This document shows positions 1 to 43,626 of a stretch of 43,626 bases of DNA, in pieces. Source of the DNA: Chloroflexota bacterium (GTDB lineage Bacteria; Chloroflexota; Ktedonobacteria; Ktedonobacterales; Ktedonobacteraceae); contig VBHI01000362.1 in NCBI GenBank assembly GCA_005881495.1, positions 1 to 43,626 on the forward strand. Reading direction: 5' to 3'. Below the pieces are notes generated by a model, which was given only the letters and a program-made list of their open reading frames with translations, had not been told where the DNA came from and made no database searches. The position numbers and the translations under genes are program-made. Each line of letters starts with the position of its first letter. Position 1 is the first letter of the stretch.

Positions 1-2
1 CA

Positions 3-1364
3 GGTTTTCTATCCACCCGATCCCTGGACACCTTACGTAATCGCGAGTACGCCCGGCTGGATGACGGCAACCACACCTACCTCGATTACACCGGTGGGGG
101 GCTTTATGCGATGTCTCAAATACGAGCACATCATGCCCTATTGGCCGACTCAGTTTTTGGCAATCCACATTCCTTAAACCCGACCTCGATAGCTACGACG
201 AGGCTGGTCGAGCAGGCCCGACGGTACGTTGCGCACTACTTCAATGCTGCACCAGAAGAGTATGTCGTCATTTTCACACCGAATGCAAGTGCAGCGCTGA
301 AGCTGGTCGGTGAGGCATATCCGTTTGAGCCTGGTGATCACTATCTGCTGACCTTCGATAATCACAACTCAGTCAACGGCATTCGCGAGTTTGCGCGTGG
401 TCGTGGCGCCACGACCACTTATGTTCCCGTGGAGCTGCCCGATATGCGCGTAGACGAGGTCCAATTGTTGGACAGCCTCGAGAGCGTGCGACCCGGCGGT
501 CACCATTTATTCGCGTACCCTGCACAGTCCAACTTCTCAGGTGTGCAGCATTCCCTCAACTGGATTGCCCAGGCACAGGCCAGAGGATGGGACGTACTGC
601 TCGACGCGGCGGCGTTTGTGGCAACTAATCGGCTGGATCTCAGCCGCTGGCATCCCGATTTTGTGCCACTCTCCTTTTACAAGATGTTTGGCTATCCCAC
701 CGGCGTCGGATGCCTGCTGGCGCGTCGAGTAGCGCTCGCCCGGTTACGTCGACCCTGGTTCGCTGGTGGCACTATCACTGTCGCTTCCGTGCAAGGAGAC
801 CGCTATTATCTGGCAGAGGGCGAAGCGGCTTTCGAAGACGGCACCCCCAACTACCTGATCCTGCCCGCGATAGAAATCGGCCTGCGGCATCTGGAAGCAG
901 TTGGTTTGGAGATGATTCACGAGCGGGTACATTGTTTAACAGGATGGCTGCTGGACAACCTGCTCACTCTAAAGCATACGAATGATCAGCCTCTTGTGCG
1001 ACTCTACGGTCCAACAGGGATGAAACAACGTGGTGGAACTTTAACTATGAACTTCTACCGTGCCGATGGAACACTCATTGACCACCGCGTGATCGAGCGG
1101 CAAGCCAATCAAGCCAACATCTCGTTGCGGACAGGTTGCTTTTGCAATCCTGGCGGCGGTGAGATTGCCCTAGGTCTCTCCGCGGGAGAGTTGGCAGCCT
1201 GCTTCCGACAGCCCACGCACCAGGATCGCCTCACCATCGACGATTTCCGCCTGTGCATCGACGGAAAAGGTTCTGGCGCGGTGCGTGTGTCGCTAGGTTT
1301 GGTAAGCAACTTTGCGGATGTCCACCGCTTCGTGCAATTCGCGCAAGGGCTGCTCAATCAGTGA
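3..1364 (+). CDS. Aminotransferase class V, Moco-sulfurase-like (5' partial)
   Basis: PLP-dependent fold-type I enzyme of the cysteine desulfurase / molybdenum cofactor sulfurase group. The reading frame stays open to the window edge and encodes RLDDGNHTYLDYTGGGLYA just before the first ATG at 111. That is the conserved N-terminus of the family, so the true start lies upstream and 111 is an internal Met. The PLP lysine is expected in SFYKMFGYPTGVG. A candidate persulfide cysteine lies in LRTGCFCNPGGGE near the C-terminus, as in MOCOS N-terminal domains. No MOSC domain is fused. Family assignment is firm; the exact substrate (cysteine for Moco sulfuration or Fe-S work) is inference. Two hairpins follow the stop codon. 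Confidence 0.85.
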   Translation, partial: GFLSTRSLDTLRNREYARLDDGNHTYLDYTGGGLYAMSQIRAHHALLADSVFGNPHSLNPTSIATTRLVEQARRYVAHYFNAAPEEYVVIFTPNASAALKLVGEAYPFEPGDHYLLTFDNHNSVNGIREFARGRGATTTYVPVELPDMRVDEVQLLDSLESVRPGGHHLFAYPAQSNFSGVQHSLNWIAQAQARGWDVLLDAAAFVATNRLDLSRWHPDFVPLSFYKMFGYPTGVGCLLARRVALARLRRPWFAGGTITVASVQGDRYYLAEGEAAFEDGTPNYLILPAIEIGLRHLEAVGLEMIHERVHCLTGWLLDNLLTLKHTNDQPLVRLYGPTGMKQRGGTLTMNFYRADGTLIDHRVIERQANQANISLRTGCFCNPGGGEIALGLSAGELAACFRQPTHQDRLTIDDFRLCIDGKGSGAVRVSLGLVSNFADVHRFVQFAQGLLNQ

Positions 1365-1418
1365 AATCAGGTTGGGTTTGTCCCTTCTCCTGGACAGAAA
1401 CAATAGGTAACGCAACGC

Positions 1419-1448
1419 AATAAGGAGAGCACTGCTGCTCTCCTTATT
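1419..1448 (+). terminator. Hairpin after the aminotransferase gene
   Basis: Perfect 13-bp inverted repeat AATAAGGAGAGCA / TGCTCTCCTTATT with a 4-nt loop, 55 nt after the stop codon. The arms end in ATTGTTCC rather than a long T run, so this is a moderate rho-independent terminator. Confidence 0.6.
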
Positions 1449-1500
1449 GTTCCCCCTGAGGCCAATCTGTGTGCTGAGTGACCAGGTACGCCGTTCCCTA

Positions 1501-1527
1501 AAACCAGAGCCAGAGCGGCTCTGGTTT
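1501..1527 (+). terminator. Second hairpin, GC-rich
   Basis: Perfect 11-bp inverted repeat AAACCAGAGCC / GGCTCTGGTTT with a 5-nt loop. It is flanked by A- and T-rich bases and could terminate on either strand. From here to 1929 I see no gene, only the leader of the zinc-ribbon gene. Confidence 0.5.
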
Positions 1528-1929
1528 AGTTCCTGCTTCATCCAGAACTCCATGATTGCAATCCAACCGGCGAGTTTTCTGTCCACAGGCGTTACTTCCC
1601 GCAGAACTTACATGCGGTACATGTTCCATGCTATATACTTGAAAGGATAATATATAGACAACAGATGCCTCCCCCAAGGCATCTCCCCTGGAACTTTTTC
1701 CCCCATAAGTATAATAGTCGCTTCAGGTGATAATATGGTTGATAACCTGTTAAGAAATCATGAAGATTCACCAAAAAAAGGACATGTCGGGTTAAGAAAA
1801 AAATCATATGCTTCCCCGTTCCCCCCTTCGACAGAAAGACATAGATACTTTGTTTCATTTGCCAAGGCTCTTTCCACCGTGTTATATTATGGAACGTAAA
1901 CCCTGGTTTTCTCTGAGAGGAATACGGAC

Positions 1930-2517
1930 ATGCGATGTCCCCAATGCGGCTTCGAAAATGTGAACGCCAGTGCCTATTGTGAACAATGTGGTTCACCGCA
2001 GAATATGAGAGAAATTGCGCCAGGGCAGGAAGAATACAAAGCTCCACCTCCGCCGCCTCTCAATGGGCATCATGTATTGCCCCCTGTTCCACAGCCACCC
2101 CCATTAGAATATGACCAGGTGACGCCTCCTTCTCTTTCATATCCACAAGCGATTGCCCGTCCAGGTATAGGGATATTCAGCGGCATTCTTTACTTCGTTG
2201 GTGTCGCCATTGCAATCTTCGGTCTGCTCGGAATACTCACAACTTTTGGAACGGGCTCAATCATCGGCCTCACAGGTCTACTGCTCACGCTCATCATTGT
2301 CATCGTGAGTATCGCCTTATTATTCCGCATCCGCGATCGAAAGACCAGCTTGCGTTGGTGGCAACGAATTGTATGGATTATTGGAGCGACACTGGTTGCA
2401 TTTCTTGCGCTTATTTTAGAAGTTATCGTCTACCCGAGCGGCACGTTGACAAATTACTTTACAGGTTCCATCATCTTGCTCTCGGGCCTTGCCATAGTCG
2501 GCATCTCAATCTGGTAA
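1930..2517 (+). CDS. Zinc-ribbon membrane protein
   Basis: 195-residue protein. Residues 3-21 form a zinc ribbon with two CxxC pairs (CPQC and CEQC). A proline-rich linker with PPPPP follows to about residue 70, then four hydrophobic segments at roughly 77-100, 102-128, 140-162 and 170-194. This architecture, a cytoplasmic zinc ribbon on a small multi-pass membrane domain, is common in Gram-positive bacteria and Chloroflexota, but its function is unknown. The start has a GAGAGG Shine-Dalgarno 9 nt upstream. It converges with valS across a short hairpin. Confidence 0.75.
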   Translation: MRCPQCGFENVNASAYCEQCGSPQNMREIAPGQEEYKAPPPPPLNGHHVLPPVPQPPPLEYDQVTPPSLSYPQAIARPGIGIFSGILYFVGVAIAIFGLLGILTTFGTGSIIGLTGLLLTLIIVIVSIALLFRIRDRKTSLRWWQRIVWIIGATLVAFLALILEVIVYPSGTLTNYFTGSIILLSGLAIVGISIW

Positions 2518-2535
2518 GAACCTTAATGTAGGAGA

Positions 2536-2558
2536 GGCGCAATGCTGGATATTGCGCC
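2536..2558. terminator. Convergent hairpin between zinc-ribbon gene and valS
   Basis: Inverted repeat GGCGCAAT / ATTGCGCC with a 7-nt loop, in the 50 bp between two converging genes. It probably serves both strands. Confidence 0.5.
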
Positions 2559-2567
2559 CCAGCGTAA

Positions 2568-5012
2568 CTAATACACCTCTACCGCCAATTCACCACTGCA
2601 CAACGTTTGATCGTCAGCCTCCGCTAGAACAATCCTCCTGGCCCGCGTTGCACTCTGGCAATCGACCATGGCCATCTCAAAAGCAGCGCGTTGAGCAGGA
2701 GACAAACCGCTACGTATGTGCAAAATCTTCAGTTCCGCACCGACAGACAACCCACGTTCCGCCTTATAGCGACGAACCTGATGCAGCAGTTCTAACAATT
2801 TCCCCCCAACGCTCTCGGCCTCTGCATCGATCCATTCTGGATGCTCCAACGGCCATTCCGCCAGGTGAACAGAGGTAGCCCCGTCCCATTGGCGAAAAAG
2901 TCCCTGGTATATCTCTTCCGTTATATACGGCAAATGTGGAGCCAGCATTTTCAGTACACTCAAAAGCGCCTGGTAGAGCGTCCATTGCGCGGCATATCGT
3001 TCCTGTTCTGCTTCACCATAGAGGCGAGCTTTCGCCAGTTCCAGGTAATTATCACACAGGTCTGACCAGAAAAAGCGTTCAACTTCCGCACGAGAAGAGG
3101 CATATTCATACTGCTCCAGTTGAGTTGTCGTGGCGGCTATCGTTCGCGCCAGTCGGGAGAGCAACCAGCGATCAGTCGGCAGCAGTTCCGCGGGTTGAGT
3201 TTCGTTTGCAAAGTCGCCCAGTCTGCCTTCGGCAAAACGACTGGCATTCCATAATTTCGTGACCAGGCGACGACCATTAGCTATCATCTCCGGGCTGAGT
3301 GGACTGTCCGAGCCGGTGCGCCCCGTTGTCGCCCAGTAGCGCAGCGCGTCAGCAGACTCCTTTTCAATAACCTCCATTGGCCCAACCTCGCGATGCTCCT
3401 GCGACTTGGAAATCTTACGCCTTTCCGCAGAAAGGCCATGTCCAGAGATCATGATCTCTCGCCAAGGTATCTCGCCGGTGTGATACAGCGACTTGATAAT
3501 CGTATAAAATGCCCATGTGCGAATAATGTCGTGCGCCTGGGGTCGCAAATTGGCTGGAAAGTGCCGTGCAAACCAGCCTGAATCATCTGGCCAATGTCCG
3601 ATAATCATTGGTGAGCAGGACGATGTCATCCAGGTATCCATGACATCTGGCTCTGGCTCAAAATCGGACGAGCCACAGGTACAAGCATCAGGGGGCGGCG
3701 TGTTTTGTGGGTCAACGGGCAACTGCTCCAACGTTGCCAACAAGGTCTCACCGCACGTGCGGCATAGCCAAGCGGGAAACGGAACGCCAATGTAGCGCTG
3801 CCGCGAAATGCACCAATCCCACTGCAGGTGTTCAACCCAATGCTCATAACGGATTCGCATGTGCTCGGGATGCCAGCGAATCTTGCGCCCAGCCTCTAAC
3901 AATCGCTCTTTTTGATCAAGGACTCGAATAAACCACTGCCGCGTGTGCAGGTATTCGACAGGAGTTCCGCAGCGTTCGTGCGTTCCAACATCGTGTTCTA
4001 TCGTTTCCTCACCTAGAATCTGCTCAGTGTCTCTCAGGTAGCCGAGAATACGCCTACGAGCTTCTTGAACTGGCAGCCCGGCATAAGCGCCAGCCAATTC
4101 CGTCATACGTCCATCGCGCCCGATAACGGCTCGCAGAGGAAGCTGAAATGTATGCCACCAGCGGACATCTGTCGAATCCCCAAAGGTACAGCACATAACG
4201 GCGCCACTCCCTTTGGTAGGGTCGGCCAATTCATCTGCCAGGATGGGAACGGCTAACGCTTTTGCACCAGTGAATGCCCCACTATCTATACTTGCCGTTT
4301 TCCCTGGCAGATGTTTATACCGCAAGTCAGCAGGGTGAACAAAGATGGCAACGCAGGCAGGTAACAGTTCTGGACGAGTCGTGGCAATCGGCAGTATTCC
4401 ACCATCTGAAAGGCGAAAAGCCAGGGTCGTGAACTGCGCCGGCAACGTGGCGTCATTGACTTCTGCCTGCGCAATCGCTGTCCGACATTCTGGGCACCAG
4501 AGCGCCGGTGCCAGTTGCGCATACGTCAAATCATGCTGATGTAGTTGGATAAAAGACCACTGAGCAACACGCCGCGCCTCTGCTGAAATGCTCGAATAGC
4601 GATAACGCCAATCAACACTCAGGCTCAATCTCCGCCAAAGTTGTTCAAAACGATCCTCCGTCTGCTGTGTAAGTTCCATGCAGGCAGCAATGAATGCCTC
4701 GCGCCCCATCTCTGTCGCTTTCCGTTTGATAGTTTTCTCGACAAAACGTTCTGTGGGCAGTCCGTTATCGTCAAAACCCATAGGATAGTAGACATGATCG
4801 CCAAGCATCCTGCGGTATCGAGCAATCACATCCGCCTGTGTGTAGGAGTAGCAGTGACCAATGTGCAACTGTCCTGAGACGGTCGGTGGAGGGGTATCGA
4901 TCGTGAAGTGCTGGCCCGGGCCAGCGGGATCATATCCATAAACATTCTTTTGCTCCCAGAAGCGAGCCAGGCGGGGTTCTGCCTCTCGGAAGTCGTAACG
5001 GTTGGGCAACAT
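2568..5012 (-). CDS. valS: Valine--tRNA ligase
   Basis: Class I aminoacyl-tRNA synthetase charging tRNA-Val; cytoplasmic. Both signature motifs are present: HIGH in PPPTVSGQLHIGH near the N-terminus and KISKSQ about two-thirds along. The editing domain has the IATTRPELLPACVAIFVHP segment. A C-terminal anticodon-binding region follows. At 814 residues it is slightly short for ValS, and I do not see the long C-terminal coiled coil of the E. coli enzyme. The open frame extends to 5132, but the ATG at 5012 has an AAGGAG Shine-Dalgarno 10 nt upstream and starts with the family-typical NRYDF, and the extra 40 codons would translate the T-box terminator. Expression is controlled by the T-box leader just upstream. 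Confidence 0.95.
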   Translation of the reverse strand: MLPNRYDFREAEPRLARFWEQKNVYGYDPAGPGQHFTIDTPPPTVSGQLHIGHCYSYTQADVIARYRRMLGDHVYYPMGFDDNGLPTERFVEKTIKRKATEMGREAFIAACMELTQQTEDRFEQLWRRLSLSVDWRYRYSSISAEARRVAQWSFIQLHQHDLTYAQLAPALWCPECRTAIAQAEVNDATLPAQFTTLAFRLSDGGILPIATTRPELLPACVAIFVHPADLRYKHLPGKTASIDSGAFTGAKALAVPILADELADPTKGSGAVMCCTFGDSTDVRWWHTFQLPLRAVIGRDGRMTELAGAYAGLPVQEARRRILGYLRDTEQILGEETIEHDVGTHERCGTPVEYLHTRQWFIRVLDQKERLLEAGRKIRWHPEHMRIRYEHWVEHLQWDWCISRQRYIGVPFPAWLCRTCGETLLATLEQLPVDPQNTPPPDACTCGSSDFEPEPDVMDTWMTSSCSPMIIGHWPDDSGWFARHFPANLRPQAHDIIRTWAFYTIIKSLYHTGEIPWREIMISGHGLSAERRKISKSQEHREVGPMEVIEKESADALRYWATTGRTGSDSPLSPEMIANGRRLVTKLWNASRFAEGRLGDFANETQPAELLPTDRWLLSRLARTIAATTTQLEQYEYASSRAEVERFFWSDLCDNYLELAKARLYGEAEQERYAAQWTLYQALLSVLKMLAPHLPYITEEIYQGLFRQWDGATSVHLAEWPLEHPEWIDAEAESVGGKLLELLHQVRRYKAERGLSVGAELKILHIRSGLSPAQRAAFEMAMVDCQSATRARRIVLAEADDQTLCSGELAVEVY

Positions 5013-5034
5013 ACTCGTAGTACTCCTTATAAGC

Positions 5035-5322
5035 GATAAAAAAGCACTGCCACCTCGCAAGGACGAGGGCAGCGCTACTCGTGGTACCACCTTGTTTCGA
5101 TAGCCAAACCGCCCAACCTGTTGTGGGTCCAACTATCCTCTATCCAGCGTTAACGGGCTGACCCGGAACGTCCTACCACTGCATGGCTATGCAGTTTCGA
5201 GCAATCGACTCACGAGCCACGTTCAAGGCGCTCATCCGTAGGAGGCTCGCACCCGGTGACCTCCATTCTCTGGCAGATAGCTTCCCTCTACTCCGCTCGT
5301 TCCAAGTCTTTTATACTATATT
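5035..5322 (-). promoter_or_regulatory. T-box riboswitch leader of valS
   Basis: On the minus strand the T-box core AAGGTGGTACCACG lies at 5080-5094, matching the family consensus AGGGTGGNACCGCG. It is followed by a terminator hairpin (5044-5075) and a run of six T (5038-5043) just before the valS Shine-Dalgarno. Uncharged tRNA-Val should pair through NCCA with the TGGT-type bulge and stabilise the antiterminator. A plausible valine specifier codon, GTG at 5218-5220, follows GAAC on the Stem I side. The specifier is tentative because I could not fold Stem I. Since the gene is valS, a valine T-box is expected. Confidence 0.9.
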
Positions 5323-5329
5323 ACCTCAA

Positions 5330-5359
5330 ACTATACACGCTGAGAGGATCATCTGTCAA
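5330..5359 (-). promoter_or_regulatory. Sigma-70-type promoter of valS leader
   Basis: Minus strand: -35 TTGACA (5354-5359), 18-nt spacer, -10 TATAGT (5330-5335). This places transcription start near 5322, at the 5' end of the T-box leader. Confidence 0.7.
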
Positions 5360-5464
5360 GCCAAAAATCAACCTGATCGACCGAAAATATGCGCCTCGAC
5401 TAATTTCAACCTACCCGCCTGGTGATAGAAACAGCGTCTAATTAATGAAATTGGTAAATCAGTC

Positions 5465-5498
5465 CCTTTTGTAAACGTATACCTTTTGTAAACGTATA
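5465..5498. repeat. Perfect 17-bp tandem duplication
   Basis: CCTTTTGTAAACGTATA occurs twice back to back (5465-5481 and 5482-5498), followed by an alternating TA tract (about 5495-5516). It lies in the 400-bp gap upstream of the sigma factor gene. Two helical-phase copies could be a regulator binding site. Confidence 0.6.
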
Positions 5499-5533
5499 TA
5501 CGTATATATATATATAAAGCTTTGAAAGTCACT

Positions 5534-5604
5534 CACCGTATCAAACCAAGATAAGGTTAGAACCTGACTTCAATTAAGGTAATTACCTGATGTGATACCT
5601 TAAT
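5534..5604. promoter_or_regulatory. Cluster of AGGT...ACCT palindromes upstream of the sigma factor
   Basis: AGGTTAGAACCT (5534-5545) and the perfect palindrome AGGTAATTACCT (5577-5588) share the same half-site. A larger inverted repeat ATTAAGGTA / TACCTTAAT spans 5573-5604. The arrangement suggests operators for a dimeric regulator of the downstream sigma gene; no regulator is known from the sequence. Confidence 0.4.
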
Positions 5605-5759
5605 CCTCTCTTTTAAAATGTAAGAGAGTGGAACTAAAGTAAGCAAGAAATGGATGTTTATCCAGAAAGTACCAGTCGGCCTGTAAATGCTGACCACGAG
5701 GCCAGGTGGAGTCCGGCAGCTGATTTTGTCGGCAAGTTTCCCGAAGGGAGCGTGGAATT

Positions 5760-6884
5760 ATGGCAGTTGTTCAACCCCTCAGCGATGTCCCCAGGACAAA
5801 GCTGACCACACGTAGTACGACTGCGGCAAAGTTTGCCCCAGCCATTTCTCAAGATTTTGAGATGGATCTGGATATGTCCTTAGTCAAAGGTATTCCAGAA
5901 CGTAATACGGAACCACTTATTGCACTGGATGTGCGTTCAACCGAGGTAAGCGACTCGTTACTTTCCGATGCTGTTGACGAAAGTAGCGACATCGATACTT
6001 TAGAAGATGTCGTGGAACGTCCCCGACGCGGTCATGGAATCACGACACGTCAGGCGTCAGGAGCTGAAGATGCTTTTCAGAGCTATCTGCGTGATATACG
6101 CGGGTTGGGTTTGCTCACTCACGCAGAAGAGATAGATCTGGCGCAACGCGCCGCAGCTGGCGATGAGCCTGCGCGCCGCAAACTCATTGAATCCAATCTT
6201 CGTCTCGTCATCGCTATCGCGCGCCGCTATACCAGCACAGGCGTCCCCCTCATTGATCTCATACAGGAAGGCAATCTTGGGCTTATGCGCGCGGCAGAGA
6301 AATTCGATTACCAGCGCGGCTGTCATTTTGGCACGTATGCCACATGGTGGATTCGCCAGGCAGTTAGCAGGGCCGCCGGTGAGCAATCCCGGCTTATCCA
6401 CCTGCCTGAGCACGTTGCGACTCGCTTGCGCAAAGTGCGCCGGGTCGCAGCCCAGCTTTCACAGGAGAACGGTCTCGATCCCCTGCCAGACCAAATCGCT
6501 GCAGCATGTAATATCGATGTGAACGAGGTCATAGATTTGCTCGGCGTCATCGAGCAGCCAGTATCTTTAGACGCACCTGTCGACGATGAGGCGCGCTATT
6601 CTCTCGCCGATACACTGGAAGACAGCACAACACCCGCTCCTGCCGAGACAGCCTCACAACACCTGCTGGGTGAGGAACTACATCGAGCGCTCGCCCTGCT
6701 CACTCCTCGCGAACGCGCGGTCATCACGCTTCGCTACGGCATCGGCGATGGACGCAGCCGCACGTTGCTTGAAGTAGGCAAAGAATTAGGCATTTCTCGT
6801 GAACGAGTGCGCCAGCTAGAAGTCGTAGCGCTGATGAAATTGCGTAGCATCAGCGGCAACGCCGCCCTGCGGGAATGCGTCTAG
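5760..6884 (+). CDS. RNA polymerase sigma factor, RpoD/SigA family
   Basis: 374 residues. After a variable acidic N-terminal stretch of about 100 residues come region 1.2 ([19 protein letters not shown]), region 2 with [19 protein letters not shown] and [11 protein letters not shown], region 3, and region 4 with [18 protein letters not shown] and the helix-turn-helix [12 protein letters not shown]. It lacks the long region 1.1 and non-conserved insert of a large vegetative sigma factor, so it may be a group 2 or a short group 1 factor. The start has GGGAG 9 nt upstream. It stands alone with a long, palindrome-rich leader, so it is probably regulated. Confidence 0.92.
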
Positions 6885-6930
6885 TCCAACACACTACACA
6901 TGTTTTGAACGCCAAACTCGTTAAATGGAG

Positions 6931-6950
6931 GGGCGGGGCAAGTCCCGCCC
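6931..6950 (+). terminator. GC hairpin after the sigma factor gene
   Basis: GGGCGGG / CCCGCCC with a 6-nt loop, 46 nt after the stop codon. There is no T tract, so it is a weak terminator candidate. Confidence 0.4.
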
Positions 6951-7094
6951 TGAAAGCCGTGCCGACGCGTTGTGGTGAAGCCCACTGGTGTTTCTCCATC
7001 TGTCTCGACTAATCTCTCAAACTATGTTAAACTGCAACTAAGGAACTTGGAAATAACGGATAAAGGTACATAGATACAAGGAGAATCGAGACCC

Positions 7095-8066
7095 ATGGCA
7101 ACCTGCACATCTTGCGGTAACGACGTTACCGGTAAAAAGTTTTGTCAACAGTGCGGCACGCCTGTACAACAAGTAGCCACTCCCGCACCGGCCAGCCAGG
7201 CCGCTCCAATGAATAACACTTGCCCACGCTGTAATGAACCAGTCAATCCGAGGGCAGCATTTTGTAATCATTGTGGCTCATCATTGAGTGCACAAGTAGT
7301 GGCTCCCACTGCCATCCCTTCCCAGCCAACAACGAGTCGCTGTCCTGCATGTCAGGCAGATGTTCCCATCAATAATGCCTTCTGCACCAATTGCGGACAA
7401 AACATGCACACGCCAGCAGCTCCTGCAAGTCCTTTTTGTACCAACTGTGGCCACCAGAACGCCCCAGGCGTACGTTTCTGCGCCAGTTGTGGTAATCAAC
7501 TCGGAGCATCCACACCCACACCTATGGCTCAATCCGCCTATTCCGGCTACACTCCGCCTCCTGGACAGTATTCCCCACCACAGCAACCATACCATGCGGC
7601 ATACGGGCAGCCTCAGTATGCCCAACCACCACAGCAACCCTATGGGCAACCCCCGTATCCACCAACTCAATATCCACAGCAATATCCGCCCCAAGGACAA
7701 ATGGGTCCGGGATATCAGCCCCAACCCATGATGGGCCAGCAGCCAATGGTTTTGCGCTGCCCTGTCTGTATGGCTATGGCGCCTCTAGGTACCACAAACT
7801 GCGCCAGCTGCCATACCAGCCTCGCAGGAGTTGCCCCAACACCCGCTAATATACCACAGCAACAGGGAGGATTGGGTGGCTTTATGCAGGGCGATGGCGG
7901 AAAATACGCTATGGGGGCCCTGGGCGGTGCAGCCGCCGTCCTTGGTGGCGAAATGCTCATGCATGGTATGGAAAATTCCTTTGGTGGCCGTGACGAGGGC
8001 TATCATCACCGTGATGAGGGTATGTTGGGCGGCCTGGGTGAAATAGCCAACGATCTCGGTTTATAA
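7095..8066 (+). CDS. Five-zinc-ribbon protein with PQ-rich linker
   Basis: 323 residues. Five zinc ribbons with paired CxxC motifs are visible: four in the first 140 residues (CTSC/CQQC, CPRC/CNHC, CPAC/CTNC, CTNC/CASC) and one near residue 220 (CPVC/CASC). Ribbons 4 and 5 are separated by a Pro/Gln/Tyr-rich low-complexity linker of about 70 residues. The tail is Gly-rich with an AMGALGGAAAVLGG segment and His/Asp-rich GYHHRDEG. This resembles DZANK-type scaffold proteins. No catalytic domain is seen and function is unknown; the Gly-rich hydrophobic stretch could insert in or touch the membrane. An AAGGAG Shine-Dalgarno lies 12 nt before the ATG. Confidence 0.8.
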   Translation: MATCTSCGNDVTGKKFCQQCGTPVQQVATPAPASQAAPMNNTCPRCNEPVNPRAAFCNHCGSSLSAQVVAPTAIPSQPTTSRCPACQADVPINNAFCTNCGQNMHTPAAPASPFCTNCGHQNAPGVRFCASCGNQLGASTPTPMAQSAYSGYTPPPGQYSPPQQPYHAAYGQPQYAQPPQQPYGQPPYPPTQYPQQYPPQGQMGPGYQPQPMMGQQPMVLRCPVCMAMAPLGTTNCASCHTSLAGVAPTPANIPQQQGGLGGFMQGDGGKYAMGALGGAAAVLGGEMLMHGMENSFGGRDEGYHHRDEGMLGGLGEIANDLGL

Positions 8067-8088
8067 ACAGCATACAAGCTGCAAGAAC

Positions 8089-8117
8089 ACCTGCAATGGT
8101 TGATTCACCTTGCAGGT
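8089..8117 (+). terminator. Hairpin after zinc-ribbon gene
   Basis: ACCTGCAA / TTGCAGGT with a 13-nt loop, 22 nt after the stop codon. The following bases are only moderately T-rich. Confidence 0.45.
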
Positions 8118-8355
8118 ATCTTCATATTGCGATAGGATTCAGCACCCAAATTGGCTATCTTTCCTCCTATTCTTCTTCAATTCTGTTGCGACACAAGACT
8201 AAACCGTCTATAATACTGTGGGATATTCGACAAAATCGTCTATCATGCCGCATTTTTGTATGTAAAAAATGAGCTGTCTTTTCTGTTCATCTCTGTACAT
8301 TTATATCTTTAACCTTGAAATATTTATGAGGAGAAGTGGTATTTTTTCACATAAA

Positions 8356-9669
8356 ATGGCACGCAGAGAGAAAGTCACAGCAGATAATTGGATGAATTTC
8401 GAGCGCACAACCTTATCCAACGGCCTACGCCTGCTCACTGCCCAGATGCCCGGTATGCGTTCGGCTAGCATTGGTTTCTTTTTAACCGTTGGCTCTCGCT
8501 ACGAGACAGATTCGCTTGCTGGTGTATCGCACTTCATTGAGCATATGCTTTTCAAAGGCTCGCAGCATTACCCAACCGCTCGCCTCATCTCCGAGGCCAT
8601 CGAAGGCGTTGGCGGTATTTTTAACGGGAGCACCGGCAAGGAACTCACCAGTTATACAGCGCGTGTACCTGCAGAACAGCTTCCCATTGTAATGAATGTG
8701 TTGGCCGATATGATACGAAACCCACTCTTCGATGCAAACGAGATCGAAAAAGAGCGCAATGTGATAATAGAAGAGTTGAGCGCTACCCGTGATGACCCGC
8801 AGGAATGGGCCAACTTATTGGTCGACGAGGTGATGTGGCCTGGTCTACCCCTGGGGCGTGACGATGCAGGCCTTGTTGAGACGGTCGCTCAAATCCAGCG
8901 TCAACAACTGCTCGATTACCTGGATGCTCACTATCGACCCAGTTCGCTCGTTATCAGCGTCGCAGGCAATATTGACCACGCACAGGTTCTCAGTGAGACT
9001 GAGCGCCTATTTAACGATTGGGATACTCGTGAGCACCCGCGCTGGGAAGAGAGCTTGCCGCCGCAGGATACCCTTCCTGTTGCGATGATACGCAAAGATA
9101 CGGAGCAGACCAATATCTGCCTGGCAACGCTTGGAACAGCCTATACTTCTTCTGATTATTACACCATATTGTTAGTAAATGCTATTTTAGGTGACGGTAT
9201 GAGTTCCAGGCTTTTTCAAACCATTCGTGAAGAGCAAGGGCTTGCTTATGACATCGGCAGTTATTTCAATAGTTATCATGAGACAGGCAGTCTGGTGGTC
9301 AGCGCGGGTGTTGACCCTTCACAGACCGAAGCGGCTGTGCGCGCTATTATTGGCGAACTCAACCATCTTTGTGAGGACCCTGTACCGGCAGCCGAACTTG
9401 AACGCATCAAAACATATGTACGGGGGAGCATTCTTTTAGGGCTGGAAGGCACTCACCAGGTCGCTTCATGGCTAGGAAGCCAGGAGAGCCTGCGGAACAA
9501 AATCCTAGGTATTGATGAGATGATAGCGCAGGTTGATGCCGTCACCTCACAGGATATTCAGCGTGTGGCACAGTTCTGCTTTGCGCCGGCGTGGCGTCGC
9601 CTGGCCATCATTGGGCCAGATGATCCGCATAAAGCAGAGCACTTTGGCAAGCTGCTCAAAGGCCTGTAA
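8356..9669 (+). CDS. M16 family zinc metallopeptidase
   Basis: Inverzincin of the processing-peptidase/PqqL-like group. The zinc motif HFIEH (HxxEH) is in VSHFIEHMLFKGS, and the third ligand is the Glu of NVIIEELSATRDDP about 75 residues later. The C-terminal M16 half is present (residues about 190-430). Length matches single-chain bacterial peptidases of about 420-440 residues. No signal peptide is seen, so it is cytoplasmic. The open frame reaches back to 8269; ATGs at 8326, 8356 and 8392 all lack a well-spaced Shine-Dalgarno, and homology begins at MNFERTTL (8392), so the start is uncertain. It heads an apparent operon: the TPR gene starts 24 nt downstream. Confidence 0.9.
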   Translation: MARREKVTADNWMNFERTTLSNGLRLLTAQMPGMRSASIGFFLTVGSRYETDSLAGVSHFIEHMLFKGSQHYPTARLISEAIEGVGGIFNGSTGKELTSYTARVPAEQLPIVMNVLADMIRNPLFDANEIEKERNVIIEELSATRDDPQEWANLLVDEVMWPGLPLGRDDAGLVETVAQIQRQQLLDYLDAHYRPSSLVISVAGNIDHAQVLSETERLFNDWDTREHPRWEESLPPQDTLPVAMIRKDTEQTNICLATLGTAYTSSDYYTILLVNAILGDGMSSRLFQTIREEQGLAYDIGSYFNSYHETGSLVVSAGVDPSQTEAAVRAIIGELNHLCEDPVPAAELERIKTYVRGSILLGLEGTHQVASWLGSQESLRNKILGIDEMIAQVDAVTSQDIQRVAQFCFAPAWRRLAIIGPDDPHKAEHFGKLLKGL

Positions 9670-9692
9670 AGCAGGAAGAGGAGATCAGGATT

Positions 9693-12413
9693 ATGGCACA
9701 AACAACGCTTCGCGATTATTTGCAGATTACTGAAGATGCAATCAGTTCCGGCAGTGTACAAGACGCTTTGACCAACTGCCAAAATGTCCTCACCTATTTC
9801 CCAGAATCGCTAGAGGCGCTACGTCTCCTGGGTGAGGTCTACCTGGCACAAGGTAAACTGGAGGAGGCTCAGCAAACATTCGACTGGGTCCTGACTAACG
9901 ATCCAGAAAATGTTATGGCCTACTGCAACCGTGCCCTGATCAGTGAGCGTATGTCCGATTACGACACAGCATTAGACTGCTATCAACAGGCCTATGAACT
10001 CAGCCGCGGCAATAACCAGATACGCCAGATATTTAACCAGCTGAGCGAAAAAGTAGGACAGCAGGGCTTTATTTTCTCGCGTGCGGGGCTAGCGCGTTTA
10101 TATATGCGTGGTGACCTTCTCCCTCAGGCTGTCCAGGAATGGGATATTGTTCTCACTGCCAACCCCGATCGCCTTGATGCTCGTACCGGCCTCCTCGAGA
10201 CATATTGGCGCGAAGGCAATTTTGATCAGGTTGAGCAACTCGCCAAACAGATTCTACATGATATTCCTCATTGCTTGAAGGCGTTGCTGCTCCTTGCCCA
10301 TGTCACCTTTGCCCAGGACGCGCTGCAGGCACAAGACCTGATGCGCCAGGCAGAAGCATTAGATCCAGATCAGGTCATGGCACAAGAACTTTTTGTTGAC
10401 CTCATCGCCAGCCAGCCTAAAGATCCTTTCTTAAAGCTGCTAAAAAAGACTCCGACCGTTTTTCCGGAGATCTCAAATGGGAAACATGCCGCAACGACAT
10501 CAGCCGCCGCGTTGGAAAACATCTCCACCGAGTCTAATGGGAAGATACATGGCAGCGGCTCTCCTTCAACATTCTCTGACCCTCTCGTGAGATGGGGCAG
10601 CCTGGACAATATCATAGAGCCTCAACAAGACTATCAAACACTACAGAATGCCGCACCCTTCAGCAACTGGGGTGGCACTGGCACGACAGATTTTGATAAC
10701 TGGAGTACCTTCAACCAGCAAGACAACCTCTCATCTCAGCCAGCCAACAATGCACAGACAAGCCATACGACACCTCAATTGGACAACAGGAATGTACCCA
10801 CACAGGGCGCCAGTACTTCAGAGCCGCAGGTGCCAGAGTTGGAAACCTGGCGGATGCAACCTGGTACACACGAGGTCAGCGAGACATCCAGCGACAGCAA
10901 TCAGGTCGAACAGCAAGCGGCATGGTATCATATGGATGCCTTTTCCGAATCAACTGCTGATCCATGGAGCAGTGCCAGCAACAGTAACCAGGTAACTCCC
11001 CCTACGTCCTTGGATATGGAGGAAGAGGAGTCAGACCTTCCCGCTCCTCCAGTCTGGCTTGATATGCTGACCAGGGTCGATCAACGCAAATCAAGTGGAT
11101 CTCTATCGCAGGTGCCACCTTATGCCTCAGCACTGGAAAAAGAAGCTGTTACCGTACAACAACCTGTTCAGCAGCCAGTTGAACCACCGCCTTTTCGCCC
11201 GGTGGCAACACCATGGGAACAACTTCCCGTCTCTTCTTCGTCACATGCTGCACAGGAAGAAGAGGAATTCTTCTTTGGGCCAGAATGGCTAAAATCCCTC
11301 GGCGCCACGACAATGGAGCCTCTCACTCCTCAGGAGCCAGAACTACCACCAATACCAACACACTCAGAAGAACCAGAGCCTTCAGTCTCGAGCGCACCAA
11401 CAGCAACGTTCGAACAAGCCGCTGCCTGGGCAACACCGCCGGCAGAGACTGAGCCACAGGTAGTCAAAGATACTGTCCCTGTTGAATCTGAGTCGAAGAA
11501 GATTTCTGTCGAGAACTGGATTGAGCAAGCCGCCCAAAAGCTTGCTCATCCTGAGCAGAATCGCATTACTACGCTGGAAGAGCTAGAAAATGATTTGCAC
11601 TCGCAGGGTTTTACTCCCCTGGAGCCAGGCGCTCTCTCTACTTTAGCCAAAGAGCCAACCCTTTCCTCAGCGTTAGCACAATTTGGCAATTTCGGAACAC
11701 AGCCAGTCACAGAGGTCGATTCAGACCAATCTGATCCGTCGGCAGCGACGTCTACGACCCCACCGATTGAGCTTTTGTGGCCAGATACGGCAGAGCCAGT
11801 CGCTCAACCCGTAGAAACAACTCTCAGCAAATCGCCCGAACAATCTCCCGTGACAACTTCCCACCTGGACGCCCTCTCTAGACTTGTCGCCTCTCGAACA
11901 GAAGCACAATCGAATCCAGCTGCTAGCGTTCCCTCAAACACCCAACCGGCCGCCGCTGCACCAGCAGCCCCGACCGATCAGTCCAATACGTCGCTTGACT
12001 TCGAGCTTGAGACAACCATGAAGCGTCCGGCCGTTCGCTTGCAACCGATGCAACGACGCCCATCAGCACAGCAACAGCAGATACCTTCCAGAAGCCGCTC
12101 AGGAGAACTCCCTCCGCCGCATCAAGCAGAAGGGAGTGCTCTAAGCAACAAGCAGCGCCTTATCAAAGGTTATCAGTATCAGCTTGGAGGATTATACGAT
12201 GAGGCCATGCAAGAATACCGCTTCATAATAGGCAAAGCCCCAGAGCTACTAGGTGAGGTGGTCAGCAATATGCGCGCTCTACTGAAAATAGCCCCCAGAT
12301 ATTCTGCCGGCTATCGTGTACTGGGAGATGCTTATATGCGACAGGGTGAGTACCTGCAAGCCATGGAAGCCTATAACAAGGCGCTGGCTGTGGCGAAGAA
12401 GACGAAAAGCTAG
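9693..12413 (+). CDS. Large TPR protein with disordered Pro/Gln/Glu-rich centre
   Basis: 906 residues. The N-terminal 230 residues are tetratricopeptide repeats, for example ALRLLGEVYLAQGKLEEA and MAYCNRALISERMSDYDTAL. Residues about 260-790 are low-complexity and rich in Pro, Gln, Ser, Thr and Glu, with recurring short acidic/Trp blocks such as LPAPPVWLDML and FFFGPEWLKSL. A second TPR pair closes the protein (about 815-905: YDEAMQEYRFIIGKAPELL and YRVLGDAYMRQGEYLQAMEAY). There are no membrane segments. The start has AGAGGAG upstream. It lies between the M16 peptidase and a Roadblock protein (23-nt gap), suggesting a scaffold in a shared process. Function unknown. Confidence 0.85.
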   Translation: MAQTTLRDYLQITEDAISSGSVQDALTNCQNVLTYFPESLEALRLLGEVYLAQGKLEEAQQTFDWVLTNDPENVMAYCNRALISERMSDYDTALDCYQQAYELSRGNNQIRQIFNQLSEKVGQQGFIFSRAGLARLYMRGDLLPQAVQEWDIVLTANPDRLDARTGLLETYWREGNFDQVEQLAKQILHDIPHCLKALLLLAHVTFAQDALQAQDLMRQAEALDPDQVMAQELFVDLIASQPKDPFLKLLKKTPTVFPEISNGKHAATTSAAALENISTESNGKIHGSGSPSTFSDPLVRWGSLDNIIEPQQDYQTLQNAAPFSNWGGTGTTDFDNWSTFNQQDNLSSQPANNAQTSHTTPQLDNRNVPTQGASTSEPQVPELETWRMQPGTHEVSETSSDSNQVEQQAAWYHMDAFSESTADPWSSASNSNQVTPPTSLDMEEEESDLPAPPVWLDMLTRVDQRKSSGSLSQVPPYASALEKEAVTVQQPVQQPVEPPPFRPVATPWEQLPVSSSSHAAQEEEEFFFGPEWLKSLGATTMEPLTPQEPELPPIPTHSEEPEPSVSSAPTATFEQAAAWATPPAETEPQVVKDTVPVESESKKISVENWIEQAAQKLAHPEQNRITTLEELENDLHSQGFTPLEPGALSTLAKEPTLSSALAQFGNFGTQPVTEVDSDQSDPSAATSTTPPIELLWPDTAEPVAQPVETTLSKSPEQSPVTTSHLDALSRLVASRTEAQSNPAASVPSNTQPAAAAPAAPTDQSNTSLDFELETTMKRPAVRLQPMQRRPSAQQQQIPSRSRSGELPPPHQAEGSALSNKQRLIKGYQYQLGGLYDEAMQEYRFIIGKAPELLGEVVSNMRALLKIAPRYSAGYRVLGDAYMRQGEYLQAMEAYNKALAVAKKTKS

Positions 12414-12436
12414 CGCCACCTGTAAAGGAGCCCCAT

Positions 12437-12784
12437 TTGGAAACTATACTGCAACGGCTAACCGATCTTGACGACGTTTCTGGAGCCATTCTAGTCGGTA
12501 AAGATGGACTGATTGTCACCGGTACACTGCACTCTGAGGAGGAAGAGATAATCGGTGCAATGTCGGCTGCGGCATTCGGGTCCATCGCCAGTTTCATCAA
12601 TCAGATCAACCATGGTGCATTGAATCACGTCATCATCGAAATGCAAAATGGTATCATACAATTTGAAGAAGTGGGCGACCTCATTCTCATAGTAATCGCC
12701 CAGAATATCAGCAATCTCGGTCGCATCCGCATTGAGATGAAAAAAGCGTGCCGGCAAATTGTACAACTGGTTGCAAGCTACTAA
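12437..12784 (+). CDS. Roadblock/LC7 domain protein (MglB-like)
   Basis: 115 residues forming one Roadblock/LC7 fold: N-terminal helix LQRLTDLDDVSGAILVGKDG, central IGAMSAAAFGSIASFINQI, and the strand pair HVIIEMQNGIIQFEEVGDLILIVIA. In bacteria such proteins act as dimeric GTPase-activating or regulatory partners of small Ras-like GTPases (MglA/MglB). No GTPase is encoded here. The start is TTG, preceded by AAAGGAG with 6-7 nt spacing. It is the third gene of the M16-TPR-Roadblock unit, so a regulatory role with the TPR protein is likely. Confidence 0.85.
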   Translation: METILQRLTDLDDVSGAILVGKDGLIVTGTLHSEEEEIIGAMSAAAFGSIASFINQINHGALNHVIIEMQNGIIQFEEVGDLILIVIAQNISNLGRIRIEMKKACRQIVQLVASY

Positions 12785-12855
12785 GGCATCATCGAAAGGC
12801 TGATCCAGCATTGCAGGGAAACGAGGATGCTCTCGTACATCTCTCTTATTATACT

Positions 12856-13128
12856 CTAGGTAGTATGCAGTGGTGCTTCTTTGGTCGAGGCGGAGGATTG
12901 CTTCTGCTTCTCTGTGAGACGCCAACAACATGTCTTACTTCGCAAACAACGTTCCTGTTCCTCGGACGTCACTGGCGGCGTATTTTTCATGCAAAAGACC
13001 TGGTACATTGGTTCGCCTTTCATCACATCACTGGCAGGGAACCAACGCTCTCGATAAAATGGGCAAGCATTTCTATGCTTACGCCAATTTGAATTTTCAG
13101 CTGGATTTGTTTCGATGGTGCTTGCCAA
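12856..13128 (-). CDS. Small Cys-containing hypothetical protein
   Basis: 90-residue frame on the minus strand with a TTG start and a GGAAGGA Shine-Dalgarno 7 nt upstream. The central part, QVFCMKNTPPVTSEEQERC, followed by LRSKTCCWRLTEK, has protein-like composition with spaced cysteines. A later ATG (codon 36) is possible. No known family is recognised. It occupies a 465-bp gap between the Roadblock and CPBP genes, and the plus-strand frames there look less coding-like. Confidence 0.4.
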   Translation of the reverse strand: MASTIETNPAENSNWRKHRNACPFYRERWFPASDVMKGEPMYQVFCMKNTPPVTSEEQERCLRSKTCCWRLTEKQKQSSASTKEAPLHTT

Positions 13129-13245
13129 TCAAGCGTCCTTCCTAAACATACTTGCCCAAAAGTTCATAGTGTTTCAGGTAGTATAACATATTATTCGGAG
13201 AAAATTACTGTGCATACTTCACAGACAAATAGACACCTTCTATGG

Positions 13246-13251
13246 TATAAT
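13246..13251 (+). promoter_or_regulatory. -10 box almost touching the CPBP start codon
   Basis: TATAAT (in TATGGTATAAT) ends 5 nt before the ATG at 13257. With start points normally about 7 nt after the -10 box, the mRNA would be leaderless. No Shine-Dalgarno is present, and the -35 is weak (CAGACA at 13222-13227, 18-nt spacer). Confidence 0.45.
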
Positions 13252-13256
13252 TGGTT

Positions 13257-14048
13257 ATGCAAAATTCAGAGGACTCACTGGTCGAAAGCAAGTCAAATGC
13301 AGTTCCATGGACAATTCAGCAGACCTGGTACGGCATTATTCTTACACTCATCCCCTGGGCTATTTTGGCAGTCGGCCTCTCTCAACTAGGTCAAAGCAAG
13401 GCTTCTCAAAACACACCGCTCTCGTTCCAGGCCGACCTTATGAGCGCTATCATTGTTTTTATCTTTTCCTGCGTCATTGAAGGGGCTTTTCTCATTGCGC
13501 CACTTTATATTGCCGGCAAGGCATTTCGCTCAATTATTCCTCACTTCCGCCTGGCTTTGAGAGCGCTTGGCTTCAGAGATTTCGATGTGGGGAGATCACT
13601 GGTGCTGGTGGTCATCTTATTTATAGCCATCCTTGCCATAGATAATCTCTATCAATACGTGATCACTGTACTACACCTGAACGTGCAAACCAACGACCAG
13701 GTCCTGCTCCAGCGCAGTAAAATTGCCCCGATCAGTACCTATGCGACCCTTCTTGCGGCCGTTTTTGTCGCTCCCTTCTGCGAAGAGATCTTTTTTCGCG
13801 GCTTTGTCTTTCCGGGCCTAAGCGAGGCAATGCCAGTCGGCTGGGCCATTGTCTCCAGTTCGCTGCTCTTTGCTCTAGCTCACGCAGACCTCGGGTCGTT
13901 CGCGGTACTGTTCATCATCGGGCTGGCACTCGCCTTCCTACGCTGGCGCACTAAATCACTCTGGCCCAGCATTTTCCTCCACTTCCTCAACAACGGACTT
14001 GGAGCACTATTAATCATCCTGGTGATGCAAGGCATAGTAAAGCAGTAG
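13257..14048 (+). CDS. CPBP family intramembrane metalloprotease
   Basis: 263 residues with about seven or eight hydrophobic segments. The CPBP (formerly CAAX/Abi) motifs are intact: FCEEIFFRGFVFPGL (motif 1, EExxxR), a second motif with His in FALAHADLGSF, and FLHFLNNGLG (motif 3). The family includes Rce1-like proteases and bacteriocin-immunity proteins. The true substrate is unknown. A TTG two codons upstream (13251) overlaps the -10 box, so the ATG at 13257 is preferred. Its transcript is probably leaderless. Confidence 0.88.
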   Translation: MQNSEDSLVESKSNAVPWTIQQTWYGIILTLIPWAILAVGLSQLGQSKASQNTPLSFQADLMSAIIVFIFSCVIEGAFLIAPLYIAGKAFRSIIPHFRLALRALGFRDFDVGRSLVLVVILFIAILAIDNLYQYVITVLHLNVQTNDQVLLQRSKIAPISTYATLLAAVFVAPFCEEIFFRGFVFPGLSEAMPVGWAIVSSSLLFALAHADLGSFAVLFIIGLALAFLRWRTKSLWPSIFLHFLNNGLGALLIILVMQGIVKQ

Positions 14049-14088
14049 GGGCGCCAATTTTGCTGAAACAAGAAAGGAACATACGAGT

Positions 14089-14916
14089 ATGGAAGAAAGG
14101 ATCAATCAGGTTATCACGAAAAGAAACCCGGATGACAAGCACATCAGCATCTATGCCTTGTGCATCGCCCTGCTGGCCATCACTTCCTTCATCAACTTTT
14201 TACTCATCACGTTTGTACCATTAGAAGCATCCATAAAACAGATCCTCACCGAGTTTGATTATGGAGTCGCTCTTATTTTCCTGGTTGATTTCCTTTTCCG
14301 TCTTCTCCGAGCCCCCAAGAAATTGGAGTATATGCGAACATGGGGTTGGTTAGATATGTTAAGCGCGGTCCCAATCCCTTTTTTCAGCATATTCCGTATC
14401 GTACGAGTGATCCGCGTAGCCATTATGTTGCGCAAAATGCGTTTAAAAGATGTGGAACGCTCAATCACAAAACATCCCGCACGAAGTACCATCATTGCCA
14501 CCGGCTTCCTGGCCTTTCTAGTAATGGTCAGCGGTAGTGCTATTATGCTAGCAGTAGAAAAAGGGGATCCCAGCGCCAATATTCGTACGGGAGGGGATGC
14601 TCTCTGGTGGGCCATTGTGACTATGGCAACAGTGGGTTACGGTGATAAATATCCAGTGACGGGAGGGGGACGGATTACAGCTACCATTGTGATGGCAGTT
14701 GGCATTGTGATCTTCGGTGTCCTCAGCAGCTATCTGGCATCCACGTTTATTTCCTCCAATGAAGCACAGGCAAAAGAAGCGATGATTGCCGCTTTGAAGG
14801 AAGATCTCGATACGATTAAAGCAGATGCGGCCGCTTCGAGAGAACATCTCAACCTGATGGAAGCAGAAATGGCTGAGATCAAACAGTTGCTGCAACAGCG
14901 AAACCAGGCGAGCTAA
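14089..14916 (+). CDS. Six-TM potassium channel, voltage-gated-type
   Basis: 275 residues. Hydrophobic segments S1-S3 occupy about residues 20-100. An S4-like basic helix, IFRIVRVIRVAIMLRKMR, follows. Then S5, the pore helix and selectivity filter TMATVGYGDKYPVT, and S6 (VMAVGIVIFGVLSSYLAST). TVGYGD is the canonical K+ filter. The cytoplasmic C-terminus (about 225-275) is a charged coiled coil, probably for tetramer assembly; there is no RCK or cNMP domain. Start supported by AAAGGAA 11 nt upstream. It follows the CPBP gene by 40 nt and may be co-transcribed. It converges closely (13 bp) with the BON gene. Confidence 0.92.
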   Translation: MEERINQVITKRNPDDKHISIYALCIALLAITSFINFLLITFVPLEASIKQILTEFDYGVALIFLVDFLFRLLRAPKKLEYMRTWGWLDMLSAVPIPFFSIFRIVRVIRVAIMLRKMRLKDVERSITKHPARSTIIATGFLAFLVMVSGSAIMLAVEKGDPSANIRTGGDALWWAIVTMATVGYGDKYPVTGGGRITATIVMAVGIVIFGVLSSYLASTFISSNEAQAKEAMIAALKEDLDTIKADAAASREHLNLMEAEMAEIKQLLQQRNQAS

Positions 14917-14929
14917 GAACTCGTTTTCT

Positions 14930-15931
14930 CTACTTCGTATGCCTGATATATTTCCCAGGAACCTTATCCTCCGACTCTCCTCCCTCTGAGGAAGACATAA
15001 CATGCAGCAAATCGGCCTTTGGATCGACAATAAGGTCGTTGAATACTGAACGCACGCCCTCAAAATTGCGTGCGATCTCCCCGGCTGCCGCTTTCTGCTG
15101 AGCGTTGTGAACGGCACCACTCAGGCGCACTATGCCAAGGCGCGGATAGACGCCGATTGGCAGATTGTGGGTACGTGGATCGCGCCCTAATGCCATTGCC
15201 AGATCGCTCGCCAACCTATCATCTCCAACAAGTCGATTGTTGATTTCCAATAGGCCATTCACACCCATTGCCTGCCTTTCGGCTAAATCTCCACGCAGCG
15301 AACTTGAAATGTTGCCATCGAGGTAAAGCACCCCATCCAATACACGCGCTGTAACGCCTTTCAGATCGATATGCAGCGGTATCGTTCCGAAAAGAACCGC
15401 CTCGACTTCACTCTGCAGTACGCTGTCGGAGCGATAGGCAGGCATAGCGTTCAGCACCGCTGCCTCCACCTGTACCTTGATGTGCCCCGTCGCTATCTCA
15501 ATCACATGCTCTCCCTGGAGCAGCGTATCCTGTCCATGTCGTAAATCGTGCACAACCAGGTAGGATAATTCCCCACTGTTTGGATGCACTGCGACTAGCA
15601 TCAGTCTGCCTGTACCTGAAGAGACCGTATTCTCCACCGTACTCTTCTCATCGAGATGCGCGCCAACGACCTCTGCACTACCGGCAGCCGTCACATCAGC
15701 GCGCCTGGCACGAATTCTTATCCCCTCTCCCGTCGCGCTAACAACCGTATCAAATGGCAGAAAAAATATATTCCCCAATAAACGCCGCTGTCTCACACCT
15801 ATATGAGTCATTTTGCGGGTCGTAGAATCAAAAATAACCTGCGCCAGGAAACCGTCTTCCCCGTCGGAACAAATAATCTTAGAACCAAAATGAAACTTTA
15901 GCATTTCAGAGATTGATGCTATGTTGCTCAT
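14930..15931 (-). CDS. BON-domain protein with PRC-barrel-like repeats
   Basis: 333 residues. The N-terminal half contains two beta-rich segments resembling PRC-barrel domains (GSKIICSDGEDGFLAQVIFD and GRLMLVAVHPNSGELSYLVV). The C-terminal half carries two BON domains, about 180-245 (VTARVLDGVLYLDGNISSS) and 250-320 (GVYPRLGIVRLSGAVHNAQQ). BON domains bind phospholipid or act as scaffolds. There is no signal peptide, so it is probably cytoplasmic. ATG preceded by CGAGG 8 nt upstream. Function unknown. Confidence 0.75.
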   Translation of the reverse strand: MSNIASISEMLKFHFGSKIICSDGEDGFLAQVIFDSTTRKMTHIGVRQRRLLGNIFFLPFDTVVSATGEGIRIRARRADVTAAGSAEVVGAHLDEKSTVENTVSSGTGRLMLVAVHPNSGELSYLVVHDLRHGQDTLLQGEHVIEIATGHIKVQVEAAVLNAMPAYRSDSVLQSEVEAVLFGTIPLHIDLKGVTARVLDGVLYLDGNISSSLRGDLAERQAMGVNGLLEINNRLVGDDRLASDLAMALGRDPRTHNLPIGVYPRLGIVRLSGAVHNAQQKAAAGEIARNFEGVRSVFNDLIVDPKADLLHVMSSSEGGESEDKVPGKYIRHTK

Positions 15932-15984
15932 GTTTCCAACCTCGTACTACTTCATCTTAATTGAAGGACAAAAGCAAAACAGAA

Positions 15985-16020
15985 AACGTGCTACATCCTC
16001 TATGCAAAGTGTAGCACGTT
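15985..16020 (-). terminator. Rho-independent terminator of the nuo-like/GH1 unit
   Basis: Minus strand: AACGTGCTACA / TGTAGCACGTT with a 14-nt loop, followed by TTCTGTTTTGCTTTT. It lies 5 nt after the GH1 stop codon. Confidence 0.8.
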
Positions 16021-16024
16021 ATCC

Positions 16025-17464
16025 TCAAGCATGACAAGCGTAACAACCTCTATAATTCTGCCAACGAAAGCATCCTGCAGGGAGATGCTTCGCTGCGCGT
16101 TGTATTACATCTCTTATACCAAAAACAGTCTCTGCCGCTTCTGGCGCGTATCGCTCAACTATAGCCTCAGTAATGGCATTAGCACGGCAAATTTCACCAA
16201 ACATACTGGCGCTGACGCGCGGGATGCGATGCATTGTTCGCAGATCAAGCTCAATTAAGCCAAAACGCACGCTCCAACCCTCGTTCCATTCAAAGTTGTC
16301 TACCAATGACCAGTGCAGATAACCGCGCACGGGAATACCTTCGCTGATTGCGCGATGAATCATCGCGAGATGCTCCAGGATAGCCCGTGGACGGCGGCTA
16401 TCCTGAGCATCACTAAAACCATTTTCTGTGATATAGAGGGGTTTGTTGCTTCGCGTACGACGATAGATAGCTCTCAGCACCCGGTATATACCCACTGGGT
16501 AGATCTCGCCAAAATTATTTTCCAGGCCAGGATCGTTGCACACGGCCCCCGGTCGAACAAAGCGCCGCCCAAAAAGTTCGGTGGGTTTGGTCGCATCGAA
16601 CTTGACCATATCGCGGGTGTAGTAGTTTACGCCGTGGTAGTCCCTCGTCCCCGCTGCGTGCTCAATAGGCTCGAGCAGTATATTCAACGGGAAGGTAAAA
16701 CGCCCTGTTTCCGCGGCCTGTAATATCACCCAGTTAAAAAAAGTCTCTTGCAGTCCTGCCGCCCCTCGATCTAACGGGGAGAGGTCATTGGCCGCTTCGA
16801 AAAGTCGGTAGTGCAGGCAGTAGCCGATCCGTCCCTCCGGTTGCAGACGGCGAATAGCATAGAAAGACTGCACATGAGCCACTATCATATTGCGCGTAAC
16901 CTGAAATGCGTGCACGATCTGCTGTTCGCCAGGTGGAAATGAACCCAGCACATACCCCCGTGTGGCGTAGACATTTGGTTCGTTCAAAGTAATCCAGAAA
17001 TCACAGAGATCACCCAACGCCCGCACGGCATGTTCCGCATAACGCACAAAGAAGGCAATATTTGTTTCGTTTGCAAATCCGCCGCGGTCGGCAAACCAGA
17101 GAGGCTCGGAAAAATGATGAAGTGTGACTATAGGGGTCATGTGTCTCTGGTGTAGATCGCTCAGCATCGCCCGGTAACGCTCAATCGCCGCGTTGTCCCA
17201 CTGTCCCTCATCAGGCTCTATACGGCTCCATTCCAGGCTTAAACGCAGCGCATTATTCTCCATCTGTTCCGCCAGGTTAAAATCACTCTCTGCATCCTCC
17301 CACCAGTTGTCTGCGCTGGCACACGACTCACCCGTCAATATGTGCCCCTGTTGCTCCCAGCGATACCACTGGCTATTTGTATTACTTCCCTCACATTGGT
17401 ACGATGAAGATGCGGTTCCCCACAAAAACCCATCTGGGAATCGCAGTATACGCTGCTTTGCCAT
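16025..17464 (-). CDS. Glycoside hydrolase family 1 (beta-glucosidase-like)
   Basis: 479 residues. The (beta/alpha)8 retaining glycosidase starts with FPDGFLWGTASSSYQCEG. The acid/base Glu is in WITLNEPN, and the nucleophile Glu in YITENGFSD. The C-terminal WSLVDNFEWNEGWSVRFGL is typical. The enzyme hydrolyses beta-glucosides, beta-galactosides or related; the substrate cannot be read from the sequence. There is no signal peptide. The ATG at 17464 is preferred over 17485 because of CTGGAGAG 6 nt upstream, although the 17485 ATG shares a base with the preceding stop codon (TAATG). It is the last gene of the complex-I-like unit and lies about 20 nt behind it, so co-transcription is likely although the function seems unrelated. 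Confidence 0.93.
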   Translation of the reverse strand: MAKQRILRFPDGFLWGTASSSYQCEGSNTNSQWYRWEQQGHILTGESCASADNWWEDAESDFNLAEQMENNALRLSLEWSRIEPDEGQWDNAAIERYRAMLSDLHQRHMTPIVTLHHFSEPLWFADRGGFANETNIAFFVRYAEHAVRALGDLCDFWITLNEPNVYATRGYVLGSFPPGEQQIVHAFQVTRNMIVAHVQSFYAIRRLQPEGRIGYCLHYRLFEAANDLSPLDRGAAGLQETFFNWVILQAAETGRFTFPLNILLEPIEHAAGTRDYHGVNYYTRDMVKFDATKPTELFGRRFVRPGAVCNDPGLENNFGEIYPVGIYRVLRAIYRRTRSNKPLYITENGFSDAQDSRRPRAILEHLAMIHRAISEGIPVRGYLHWSLVDNFEWNEGWSVRFGLIELDLRTMHRIPRVSASMFGEICRANAITEAIVERYAPEAAETVFGIRDVIQRAAKHLPAGCFRWQNYRGCYACHA

Positions 17465-17484
17465 AGGTCTCTCCAGCATTACCA

Positions 17485-19893
17485 TTATTCACGGATGCCC
17501 CGTGCTGGTAGCGGGCGAACCAGTGGACTCATCACCGGCAAATCTTTCTTCCCACGTGGCAGACGCTGGCGTACCAGGTAATCTGGCGCGTTCGCCAGGT
17601 CTCCCTTCTCCAATGTGATATCGGGACCAAAACGATTGAAGAAAGAAAGCTCGAAGTTTGGCGTCTCGCCCAGTGCTCCGTGAGGGCAAACCTCGACACA
17701 ATCGCCACAGAAGATACAGCGATCCAGGGCGAAGGCGTAGCGCTTCAGGGTGCGCTCAGCCATCATCAACGAGCCGGTTGGACATACCTGGACGCATGCT
17801 CCACAGGAGACACAGTCGGTATCATGCAAGCTGACATTGAATGGCGTCGCCACAATCGTGTCGAACCCTTTCCCAAACATACCATAGCAGTCAGGGCCAA
17901 TGACATCATGACAGACGCGTACACACTGTGTGCAGTTAATGCACTTATTGGGATCGCGCAAGATGAAGCTGTGTGACAGGTCTACATCGTAGTCGTGATA
18001 GTCGCTTGGTTCGCCGTCGTGGAAACGATTATCGGCGAGGCCATGCTCGATACTGTATTTTTGCAGGTCACACTGGCCGGCTGCCGGGCAGGCGCACTGC
18101 AAGCAGCGAGCTGATTCACGCTGCGCCTGTTCCTTCAGATACCCCAGCTCAATGAGCGTGAAATTACGCTTGCGCTCCTCGTAAGGAAGCATCGGCATCT
18201 TGACCTTTGGCTCAACAGGCTTGTAGGGTACGATATCAAACAGGTCTGGTTTGCGCTCTTCCAGTTCCAGGCGGCGAGCAACTTCGTCCATGTCTTCTCC
18301 ATTCAAGAAGGCATGTATAGAACGAGCGCCGAGCTTGCCCTGGGCAACACATTCGATGATCGTCTTCGCGCCCAATTGCGCGTCACCACCGGCAAAGACT
18401 GCATGGCGATCAGTCATGTAGTTGTGTGGATTGGTCTGGATAGTTGTTGATTTCGTCCACTTAACCCCTGATTTCTCATCGAGCACCGACTTATCTGGCT
18501 TCTGGCCGAAGGCAGGGATGATCGTATCACATGAAATGGTAAATTCAGATCCGGGAATAGGTACAGGGCGGCGGCGACCACTGGCATCCGGCTCACCTAA
18601 CTTATTCCTCAGAAATTCAAGACCTGTTACTTTCCCATACTCAGTGAGGACCTTTGTCTGCTGGACATAAAATATCAGTTCTGTGCCCTCGGCCTCTGCG
18701 TCCTCAATCTCTTCCATCGTCGCCGTCATCTCTTTTACTGAACGGCGATAGCAAGTATGAACCTTTGCCCCCAGTCGTAGAGAGGTTCTCGTGCAGTCAA
18801 ACGTGGTAAACCCACCACCTAGCACAACAACCTCGCGTCCCTCCTGGACAGGTACGGATTTACCTTCAACCTTTTCTGCCAGGAACGCGATAGCGTTTAC
18901 CACACCCTCTGCCTCTTCGCCAGGCGCATCGAGCGGGTTACTTGTCCAGGCACCAATCGCCAGATACACGGCATCGAAGCCCTCCGCAAAGAGATCATCG
19001 ATAGTGAAGTCTGTCCCAAGTTTAACGTTACTTTGCAGGTCAACGCCCAGCTGCCAGACATGATCGAGTTCACGGTCCATCACGTCCTTCGGCAAACGGT
19101 ATTCAGGAATACCATAGCGCAACATACCACCGGGTTGTGGCTGCATATCGAATACTTTACAGTAGTGCCCTCTCAATGCCAGGTAATACGCACAGGTGAG
19201 GCCCCCAGGACCAGCACCCACAATAGCAACTTTCTTACCGGTTGGTGGGTCCTTAAGAAAGGGAATGGGTGGATCGAGCAAACAGGTTTCTGCGGCATAC
19301 CCATGCATACGACAGATGGCGATCTCTTCCTCGACCAGCGCGCGGCGGCAGGCCTTCTGACACGGCGCGGGACAGGTCAGGCCAAGGATAAATGGGAAAG
19401 GCAGCACCTCTTTTACCAGGCGCGCAGCCTCTTTCATCGAACCCTTCGCAATGAGTTCCAGGTAGCCAGGAATGTCGATATGCGTCGGGCAATCAACCTG
19501 GCAGGGAGGCTGACAATAGGCGTTGTGGTCAGAGAGCATCATCTCCAGGTTGGTACGCCGGATGTGAAACAATTCGTCAGACTTCGATGTGACGACCATG
19601 CCGGGAGAAGCCGGTGTATTACAAGACGGGAGGGGAAGATCCACACCTTCGATATGCACAAGACACATTCGACAGGCTGATGTCGGCTCCAGCTTTTCGT
19701 CATCACACAGGTTAGGGATATCGTCAATCCCGTTGTCTATTGCCACACTCAGGATCGTCTGGCCTTCGTAGGCCTTGACGGTTTTGCCATCGAGGGTAAA
19801 TGTGAAGCCAGGTTGCCCAACCTCGTTGCGCTCCATCGGCACCGTTGGCGCATGAGCTGTCAGTGAAAAATTGTCTCGGATTGATATTGCCAT
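17485..19893 (-). CDS. 2Fe-2S / GltD-like flavoprotein / ferredoxin fusion oxidoreductase
   Basis: 802 residues; a multi-cofactor NAD(P)H-linked oxidoreductase. Residues 30-95 form a NuoG/HoxU-type [2Fe-2S] domain with C63, C74, C77, C91. A GltD-type linker follows with cysteines 127, 131, 135 and 174, 178, 182 (4Fe-4S pair). The flavoprotein core (about 220-560) has the FAD motif VGAGPGG and a second Rossmann motif VVVLGGGFTT for NAD(P)H, and ends in FAGGDAQLGAKT. After a Cys-rich CLQCACPAAGQC segment come three ferredoxin motifs: CINCTQCVRVC, CVSCGACVQVCP and CIFCGDCVEVCP. The layout resembles GltD-containing NADPH-side subunits (NfnB, glutamate synthase) fused to a complex I arm. It sits downstream of the NuoF-like gene, across a 100-bp gap with a hairpin. 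Confidence 0.88.
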   Translation of the reverse strand: MAISIRDNFSLTAHAPTVPMERNEVGQPGFTFTLDGKTVKAYEGQTILSVAIDNGIDDIPNLCDDEKLEPTSACRMCLVHIEGVDLPLPSCNTPASPGMVVTSKSDELFHIRRTNLEMMLSDHNAYCQPPCQVDCPTHIDIPGYLELIAKGSMKEAARLVKEVLPFPFILGLTCPAPCQKACRRALVEEEIAICRMHGYAAETCLLDPPIPFLKDPPTGKKVAIVGAGPGGLTCAYYLALRGHYCKVFDMQPQPGGMLRYGIPEYRLPKDVMDRELDHVWQLGVDLQSNVKLGTDFTIDDLFAEGFDAVYLAIGAWTSNPLDAPGEEAEGVVNAIAFLAEKVEGKSVPVQEGREVVVLGGGFTTFDCTRTSLRLGAKVHTCYRRSVKEMTATMEEIEDAEAEGTELIFYVQQTKVLTEYGKVTGLEFLRNKLGEPDASGRRRPVPIPGSEFTISCDTIIPAFGQKPDKSVLDEKSGVKWTKSTTIQTNPHNYMTDRHAVFAGGDAQLGAKTIIECVAQGKLGARSIHAFLNGEDMDEVARRLELEERKPDLFDIVPYKPVEPKVKMPMLPYEERKRNFTLIELGYLKEQAQRESARCLQCACPAAGQCDLQKYSIEHGLADNRFHDGEPSDYHDYDVDLSHSFILRDPNKCINCTQCVRVCHDVIGPDCYGMFGKGFDTIVATPFNVSLHDTDCVSCGACVQVCPTGSLMMAERTLKRYAFALDRCIFCGDCVEVCPHGALGETPNFELSFFNRFGPDITLEKGDLANAPDYLVRQRLPRGKKDLPVMSPLVRPLPARGIRE

Positions 19894-19947
19894 GTAGTTC
19901 CTCTTCCGACCTCATTTCATCGCTGCTGACCGTAGGTAGTATAGTAG

Positions 19948-19968
19948 GGTTGACCCTTACGGTCAACC
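19948..19968 (-). promoter_or_regulatory. Intercistronic hairpin within the nuo-like unit
   Basis: GGTTGACC / GGTCAACC with a 5-nt loop, between the NuoF-like and GltD-fusion genes. Minus-strand text around it contains an imperfect tandem motif (GGTGACCGCAAGGG, then GGTTGACCGTAAGGG). There is no T tract. It could process or stabilise the transcript, or attenuate it. Confidence 0.4.
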
Positions 19969-19994
19969 TTCCCTTGCGGTCACCCTGCAAGCAG

Positions 19995-21350
19995 CTACGG
20001 TAAGACGTGTTTCGTTACAAAACGATGAGAGCGCACCGGAATACATGTTCCGGTGGGACACTGTTGCTCTTCAATATGCATGTGGAAGTGATCCGGCCAG
20101 TAGCGTTTAGCTGTCTTCAGCGCATTAGGCGCCTGCACACCAAAGCCACATAGCGAGCCATTCGGGACGTAGCTGGCGAATTCATCCAGTACATTCAGAT
20201 CCCCAGTGACGCCGAGATCACTCACTATTCCTTCAAGAATACCGGCAATACGTTTGACACCTAAGCGACAGGGAACACATTTACCACAGGATTCCTTCGC
20301 CAGATAGCGGCTGCGTTCCATCGCCCACGCGACCATACAGGTATTCGCGGGAAGCAACTCGATCACGCTGGATCCGACAATGGCGCCCGCTTCTTCCAGG
20401 GGATCATAGTCAAAAGGCACGTCAAGTAACGACGTTGGCAGAGCGCCACCTTCGGCACCACCCACCACGATGGCTCGCACTTCTCCATCCGACCGTGTGT
20501 AGCCGGCGTGGTGCAGAATTTCACGGAGAGTCGCGCCAAAAGGCACTTCAATCACTCTTGGCTCGCTGCCGGGGACATCATCGTAGACCGTCAGCACCTT
20601 TGTTCCGCCAGTCGTCTCGCTGCCAACGCTTCTGAAAGCCTCAGCGCCGCTGCGCACAATGAAAGGTACATTTGCCAGCGTTTCAATGCAGTTGATGGCG
20701 GTAGGTTTATCCCACAAACCATATTGCGCGGGATAAGGAGGGCGTTGCTCAGGCATCCCACGACGCCCCTTGATCATAGCGATCTGCACGGTCTCTTCGC
20801 CGCCCATAAAGCCAATATCAACGCCGATCACATTGATGGTGCAGCTGAACTCGGTCCCTAAAATATCGCGTCCCACCAGGTTAGCCTCCAGGGCCTCGTA
20901 CAGCGCTTTCTGCACAGAGGCAACCGCTTCGAGATACATATTACGAGTGAAGAGGTACGCCTCCGTTGCGCCTACCGCGTAGGCAGCAAGCACAATGCCC
21001 TCGATGACCTGGTGTGGATTGCGTTCCAGCAGCGATCGGGCCGCCAGGGCGCGCGGATCGGCATCATATGCATTACAGATAACGTATTTCTGATTATCAT
21101 CCATGTTGCGTACAATACGCCACTTCTCGCCGGTCAGGCGACCCGCACCACCGCAACCACGTAGTTTCGCATCGACGACCTGTTCAATGATCTGATCAGG
21201 TGTTTGTTCGTTAATAGCATGCACTAAAGCAACATAGCCGCCAACGCGACGATATGCGTCAAGTGAACGCACATCAGGCTCACCAGGGCGGCGCAACACT
21301 CTATACGTAGGGGCCCAATTTATTGCGCCCGTAGGTTCAAATTCAGGCAT
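19995..21350 (-). CDS. NuoF/HoxF-like 51-kDa subunit, altered FMN/NADH site
   Basis: 451 residues, length of a NuoF. The [4Fe-4S] N3 ligands are intact: C355, C358 and C361 in ESCGKCVPCRLG and C401 in SLCGFG, with the family's 39-residue spacing. The SLBB region and PPYPAQYGLWDKPTAIN are also family-like. The nucleotide-binding region is unusual: the canonical GRGGAGFPTG loop reads GCGGAGRLTG (residues 65-74), and NADExxPG reads NAYDADPRAL (93-102). The GEET of the NADH site is kept in FMGGEET. It may therefore bind FMN or NADH poorly, or act mainly as an electron wire. It overlaps the upstream hybrid gene by 8 bp and has GAGG 9-10 nt before its ATG. Confidence 0.88.
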   Translation of the reverse strand: MPEFEPTGAINWAPTYRVLRRPGEPDVRSLDAYRRVGGYVALVHAINEQTPDQIIEQVVDAKLRGCGGAGRLTGEKWRIVRNMDDNQKYVICNAYDADPRALAARSLLERNPHQVIEGIVLAAYAVGATEAYLFTRNMYLEAVASVQKALYEALEANLVGRDILGTEFSCTINVIGVDIGFMGGEETVQIAMIKGRRGMPEQRPPYPAQYGLWDKPTAINCIETLANVPFIVRSGAEAFRSVGSETTGGTKVLTVYDDVPGSEPRVIEVPFGATLREILHHAGYTRSDGEVRAIVVGGAEGGALPTSLLDVPFDYDPLEEAGAIVGSSVIELLPANTCMVAWAMERSRYLAKESCGKCVPCRLGVKRIAGILEGIVSDLGVTGDLNVLDEFASYVPNGSLCGFGVQAPNALKTAKRYWPDHFHMHIEEQQCPTGTCIPVRSHRFVTKHVLP

Positions 21351-22083
21351 TTGGCTGCCTCACATGATGAATATTACCCCATACGCCGCGCTTATCGGGT
21401 GCCAACCCACGCTCGGGTTGATCGTCTCGCCTGATACCCCTGGCGGCAGGAGCAGGCTTAAATTTTGGACTCATAGTAGCGATACCAAAGATATCACTCA
21501 GGTCGACGCCGCGTATCTGCACAATGCGTTTCGCCGCCTGCAAGGGTAGATACCCGTACAAATCCATCACGGCATCAAGCAGCGAAGGCAGATCACCAGC
21601 TTCCTGCGGCCACGTCTCCAGCAACTCATCAACCTTGCTGAGATCAAGCTCAGGCTCCAGGTAATCTTTGACAGGCATAGAGACACAGGGCGCTACCGGC
21701 TTGTCATGATACTCTACCGCATATTCCGAGATACGTGGAATATAAAAGCCAGCCTTTGAGGCACCTGTCGCAGCAGTCAGTTTTCGCGAAGTAAACTTTT
21801 CAGCGCCCTCGCGAATGTGCGACTTGAACCAGGGGCGCACTCTCCAGGAGTCCATTGGTTCATATTCAATGGTAATGGCTCGCGGCGGGCAGGCCTTTTC
21901 ACACAACAGGCAGGCTTCACACTTCAAATTGAAATCAGTTTGCAGCCCCTCCTGCCTGGTCAACTGAATCAGGCCGCGGCTGCGCGGCGGCAGCTTTGGT
22001 TTTTCGTAAGGATAGAGCCGAGTCACCTTTGGGCGGAAGAGATGGCTAAACGTCAGGCCCATTCCCTCAAGGATACCACGCAT
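21343..22083 (-). CDS. NuoI-like / NuoE-like hybrid subunit
   Basis: 246 residues. The N-terminal part resembles NuoI, but with only one of the two usual 4Fe-4S motifs: C55, C58, C61, C65 in CEACLLCEKACPPRAIT. The region where the second motif should be has none. Residues about 150-210 (LLETWPQEAGDLPSLLDAVM and DLYGYLPLQAAKRIVQIRGV, then IFGIATM) match the helical N-terminal part of NuoE/HoxE, but the thioredoxin-like [2Fe-2S] domain is missing and the tail is Arg/Pro-rich. This looks like a fused, reduced NuoI+NuoE. It starts 3 nt after nuoB with GAGGTG upstream, and its stop overlaps the NuoF-like start. Confidence 0.75.
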   Translation of the reverse strand: MRGILEGMGLTFSHLFRPKVTRLYPYEKPKLPPRSRGLIQLTRQEGLQTDFNLKCEACLLCEKACPPRAITIEYEPMDSWRVRPWFKSHIREGAEKFTSRKLTAATGASKAGFYIPRISEYAVEYHDKPVAPCVSMPVKDYLEPELDLSKVDELLETWPQEAGDLPSLLDAVMDLYGYLPLQAAKRIVQIRGVDLSDIFGIATMSPKFKPAPAARGIRRDDQPERGLAPDKRGVWGNIHHVRQPNA

Positions 22084-22086
22084 ACG

Positions 22087-22689
22087 CTACACCTCTATTT
22101 CCTTTTCACCGCGCACTTTAAGCCCCTGCTTGGCGATCTTCTCACGCAGTTTGAGGATACCCTCAATCAGTGCTTCGGGACGGGGAGGACAGCCAGGAAC
22201 ATACACATCCACTGGCACAATAGTATCGACCCCCTGGACAGTGTAGTAACTATCGTAAAATTCACCGCCAGAGTTGGCGCACTGGCCCATGCTAATGACC
22301 CACTTTGGGTCCGGCATCTGCTCCCAAAGTAACCGCAGGCGCGGCCCCATCTTGACCGAGACGGTTCCGGCCACAATCATCAGGTCAGCCTGGCGCGGGC
22401 TGGAACGAAAGACCTCCGAACCAAAGCGTGAGAGGTCATAGTGCGCCTGCGCGCTGGCAATCATCTCAATAGCGCAGCAAGCCAGGCCATAGCCCAATGG
22501 CCACACCGACTTTGAGCGCGCCCAGTTCTGCGCCCATTGCAGCATATCCATAAAACTGGTGATTTGAACTGGTAACTCTTGATCTCCTGGAATATATTCA
22601 TGGGGACCAGAAGCCATAACAATTGGTACCGGTTTACGTCGTACACCAGGAACCGACGCTCTCCCATCTCCTGTATTCTCGCTGCTCAT
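22087..22689 (-). CDS. NuoB-like 20-kDa subunit
   Basis: 200 residues. The complex I N2 cluster ligands are all present: adjacent C71-C72 in [12 protein letters not shown]137 in [11 protein letters not shown] and C167 in [31 protein letters not shown] is typical of NuoB. The frame opens 7 codons earlier at a TTG, but that TTG lies at the GGAGGAG Shine-Dalgarno itself, which is correctly placed for the ATG at 22689. It is the first gene of the unit, behind an extended -10 promoter. NuoC and NuoD, its obligate neighbours in complex I, are absent from the window. Confidence 0.92.
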
Positions 22690-22825
22690 AGAATAATAGC
22701 TCCTCCGCAAAGGTTTAGCAGCACCATTGCTCGGTTGATATAATGCAGTCTATTGTAAAGCCTATCTAGCACAAAGTCCAGACAGCACACCAAAGAAAGC
22801 CTTTTTCAGCCTCCTATCATGCCCT

Positions 22826-22831
22826 ATTATA
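22826..22831 (-). promoter_or_regulatory. Extended -10 promoter of the nuoB unit
   Basis: Minus strand TGCTATAAT: a perfect -10 hexamer with a TGn extension, about 135 nt upstream of the nuoB start. The -35 is weak (TGGCAC, 17-nt spacer), as is usual for extended -10 promoters. The leader between contains no other recognised signal. Confidence 0.5.
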
Positions 22832-22870
22832 GCATGTACCAACCCGAGGTGCCACAAAATTTTTTATTAG

Positions 22871-22923
22871 TGTGTCGAATGGGCTTGCCCGCAGCGGCGC
22901 TGCAGGCAAGCCCATTCGACACA
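22871..22923. repeat. Long near-perfect inverted repeat in a divergent intergenic region
   Basis: Arms TGTGTCGAATGGGCTTGCC (22871-22889) and its exact complement (22905-22923), continuing inward as GCAGC/GCTGC after one mismatch, with a 3-nt loop. T-rich and A-rich bases flank it on either side. It lies between divergent promoters, where a terminator is not needed. A REP-like or MITE-like palindrome is an alternative. Confidence 0.65.
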
Positions 22924-23017
22924 CAAAAATCTCGCGAGGCACGCTTGCGGGCCGAGGGTTCAAATAGCGGGTATGATATCATAAGAAGAAAACAAAAAGG
23001 AGCAATTACTTATCTTT

Positions 23018-23671
23018 ATGTCAAATACAATCAAAGCCATCATATGGGACCTCGATGGAGTAATCATCGACAGCGCCGACGAACACCGTCGCGCCTGGCA
23101 ACGCCTCGCCCGCGAAGAAAAAGTAACATTCACCGACGAAGACTTCTGGTCCACCTTCGGCAAACGCAACATCGACATCCTCGCCATCGTCTGGGGCCCC
23201 CTCACGCCCGAACAAGCACAAGAACTAGGAAAACGCAAAGAAACCTACTTTCGGGACCTCATCCGCCAGAGCGCAGCCCCCCTACCAGGCTCAATGGAAC
23301 TCATGCGTTCATTGCACGAAGCAGGCTACCTCCAGGCGCTAGCCTCCTCCGCGCCCATCGAAAACATCCAGCTCATCAGCGAAGTACTCGGCCTTGAACG
23401 CTACCTCACAGCCCTCATCTCAGGCGAAACCGTTCCACTGGGCAAACCAGCCCCCGACATCTTTCTCAAAGCCGCCCAGGCACTACACATCGAGTCCTCG
23501 TATTGTCTCGTCATCGAAGACGCCGTCGCCGGAGTCGAAGCCGCCCACGCTGCCGGCATGCGCTGTATCGCCGTAGCAGGTAACCGCGACCTACCCGACC
23601 TGCGCAAAGCCGAGCTCATGGTGAAAACGCTGCTCGAGGTAAATGTAGAGCGAATACGATCGCTAGCTTGA
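23018..23671 (+). CDS. HAD-superfamily phosphatase, beta-phosphoglucomutase-like
   Basis: 217 residues. HAD motif I is IIWDLDGVIIDS (nucleophile and acid/base Asp), motif II ALASSAPI, motif III Lys in LGKPAPDIF, and motif IV VIEDAVAGVEAA. A helical C1 cap (about 18-85) places it in the PGMB / phosphoglycolate phosphatase subgroup. The substrate is a small phosphorylated metabolite, not identifiable here. The ATG has AAGGAG unusually far upstream (about 15 nt). Its TGA stop codon overlaps the TTGACA of the selC promoter. Confidence 0.9.
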   Translation: MSNTIKAIIWDLDGVIIDSADEHRRAWQRLAREEKVTFTDEDFWSTFGKRNIDILAIVWGPLTPEQAQELGKRKETYFRDLIRQSAAPLPGSMELMRSLHEAGYLQALASSAPIENIQLISEVLGLERYLTALISGETVPLGKPAPDIFLKAAQALHIESSYCLVIEDAVAGVEAAHAAGMRCIAVAGNRDLPDLRKAELMVKTLLEVNVERIRSLA

Positions 23672-23696
23672 CAAGCGGGAGAACCAATGGCACAAT
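23668..23696 (+). promoter_or_regulatory. selC promoter overlapping the HAD stop codon
   Basis: -35 TTGACA (23668-23673), 17-nt spacer, -10 CACAAT (23691-23696). The -35 overlaps the TGA stop of the HAD gene. Predicted start is about 30 nt before mature tRNA-Sec. Confidence 0.65.
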
Positions 23697-23731
23697 AGGC
23701 CATATTTCCGTTCAGTGTGAAAGTGAAATAT

Positions 23732-23830
23732 GGAGGTGTAGGGGCCCCGGTGGGTCTCACCGTCTTCAAAACGGCTGAGGGGTCGCTCGGCGCGGTCCCT
23801 GGTGGGTTCGACTCCCATACGCCTCTGCCA
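23732..23830 (+). tRNA. selC: tRNA-Sec (anticodon TCA)
   Basis: 99 nt including encoded CCA. Features of selenocysteine tRNA are present: an 8-bp acceptor stem (GGAGGTGT pairing with ACGCCTCT, two G-U pairs), discriminator G then CCA, anticodon loop CTTCAAA with TCA at 23766-23768, a long variable arm of about 25 nt, and a T arm GGGTTCGACTCCC. CTTTTTTT immediately after the CCA is a terminator. Reads UGA as selenocysteine with SelB. The tRNA family is clear; no selA, selB or selD gene is in the window. Confidence 0.93.
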
Positions 23831-23840
23831 CTTTTTTTGT
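23831..23840 (+). terminator. T tract after selC
   Basis: Seven T residues directly follow the encoded CCA; the tRNA structure itself supplies the stem. From here to 24001 I see no gene. Confidence 0.5.
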
Positions 23841-24001
23841 CTTCCGAAGTGTAATTTCCAGCGTAACTGCGAAATGAAATGGAATTCCGAAGACGGAGAT
23901 AAAAGACGGCGTTTCTCGCATTAGTAGTTGCAGCGTTTGGTAGGCCACTAAAGTTGAGAAGGGTATACGATCAGTGATCTTCCCCTACTTTGATAGAGTG
24001 G

Positions 24002-24400
24002 CTAAACATGAGCCTGCTGTTGCTCATAGGCAGCAGGGCTCATATACGTTAACTATGAGTGGCGTCGCTGTCGATTGTAGAACACCTCGATCTACTCAAA
24101 GATGGAGAGTTTGGCCTCCGAATGGCTCTGATAGGCTTGTCGGTTCACGCACTCGGTTTTGAGCGAGCTAAAGAAGCTCACTATCATGGCATTATCGTAG
24201 CAGTCACCTTTGCCGCTCATGCTCACCTGGATATGAAACTGAGCTAACACCGCTTGATAGGCTAGACTGGTGTACTGGCTGCCCCGATCTGAGTGATGCA
24301 GCAACTCTTCAACGGGCTTACGCCAGCCAAGGGCCATCAAGAGAGCTTCTTCCACCAGGCTTTCCTCTCGATGCGAGGCCATTGCCCAGCTGACGACGCC
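24002..24400 (-). pseudogene. IS3-family transposase (OrfB) remnant
   Basis: The minus strand encodes the C-terminal part of an IS3/IS150-type DDE integrase: VVSWAMASHREESLVEEAL, then HHSDRGSQYTSLAYQ (second Asp), then GDCYDNAMIVSFFSSLKTE (the catalytic Glu region). The frame is broken by a TAG after LSIFE. Reading through gives IEVFYNRQRRHS, a second TAG, then LTYMSPAAYEQQQAHV and a natural stop at 24002. Apart from the two amber codons, this is the normal IS3 C-terminus. The N-terminal half, OrfA and both inverted repeats are missing. It is joined to a carboxymuconolactone decarboxylase gene fragment at about 24392-24400. Confidence 0.85.
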
Positions 24401-24883
24401 CCCATCCGCGCACTCCAGGACATCGCGCCTGCGCTAGGCCGCTTCACCGTTGAATTCGGATATGGCGATGTTCTATCCGGCCCTGCTCTTGGTTTAAAAC
24501 CCCGACAACTTTGTACTGTCGCCGCTCTGGCAGCCCTGGGAAATGCTGCACCTCAACTCCGTTATCACATTCACGGTACGCTGAACGTCGGTTGGAGTCC
24601 CAGAGAGATCGTCGAGGTGCTGATCCTGGTAACCGTCTACGCTGGCTTTCCTGCGGCCCTCAACGGCATTTCGGCAGCACGTGAGGTCTTTGAGCAGCGT
24701 GGAGACAAGCCATCGGGCAACAAAATACCTCTGGAAAACGCAATGGTGTCTGATCGATATGAACAAGGTGTGCGAACGCTCCAGCGAGTGAGCCGTAGCG
24801 GTAGCAATGCTGTCGTCGAAAGTCTTAAAGATATCGCCCCCGATCTGGGTCGCTTCATCAAAGCAAAAGCCCTTGAAATTTGA
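24393..24883 (+). pseudogene. Carboxymuconolactone decarboxylase-family gene, both ends lost
   Basis: AhpD/CMD family protein. The coding part begins at RALQDIAPALGRFTVEFGYG and runs through TVAALAALGNAAPQLRYHIH, NVGWSPREIVEVLI and AGFPAALNGISAAREVF. A second CMD unit begins at YEQGVRTLQRVSRSGSNAVV and LKDIAPDLGRF, but stops after KAKALEI. The reading frame continues back into the antisense of the IS3 remnant, with a start-like ATG at 24371 lacking a Shine-Dalgarno. The 5' end was therefore probably removed by the IS event. The usual CMD peroxidatic Cys is not seen in the retained unit (GNAAPQ..HIHGTLNVG). Confidence 0.7.
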
Positions 24884-25294
24884 AGCAATTTGTGGCAATC
24901 CGGGCCAACTCATGGAACTCCCCCACTTCCTCTTGAATACTTCGTCTTTGTAGGCCTCATACATACATTGGCGCTCTGAAGAGCAAGATTGTTATAGCAA
25001 TGACTAGAAGCAAAGAAACAGGGGAGAAATGGCACAATGGTCGCCAGAAAACGTGGCACTCACCTCTTCATCTGCCGAGGGAAAGTTACAAAGCAGTGTT
25101 ACAGGAACTTTTTCCACTTCTCTGTGTCGAAGGAAATACACCTTTCGCCACTTTTCTACTCTCTTACACCTACGCTTCGGCTAGAGATAACTCTCTTGCC
25201 CCAATGACATCGAAGTATGTCTTGGGCCTCAGAAGGGGAAGGAACGCGCGAGGAGCAGAGGGATCAAACGAACCATCATAAGGAGCAAACACAG

Positions 25295-25435
25295 ATGGCT
25301 TACAGCGAGTACGGTGACCCAATCCTGGTTGACGGAGTAGTCCTGCCCCCTTTTGCAACCTTCATGTATTCGAGGGTGGAATCCATTCATGAGTCTCAAT
25401 CAGCTTGTGGCCTTTGCGCCAGCGCAGGACGGTAG
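25295..25435 (+). CDS. Putative 46-residue protein, weak
   Basis: ATG with AAGGAG 9 nt upstream. The product starts MAYSEYGDPILVDGVVLPPF and is Cys-containing at its end. No family is recognised. Its 3' part overlaps the end of the converging ion-channel-like gene, so it may be the 5' fragment of a gene truncated during rearrangement. The preceding stretch 24884-25294 contains no gene I can support. Confidence 0.3.
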   Translation: MAYSEYGDPILVDGVVLPPFATFMYSRVESIHESQSACGLCASAGR

Positions 25436-26501
25436 CCGGAGCATCGGCAAGTCGGCGATCAGATGACCAGCGAGCGGGTGGGGCAATTGTGAGCTCGGCG
25501 AGGGCGAGGAGCACGGTATCGTAGTTGACGCGCCAGCCCGCGAAATCCCGCCACGCCTGCTCGCGGTCAACTTTGAGAGGCACGCCCGCCTCGGCCATTT
25601 CGTCCAGCGCAGCCTCAAACTCCGCCCGCGAGACGCTAATCGGATCGTCTGGAGATGGGTTGGGATTGTAGGAAATGCGAAAGAAAGCGGCAATATAGCG
25701 CAAAGCCAGGTACCCGGCACGAATACAGAGATCGGCCTGGGAATCAGCCGGTATATCGACTACAGAGCGCACGAGAGCGGCACCATCCAACACAGCCCCG
25801 GCAGCAATCACCCAGGAACGATGGGGCTGCGGCGAGCGGAAGAATGACAGCGCGGCCAGCGACGTATGGCTCTCTTCGAGATCCACAAACCAGGCTTCCC
25901 AGGCTGTCCACAGCTCGCCAAGCTGCTCTAAGCGCTTTAGGCGGGAATACCGTTTGATCATCTCAACCGCGGAGGGTGGCGAGCCGGCCCGCACTTCAAG
26001 CATCGTGACAGCAGCCTCGCGCCGTGAAAACGCTGCATAAATCGTAGGCAGGTAAGCGATGAGTAACGCAATCAGAATCAAGCCGATGGTCGCTTCTGAA
26101 AAAACCAGCACTGCCGTCGGGAAGTTATCGACCAGGGCAAAACCGAGCGTGAGCAAGGACGAGCCGCTGATCTTGAAGGCGACGTACCAGGACTGCGCAT
26201 CGATCGCCCAGTCCATTGCGATGTACCCCAGGTTAATCGAAAACAACCAGACAACGAGTAGGGCGATGAGGGCAACCGGGGCATACAGCTCCATCACCTT
26301 GTCACGCTCAAGATAGGTTTGCAGGCGCTTACTGCGTAACTCAAAAAGCTGGCGTACCACAATAAAAGTCGTGCGGTTAAACCTGTCCGGTGCTGACCGC
26401 GGCAGCACGAAGGTGCGCAGCGCCGAAAGGCATGCGCGAAAGACAAGATAAGCCCCAAGCGCAAAGACCACGATGCGCACCAGCAGCAACAGGATGAACA
26501 T
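25362..26501 (-). CDS. Membrane protein with K+-channel-like pore segment
   Basis: 379 residues. An N-terminal TM (MFILLLLVRIVVFALGAYLV) is followed by a basic loop, TM2 (VALIALLVVWLFSINLGYIA), a re-entrant-looking segment ISGSSLLTLGFALVDN and TM3 (LVFSEATIGLILIALLIAYL). The SSLLTLGF stretch resembles the pore loop of two-TM ion channels (Ion_trans_2), but lacks the GYG filter. The C-terminal 200 residues are soluble and mainly helical (RYSRLKRLEQLGELWTAW). The open frame reaches 26594, but MFILLLL at 26501 is the natural start. Function is uncertain: an ion channel-related protein of unknown selectivity. Confidence 0.7.
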   Translation of the reverse strand: MFILLLLVRIVVFALGAYLVFRACLSALRTFVLPRSAPDRFNRTTFIVVRQLFELRSKRLQTYLERDKVMELYAPVALIALLVVWLFSINLGYIAMDWAIDAQSWYVAFKISGSSLLTLGFALVDNFPTAVLVFSEATIGLILIALLIAYLPTIYAAFSRREAAVTMLEVRAGSPPSAVEMIKRYSRLKRLEQLGELWTAWEAWFVDLEESHTSLAALSFFRSPQPHRSWVIAAGAVLDGAALVRSVVDIPADSQADLCIRAGYLALRYIAAFFRISYNPNPSPDDPISVSRAEFEAALDEMAEAGVPLKVDREQAWRDFAGWRVNYDTVLLALAELTIAPPARWSSDRRLADAPATVLRWRKGHKLIETHEWIPPSNT

Positions 26502-26781
26502 ACCTTTTCCAATTCGCTCTGATCTGTGGAACCTGTTGCATGATATCACGCTGCTGAGTAAACCACAATCATGTGGTCTATGCTTCCTCTCCACCCTATT
26601 GAATAAACCACCTATTGCAGAGACGATTGAAACGAAACATTGCTTGTTAGTGCAAGCATTTTAGGCATGGTACTTGATCGCTTAACAACTCTCGGGTTTT
26701 ATGCCCGTAACTGTGAATTATGAGCATGCTCCTCTGTCATCTGCTACGTGAATTGGGTCACACTGCATACACGAGTGAAGA

Positions 26782-27570
26782 TCAGCCAGCGAAAAACTCC
26801 TCCAAAACGGGAGCGAGGACCTCCGGCGCTACATCGTGGGTCTGGCCTTCCAACGTGCGGCGCCCAGCATTGGGAAGGGCGTCTGCAGCCGCTTGCGCGG
26901 CGTTTTGCATGAATGCGGGACTCACTCCACCGTCTAGGACCAGCGTGGGCACGGTGACGGATGCCATCAATTTGGTGGGTACAGAGCCATCACCCATGAT
27001 CGTGTTATCGTAGGCAAGCGTAGGTGCCACCGATTCGAAGAGTGACCATAATGGTGCTTGTCGCATCCCGGCAACGGCTTCGGCAGGCGCGCCAAAGGTC
27101 GTCATGGCGAGTGCGACAGCATCTCCTCGACGACCCCCTGCTAGCAAAGCCGTCAATTGCTTCGTGTAGTTCTCTGCCGCTTGACGAGCAGTGTCATCAC
27201 CAGAGTTGAAAGGTGGCTCATACATCGCCAGTTTCTTGATCTTGAGGCCGCGCGCTGCCGCCTCCAGGGAGAGAACCGCGCCGGAGGACATACCGAACAC
27301 GAACGCCGCTCCACCCGCTTCTTTCATGAGGGCTTCGAGGTCTTCAATCTCACGCTCAACTGCATACGGTTGCGTGTCACCGCTGTCGCCTCGTCCCCGA
27401 CGATCGTAGTGGAACACGGTGAAGTGCTGCGCCAGGAGTGCAGCCAATTGGGCCGTCCGTGGGTCAATGGCTCGATATTGGAATGCACCACCTACCAGGA
27501 TGACCGCCGGTCCCTTCCCCGACCGATCGAAGGCGATAGGGGTGCCGTCTTTGGAAGATACTTTGTTCAT
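26782..27570 (-). CDS. Alpha/beta-fold hydrolase
   Basis: 262 residues. The hydrolase fold is clear: GPAVILVGGAFQ, the oxyanion/turn region FHYDRRGRGDSGD, the nucleophile elbow GMSSGA (Ser), Asp in TLVLDGGVSPAF and the catalytic His in EGQTHDVAPEVL. There is no signal peptide. The substrate is unknown; esterase-like or epoxide-hydrolase-like enzymes share this layout. ATG with GAGGAGAA 6 nt upstream. It appears intact and single. Confidence 0.9.
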   Translation of the reverse strand: MNKVSSKDGTPIAFDRSGKGPAVILVGGAFQYRAIDPRTAQLAALLAQHFTVFHYDRRGRGDSGDTQPYAVEREIEDLEALMKEAGGAAFVFGMSSGAVLSLEAAARGLKIKKLAMYEPPFNSGDDTARQAAENYTKQLTALLAGGRRGDAVALAMTTFGAPAEAVAGMRQAPLWSLFESVAPTLAYDNTIMGDGSVPTKLMASVTVPTLVLDGGVSPAFMQNAAQAAADALPNAGRRTLEGQTHDVAPEVLAPVLEEFFAG

Positions 27571-27614
27571 AGTGTTCTCCTCATTAACGAATCACCGTCC
27601 AGGTATTGTACCAT

Positions 27615-27868
27615 ATGGTCAAGATGGGCGGTGTGGTCTTCTCGACCTTCGTCAATGCCATCTCCATCGAGGGTAGCCAGTTCACTTCATCTTTTGACCG
27701 TTTGAGGAGAGCGGTATGACGGATGAATGGCAAAGCAGTCTGCGTAACGTCTTCACATTCATGCGCAAGCATCAGTTTCTCGAACCCATCGTCCAACAAA
27801 GCCCTCACAATCAAGCAAGCGGTTATACGTATGGTATCGAGGTTCACAACGTACTTTTTCTACGATGA
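27615..27868 (+). CDS. Two tiny overlapping ORFs (34 and 50 codons), function unknown
   Basis: ORF 1 starts ATG at 27615 (MVKMGGVVFSTFVNAISIEG) and ends in TGA at 27717-27719. This overlaps ORF 2's ATG (27716) as ATGA. ORF 2 reads MTDEWQSSLRNVFTFMRKHQ and ends at 27868, with GAGGAG 6 nt before its ATG. The start signals look real, but no family is recognised; they may be the remnants of a degraded gene. The 27869-28190 stretch shows no gene, only two short similar motifs (ATTCCACGATTAC and ATTCCACGATGAC). Confidence 0.3.
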
Positions 27869-28190
27869 CCGTAGAGTCATTCCACGATTACGGCGCGCAT
27901 TTTTGGCCTTTCATGCTCATTCTATTCCACGATGACAGTAGACCGCACATGTGTTGAGAATTGGCCTTTTTCGCAACACTGCTGCAAGGGCTCTGGCGCT
28001 CCAAGGATCTGTCGAGGCAAGTCGTCATCACATGATGTGGAGAAGGAGTTTCTTCCCGTATTTTACATATGAAGAGAACAGCGAGCTCTTCTTCTTGTGA
28101 TCATCAGCTTTTCAATAGAACTGGCTGCCCGTGGTTCACCAGCTGAGAACCCAGATACCCGTCTCGAGCATCGTATCGCCATAAGGATCG

Positions 28191-28586
28191 CTACTGACTC
28201 CCTTTGAGCTTGCGCCACCCGCCCGCGCGGTTATTGGCGATAATGGCTTGAAAGAGGTTCAACAGGGCGCGCCTGTTGATGGTTTCGTCCTGACGGACTT
28301 GAATCGCCCGTGCTGTCAGGTTCCCTTGCCCCTGGTTAATCAGGTCCTCGGGATCGGGCACGATGGGGTCGTAGATGAAAATGTTGAGATGATCCTTCGC
28401 TCCCAGCAGCGCGCAGATGTTGCCATGCAGCGTAAAATAGGGCTGCTTGGTGCGCTTGATGGTCTCGGTCACGTCCGGGTCGGCGGCGTGCACCAGATCT
28501 CGCACCTGGCGGCACATCTCCTGCTGCCAGCCAGGGAGCGTCTGAATGTATTCGTCGATGCGGGAGTCGGTCTGGTATGCACTCAT
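28191..28586 (-). CDS. DUF1801 domain protein
   Basis: 131 residues from MSAYQTDSRIDEYIQTLPGW. The core ADPDVTETIKRTKQPYFTLH and LLGAKDHLNIFIYDPIV matches the DUF1801/YdhG-like fold, an iron- or metal-binding-protein-like fold of unknown function. The open frame extends 7 codons more (MSWYHHC), but the family starts here. No clear Shine-Dalgarno is visible. The gene is intact. Confidence 0.8.
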   Translation of the reverse strand: MSAYQTDSRIDEYIQTLPGWQQEMCRQVRDLVHAADPDVTETIKRTKQPYFTLHGNICALLGAKDHLNIFIYDPIVPDPEDLINQGQGNLTARAIQVRQDETINRRALLNLFQAIIANNRAGGWRKLKGSQ

Positions 28587-28714
28587 GCAATGATGATACC
28601 ACGACATGTGGGAAACCGCGCTGATCTACCTTGACACACCGGGATAGAATCGCGATAGCAAACGTTCCTGCTGACTGAGAGATACCGATGACGCTGCTCT
28701 GTTGAAAGGGACAT

Positions 28715-30180
28715 CTAATGCTGGAACCAGACCGCGTTGCCCTCTCCCCAGGCGGGGTGGCGCTCCCCACTGCGGGCATCCCACACGAAGAGCTCCCCAC
28801 TCTCGCTTCTTCGGCCGCCCGAGGCCAGCCACCTATCATCGGGGCTCCAGGCTACACTCGTGACTGCCCCGTGATGTCCCGCCAGCCGCAGCAGCTGCGT
28901 ACCATCAGAGGCGTCCCACGCATACACGTGGCCATCTTCGTCACCGCCGACCAGCCGCGTGCCATCCCGGCTCCAGGCCACACGACGGATCCAGGTCGCG
29001 TGCGCCTCCCCGACCCCACGGTGGGAGCCGGTGGTCACATCCCACATCTGTACTCCACGCTGATAGGTTCCGCAGGCCAGAAGCTTCCCGTCTGGACTCC
29101 ACGCCACCCCGAAGAAGACGATATCGGGGTGGTCGAGGTCCCGCAGGATCTGCACACAGGTTCCGGTGGTTGGGTTCCAGAGCCGGATGGCACTATCCCA
29201 CCCGCTACTGGCCAGCCTGCTCCCATCAGGACTCCATCCCACGCCGTATACCTGCCAGTGATGGCCGCGCAACACCCTGAGTGGCGTCCCACCGGCTACA
29301 TCCCAGATGGTGACCAGCGTATCAGTGCCGCCACTGACCAACTGCATGCCGTCTGGACTCCAGTCGAGGTTGTAGAGGGAGGCCACGGAGCCCTGTATGA
29401 CCCGCAGCAACTCGCCACGCTCCAGATCCCACAGCTTGACGCTGCCATCAGGGCTCCGCTGGCAAGCGTGCGTTCGTCCGGGCTGAAGGCAAGGGGCCAG
29501 ACGAATTCGGTGTGGGCCTGCCAGGTCAGGTGCAAGCTCTGGCCTGCCTCACGCCACACCCGCACTTCCCCCCGCTTGCTCCCGGCGGCCCAATATTGCC
29601 CGCTGGAGCTGATGGCGATCGCCCAGATCGCATCAAAGGTCTCGGTAAAGACGCACTCACGCATCAGGCCCCGGCAAGGGTCGCGTCTTGCAGCTCGACC
29701 CCTTGCAGGGACACGCCGCGCAGAGCCAGACGCGAGAGATCCAGCCCACGCAGGTGTCCCCGCAGCAGCCGCAGCAGCGCCACCAGGTTGGCCGGGCCAT
29801 ACCCTTGTGACTGCTGGGGCCAACCGCGCAGCTGGTCGAGCAAGGAGCACAACTCTCCCTCCACCTCGGCTCGCCCCTGGTATGCGCTCTCGAGGCGCGC
29901 GAGCAGCGGGGCGAGCAGCAGACGCTGCTGCGCCTGTCGCACATATTCCGTGGCTTGTGCTCGCTCTAGTCCATGCTGGATGAGGAGCGAGAGCCGCCCC
30001 TGCTGGATCTCCTCACTTGCCGTGGCGATCAGCCTGGTGGTCACGTACTCCAGCACCACCGACTGCAAGGTGAAGCTGCCGGCACGTTGCCCCCGCTCGA
30101 TGAGCGAGCGCCGGCGCAGGCCATCCACGGCTTCCAACACCTGGACGTGCGCAAGCGGGGCCACCAGGCTCATCGCTGGG
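28715..30180 (-). pseudogene. STAND-ATPase/WD40 protein remnant with two frameshifts
   Basis: Three frames read as one gene. The 5' part (about 30180-29664) encodes the end of a STAND (NB-ARC-like) helical region and pentapeptide-like LRGVSLQGVELQDATLAGA, then a stop. One base is missing at about 29666; the next frame reads MRECVFTETFDAIWAIAISS and WD40 blades. Another base is missing near 29458, inside TLASG/DGSVKLWD. The last frame (to 28715) encodes more blades, such as LYNLDWSPDGMQLVSGG, YGVGWSPDGSRLASSG and VAWSPDDRWLASGG. The N-terminal P-loop NTPase is absent. Ktedonobacteria carry many such proteins; here the gene is dead unless the shifts are sequencing errors. Confidence 0.75.
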
Positions 30181-30256
30181 CATACATTCGATATGAGGAG
30201 GCACTCGTTCGTTTCGGCATTCCGTTTCTTCAAGGGTATGTCTCCCAACGAGTGGT

Positions 30257-30280
30257 TCCAGCCGAGGGCCCTCGGCTGGA
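30257..30280. repeat. 24-bp perfect palindrome at a pseudogene junction
   Basis: TCCAGCCGAGGG followed directly by its complement CCCTCGGCTGGA, no spacer. It lies between the STAND/WD40 remnant (minus) and the monooxygenase remnant (plus). It could be a transposon end, a terminator-like cruciform or a recombination scar. Confidence 0.6.
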
Positions 30281-30282
30281 GG

Positions 30283-30705
30283 AGGAACGCTCCAACCCGG
30301 ACATGAAAACGACTTCTATGCCTGGGTTCAACGCGCTCTCGCCGCAAGTGAGCGCGTTCCTGGCCATCAGGGATGCAGTCGGAAGACCGGGCCAAATTGG
30401 TGCAAGAGGCAGCGGCCTTCTCGACTCCCTACACACAAACGTGGAGCGGGCTGGAGGTATGGTTCACCCTTCCTGATTTGCTGGACATGACACCGCCAAA
30501 GTGGAAGCTGTTTCTTGCGATCATCCCCTCGGCCTACCTGGCAAGTTTGATCATTCTCCTCCTTCTCAACGCTTTCCTGCATGGCTGGCCGCTCCTGATC
30601 ACGAATGGGATGGTGACGGTGTTCCTTGCCTTTCTGCTGACGTATGTCGGACGGCCACTTACGACGCGCCTCTTCCATGCGTGGCTCTATCCACAGGCGA
30701 AGTAG
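30283..30705 (+). pseudogene. Antibiotic-biosynthesis-monooxygenase membrane protein remnant
   Basis: Two pieces of one COG3224-type gene in different frames. The first reads TLQPGHENDFYAWVQRALAA, then SERVPGHQG, which is an ABM (ferredoxin-like) domain. Then about 30-40 codons are missing. From 30373 the second piece runs MQSEDRAKLVQEAAAF, with FSTPYTQTWSGLEVWFTLPD, PPKWKLFLAII and two TM helices (YLASLIILLLLNAFLHG, VTVFLAFLLTYVGRPLT), ending LFHAWLYPQAK. The second piece has a free ATG but no Shine-Dalgarno. Decayed by an internal deletion and 5' loss. The stretch 30706-30862 contains no gene I can support. Confidence 0.6.
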
Positions 30706-30862
30706 AGGCCTGCCATATCTTCTTACGCTGAAAGCTATCCCGAGGCTACGGACTTTTCGCTTGAGTAGTGAGGAAAGGATCTCTCAATGCATATGGTCTG
30801 TCGGTGCAAAAATACGTACCCTGGGGCTGTAAGCTCGTCTGTTCATACAGAGCTGACTTTCT

Positions 30863-31093
30863 CTATCCTCCAACCACATCCCAAGCGGTTTCACGTTTTG
30901 CCCAGCGCCGATCTGTCTGCGGGGTGCGTGTTTTGCGTTTGTCATGAGACGGAAACCGGAGGAGTTCATTGCGAAGTTCCAGGGAGCGCATTGCTGCACA
31001 TTGGGGGCATTCCACACGTGAGATACCACTGTCCAGAAAACGCTGTGGCACGATCTCCAGCACGCCAGAAAACGTACATTTCAGAGCATTCAC
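30863..31093 (-). CDS. Small CPQC zinc-ribbon-like protein in transposon debris
   Basis: 76 residues: MNALKCTFSGVLEIVPQRFL, a single CxxC (VECPQCAAMRSLE), then a basic tail with FPSHDKRKTRTPQTDRRW. One cysteine pair plus C6 and His could bind zinc. ATG with GTAGGAG about 16 nt upstream; it overlaps the stop of the TniB-like gene as ATGA-type overlap (31090-31093), so the two are probably co-translated. Its partner suggests a transposon origin. Confidence 0.45.
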   Translation of the reverse strand: MNALKCTFSGVLEIVPQRFLDSGISRVECPQCAAMRSLELRNELLRFPSHDKRKTRTPQTDRRWAKRETAWDVVGG

Positions 31094-31584
31094 GGCTCCA
31101 TCTGATCTCCTACGGGATCGCGGAATGCCTCACGCTCAATCCGTTTTTTGCCACGTGTGCTCCTAGTCGTGTCAGGGGATGTACTCAAAGACGAGACCCC
31201 ATTGGCTTCCAGGTTCTTAAGTGCGGCGCCCGGAAGAGCCGTCGGGTTGCCGAGCAATTGTTGGAGTTCTTGCTCGCTTTGCGCTTTTGCCCGCTCCACT
31301 TTGTATTCCCCTGTGCGAGCCTCCATTTCCATGCGTAGCTGTTGGTCAGGCTGCAAGGCATGCCTTTTCAGCGCCTCGATGGTTAAGGTCGTTTCTCCTT
31401 CCTTGCACAGCGTGTCCACCGTTTCCACCATCCAATCACCCAGTACCCCAACGCACCCCAGGCTCCACTCCCCAAACCAGCGCCAATGCCCTAGCAAGCC
31501 CGGCACATCGACAGCGAGCGGCACCCGTTCCAGGAACGAGCGCAACGCTCCTACAAATTCCTCGCACTCCGTTTGGTTGTCCAA
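31090..31584 (-). pseudogene. TniB/TnsC-like transposition ATPase, C-terminal fragment
   Basis: 164-residue frame beginning at a TTG. ECEEFVGALRSFLERVPLAV, HWRWFGEWSLGCVGVLGDWM and TLTIEALKRHAL resemble the C-terminal winged region of AAA+ transposition helpers (TniB/TnsC type). The P-loop part is missing, and a stop codon lies just upstream, followed by the opposing HtrA fragment at 31642. C-terminal residues (about 100-164) are low-complexity and basic. Assignment to the TniB family is by pattern and only moderate. Confidence 0.45.
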
Positions 31585-31641
31585 ATGTTAGCGGGAAAAA
31601 GGCAGATCGCGCATGCGCCGCGCCGCTCGCCCATTGAGGTG

Positions 31642-32408
31642 GCAAAAGTGCCCACGTGGTGGCCAAGGCACGGCGGGTGAAGGTGACGCTGGCGGATGGG
31701 CGCACCTTTGATGCCAGTCTCGTCGGCAGTGAGCCAGACGTCGATAGTGCTCTGCTGCGCATTGGCGCCGAGCACTTGCCCGTGGCAGAATTGGGCCGCG
31801 GACCGCTGCGAGTCGGGCAGCTGGTCATCGCCGTCGGGAATCCATATGGCTTGAACTGGACGGTCACGGCCGGAGTCGTCAGTGCGCTTGGTCGGACGCT
31901 GCAAGGGCCGGGCACACGGAAAATGACCGACCTCATCCAGACCGATACCTCGATCAACCCTGGAAACTCTGGTGGTCCCCTGGTCGATAGCAGCGGGCGC
32001 GTGGTTGGCATCACGACGGCGATGATGCCGATGCCACAAGGACTGGGGTTCTCGATCCCGTTGGAGACGATCAAAGCGGCTCTGGCTCGCATTAATCAGA
32101 GACGCGAGGCCCCACCGGCAGGGATCTCCCTGGGTGTCGGTGGGATGCGCGTGCCAATCGACCCGACCCTGCGACAGCGGCTGCATCTCACCCAGCACTT
32201 TGGTATGGAACTGCTGGAGATCCGCCCCGGTGGGCCAGCAGCTCATGCCCAACTCAAGCGGTTGGATATCGTGATTGCGGCTGCGGGCGAGCCGGTGACC
32301 GGACCGGCAGATCTCCAACGGGTGGTGCGCCGCCACCAGGCAGGAGACACCGTGACGCTGAGTTTCCTGAGGGGAGGGATGCTGCGTCAGGTCACCGTGG
32401 TGCTCTAA
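31642..32408 (+). pseudogene. HtrA/DegP-like serine protease, 5'-truncated
   Basis: S1C trypsin-like protease plus PDZ domain. The frame opens at a stop codon and reads KSAHVVAKARRVKVTLADGR, so the catalytic His of the (T/S)xHVV motif is kept. Asp is in PDVDSALLRI, Ser in TSINPGNSGGPLVD. A PDZ domain (about 165-250) follows, with MELLEIRPGGPAAHAQLKRL. The signal/TM anchor and N-terminal half of the first barrel are missing. The only start in the frame is GTG at 31656 without Shine-Dalgarno, inside the catalytic His region. It faces the transposase ATPase fragment, suggesting disruption by that insertion. Confidence 0.65.
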
Positions 32409-32443
32409 GCCGGCTGCCCATCTATAGTTTGTACCGACAGTGA

Positions 32444-32473
32444 GCCCGGCCCCGCCCTGTGGTGGGGCCGGGC
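32444..32473 (+). terminator. GC hairpin after the HtrA fragment
   Basis: GCCCGGCCCC / GGGGCCGGGC, 10-bp perfect stem with 10-nt loop, 35 nt after the stop codon. No strong T tract. Confidence 0.6.
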
Positions 32474-32536
32474 AATCGCTTGTTCAACGCTGAAGTTGGT
32501 GCGCATGGTTCCACTACAGCGAACCGGGAATAATAC

Positions 32537-32583
32537 CGATATATCGTATTGTTGATATACATTGATAACGATATATCGTTATC
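32537..32583. promoter_or_regulatory. Two palindromic operators (CGATATATCG core)
   Basis: CGATATATCG at 32537-32546 and the 20-bp perfect palindrome GATAACGATATATCGTTATC at 32564-32583. Spacing between the centres is about 32 bp. AT-rich ATATCGATAT-type sites of this kind are typical of PadR-family regulators. No regulator gene is present next to them; the sequence supports an operator but not which protein binds. Confidence 0.6.
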
Positions 32584-32935
32584 AAAGAAAAGACATGTTG
32601 GACCACGGTTTGACAGAGGCAATTGGTCCGGTCCCCGCTTCTTTCGCGGGTATCGGTGCCCGGCATTCTTCTACGCTCGCCCTGGCTACCACGGAGTGAG
32701 TGGTCGCTGGCAACAGCCAACAGCAGAGCAGCAGGCCCTACGCAGCACTGCGGCAGAAGTAGCACGGCTCTTCGTGATTGCAGCCCGTGCTGCGCATGGC
32801 AATGCAGAGAAACAGGGCCAACTGCGTACGTTCCTCGAGCGCTCCCGCACAGAGCTTTCCGAGTTCATCGACGGAAGCAGCCAGCATCCTCAGCAGGCGA
32901 ACACTGAGAACGCGCCCGAAGTAGAGCAGGCATAA
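32549..32935 (+). CDS. Small protein behind PadR-like operators, start unclear
   Basis: 128-residue frame; TTG at 32549 lies between the two palindromes. Coding likelihood begins at RHVGPRFDRGNWSGPRFFRG, then FYARPGYHGVSGRWQQPTAE and AEVARLFVIAARAAHG with QLRTFLERSRTELSEF. The N-terminal Arg/Gly/aromatic-rich stretch and C-terminal helical part resemble companion proteins of PadR-type regulators. The only ATG with a sensible position (32595, MLDHGLTEAIG) is out of frame with this, so the gene may have lost a base right after its start codon. Terminator at 32955-32990 follows. Confidence 0.55.
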   Translation: MLIYIDNDISLSKKRHVGPRFDRGNWSGPRFFRGYRCPAFFYARPGYHGVSGRWQQPTAEQQALRSTAAEVARLFVIAARAAHGNAEKQGQLRTFLERSRTELSEFIDGSSQHPQQANTENAPEVEQA

Positions 32936-32954
32936 CGCTCTACAAGACCTCGAC

Positions 32955-32990
32955 AAAACGCTCGTTGAGCACTCATCAACGAGCGTTTTT
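32955..32990 (+). terminator. Strong rho-independent terminator
   Basis: AAAACGCTCGTTGA / TCAACGAGCGTTTT, 14-bp perfect stem, 7-nt loop, T tract within and after the right arm (32986-32990). It is 20 nt after the preceding stop codon. Confidence 0.85.
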
Positions 32991-33161
32991 CATGGCCAAC
33001 CGCCCATGCCAGGATAACTCACAAACCCTTGTGGTGGCTACTTCGATCATCCGTTCTGAAATATTGCGATCTTTGTCTATTGTAGTCAGCATGTTACATG
33101 AGCGACTATGAAATAGCTGTAGAAGCGCATAATACACACTCTTACTTTTTTCGGAGTTAGC

Positions 33162-34302
33162 ATGGAATATTACGGCCATGAAATGGGCTCTTTTCGGTAT
33201 CTTGTGCTCATTTCATTGTCGTTTCATCAAGGCGAGCTCGCGTTGAAGATCGCAGGCGAGATTGGCCAGCGCTCTGATGAAGCCTACACCCTGATTCACA
33301 TGGCCATGTTCCTGGGCCCACGGGGTGAGTACGCACGTGCGCTGGAGCTTGCACAAGATGGCCTCCGCATCACAGAAGAGATCGAACATCGCCAGTGGAT
33401 GACGGCCGGACACCGGGCATTGGGAGCACTGTATCTCGATCTGCTTGCACTCTCAGAGGCACGTCAGCACCTGGAGCAAGCGCTCGCACTCGCACAGGAG
33501 ATCGGCTCATGGTTCTGGATCTACCACGCATCAGCGCACCTCGCCTCGGTGTGTATTGGACTCAAGGATTTCGCTCGAGCCGAATCTCTTCTCACTGCCG
33601 CGCTCGCTTCGGATGCCCCTCCGCAAACGCAGGCGCAGCGCTTGATCTGGTATGCGCGTGCGCAACTCGCCCTGGCCCAGGGGGAACCGTATCGTACGCT
33701 CGCCATCACTGAGCAGCTGTTCGCGTCCGCTGCGCATGTTGCCGGTGAGCAAAGCATTCCTCACCTGGCGCATCTGCGTGGGAAAGCGCTCGCCACGCTG
33801 AATCGGCCAGCAGAGGCCGAGACTGCACTGCAAGCCGCACAAGCGGGAGCAGTGACGCAAGACCTACGACCGCTGCTGTGGCGCATCGCCATCGACCTCG
33901 GGAACCTGTATCGGGCCCAGCGGCGTGACGAGGAGGCGGAACATGCCAAGGCCTTCGCCCAGGAACTGATCGAGGACCTCGCCGCCCCCATCACAGACAC
34001 CGCTCTTCGTGCTCATTTCCTGCAGCAGGCGACTGCACTGCTTCCTCGTCAAGAGCTGCTCTCGCCGCGCCGTGCCGCCAAAAGAGCTTTTGGTGGCCTC
34101 ACCGAGCGCGAGCGTGAAGTGGCTGCCTTGATCGCACAGGGCAAAGCGAGTCGGGAGATCGCCGAGATCCTGGTCGTCAACTCGCGGACGATTGAGAAGC
34201 ACATCGAGAACATCCTGTCCAAATTAGGCTTTACCTCGCGGGCACAAAACCCGTGTGGGCCACCGAAAAAGGGCTGAGGCAAAAAGAGCAGGGCCAGCTC
34301 TG
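33162..34302 (+). pseudogene. MalT/LuxR-type regulator fragment (TPR plus HTH), 3' frameshift
   Basis: Long frame of 371 residues. About residues 25-290 are TPR-like helices (YARALELAQDGLRITEEIEH, YLDLLALSEARQHLEQALAL). The last 65 residues are a LuxR HTH: GLTEREREVAALIAQGKASR and EILVVNSRTIEKHIENIL. Full-length family members have an N-terminal NTPase and about 900 residues. The end frame is broken: RAQNPCGPPKKG ends at 34277, while the next frame reads WATEKGLRQKEQ to 34302, the usual tail. The ATG at 33162 does have GGAG 7 nt upstream, so a truncated product may be made. Whether it still regulates anything is open. Confidence 0.6.
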
Positions 34303-34457
34303 AATCACCTGCCAGGGTACGACAATACGTCCCTTCTTGCACCATGCCTATATGGGTGGACCTCTGCGCACCACACAGAGGTTTCTGCATCGCTCTTCCC
34401 GAAAGCTACGTATCTCTCCCGCTCTTCCTCACAGAAATATTCGTATCTTGTCCTCGA

Positions 34458-34483
34458 TTCTCTTCGTATTTTCACGAAGAGAA
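34458..34483. repeat. 10-bp inverted repeat in a gene-free stretch
   Basis: TTCTCTTCGT / ACGAAGAGAA with a 6-nt spacer, about 165 bp before the DUF4242 gene. It could be an operator or a weak hairpin. The remainder of 34303-34646 has nothing else I can support. Confidence 0.35.
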
Positions 34484-34646
34484 ATCCGGTGATTTTCGTG
34501 CATACTAGTCCTATGCAGACAAAGACGATAGCAACACCACTGGCTGATAGTATCGTCGATCGAAGCACCTATTGTCGTTTTGTATTTTCAACCCTTTCTA
34601 TCCAAACCTGAGCGCGAACAATTCGCGAGATAAGGAGGACGTGACG

Positions 34647-34898
34647 ATGCCACTCTATATGGATACTCATCACAAGGTGGAGGGATTGACCTCTGAAGCG
34701 GTCACCGCTGCCCACCAGAAAGACCTTGAGGTTCAGAACAAGTACGGAGTCAAGTACTTGCGGTACTGGTATGATGAAGGCACCGGCAAGGTGTTTTGCC
34801 TCTGCGAGGCTCCAAGCAAAGAAGCAGCTGAGGCGGTACATCGCGAGGCCCACGGGGGAGTCGCAGATGAGATCACTGAGGTCAGGGAAGGCACGTAA
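34647..34898 (+). CDS. DUF4242 / SCO4226-type nickel-binding-like protein
   Basis: 83 residues: MPLYMDTHHKVEGLTSEAV, a helix AAHQKDLEVQNKYGVKYLRY and WYDEGTGKVFCLCEAPSKEA, closing HREAHGGVADEITEV. This is a compact ferredoxin-like (DUF4242) fold with His residues (HH at 8-9, H near 69 and 72) suited to Ni(II) binding, as in Streptomyces SCO4226. The open frame extends 25 codons more upstream, but AAGGAGG lies 8-9 nt before the ATG at 34647. A strong hairpin terminates it. Confidence 0.85.
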   Translation: MPLYMDTHHKVEGLTSEAVTAAHQKDLEVQNKYGVKYLRYWYDEGTGKVFCLCEAPSKEAAEAVHREAHGGVADEITEVREGT

Positions 34899-34917
34899 GA
34901 GCGAGTCATCCCATCGA

Positions 34918-34946
34918 GAACTCGCTAGCTTGAAGCTAGCGAGTTC
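34918..34946 (+). terminator. Hairpin after the DUF4242 gene
   Basis: GAACTCGCTAGCTT / AAGCTAGCGAGTTC, 14-bp perfect arms with a single-base centre, then CTTTGG. 20 nt after the stop codon. The stretch 34947-35280 shows no gene. Confidence 0.7.
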
Positions 34947-35280
34947 CTTTGGCTCCGGTAAGCAGTTCTCTTGTTGCCTAGCATCCCCATCGTAAAAACC
35001 AGCCTCTTTTGTGCCACCATTCTGGGAAAGTCCCTTTGGTATATTGCGATAGTTTGTAAGCAAACGAACTCACTTAATGTGATCTTGGTGGCGAATTCAA
35101 AAAACGAGCGCGGACCATGCAGAGGGAAGCAAAAAGAGGCTTATCTCTCTTGCTACGAGCACATTAGGGACTCTCCGATTGAGCCGAATACGCAAGCAAA
35201 AGTTGACAATGAAAGTGCAGCCCATAAAAATTTTATGCGCAAAAAAGCGGTAGTGACATAGGTATTTCCTTTCTTTCCAA

Positions 35281-35847
35281 CTACACATGTTCCTCATGGA
35301 TCGATTGCAGCGTCTGCAGTGCTTCGTCGACATGTCTCTTCGAGGTGAATTGCGAGAAGAAGATGCTACGGACAATTCCCTGTCTGTCGGTGATGTACGT
35401 CACACGCCCCGGCAGCCCGAAAGCTGTGGGAACTCCATAACGCTTTCTGATTACGCCGTCTACGTCGCTCAACAGGATGAAGGGGAGTTGATGTTCTTTG
35501 GCGAACTGTCGATGTGACTCCACCGAATCGGAGCTGACCCCAATTACTTCCGCTCCAGCGTCTTTGAAGACCTCGTAATTGTCCCGAAATGCGCACGCCT
35601 CTTCAGTACAGAGGGAAGTGTTATCCTTCGGATAGAAATACAGCACGATATGTTTCTTACCGAGAAAATCCCCAAGGCTTACTGGCGCACCTGATTGGGC
35701 GAGGAGCGTAAAGTCTGGGGCCTTGTCGCCTACCTGCACCTTCTCCTTTCGTCTTGCCTGAGCGGAGCTAGACGCGCTAGCGTCGTTGGCAAGACGGATA
35801 GGTGCCGAGCCTTTCGCTGGTTGTGTCTGGTCGTCATGCATACTCAT
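35281..35847 (-). CDS. bcp: Thioredoxin-dependent peroxiredoxin, PrxQ/Bcp type
   Basis: 188 residues. The peroxidatic Cys is in KDNTSLCTEEACAFRD with the resolving Cys five residues later, the PrxQ 2-Cys layout. Family segments GDKAPDFTLLAQSGAPVSL and LPFILLSDVDGVIRKRYGV are present. The N-terminal 40 residues are a Ser/Ala/Gln-rich extension that the family usually lacks; no signal peptide. It reduces H2O2 and alkyl or lipid hydroperoxides. ATG at 35847 has GGTGG upstream; a second ATG two codons later is possible. It follows the Rieske gene by 57 nt in the same direction. Confidence 0.9.
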   Translation of the reverse strand: MSMHDDQTQPAKGSAPIRLANDASASSSAQARRKEKVQVGDKAPDFTLLAQSGAPVSLGDFLGKKHIVLYFYPKDNTSLCTEEACAFRDNYEVFKDAGAEVIGVSSDSVESHRQFAKEHQLPFILLSDVDGVIRKRYGVPTAFGLPGRVTYITDRQGIVRSIFFSQFTSKRHVDEALQTLQSIHEEHV

Positions 35848-35904
35848 AGCGTATCCACCTCTGTCCGTGATTCCTTACAATAGAAACAATAGAAAGTGCA
35901 TTTA

Positions 35905-36591
35905 TTACGCGCTGCACTGTACAGTTGGTACCGGGATCAAACGCGTGGTGGCATCAGGATGTAGCACTTTATTGTTGAGCATCCCAGTGTCAACTACCAC
36001 ATTTTCTCCATTGAAGGAGAGCGCGAAGCGATCCAGGCTCCTTGGTGCAGGGCCATCCAGGTATTCACCGTCAACATTATAGTGAGAGCCGTGACAGGGA
36101 CATTTGAAGCTCACGCAGTCATCGCGAAACGGGACCGTACAACCCAGGTGAACACAGCGTTGATACAACGCAATCCAGTGCGAGCCATCATTATCTTTGA
36201 CGACAGTCTCCGCGATCAACTGGTCCTCAAACGCCGTTCCCTTTAATAAGAACTCGGTATCTTTCGCCATGTGTACTATATAGGTTTTAGCTGGCTGGCG
36301 ATAGAATATGCCTGCTTGATTAATCTTGAAATCGGCTGGTCGGGCGGCAGGAAAATCCGTTTTTTGGCCAATGGTCAAGGAAGCGCCAAACTGGCCGGCC
36401 AGGTTTGGGTAGAGCATGGCGAGTGCGCCAGCCACGCTTGCGGTTGAAGACAGCCCCCAGACAGCGAACAGAGATCGACGAAGGAATCGTCGCCGCGACA
36501 ATCGCTGTTTTGCAATTTCAGCAGCTTCGGCCCCTCCGCCGTGCAAAACTTCATATTGCTGTGGTGTGATAGGTGGTGTATTAATACTCAT
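35905..36591 (-). CDS. Rieske [2Fe-2S] protein (ubiquinol/menaquinol oxidoreductase subunit)
   Basis: 228 residues. Cluster ligands are in RCVHLGCTVPF (C, H) and KCPCHGSHYNVDGEYL (C, H); CVHLGC and CPCHGSHY are canonical. The N-terminus carries twin Arg, RLSRRRFLRRSLFAV, followed by a hydrophobic anchor (GLSSTASVAGALAMLY), so Tat-exported and membrane-anchored on the outer face. This fits the iron-sulfur subunit (QcrA) of a bc-type complex, although no cytochrome b gene is next to it. A 43-residue membrane peptide precedes it by 35 nt. Confidence 0.92.
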   Translation of the reverse strand: MSINTPPITPQQYEVLHGGGAEAAEIAKQRLSRRRFLRRSLFAVWGLSSTASVAGALAMLYPNLAGQFGASLTIGQKTDFPAARPADFKINQAGIFYRQPAKTYIVHMAKDTEFLLKGTAFEDQLIAETVVKDNDGSHWIALYQRCVHLGCTVPFRDDCVSFKCPCHGSHYNVDGEYLDGPAPRSLDRFALSFNGENVVVDTGMLNNKVLHPDATTRLIPVPTVQCSA

Positions 36592-36626
36592 AATGATCCA
36601 TTTCTACAAGATGCTCTGCATATGCA

Positions 36627-36758
36627 CTAGTGAAATCCATACCAGCGCTGTCGCCGCTCCCATTCAAGGTTGTCAAAGCCATCATTGCTGTTGAAGCCCC
36701 AGCGCAAGGTCGCACTATCGAGCGCAACCAGCACGGCAAAAAAGACGATTAACTCCAT
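36627..36758 (-). CDS. 43-residue membrane-anchored small protein before the Rieske gene
   Basis: Found by reading the minus strand; it is too short for a usual ORF scan. MELIVFFAVLVALDSATLRW, then GFNSNDGFDNLEWERRQRWY and GFH. It has one N-terminal TM helix and an acidic/aromatic tail. The Shine-Dalgarno AAAAGGAGG lies 6 nt before the ATG, as strong as any in the window. It lies in the same direction as, and 35 nt upstream of, the Rieske gene, suggesting a small subunit or assembly factor of a respiratory complex. This is inference. Confidence 0.65.
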   Translation of the reverse strand: MELIVFFAVLVALDSATLRWGFNSNDGFDNLEWERRQRWYGFH

Positions 36759-36846
36759 CAAATCCTCCTTTTAGGACGGGTATAGCCTGAGATGACTTCT
36801 AGCTAACCGTCACAATAAAAGATATACCTTGCTGGGAGCAGAAGGA

Positions 36847-36910
36847 CATCGACAAAATAGTGTAATTCCATCTCTCGTTGTGCCGTGAGCACTCTAGACC
36901 GAATTACCTA
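36847..36910. repeat. 64-bp repeat, copy A
   Basis: CATCGACAAAATAGTGTAATT, 26 variable bases, then CTAGACCGAATTACCTA. The outer segments match copy B (40109-40172) at 17 of 19-21 bases each; the middle is different but of equal length. AATT-containing halves are inverted relative to one another. Probably a MITE-like or IS-end remnant. Confidence 0.6.
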
Positions 36911-36981
36911 GCCTACGCCTGCGCCACTTCGCTTGCGTCGCTAGCATCAATAAGACGGTGCTGCGACGGCATGGGCCCGTC

Positions 36982-37140
36982 CTAGATGCCTACATAGAGC
37001 GCCAGAGCACGGACCTGCGGTTCCAACGCCGGTCGGAACTCCCGTATGAGTTCACGTACTGCGTCGAGGGTCGGGAGAGCAGCAGTGTAAGCGCAATCTC
37101 GACGTCTGCCTCGGAGGTCGTCGCTGCCAGATGCAGCCCG
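36982..37140 (-). pseudogene. IS21 IstA transposase C-terminal remnant
   Basis: Minus strand: LHLAATTSEADVEIALTLLL, then a one-base frameshift, then TLDAVRELIREFRPALEPQV and ALALYVGI to a stop at 36982. The pattern of a Glu-rich VEAAL helix followed by EAVRxLV and a Pro/Leu tail is characteristic of the IstA C-terminus. Nothing else of the element is visible. It directly abuts the Lgt-like gene's 3' end at 37159. Confidence 0.5.
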
Positions 37141-37158
37141 CCACGAGGTACTCGACGG

Positions 37159-38352
37159 TTATCGAGCGAGAAATACCACGCCTGTGATGAGCACAAGCGC
37201 TGCCAGGGCCGTGGTGAGCAGTCCACCCAGCCTTGTTTTGCGCGGCTCGGCGCGCAGATGCAGAATACCTTGTCGCACCAGGGTGTAGGCCGCCAACGCC
37301 CCAACGAAGAAGGCTCCGCCCGCTGGTCCGTGACTCACGACCACCCCCAACACCCCCAGCCCCAGGCTCAAGGCGAGCATCGACTCCAGCAGCTGTGTGG
37401 GGATACGGCGCGCTCCCACGCGTTGATCGGATGACCACACTCCCCAGCGGGACGCAGTAGGCGGCCCCCCGCAGCAGCCTGCGAAGAAGCATCCCACCCT
37501 GCCCACAGCCATTGCGACAAGCAGACCCGGAGCCGTCACGTCGAGAAAGACTCCAGCCGGCACGTCAAGCACCACGAGCAGTATCGCAGCCGCCAGGGTG
37601 GCGCCGGCGATGAACCCTTGAATGCACCATCCTTCTATGCGGTGCTCGCGCCGGTAAAGGACGATGAACCACACCTTCGCACCGACGATGCCGACCGCGA
37701 TGGCGACAAGTGTTACCGCCCACCATGGGCCAACCGCACGATGGTCACCGGCAATCACCAGGGACTGGAGCGCCAGCGCGACAGCGATGCCCAGTGTTAC
37801 CATCGCTCCCCAAATGCCGGGAAAGATCCCCGGCACCCGGGCGAAAGGGGTCGGGCACGTTCTCACATGTTCGGCCGACTCCGCGGACGGTGCCCACCTG
37901 CGCCAAAACCGAGCGGCTGGATGCGGCGGACCAGCCTCAGGGGCCGCGGGAGTATGGGAACGCGGCCCACGTGCTGGGGGAGCGGACCCCAGCATGCGCG
38001 CTGTCACGACCCACTCGCCAGGATTGATGCTGCGGACACGGGCCGTGAGTGAGATCGGGCCACTCCCTGGGATGACCTCCTCGATCATCTCGTCCTGGAC
38101 GAAGCGATCGCTAGACTGCAACCTCCCTATCACATCGACGCGGCGCCCGGAAAACCTGACCGTGACAGGATAGGGTCCAGGATGCGGGGCAGGATCGAAC
38201 CAGTACGTCACCGCCAGTATCGGCTGCGTCGCACTCTCCAGCAAAGCTGTGAACCCACCGAGCGTTCCGGCCGGGGTGTCCGACTGGACGGCATCAATAC
38301 GCGGCCCCACATCTACCGCTGGACGCATACGTGGCGCAGATCTACGTGTCAT
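37159..38352 (-). CDS. Lgt-like (prolipoprotein diacylglyceryl transferase-related) membrane protein
   Basis: 397 residues. The N-terminal 130 residues are soluble, with beta-rich TYWFDPAPHPGPYPVTVRF. A basic linker leads to about seven hydrophobic segments. The signature GRVGCFFAGCCGGPPTASRW in the membrane half matches Lgt's GRxGxF(F/L)xGCC, and FIAGATLAAAILLVVLDVPAG precedes it. Full-length Lgt also needs the H-x-P-x-Q-Y-type motifs, not clearly seen, so this could be an Lgt-family relative with a different acceptor. The start codon at 38352 is chosen because of AGGAG 9 nt upstream; two more ATGs lie just ahead. GC-rich compared with its neighbours. Confidence 0.7.
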   Translation of the reverse strand: MTRRSAPRMRPAVDVGPRIDAVQSDTPAGTLGGFTALLESATQPILAVTYWFDPAPHPGPYPVTVRFSGRRVDVIGRLQSSDRFVQDEMIEEVIPGSGPISLTARVRSINPGEWVVTARMLGSAPPARGPRSHTPAAPEAGPPHPAARFWRRWAPSAESAEHVRTCPTPFARVPGIFPGIWGAMVTLGIAVALALQSLVIAGDHRAVGPWWAVTLVAIAVGIVGAKVWFIVLYRREHRIEGWCIQGFIAGATLAAAILLVVLDVPAGVFLDVTAPGLLVAMAVGRVGCFFAGCCGGPPTASRWGVWSSDQRVGARRIPTQLLESMLALSLGLGVLGVVVSHGPAGGAFFVGALAAYTLVRQGILHLRAEPRKTRLGGLLTTALAALVLITGVVFLAR

Positions 38353-38609
38353 GCTCATCATCTCCTATTGCTTCTCTTCGCCAGGCTTCGCGTATGTTTA
38401 GCCCCACATATTACAATCACCCCAAATCGACCCAGGCGACCACGTGGACAACCTCGCAACCTGTTTGTGAGGTCATCCACCAGTTGCCAAGCTGATCGGG
38501 TTCGTCTGGGCTCTCTATTCGAACCCGCTGCCGCTAGACAAAACCCTGGCTGGTGTGGACCGCTGCTCTAACGCGTTCGGTGCGCCGTCACGAACTGCTC
38601 GTCTCGCCT

Positions 38610-39920
38610 TCATTGACCGCTGAAGTGGGGGAGCACGAATTGCGCAATGTTATGCCCGAGCTCCAGGCCCGCCTCGTGATCGAGCCGAGTGTGCTGTCCC
38701 GCGTAGATCCGGCTCAGGCCGGCCTCCGTCGCCACGTCGTTGTAGCTAGCAAAGGTCCGAACGACGCCTGGCAGTACGTCGGAGGTGACCCGGATTTGAT
38801 CCTGGTTCCCGAAAAAGGCGGACAGCACGTTCGCTCCGGCCGCGCTAATCGTGCTGTGGGCGCCTGGATAAGAGGGATCAGCTGCGGTAACTGCGAGCGG
38901 CGTCCAGTTCGGGTTGCCGACCGTCGCCGGATTCCCGCCGGTGTTGGCCAGGCGGATGGCCGTGATCGGCCTCCAGAGCTGGTAGTGGTACTTGGCATCG
39001 TAGAAGGCGATGGCGCTGTCGGCGAAAGACAGGTTGAGCGCCGCGAACAGGCGCGCGGTGGTCTCCAGGTTCGTGTGATGCGCCAGCGCGGCGTTCTCGG
39101 CGATCTCATTCCAGGTGTTCCAGATCGGCCCCGCCCAGAACTTTGCTATCACGGTCTGGTCAGACGTCCGCGTCGTGCTGGTGTTTTGACCCAGGCTCTT
39201 CACCTCGTTGATGGCTTGTGCATAAGCCTGGCTGGTCAACGCAGGGGGCGGCCCCGGGCGGAACTGTGCCGCGTTGTTCAGCACAAAGGGGGTCACGTTA
39301 CCCCAGTTGGTGAAAACGGGTGCCGGGAACTTCGGCGGCGTGGGCTGGTAGTTGCCTGGCTGGTTGCCCGGCACAAAGGGTTGGGACGTGGCGGCAGAAC
39401 CGTCATTGGCGCGGATGGCGATCAAGCGCGCGGCGACAGCCTGGCCGACCTGGATTCCCTGCTGTTTGCCCGCTCCGTTTGGGATCGTGGCGAGCTCGCC
39501 GGCGAGCTGCTGATCGAGCGCCGCCTTCCACTTGGGGTAGAGCGCCGTCAGGGTGTCATGACCGGCCGTGGCTGCTGCTGCGTCGGCCCGCGCGCTGCGC
39601 GGAGCGTTTACCGAGAAGACATAGGCAGGGGCGTCCCGGGTGATGGAGACGACGGCGTCGTAGATCGCCGCGTGCAGGATGGCATAGCTGAGCGTCGGGT
39701 GAACGGTGGCTGGCTGAGCGCCGGGCGTTTTGACGATCTTGAGCAGCTCCTTATTCCAGGCGATGACGATGGCGCCAGAGCCACTGGAGCCGTTCGCCGC
39801 GGCGTTGCTGCTCGTGCCGGTCGCCAGTGCGGATGAAAGGACCAACGCGGTGATCAGTGAACCGATCACCAAGAAAATGCCAATAGAGCTTGCCAAGATC
39901 AACTTATTCTTCTTCTTCAT
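38610..39920 (-). CDS. Vanadium-dependent haloperoxidase / PAP2 family protein
   Basis: 436 residues. A signal peptide or N-terminal anchor (KLILASSIGIFLVIGSLITA) precedes the mature domain. The active-site set is KFWAGP (Lys), WRPITAIRLA (Arg), SYPGAHSTISAAG (His) and SRIYAGQHTRLDHEAGLELG (Arg and axial His), the VCPO/PAP2 pattern. Vanadate-dependent halide oxidation or phosphatase activity is possible; the family includes both. The export signal suggests an extracellular or periplasmic role. ATG with AAGGAG 7 nt upstream. GC-rich. The 247 bp between it and the Lgt-like gene contain no gene I can support. Confidence 0.9.
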   Translation of the reverse strand: MKKKNKLILASSIGIFLVIGSLITALVLSSALATGTSSNAAANGSSGSGAIVIAWNKELLKIVKTPGAQPATVHPTLSYAILHAAIYDAVVSITRDAPAYVFSVNAPRSARADAAAATAGHDTLTALYPKWKAALDQQLAGELATIPNGAGKQQGIQVGQAVAARLIAIRANDGSAATSQPFVPGNQPGNYQPTPPKFPAPVFTNWGNVTPFVLNNAAQFRPGPPPALTSQAYAQAINEVKSLGQNTSTTRTSDQTVIAKFWAGPIWNTWNEIAENAALAHHTNLETTARLFAALNLSFADSAIAFYDAKYHYQLWRPITAIRLANTGGNPATVGNPNWTPLAVTAADPSYPGAHSTISAAGANVLSAFFGNQDQIRVTSDVLPGVVRTFASYNDVATEAGLSRIYAGQHTRLDHEAGLELGHNIAQFVLPHFSGQ

Positions 39921-40108
39921 ATCTGCGTTCTCCTTCTGACTGATTCACTACTCAGGAATTGGGTTGTCACCGTATTCATCAAAAACCTCATGAAATAGTT
40001 CCTCTTTCCGTTCTTGGTCAAGTGTGACCATCGTGTGATTTTACGTTCGTTGCAAGAGACGTCCCGAGATGGGACACATGACTTATAGCATGAGTGGAAG
40101 CAGGGAGC

Positions 40109-40172
40109 CATCGACAGAATCGTGTAATTGTTCCCTTGTATTGCCCTGGCATCGCCTAGACAAAATTACCTA
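40109..40172. repeat. 64-bp repeat, copy B
   Basis: CATCGACAGAATCGTGTAATT, 26 variable bases, then CTAGACAAAATTACCTA. Same orientation as copy A, 3.3 kb away; the two copies bracket the IstA remnant, Lgt-like and haloperoxidase genes. Confidence 0.6.
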
Positions 40173-40287
40173 CCTCTGTGGACAAGTTCATAAAGAGCAG
40201 TCGTCTGTAGTGAAGCAAAAAGCAGTTGAAAATGGGGCTGGGCAGGAGATTGCCAAGTGTTGTAACCTCGGGCGAATCTACTTATTG

Positions 40288-40317
40288 AAAGGACAGTACC
40301 GTACGGCGTCCTTTTTT
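40288..40317 (+). terminator. Orphan terminator-like hairpin
   Basis: AAAGGAC / GTCCTTT with an inner GTACcGTAC and a run of six T (40312-40317). No plus-strand gene ends here; the preceding 39921-40287 contains only copy B of the repeat. It could end an unannotated small RNA. Confidence 0.4.
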
Positions 40318-40502
40318 AATAGAAGCTCCTGGTATCAGACTGCAAAATCGTTCAAACCAGCCTTCCGCTACTGGTTATCACTTTGACAATGCAGTCAGAT
40401 AGGTGATTTTGCCTCTGACATCGGGAGCTGCTGCAATCATGCAAAGATACTCATTCTCTATCATCCACGTGTTCAACGATTATACAGAAAGCGGATCAAC
40501 CA

Positions 40503-42491
40503 ATGGATACCCAGGTTACACATATGTACCAGCGCAACTCTGACGATCAAGATTCGGCTCGAGGGCAACACTCTCATAATCCAAGCAATGGCGACGACGC
40601 CAATGGCAATGATCCACGAAAGAAAGGGACTTACCCGTTGAGGGTTTTCCTTCTCATCATTGCCTTGCTATCAGTGCTGGCAACCGGGTCCCTCTTTCTA
40701 AACGGTCAGGGGTCAAATATGAATGGTCAACCAGTCGGTGAGCTTCCATACAGCTCGTTCTACCAGCAAGTCATGCATGACAATGTCGTGAATGTCATTT
40801 TCCAGGGACAGGATGTCACTGGTGACTTCAAGAACGCTATCTCCTTGACCGATGCCAATGGCAACCCTGTGCTTACGAACCATTATCACCTGACGCAGTT
40901 ACCCAACGGCGACCCAAATCTCATCACCTTGCTGAACCAGTATCACGTGCAGTACCAGGCGAAGCCCGTGGCCGATCATAATGTCTTACTGAACATTTTA
41001 GTCAGCTTCCTCCCTTTCATTTTAGTGTTCGGCGTCATCTTCTTTATTAGTCGTCGGGCCACACAGAGCCAGCAGAACGTCTTCAGCTTCGGGAAGACCC
41101 GCGCCAAAGTTGTGCCAGGAGATAGGCCAAGCACCACCTTTGCTGACGTCGCGGGCGTTGATGAAGCGAAGTACGATCTTGTCGAGGTAGTTGAATTTCT
41201 GAAGACACCGCAGAAGTTCCAGCGCCTGGGTGGAAAGATTCCCCGAGGTGTGTTGCTGGTAGGCCCTCCTGGAACTGGCAAGACCTTGCTGGCACGCGCC
41301 GTCGCCGGCGAGGCGGGCGTCCCATTCTTCTCAATGAGCGGCTCGGAATTCGTCGAAGTGCTGGTCGGCGTCGGTGCCAGCCGTGTGCGCGATCTCTTCG
41401 ATCAGGCGAAGAAAGCTGCTCCCAGCATCATCTTCATCGACGAGATCGATGCCGTCGGTCGCCAGCGCGGGACCAGTATCAATAGCAACGACGAGCGGGA
41501 GCAAACCTTGAACCAGTTGCTGGTTGAGATGGATGGCTTTGATACGCGACGGGCTGTCGTGGTTATTGCCGCCACAAACAGGCCTGATGGCCTCGACAAG
41601 GCCCTCTTACGCCCGGGACGCTTCGACCGCCGCGTGGTCGTGGAACGGCCCGACTGGAATGGCCGCCTGGCCATTCTCAAGATTCACACGCGCGGCGTGC
41701 CGCTGGCACAAGATGTAGACCTGATTACGATAGCACGTGCCACCCCTGGGATGGTTGGCGCCGACATTGCCAATCTCGTCAACGAAGCGGCTCTGCTGGC
41801 AGCACGCCGCAATCTGATTGCGGTGACACAGAACTGCTTTGATGCTGCCCTGGACAAGATTCTCATTGGCGCAGAGCGTCCTCTGGTGTTGAGTGAAGCG
41901 GATCTGAATGTGGTTGCATACCATGAAAGCGGTCATGCGCTGACTGGTCTGCTGCAAGAGGATGTGGATCCGGTGACGAAGGTAACGATCGTGCCACGTG
42001 GCCAGGCGCTTGGTGTGACACAGTATACGCCACTGGATGACCGTTACAACTACTCGAAAGAGTACCTGGAAGCGCAATTGGTGACAGCCCTGGGTGGTCG
42101 CGCTGCTGAGCAAGTGGCCATTGGGCGCATCACGACCGGTGCTGAAAACGATCTGCAGCGCGTCACCGCGATTGCGCGTCAGATGGTTACACATTGGGGC
42201 ATGAGCGAACGGCTCGGCACAATCTCCTTTAGCGAACGCAATGACCCATTTGGGGGCACTGCCGGAGCTCCTGGCTCTCGCGAATATAGCGAGCAGACGG
42301 CCAGCATCATCGATGAAGAAGTCAATCGCATCGTGAAATGTGCCTATGATCGAGCTATCGCTCTGTTGACCTCGCACCGTGAGACACTGGATGGCATCGC
42401 TCGTTCACTCCGCTTGCATGAAACGCTCGATGCCAGACAACTGCGCGCGATTATAGAGGATACCAGCGTGGCGCATACTGGACCCCTTTAG
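40503..42491 (+). CDS. ftsH: ATP-dependent zinc metalloprotease FtsH
   Basis: 662 residues. Two TM segments (about 46-66 and 163-184) flank the external domain. The AAA+ domain has Walker A GPPGTGKT, Walker [12 protein letters not shown], and the second region of homology [20 protein letters not shown]. The M41 peptidase motif is HESGH (HExxH), the third zinc ligand Asp in [13 protein letters not shown]. It degrades membrane and soluble substrates and is hexameric at the membrane. The hydrophilic N-terminal extension (residues 1-42, Asn/Asp/Gln-rich) is longer than usual. The Shine-Dalgarno is weak (GCGGA). Likely one of several FtsH paralogues. Confidence 0.95.
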
Positions 42492-42557
42492 CTTTAGCCT
42501 GTACAAATACTCACGTTACTTTGGTAATCTCCCTCTAAACGATGAAGGAAAGAGCAT

Positions 42558-43073
42558 ATGACACAGAAAGATTACATCCTAAGAATTGCTGAAGTTGTTG
42601 GCCGGGCTTTAGCCCAAATTATCTATCACAAAGAAATTCAGGATTATCAAGGAGCCCTCTCCTTGATAGACGAGTTATTCAAACAGACAGTGGGAGCGGG
42701 TTCTGGCTTTCTTCATGCCATCTCAGAAGAGACCTTGTTAGCGATGCTCACCTTACTTGGTGTATTGAACGTAGAGAAGGCTCTACTGATTGCAACGCTG
42801 CTCAAAGCAGAAGGTGACATCTATGAGGATCAAGGCAATCCCGAGACAGCCTATGATAGCTACCTCAAATCTCTCAACCTGTTTCTCGAGATCTTGCTGT
42901 GCGATGACAATCTGCACGACTTACGCGTATCCTCGGAAGTAGAAGACCTTCTGGGCAAACTGGAAGCATACGAGCTACCACCGAATACCAAGCGTCTCCT
43001 TTTCCAGCTCTATGTTTGCACTTTTGTAAGGAGGGATGGTGGGAAGGGATCCCATGTGGTGTCAAGAAGGTGA
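42558..43073 (+). CDS. DUF6483-type helical protein
   Basis: 171 residues, mostly helical: MTQKDYILRIAEVVGRALAQ, LSLIDELFKQTVGAGSGFLH, LLAMLTLLGVLNVEKALLIA, and a TPR-like AEGDIYEDQGNPETAYDSYL. The N-terminal QKDYILRxIE and the pattern of helices match DUF6483, found mainly in Chloroflexota and Firmicutes; function unknown. ATG with GAAGGAAAG 6-9 nt upstream, 66 nt after ftsH and in the same direction, so possibly co-transcribed. Confidence 0.75.
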   Translation: MTQKDYILRIAEVVGRALAQIIYHKEIQDYQGALSLIDELFKQTVGAGSGFLHAISEETLLAMLTLLGVLNVEKALLIATLLKAEGDIYEDQGNPETAYDSYLKSLNLFLEILLCDDNLHDLRVSSEVEDLLGKLEAYELPPNTKRLLFQLYVCTFVRRDGGKGSHVVSRR

Positions 43074-43104
43074 TGATCAACCCTTGAGACCACGGAGGTG
43101 ACCC

Positions 43105-43163
43105 ATGCCTGTATTTGAACAAAGATGAGAGTAGTAGAAGAAAGCATACATCATCATGAGTAA
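43105..43163 (+). CDS. Two overlapping mini-ORFs (7 and 12 codons)
   Basis: MPVFEQR at 43105-43128 starts 4 nt after an exceptionally good GGAGGTG. Its stop TGA overlaps the ATG of MRVVEESIHHHE (43125-43163), whose own end overlaps the ATG of the next gene at 43156. A leader-peptide or coupling role is possible; a degraded gene start is the alternative. Confidence 0.35.
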
Positions 43164-43440
43164 GGTAGACAAGTTAGCAAACCAACCGATCAGCGATGCT
43201 TTGATCGATGAACTAACAGACCTCCTTTATGAAGCCACAATCAGGAGCAGTACCCCGCGTAAGGATATCAAGAGAATCGTGGGCGATTTCCTGGAAGCCT
43301 ATGTAGATGCGGACACAGTACTCTGCAGTGTTTGTAAAGAGACCAAAACTATCTACGTCAGGCAACAATGGCTGAGAGTGTGGCAGCAGGTAGTGAGGCG
43401 GATCGAACAACAGGAATCAGCAAACGAGCCTATTGTCTAG
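43156..43440 (+). CDS. 94-residue hypothetical protein
   Basis: Helical: SKVDKLANQPISDALIDELT, DLLYEATIRSSTPRKDIKRI, YVDADTVLCSVCKETKTIYV, and a charged tail. One CxxC pair (CSVC). No family is recognised. The ATG lacks its own Shine-Dalgarno and overlaps the second mini-ORF, so it is probably translated by coupling. It could be an extension of the DUF6483 operon. Confidence 0.55.
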   Translation: MSKVDKLANQPISDALIDELTDLLYEATIRSSTPRKDIKRIVGDFLEAYVDADTVLCSVCKETKTIYVRQQWLRVWQQVVRRIEQQESANEPIV

Positions 43441-43484
43441 CTGAGTGTGTCGACTCGCATCCTAACAGACATTTTTCAGAATGA

Positions 43485-43626
43485 TTATGAACCAGGAGTA
43501 TATCCCGTCAACTCAACATAGCCTTCACCCTGGACAACTTGTCCTGCACTCTGCCCCTGAATGCTCACAGCGCCTTCCCAGTAGCTATTGCCCGTTGATT
43601 GGTACACCACAAGCTCCTGGTCTTTC
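43485..43626 (-). CDS. Lipocalin-like (AttH/CrtC-type) protein, 3' end only
   Basis: The frame runs off the window on the minus strand and ends KDQELVVYQSTGNSYWEGAV, then SIQGQSAGQVVQGEGYVELT and GYTPGS before the stop at 43485. YWEGAVSIxG with GxGYVELTGY is the C-terminal signature of AttH / carotenoid-hydratase lipocalin-like beta-barrel proteins. Only about 47 residues are visible, so the substrate cannot be inferred. Confidence 0.7.
   Translation of the reverse strand, partial: KDQELVVYQSTGNSYWEGAVSIQGQSAGQVVQGEGYVELTGYTPGS

Follow-up and report, generated by a model that had tools for sequence, protein, structure and literature searches.

A conserved four-gene unit of Ktedonobacteria as the probable NADPH-fed input arm of a second complex I with a divided NuoI

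The closest known systems to the locus described here are StnABC from Sporomusa ovata (8OH5/8OH9) and NfnABC from Caldicellulosiruptor (9BOV/9BP5) and Thermococcus (9N5U); in PMC10482914, StnABC is described as a three-subunit bifurcating transhydrogenase, which no longer bifurcated once the StnA cluster was lost and whose putative ferredoxin site is the StnB C terminus. In these systems, as at our locus, one chain joins NuoG-N, GltD (FAD, NADPH), and HydA-like ferredoxin domains, and NuoF-like and NuoE-like partners are also present. Cyanobacterial and chloroplast NDH-1 is likewise a complex I with a non-NADH donor, ferredoxin; we know of no GltD subunit in it. Complex I sets of 11 or 12 subunits without NuoEFG, whose donor is unknown, occur in Chloroflexota, for example, a 12-gene set in Chloroflexus (PMC8004040) and sets in Dehalococcoidia-related single cells (PMC5736913), and the excerpts of both papers describe neither a GltD fusion nor a split NuoI. 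In the open-licence literature, preprints aside, including passages of PMC3971608, PMC9326234, and PMC7483475, we found neither a GltD-type complex I nor a split NuoI described. We consider it probable that the four genes described below encode the arm through which electrons enter a second, complete complex I, which is fed by NADPH, has its NuoI split, and has its remainder encoded elsewhere. Compared with the 14-subunit complex I (e.g., Thermus), NuoA, B, C, D, H, and J to N are all present in relatives, and NuoB and NuoD are close to the canonical subunits, but NuoE and NuoF are reduced, NuoG is replaced by the GltD fusion, and NuoI is split.

The window, which is the whole 43,626-base stretch of DNA analyzed, carries the following genes and domains (I/E, the NuoI/NuoE hybrid).

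22689-22087, minus strand: NuoB gene, ATG at 22689
22083-21343, minus strand: I/E hybrid gene, 246 aa
21853..22083, minus strand: NuoI first half (I/E residues 1-77), one CxxCxxCxxxC motif
21433..21648, minus strand: NuoE/HydC/StnA-like helical domain (I/E residues 146-217), from profile search
21350-19995, minus strand: NuoF-like gene, 451 aa
19893-17485, minus strand: NuoG-N/GltD/ferredoxin/NuoI second-half fusion gene, 802 aa
19579..19803, minus strand: NuoG-type [2Fe-2S] domain (fusion residues 31-105), PF13510, 4e-20
18289..19254, minus strand: GltD-type FAD and NADPH domain (about residues 214-535), GGGxT...RTSxRxGA...YRR motif
17767..17961, minus strand: HydA/NuoG-like 2[4Fe-4S] domain (residues 645-709), aligning to 8oh5_C and HydA1
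17485..17763, minus strand: NuoI second half (residues 711-802), one CxxCxxCxxxC motif and a NuoI-type tail
17485-16025, minus strand: GH1 gene, PF00232, 274 bits

The NuoB, I/E, and NuoF genes overlap or nearly touch, 101 nt containing a perfect hairpin lie between the NuoF and fusion genes, and the fusion and GH1 reading frames touch. The original prediction had named the four genes as NuoB, a NuoI/NuoE hybrid, NuoF, and an 802-residue fusion, and had proposed a search for the same order in Ktedonobacteria relatives; profile matches bear out the gene identities, and the order B-I/E-F-GltD is the same in 41/41 loci that have all four genes (45 fetched, L001 to L045), so the arrangement is not due to chance. 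Among the best 120 matches listed, database names are mostly "ferredoxin" and "hypothetical protein," with the fusion called "glutamate synthase beta subunit-like," and the system is therefore hidden by annotation. Of 19 Ktedonobacteria loci whose downstream sequence extends for 2 kb or more, 17 have GH1 beside the unit (gaps of 126 to 2153 bp, measured between matches), but none of nine deeper loci does; we therefore dropped it as a functional partner, and it is a lineage-specific neighbor only.

The ATG of nuoB is preceded by GGAGGAG and gives a protein of 200 aa; the longest open reading frame starts at a TTG at 22710 and encodes 207 aa. NuoB scored 234 bits against the NCBIfam NuoB subfamily profile (cut-off, 116), with Thermus subunit 6 (2fug_6) as the best PDB match. 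As had been claimed, it keeps the N2 ligands: C78, C79, C144, and C174 (numbered on the 207-aa frame) are invariant in all 42 aligned sequences, and the subunit is expected to carry cluster N2.

Two proteins of the unit share the sequence of NuoI. I/E residues 7 to 77 matched profile positions 1 to 66 of 121 in TIGR01971 (NuoI) at 51.7 bits, below the cut-off, and in the PDB the N-terminal part matched the first half of TYKY/NuoI; the C terminus of the fusion matched positions 70 to 111 of 121 at 41.8 bits. When joined, the two halves gave 101.5 bits over a single stretch, 1 to 111, a score below the NCBI cut-off of 113.05. PDB matches to fusion residues 711 to 802 were mostly NuoI/NdhI; in each of the four NuoI alignments displayed, the second half was the best domain, and C726, C729, C732, and C736 are kept in 43/43 sequences. 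Exactly one CxxCxxCxxxC motif occurs in 65/65 I/E rows and three occur in 63/65 fusion rows, a row set in which four loci are counted twice and L161 and L175 have broken frames and no motif as read. No single chain of the unit carries both NuoI cluster motifs. Judged from these sequences, NuoI is cut in two, with one cluster motif in I/E and the other ending the fusion.

The remainder of I/E is NuoE-like. Residues 147 to 216 gave a weak formate dehydrogenase gamma/NuoE match, the StnA/HydC match ends at residue 217, and the best Foldseek match was 9bov_C (TM 0.86 by target; E, 1e-3). An AF2 model (44 rows) gave ten-residue block means of 75 to 95 for the helical domain and low confidence for the NuoI half, and is useful for the helical domain only. 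The NuoE [2Fe-2S] thioredoxin domain is absent from I/E in the window and in Ktedonobacteria, where the helical domain alone is kept; some deep members retain a thioredoxin-like tail (by eye; PF01257 is among the matches listed). The hybrid label thus holds in that both parts are present but is incomplete, since I/E lacks the second half of NuoI and, of NuoE, has the helical part alone. C133 was considered as an extra cluster ligand and dropped, being present in 28/45 sequences.

The fusion contains 2Fe-2S, GltD-type 4Fe-4S, FAD/NAD(P), and ferredoxin motifs, and it aligned to 9bov_A at 581.8 bits and to 8oh5_C at 530.2 bits. C63, C74, C77, and C91 of the [2Fe-2S] domain are kept in 42/42 sequences, and the Cys residues of the 2[4Fe-4S] domain in 43/43. 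The YRR motif of the GltD-type domain is one that we take to be NADPH binding. The AF2 model of the fusion (22 rows) was not used, because its mean pLDDT was 59 and residues 618 to 802 fell below 50.

The original prediction also held that the unit lacks NuoC, NuoD, and membrane subunits. This is so locally, in that tblastn with reference NuoA to NuoN of both kinds gave no match in the window outside the unit, but these subunits are found at two other loci in Ktedonobacteria, known from the genomes of relatives rather than from the window's own genome. All 14 genomes surveyed (12 Ktedonobacteria) have at least two nuoD, nuoH, nuoJ, and nuoK genes and at least six antiporter genes, the second nuoJ of G014 lying in pieces on two contigs. 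In 8/8 stretches of 20 kb from Ktedonobacteria, the second locus is A-C-D-H, without NuoB; these four genes are in order in 26 of 30 further short loci, and NuoB is in none. The third locus holds J-K-L-M-N together in 6/6 Ktedonobacteria. A search for a second, complete nuo operon, which had been proposed as a check, showed that relatives also hold an ordinary operon, running from A to L in 4/4 examined. A second NuoD was found in 12/12 Ktedonobacteria genomes (interrupted by a stop in Ktedonobacter SOSP1-85, G005) and in 28 of 30 further unit-bearing genomes, one of them partial; the partner NuoD of K. rubrisoli contains no CxxC, and thus none of the CxxC pairs of [NiFe] hydrogenases. The second-set membrane subunits retain charged motifs, as judged by eye. 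Further NuoB and NuoH copies were also seen in several genomes.

In distant Chloroflexota the genes are contiguous. Thirteen genes, A-B-C-D-H-I/E-F-GltD-J-K-L-M-N, lie together in L169, L172, L175, and L176, and parts of this order in L168, L170, L171, L173, and L174; A-B-C-D-H-I/E-F-GltD lie together in L044. In Thermosporothrix (L108) a unit-type NuoB (79%) adjoins a partner-type NuoD (74%). A small A + H membrane arm without pumps, suggested by L044 alone, was rejected on account of the second J-N sets. Most likely, the second complex I operon broke into three loci in Ktedonobacteria. The earlier proposal, a soluble and possibly bifurcating NAD(P)H:ferredoxin enzyme that lacks NuoC/D, does not agree with these partners, which sit at two other loci in Ktedonobacteria and beside the unit in other Chloroflexota.

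Across 400 Chloroflexota genomes, 56 had a strong I/E match, 54 a partner-type NuoD, and 53 both; 3 had I/E alone, 1 had NuoD alone, and 343 had neither (Fisher 2.9e-61, which is not a count of independent events because the genomes are related). The cut-offs (I/E, >200 bits; NuoD, at least 430 bits) were chosen after the lists were seen; the NuoD border is not sharp, because the next NuoD stands at 417 bits, and 41 genomes with a full-length I/E at 69 to 101 bits were excluded from the count because NuoD identity cannot separate them. Partner NuoD is lacking in I/E genomes G173 and G267 and is a contig-end piece only in G245, and G321 has it without a strong I/E. Partner-type NuoL was found in 41/400 genomes, all 41 with I/E; these make up 41 of the 46 Ktedonobacteria-type genomes, the other 5 being without it at E 1e-150. 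In the NuoD tree, Ktedonobacteria partner NuoD groups with L044 and the B-D-I/E-F-GltD group (100/99), and the unit NuoB groups likewise in the NuoB tree (93/88), for which 46 rows were kept and most Ktedonobacteria rows removed. The deep 13-gene group weakly joins the family in the NuoD tree (57/46) but not in the NuoB tree. Rows removed from the trees were identical sequences, translations with a stop, and hydrogenase-like L079, L112, L115 and L092.

If the four genes are the input arm of a second complex I, NADPH would pass hydride to the FAD of the fusion's GltD region, and single electrons would then move through the 4Fe-4S clusters of this region and of the NuoG-like one to a NuoI relay built from two polypeptides, the first motif being supplied by I/E and the second by the end of the fusion. 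From there they would reach N2 in NuoB and quinone at a NuoB/NuoD/NuoH site. NuoA, C, D, and H from the second locus and NuoJ, K, L, M, and N from the third would form the quinone site and a proton-pumping membrane arm. We infer, from sequence, assembly into one complex and NADPH-driven, proton-pumping quinone reduction, with cluster ligation between subunits. The same complex could run mainly in reverse, with the proton motive force and quinol reducing NADP+ for biosynthesis during CO/H2 oxidation. Excerpts of PMC6776052 and PMC13374853 report CO and H2 oxidation for Ktedonobacteria, and these bacteria also carry an ordinary complex I, both of which would suit such a role; the direction of flow cannot be told from sequence, and we regard operation mainly in reverse as possible but doubtful.

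The NuoF-like subunit bears on the identity of the donor. It scored 339 bits against TIGR01959, below the equivalog cut-off of 559, and its 451 aa align to residues 106 to 529 of 584 of 8oh5_B. The canonical FMN/NADH loop is not found: the loop Asp, which we take to be a residue of the canonical FMN/NADH site, is Tyr in 42/42 sequences and is missing in 24/24 of a second, partly overlapping set (20 Tyr, 2 Ile, 2 Met). NuoF may nevertheless still bind FMN, because the Ktedonobacteria-type set retains the glycine-rich loop, Lys, Asn, GGEE(T/S) residues, and N3, the last intact in all 41 first-set sequences with letters there. This persistence would suit a second complex I fed by both NADPH (GltD) and NADH (NuoF-FMN), or a proton motive force-assisted transhydrogenase between the two pools. 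The change of the Asp in every sequence of both sets argues against two donors, as do the loss of the second N3 Cys in 10/24 of the wider set and the loss of the NuoE cluster domain in Ktedonobacteria. The loop aromatic, the Phe of canonical GGAGFP, also counts against them in Ktedonobacteria, where Arg or some other residue replaces it, but most sequences of the wider set have Phe or Tyr there. On balance we think two donors unlikely. From the altered loop, the reduced NuoE, and the FAD/NADPH site of the fusion, the NADH site looks abandoned; GltD, which had been suggested to take over part of the role of NuoF, is the likely new electron entry, and NuoF and the NuoE remnant would be retained mainly as scaffold.

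The unit might also be a soluble bifurcating or confurcating transhydrogenase of the Stn/NfnABC type, acting on NADPH, NADH, and ferredoxin, with an added NuoB of unclear use. The best solved relatives of the fusion and NuoF are indeed 9bov/8oh5 (Nfn-ABC, StnABC), and NuoF retains that branch's putative Zn-site residues. However, NuoF lacks the N-terminal thioredoxin and C-terminal ferredoxin domains of StnB, and I/E the StnA [2Fe-2S] thioredoxin domain, which speaks against the bifurcation suggested earlier. StnABC has no NuoB, whereas here NuoB is conserved along with a co-occurring NuoD; the NuoI second half is an addition, and the genes form part of a complex I set and are linked to A, C, D, H, and J to N in relatives. 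We consider this transhydrogenase improbable. An exchangeable input arm serving the cell's ordinary complex I, a reading suggested by analogy with modular complex I arms, is very improbable, since the unit brings its own NuoB, partner NuoD co-occurs and groups with it, and the ordinary operon encodes a B, E, F, G, and I of its own in 4/4 examined.

Taken whole, the most far-reaching picture is a proton-pumping complex I in which entry moved from NADH/FMN in NuoF to NADPH/FAD in GltD, with NuoF as scaffold, NuoI clusters ligated across two polypeptides, three unlinked loci in Ktedonobacteria, and possibly reversal as a proton motive force-driven NADP+ reductase; for all of these together we judge the chances to be even. 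If it is true, complex I can switch its electron donor by relocating the entry flavin to another subunit, and the relay can survive the division of a core iron-sulfur subunit. A respiratory enzyme linking the NADPH pool directly to the proton motive force would then be expected in these soil bacteria, a class known to live on trace gases, and the unit offers a natural test of the modularity of the complex I input arm. Proteins of the unit are common in metagenomes, with 728 and 3457 matches for the two kinds of I/E.

The unit and the gene that follows it are encoded on one strand:

22689-22087, minus strand, NuoB
22083-21343, minus strand, NuoI/NuoE hybrid (I/E)
21350-19995, minus strand, NuoF
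19893-17485, minus strand, GltD fusion
17485-16025, minus strand, GH1 glycosidase, after the fusion

A search of the whole 43,626-nt window found no nuo-like genes outside the unit. Among the best 120 matches listed, identity was 79-92% for I/E and 82-100% for the fusion, and the organisms were named Ktedonobacteraceae, Ktedonobacter, Dictyobacter, Thermogemmatispora and similar, so this class is the window's most probable source. Scanning genome contigs gave 57 loci (L001-L057): L001-L043 are Ktedonobacteria-type, assigned by similarity (two are titled Proteobacteria), L044 and L045 are two more distant full-length relatives, and L046-L057 are twelve short matches. The gene order, B-I/E-F-GltD, was the same at all 41 loci of L001-L045 that have all four genes. 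At L034 and L039 the contig ends ahead of the fusion. L005 and L007 carry I/E without an adjoining NuoB, and the L007 contig also stops within NuoF; a unit-type NuoB (79-81% identity) lies elsewhere in both genomes.

The original prediction also held that NuoC, NuoD and the membrane subunits are missing. This is true of the window, but in relatives a second set is found elsewhere in the genome. The loci led to 14 genomes (12 Ktedonobacteria and those of L044 and L045), each with at least two copies of NuoD, NuoH, NuoJ and NuoK and six or more antiporter genes. For part of these genomes, 20-kb stretches were fetched and annotated. The second NuoD lay within an A-C-D-H locus without NuoB (8/8 stretches), the second J-K-L-M-N genes lay together (6/6), and the ordinary operon ran A-B-C-D-E-F-G-H-I-J-K-L (4/4). 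Ktedonosporobacter rubrisoli, whose genome is complete (NZ_CP035758, G002), has the ordinary operon at about 7.15 Mb, a second A-C-small transmembrane protein-D-H at 8.61 Mb and J-K-L-M-N again at 5.92 Mb; its copy of the unit lies at 10.05 Mb. NuoB, absent from the second A-C-D-H set, is supplied by the unit. Among 30 further unit-bearing genomes, second-type NuoD was present in 28 (71-88% identity, one partial) and not found in G173 and G267; A, C, D and H stood in order at 26 of 30 short loci around it, never with NuoB among them.

Ordinary NuoL from Ktedonobacteria (L099, L101, L104, L106) has Ala or Gly in place of the Glu of GWExVGL in 4/4; second-complex NuoL keeps this Glu in all five sequences with the pattern (L118, L119, L121, L122, L126), and L120 gave no match to it. 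Several further features were observed around these sets. The small transmembrane protein between second-locus NuoC and NuoD (L098, 10293-10616) is fast-evolving and occurs at many Ktedonobacteria loci; tblastn found no relative in loci L191-L203, and C and D are adjacent in L105. Ser/Thr kinase-like and PP2C phosphatase-like proteins (by eye; c2_up644, c2_up833) are found immediately upstream of second NuoA at L098, L100, L102, L103, L107, L116, L117 and L210, and partial kinase-like matches occur around the second J-N genes as well. In addition to the two complex I sets there are extra copies of NuoB in G002 (e.g., at 2.10 Mb), G004, G005 and G011, and of NuoH in G002 (e.g., at 9.01 Mb), G003 and G010. 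In Thermosporothrix hazakensis (L108, L109) an additional unit-type NuoB is located next to a partner-type NuoD, and an additional NuoD stands alone; the partner-type NuoD of Ktedonobacter SOSP1-85 (G005:C1:2382079-2382750) has an in-frame stop.

In distant Chloroflexota the parts are contiguous: A-B-C-D-H-I/E-F-GltD in L044 and B-D-I/E-F-GltD in L045. Scanning 400 Chloroflexota genomes with I/E alignment A3 gave 56 genomes scoring over 200 bits; another 41 had full-length but weaker matches (69-101 bits), and eleven loci were fetched from this weaker group. Thirteen genes, A-B-C-D-H-I/E-F-GltD-J-K-L-M-N, occur in this order in L169, L172, L175 and L176, with NuoN running off the fetched stretch in L172 and L176, and NuoH and the fusion each in two pieces in L175. 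L168, L170, L171, L173 and L174 show those parts of the order that fit the stretch, with extra sequence ahead of J in L173 and L174, the latter also with a patchy NuoL; the contigs of L166 and L167 are short. A middle group of nine loci (L157-L165) has B-D-I/E-F, followed in eight by the fusion; L165 stops in NuoF. Most simply, a single ancestral operon would have been broken into three in Ktedonobacteria.

Unit and partner genes are also inherited together. Second-type NuoD (at least 430 bits) occurs in 54 of the 400 genomes, 53 of them among the 56 with I/E (Fisher, 2.9e-61). I/E occurs without it in G173, G245 and G267, where G245 has a contig-end NuoD piece of 84% identity; only G321 shows the reverse. 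Second-type NuoL (E 1e-150) was found in 41/400 genomes, all with I/E, and thus in 41 of 46 Ktedonobacteria-type genomes; G118, G165, G267, G294 and G314 gave none at this threshold. Trees joined the second NuoD of Ktedonobacteria with L044 and the B-D-I/E-F-GltD group (support 100/99), and unit NuoB with the same relatives (93/88). The deep 13-gene group was joined weakly in the NuoD tree (57/46) and not in the NuoB tree; the trees therefore do not establish its common origin with the rest, which rests on gene architecture.

The sequence of one NuoI is divided between I/E and the fusion. I/E matches NuoI over its first half alone (1-66 of 121 profile positions), and the fusion C terminus covers TIGR01971 positions 70-111; on the profile the halves abut and do not overlap. 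The joined sequence gives a single stretch of 101.5 bits, near the sum of 51.7 and 41.8 and below the curated cut-off of 113.05. PDB matches to the last 92 fusion residues were mostly NuoI/NdhI chains, with polyferredoxin MvhB second, and in the four NuoI alignments listed the second half, with linker and tail, was the better domain. Each cluster of a 2[4Fe-4S] ferredoxin is held by three cysteines of one motif and a fourth of the other; both NuoI clusters would therefore be predicted to bridge the two chains. Every I/E (65/65 rows) has exactly one CxxCxxCxxxC motif.

After its NuoI half, I/E has the helical domain of NuoE/HydC/StnA by profile search. This domain is well folded in the AF2 model, for which Foldseek gave 9bov_C as best match, then its kin, with weak E-values (from 1e-3). 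In some deep members (e.g., L166, L173; by eye) a thioredoxin-like tail of NuoE, poor in cysteine, persists, which suggests stepwise loss. NuoF is nearest to StnB/HydB-type chains but has neither their N-terminal thioredoxin domain nor the C-terminal ferredoxin domain. It keeps the N3 cysteines together with C338, H425, C431 and C436, which we take to be the Zn site of the StnB/HydB branch. Its FMN/NADH loop reads NAYDAD, versus NCDESE in ordinary NuoF of the same class. The loop Asp, presumably an FMN contact as in Thermus, is replaced by Tyr in 42/42 sequences; a second set of 24, sharing five members with the first, had Tyr in 20, Ile in two, Met in two and no Asp.

Fusion residues 33-736 resemble 9bov_A and 8oh5_C, and the chain contains a NuoG [2Fe-2S] site, GltD cluster motifs, FAD and NADPH domains, a CxxCxC motif and a HydA-like 2[4Fe-4S] pair. 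The cluster cysteines are conserved throughout the 42 or 43 sequences aligned, and most hold in 21 to 23 of a wider set of 23, in which C194 is Arg in 14. A YRR motif after the second Rossmann fold presumably denotes NADPH rather than NADH. This motif, and the NADPH seen bound in StnC (PMC10482914), point to NADPH, not NADH, as donor. NADPH would reduce the FAD in the GltD part, and electrons would pass through the GltD and NuoG-like clusters to the two-chain NuoI relay, then to N2 of NuoB, and finally reach quinone. Protons would be pumped by the second membrane arm, in whose subunits the glutamates and lysines of the ordinary ones are retained (pairwise alignments, by eye). The flow may instead run in reverse: with an ordinary complex I present in the same cells, the second one would be free to supply NADPH in this way. 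Bifurcation, raised as a possibility in the original prediction, is disfavored: in Stn, electrons continue to FMN in StnB and bifurcate with the help of further domains, but these domains are missing in the unit.

StnABC/NfnABC accounts for the input chain but contains no complex I parts; complex I accounts for the remaining parts but contains none of StnABC/NfnABC. No description of such an input combined with complex I was found in the open-licence papers searched. With the unit as its probable NADPH-type input, the second set is best regarded as a variant of complex I that departs from the classical form in three defining features: the NuoE domain, the NuoF loop and one-chain NuoI.

The GH1 glycosidase has both catalytic motifs (TLNEPN and ITENG, by eye). 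Proposed as the last cistron, it does directly follow the fusion, but it adjoins the unit only as a neighbor in Ktedonobacteria (17 of the 19 loci that extend 2 kb or more downstream, excepting L005 and L025; gap of 126-2153 bp between matches) and at none of nine deeper loci. Two structures occur once each in the window: a perfect hairpin, GGTTGACCGTAAGGGTCAACC, at 19948-19968 inside the 101-nt NuoF/fusion gap, and a 20-bp perfect inverted repeat at 22870-22924, between NuoB and a divergent HAD gene. In Dictyobacter (L011, L013, L018, L041) the GltD fusion is present in two or three tandem copies, the later full-length ones differing at the N terminus.
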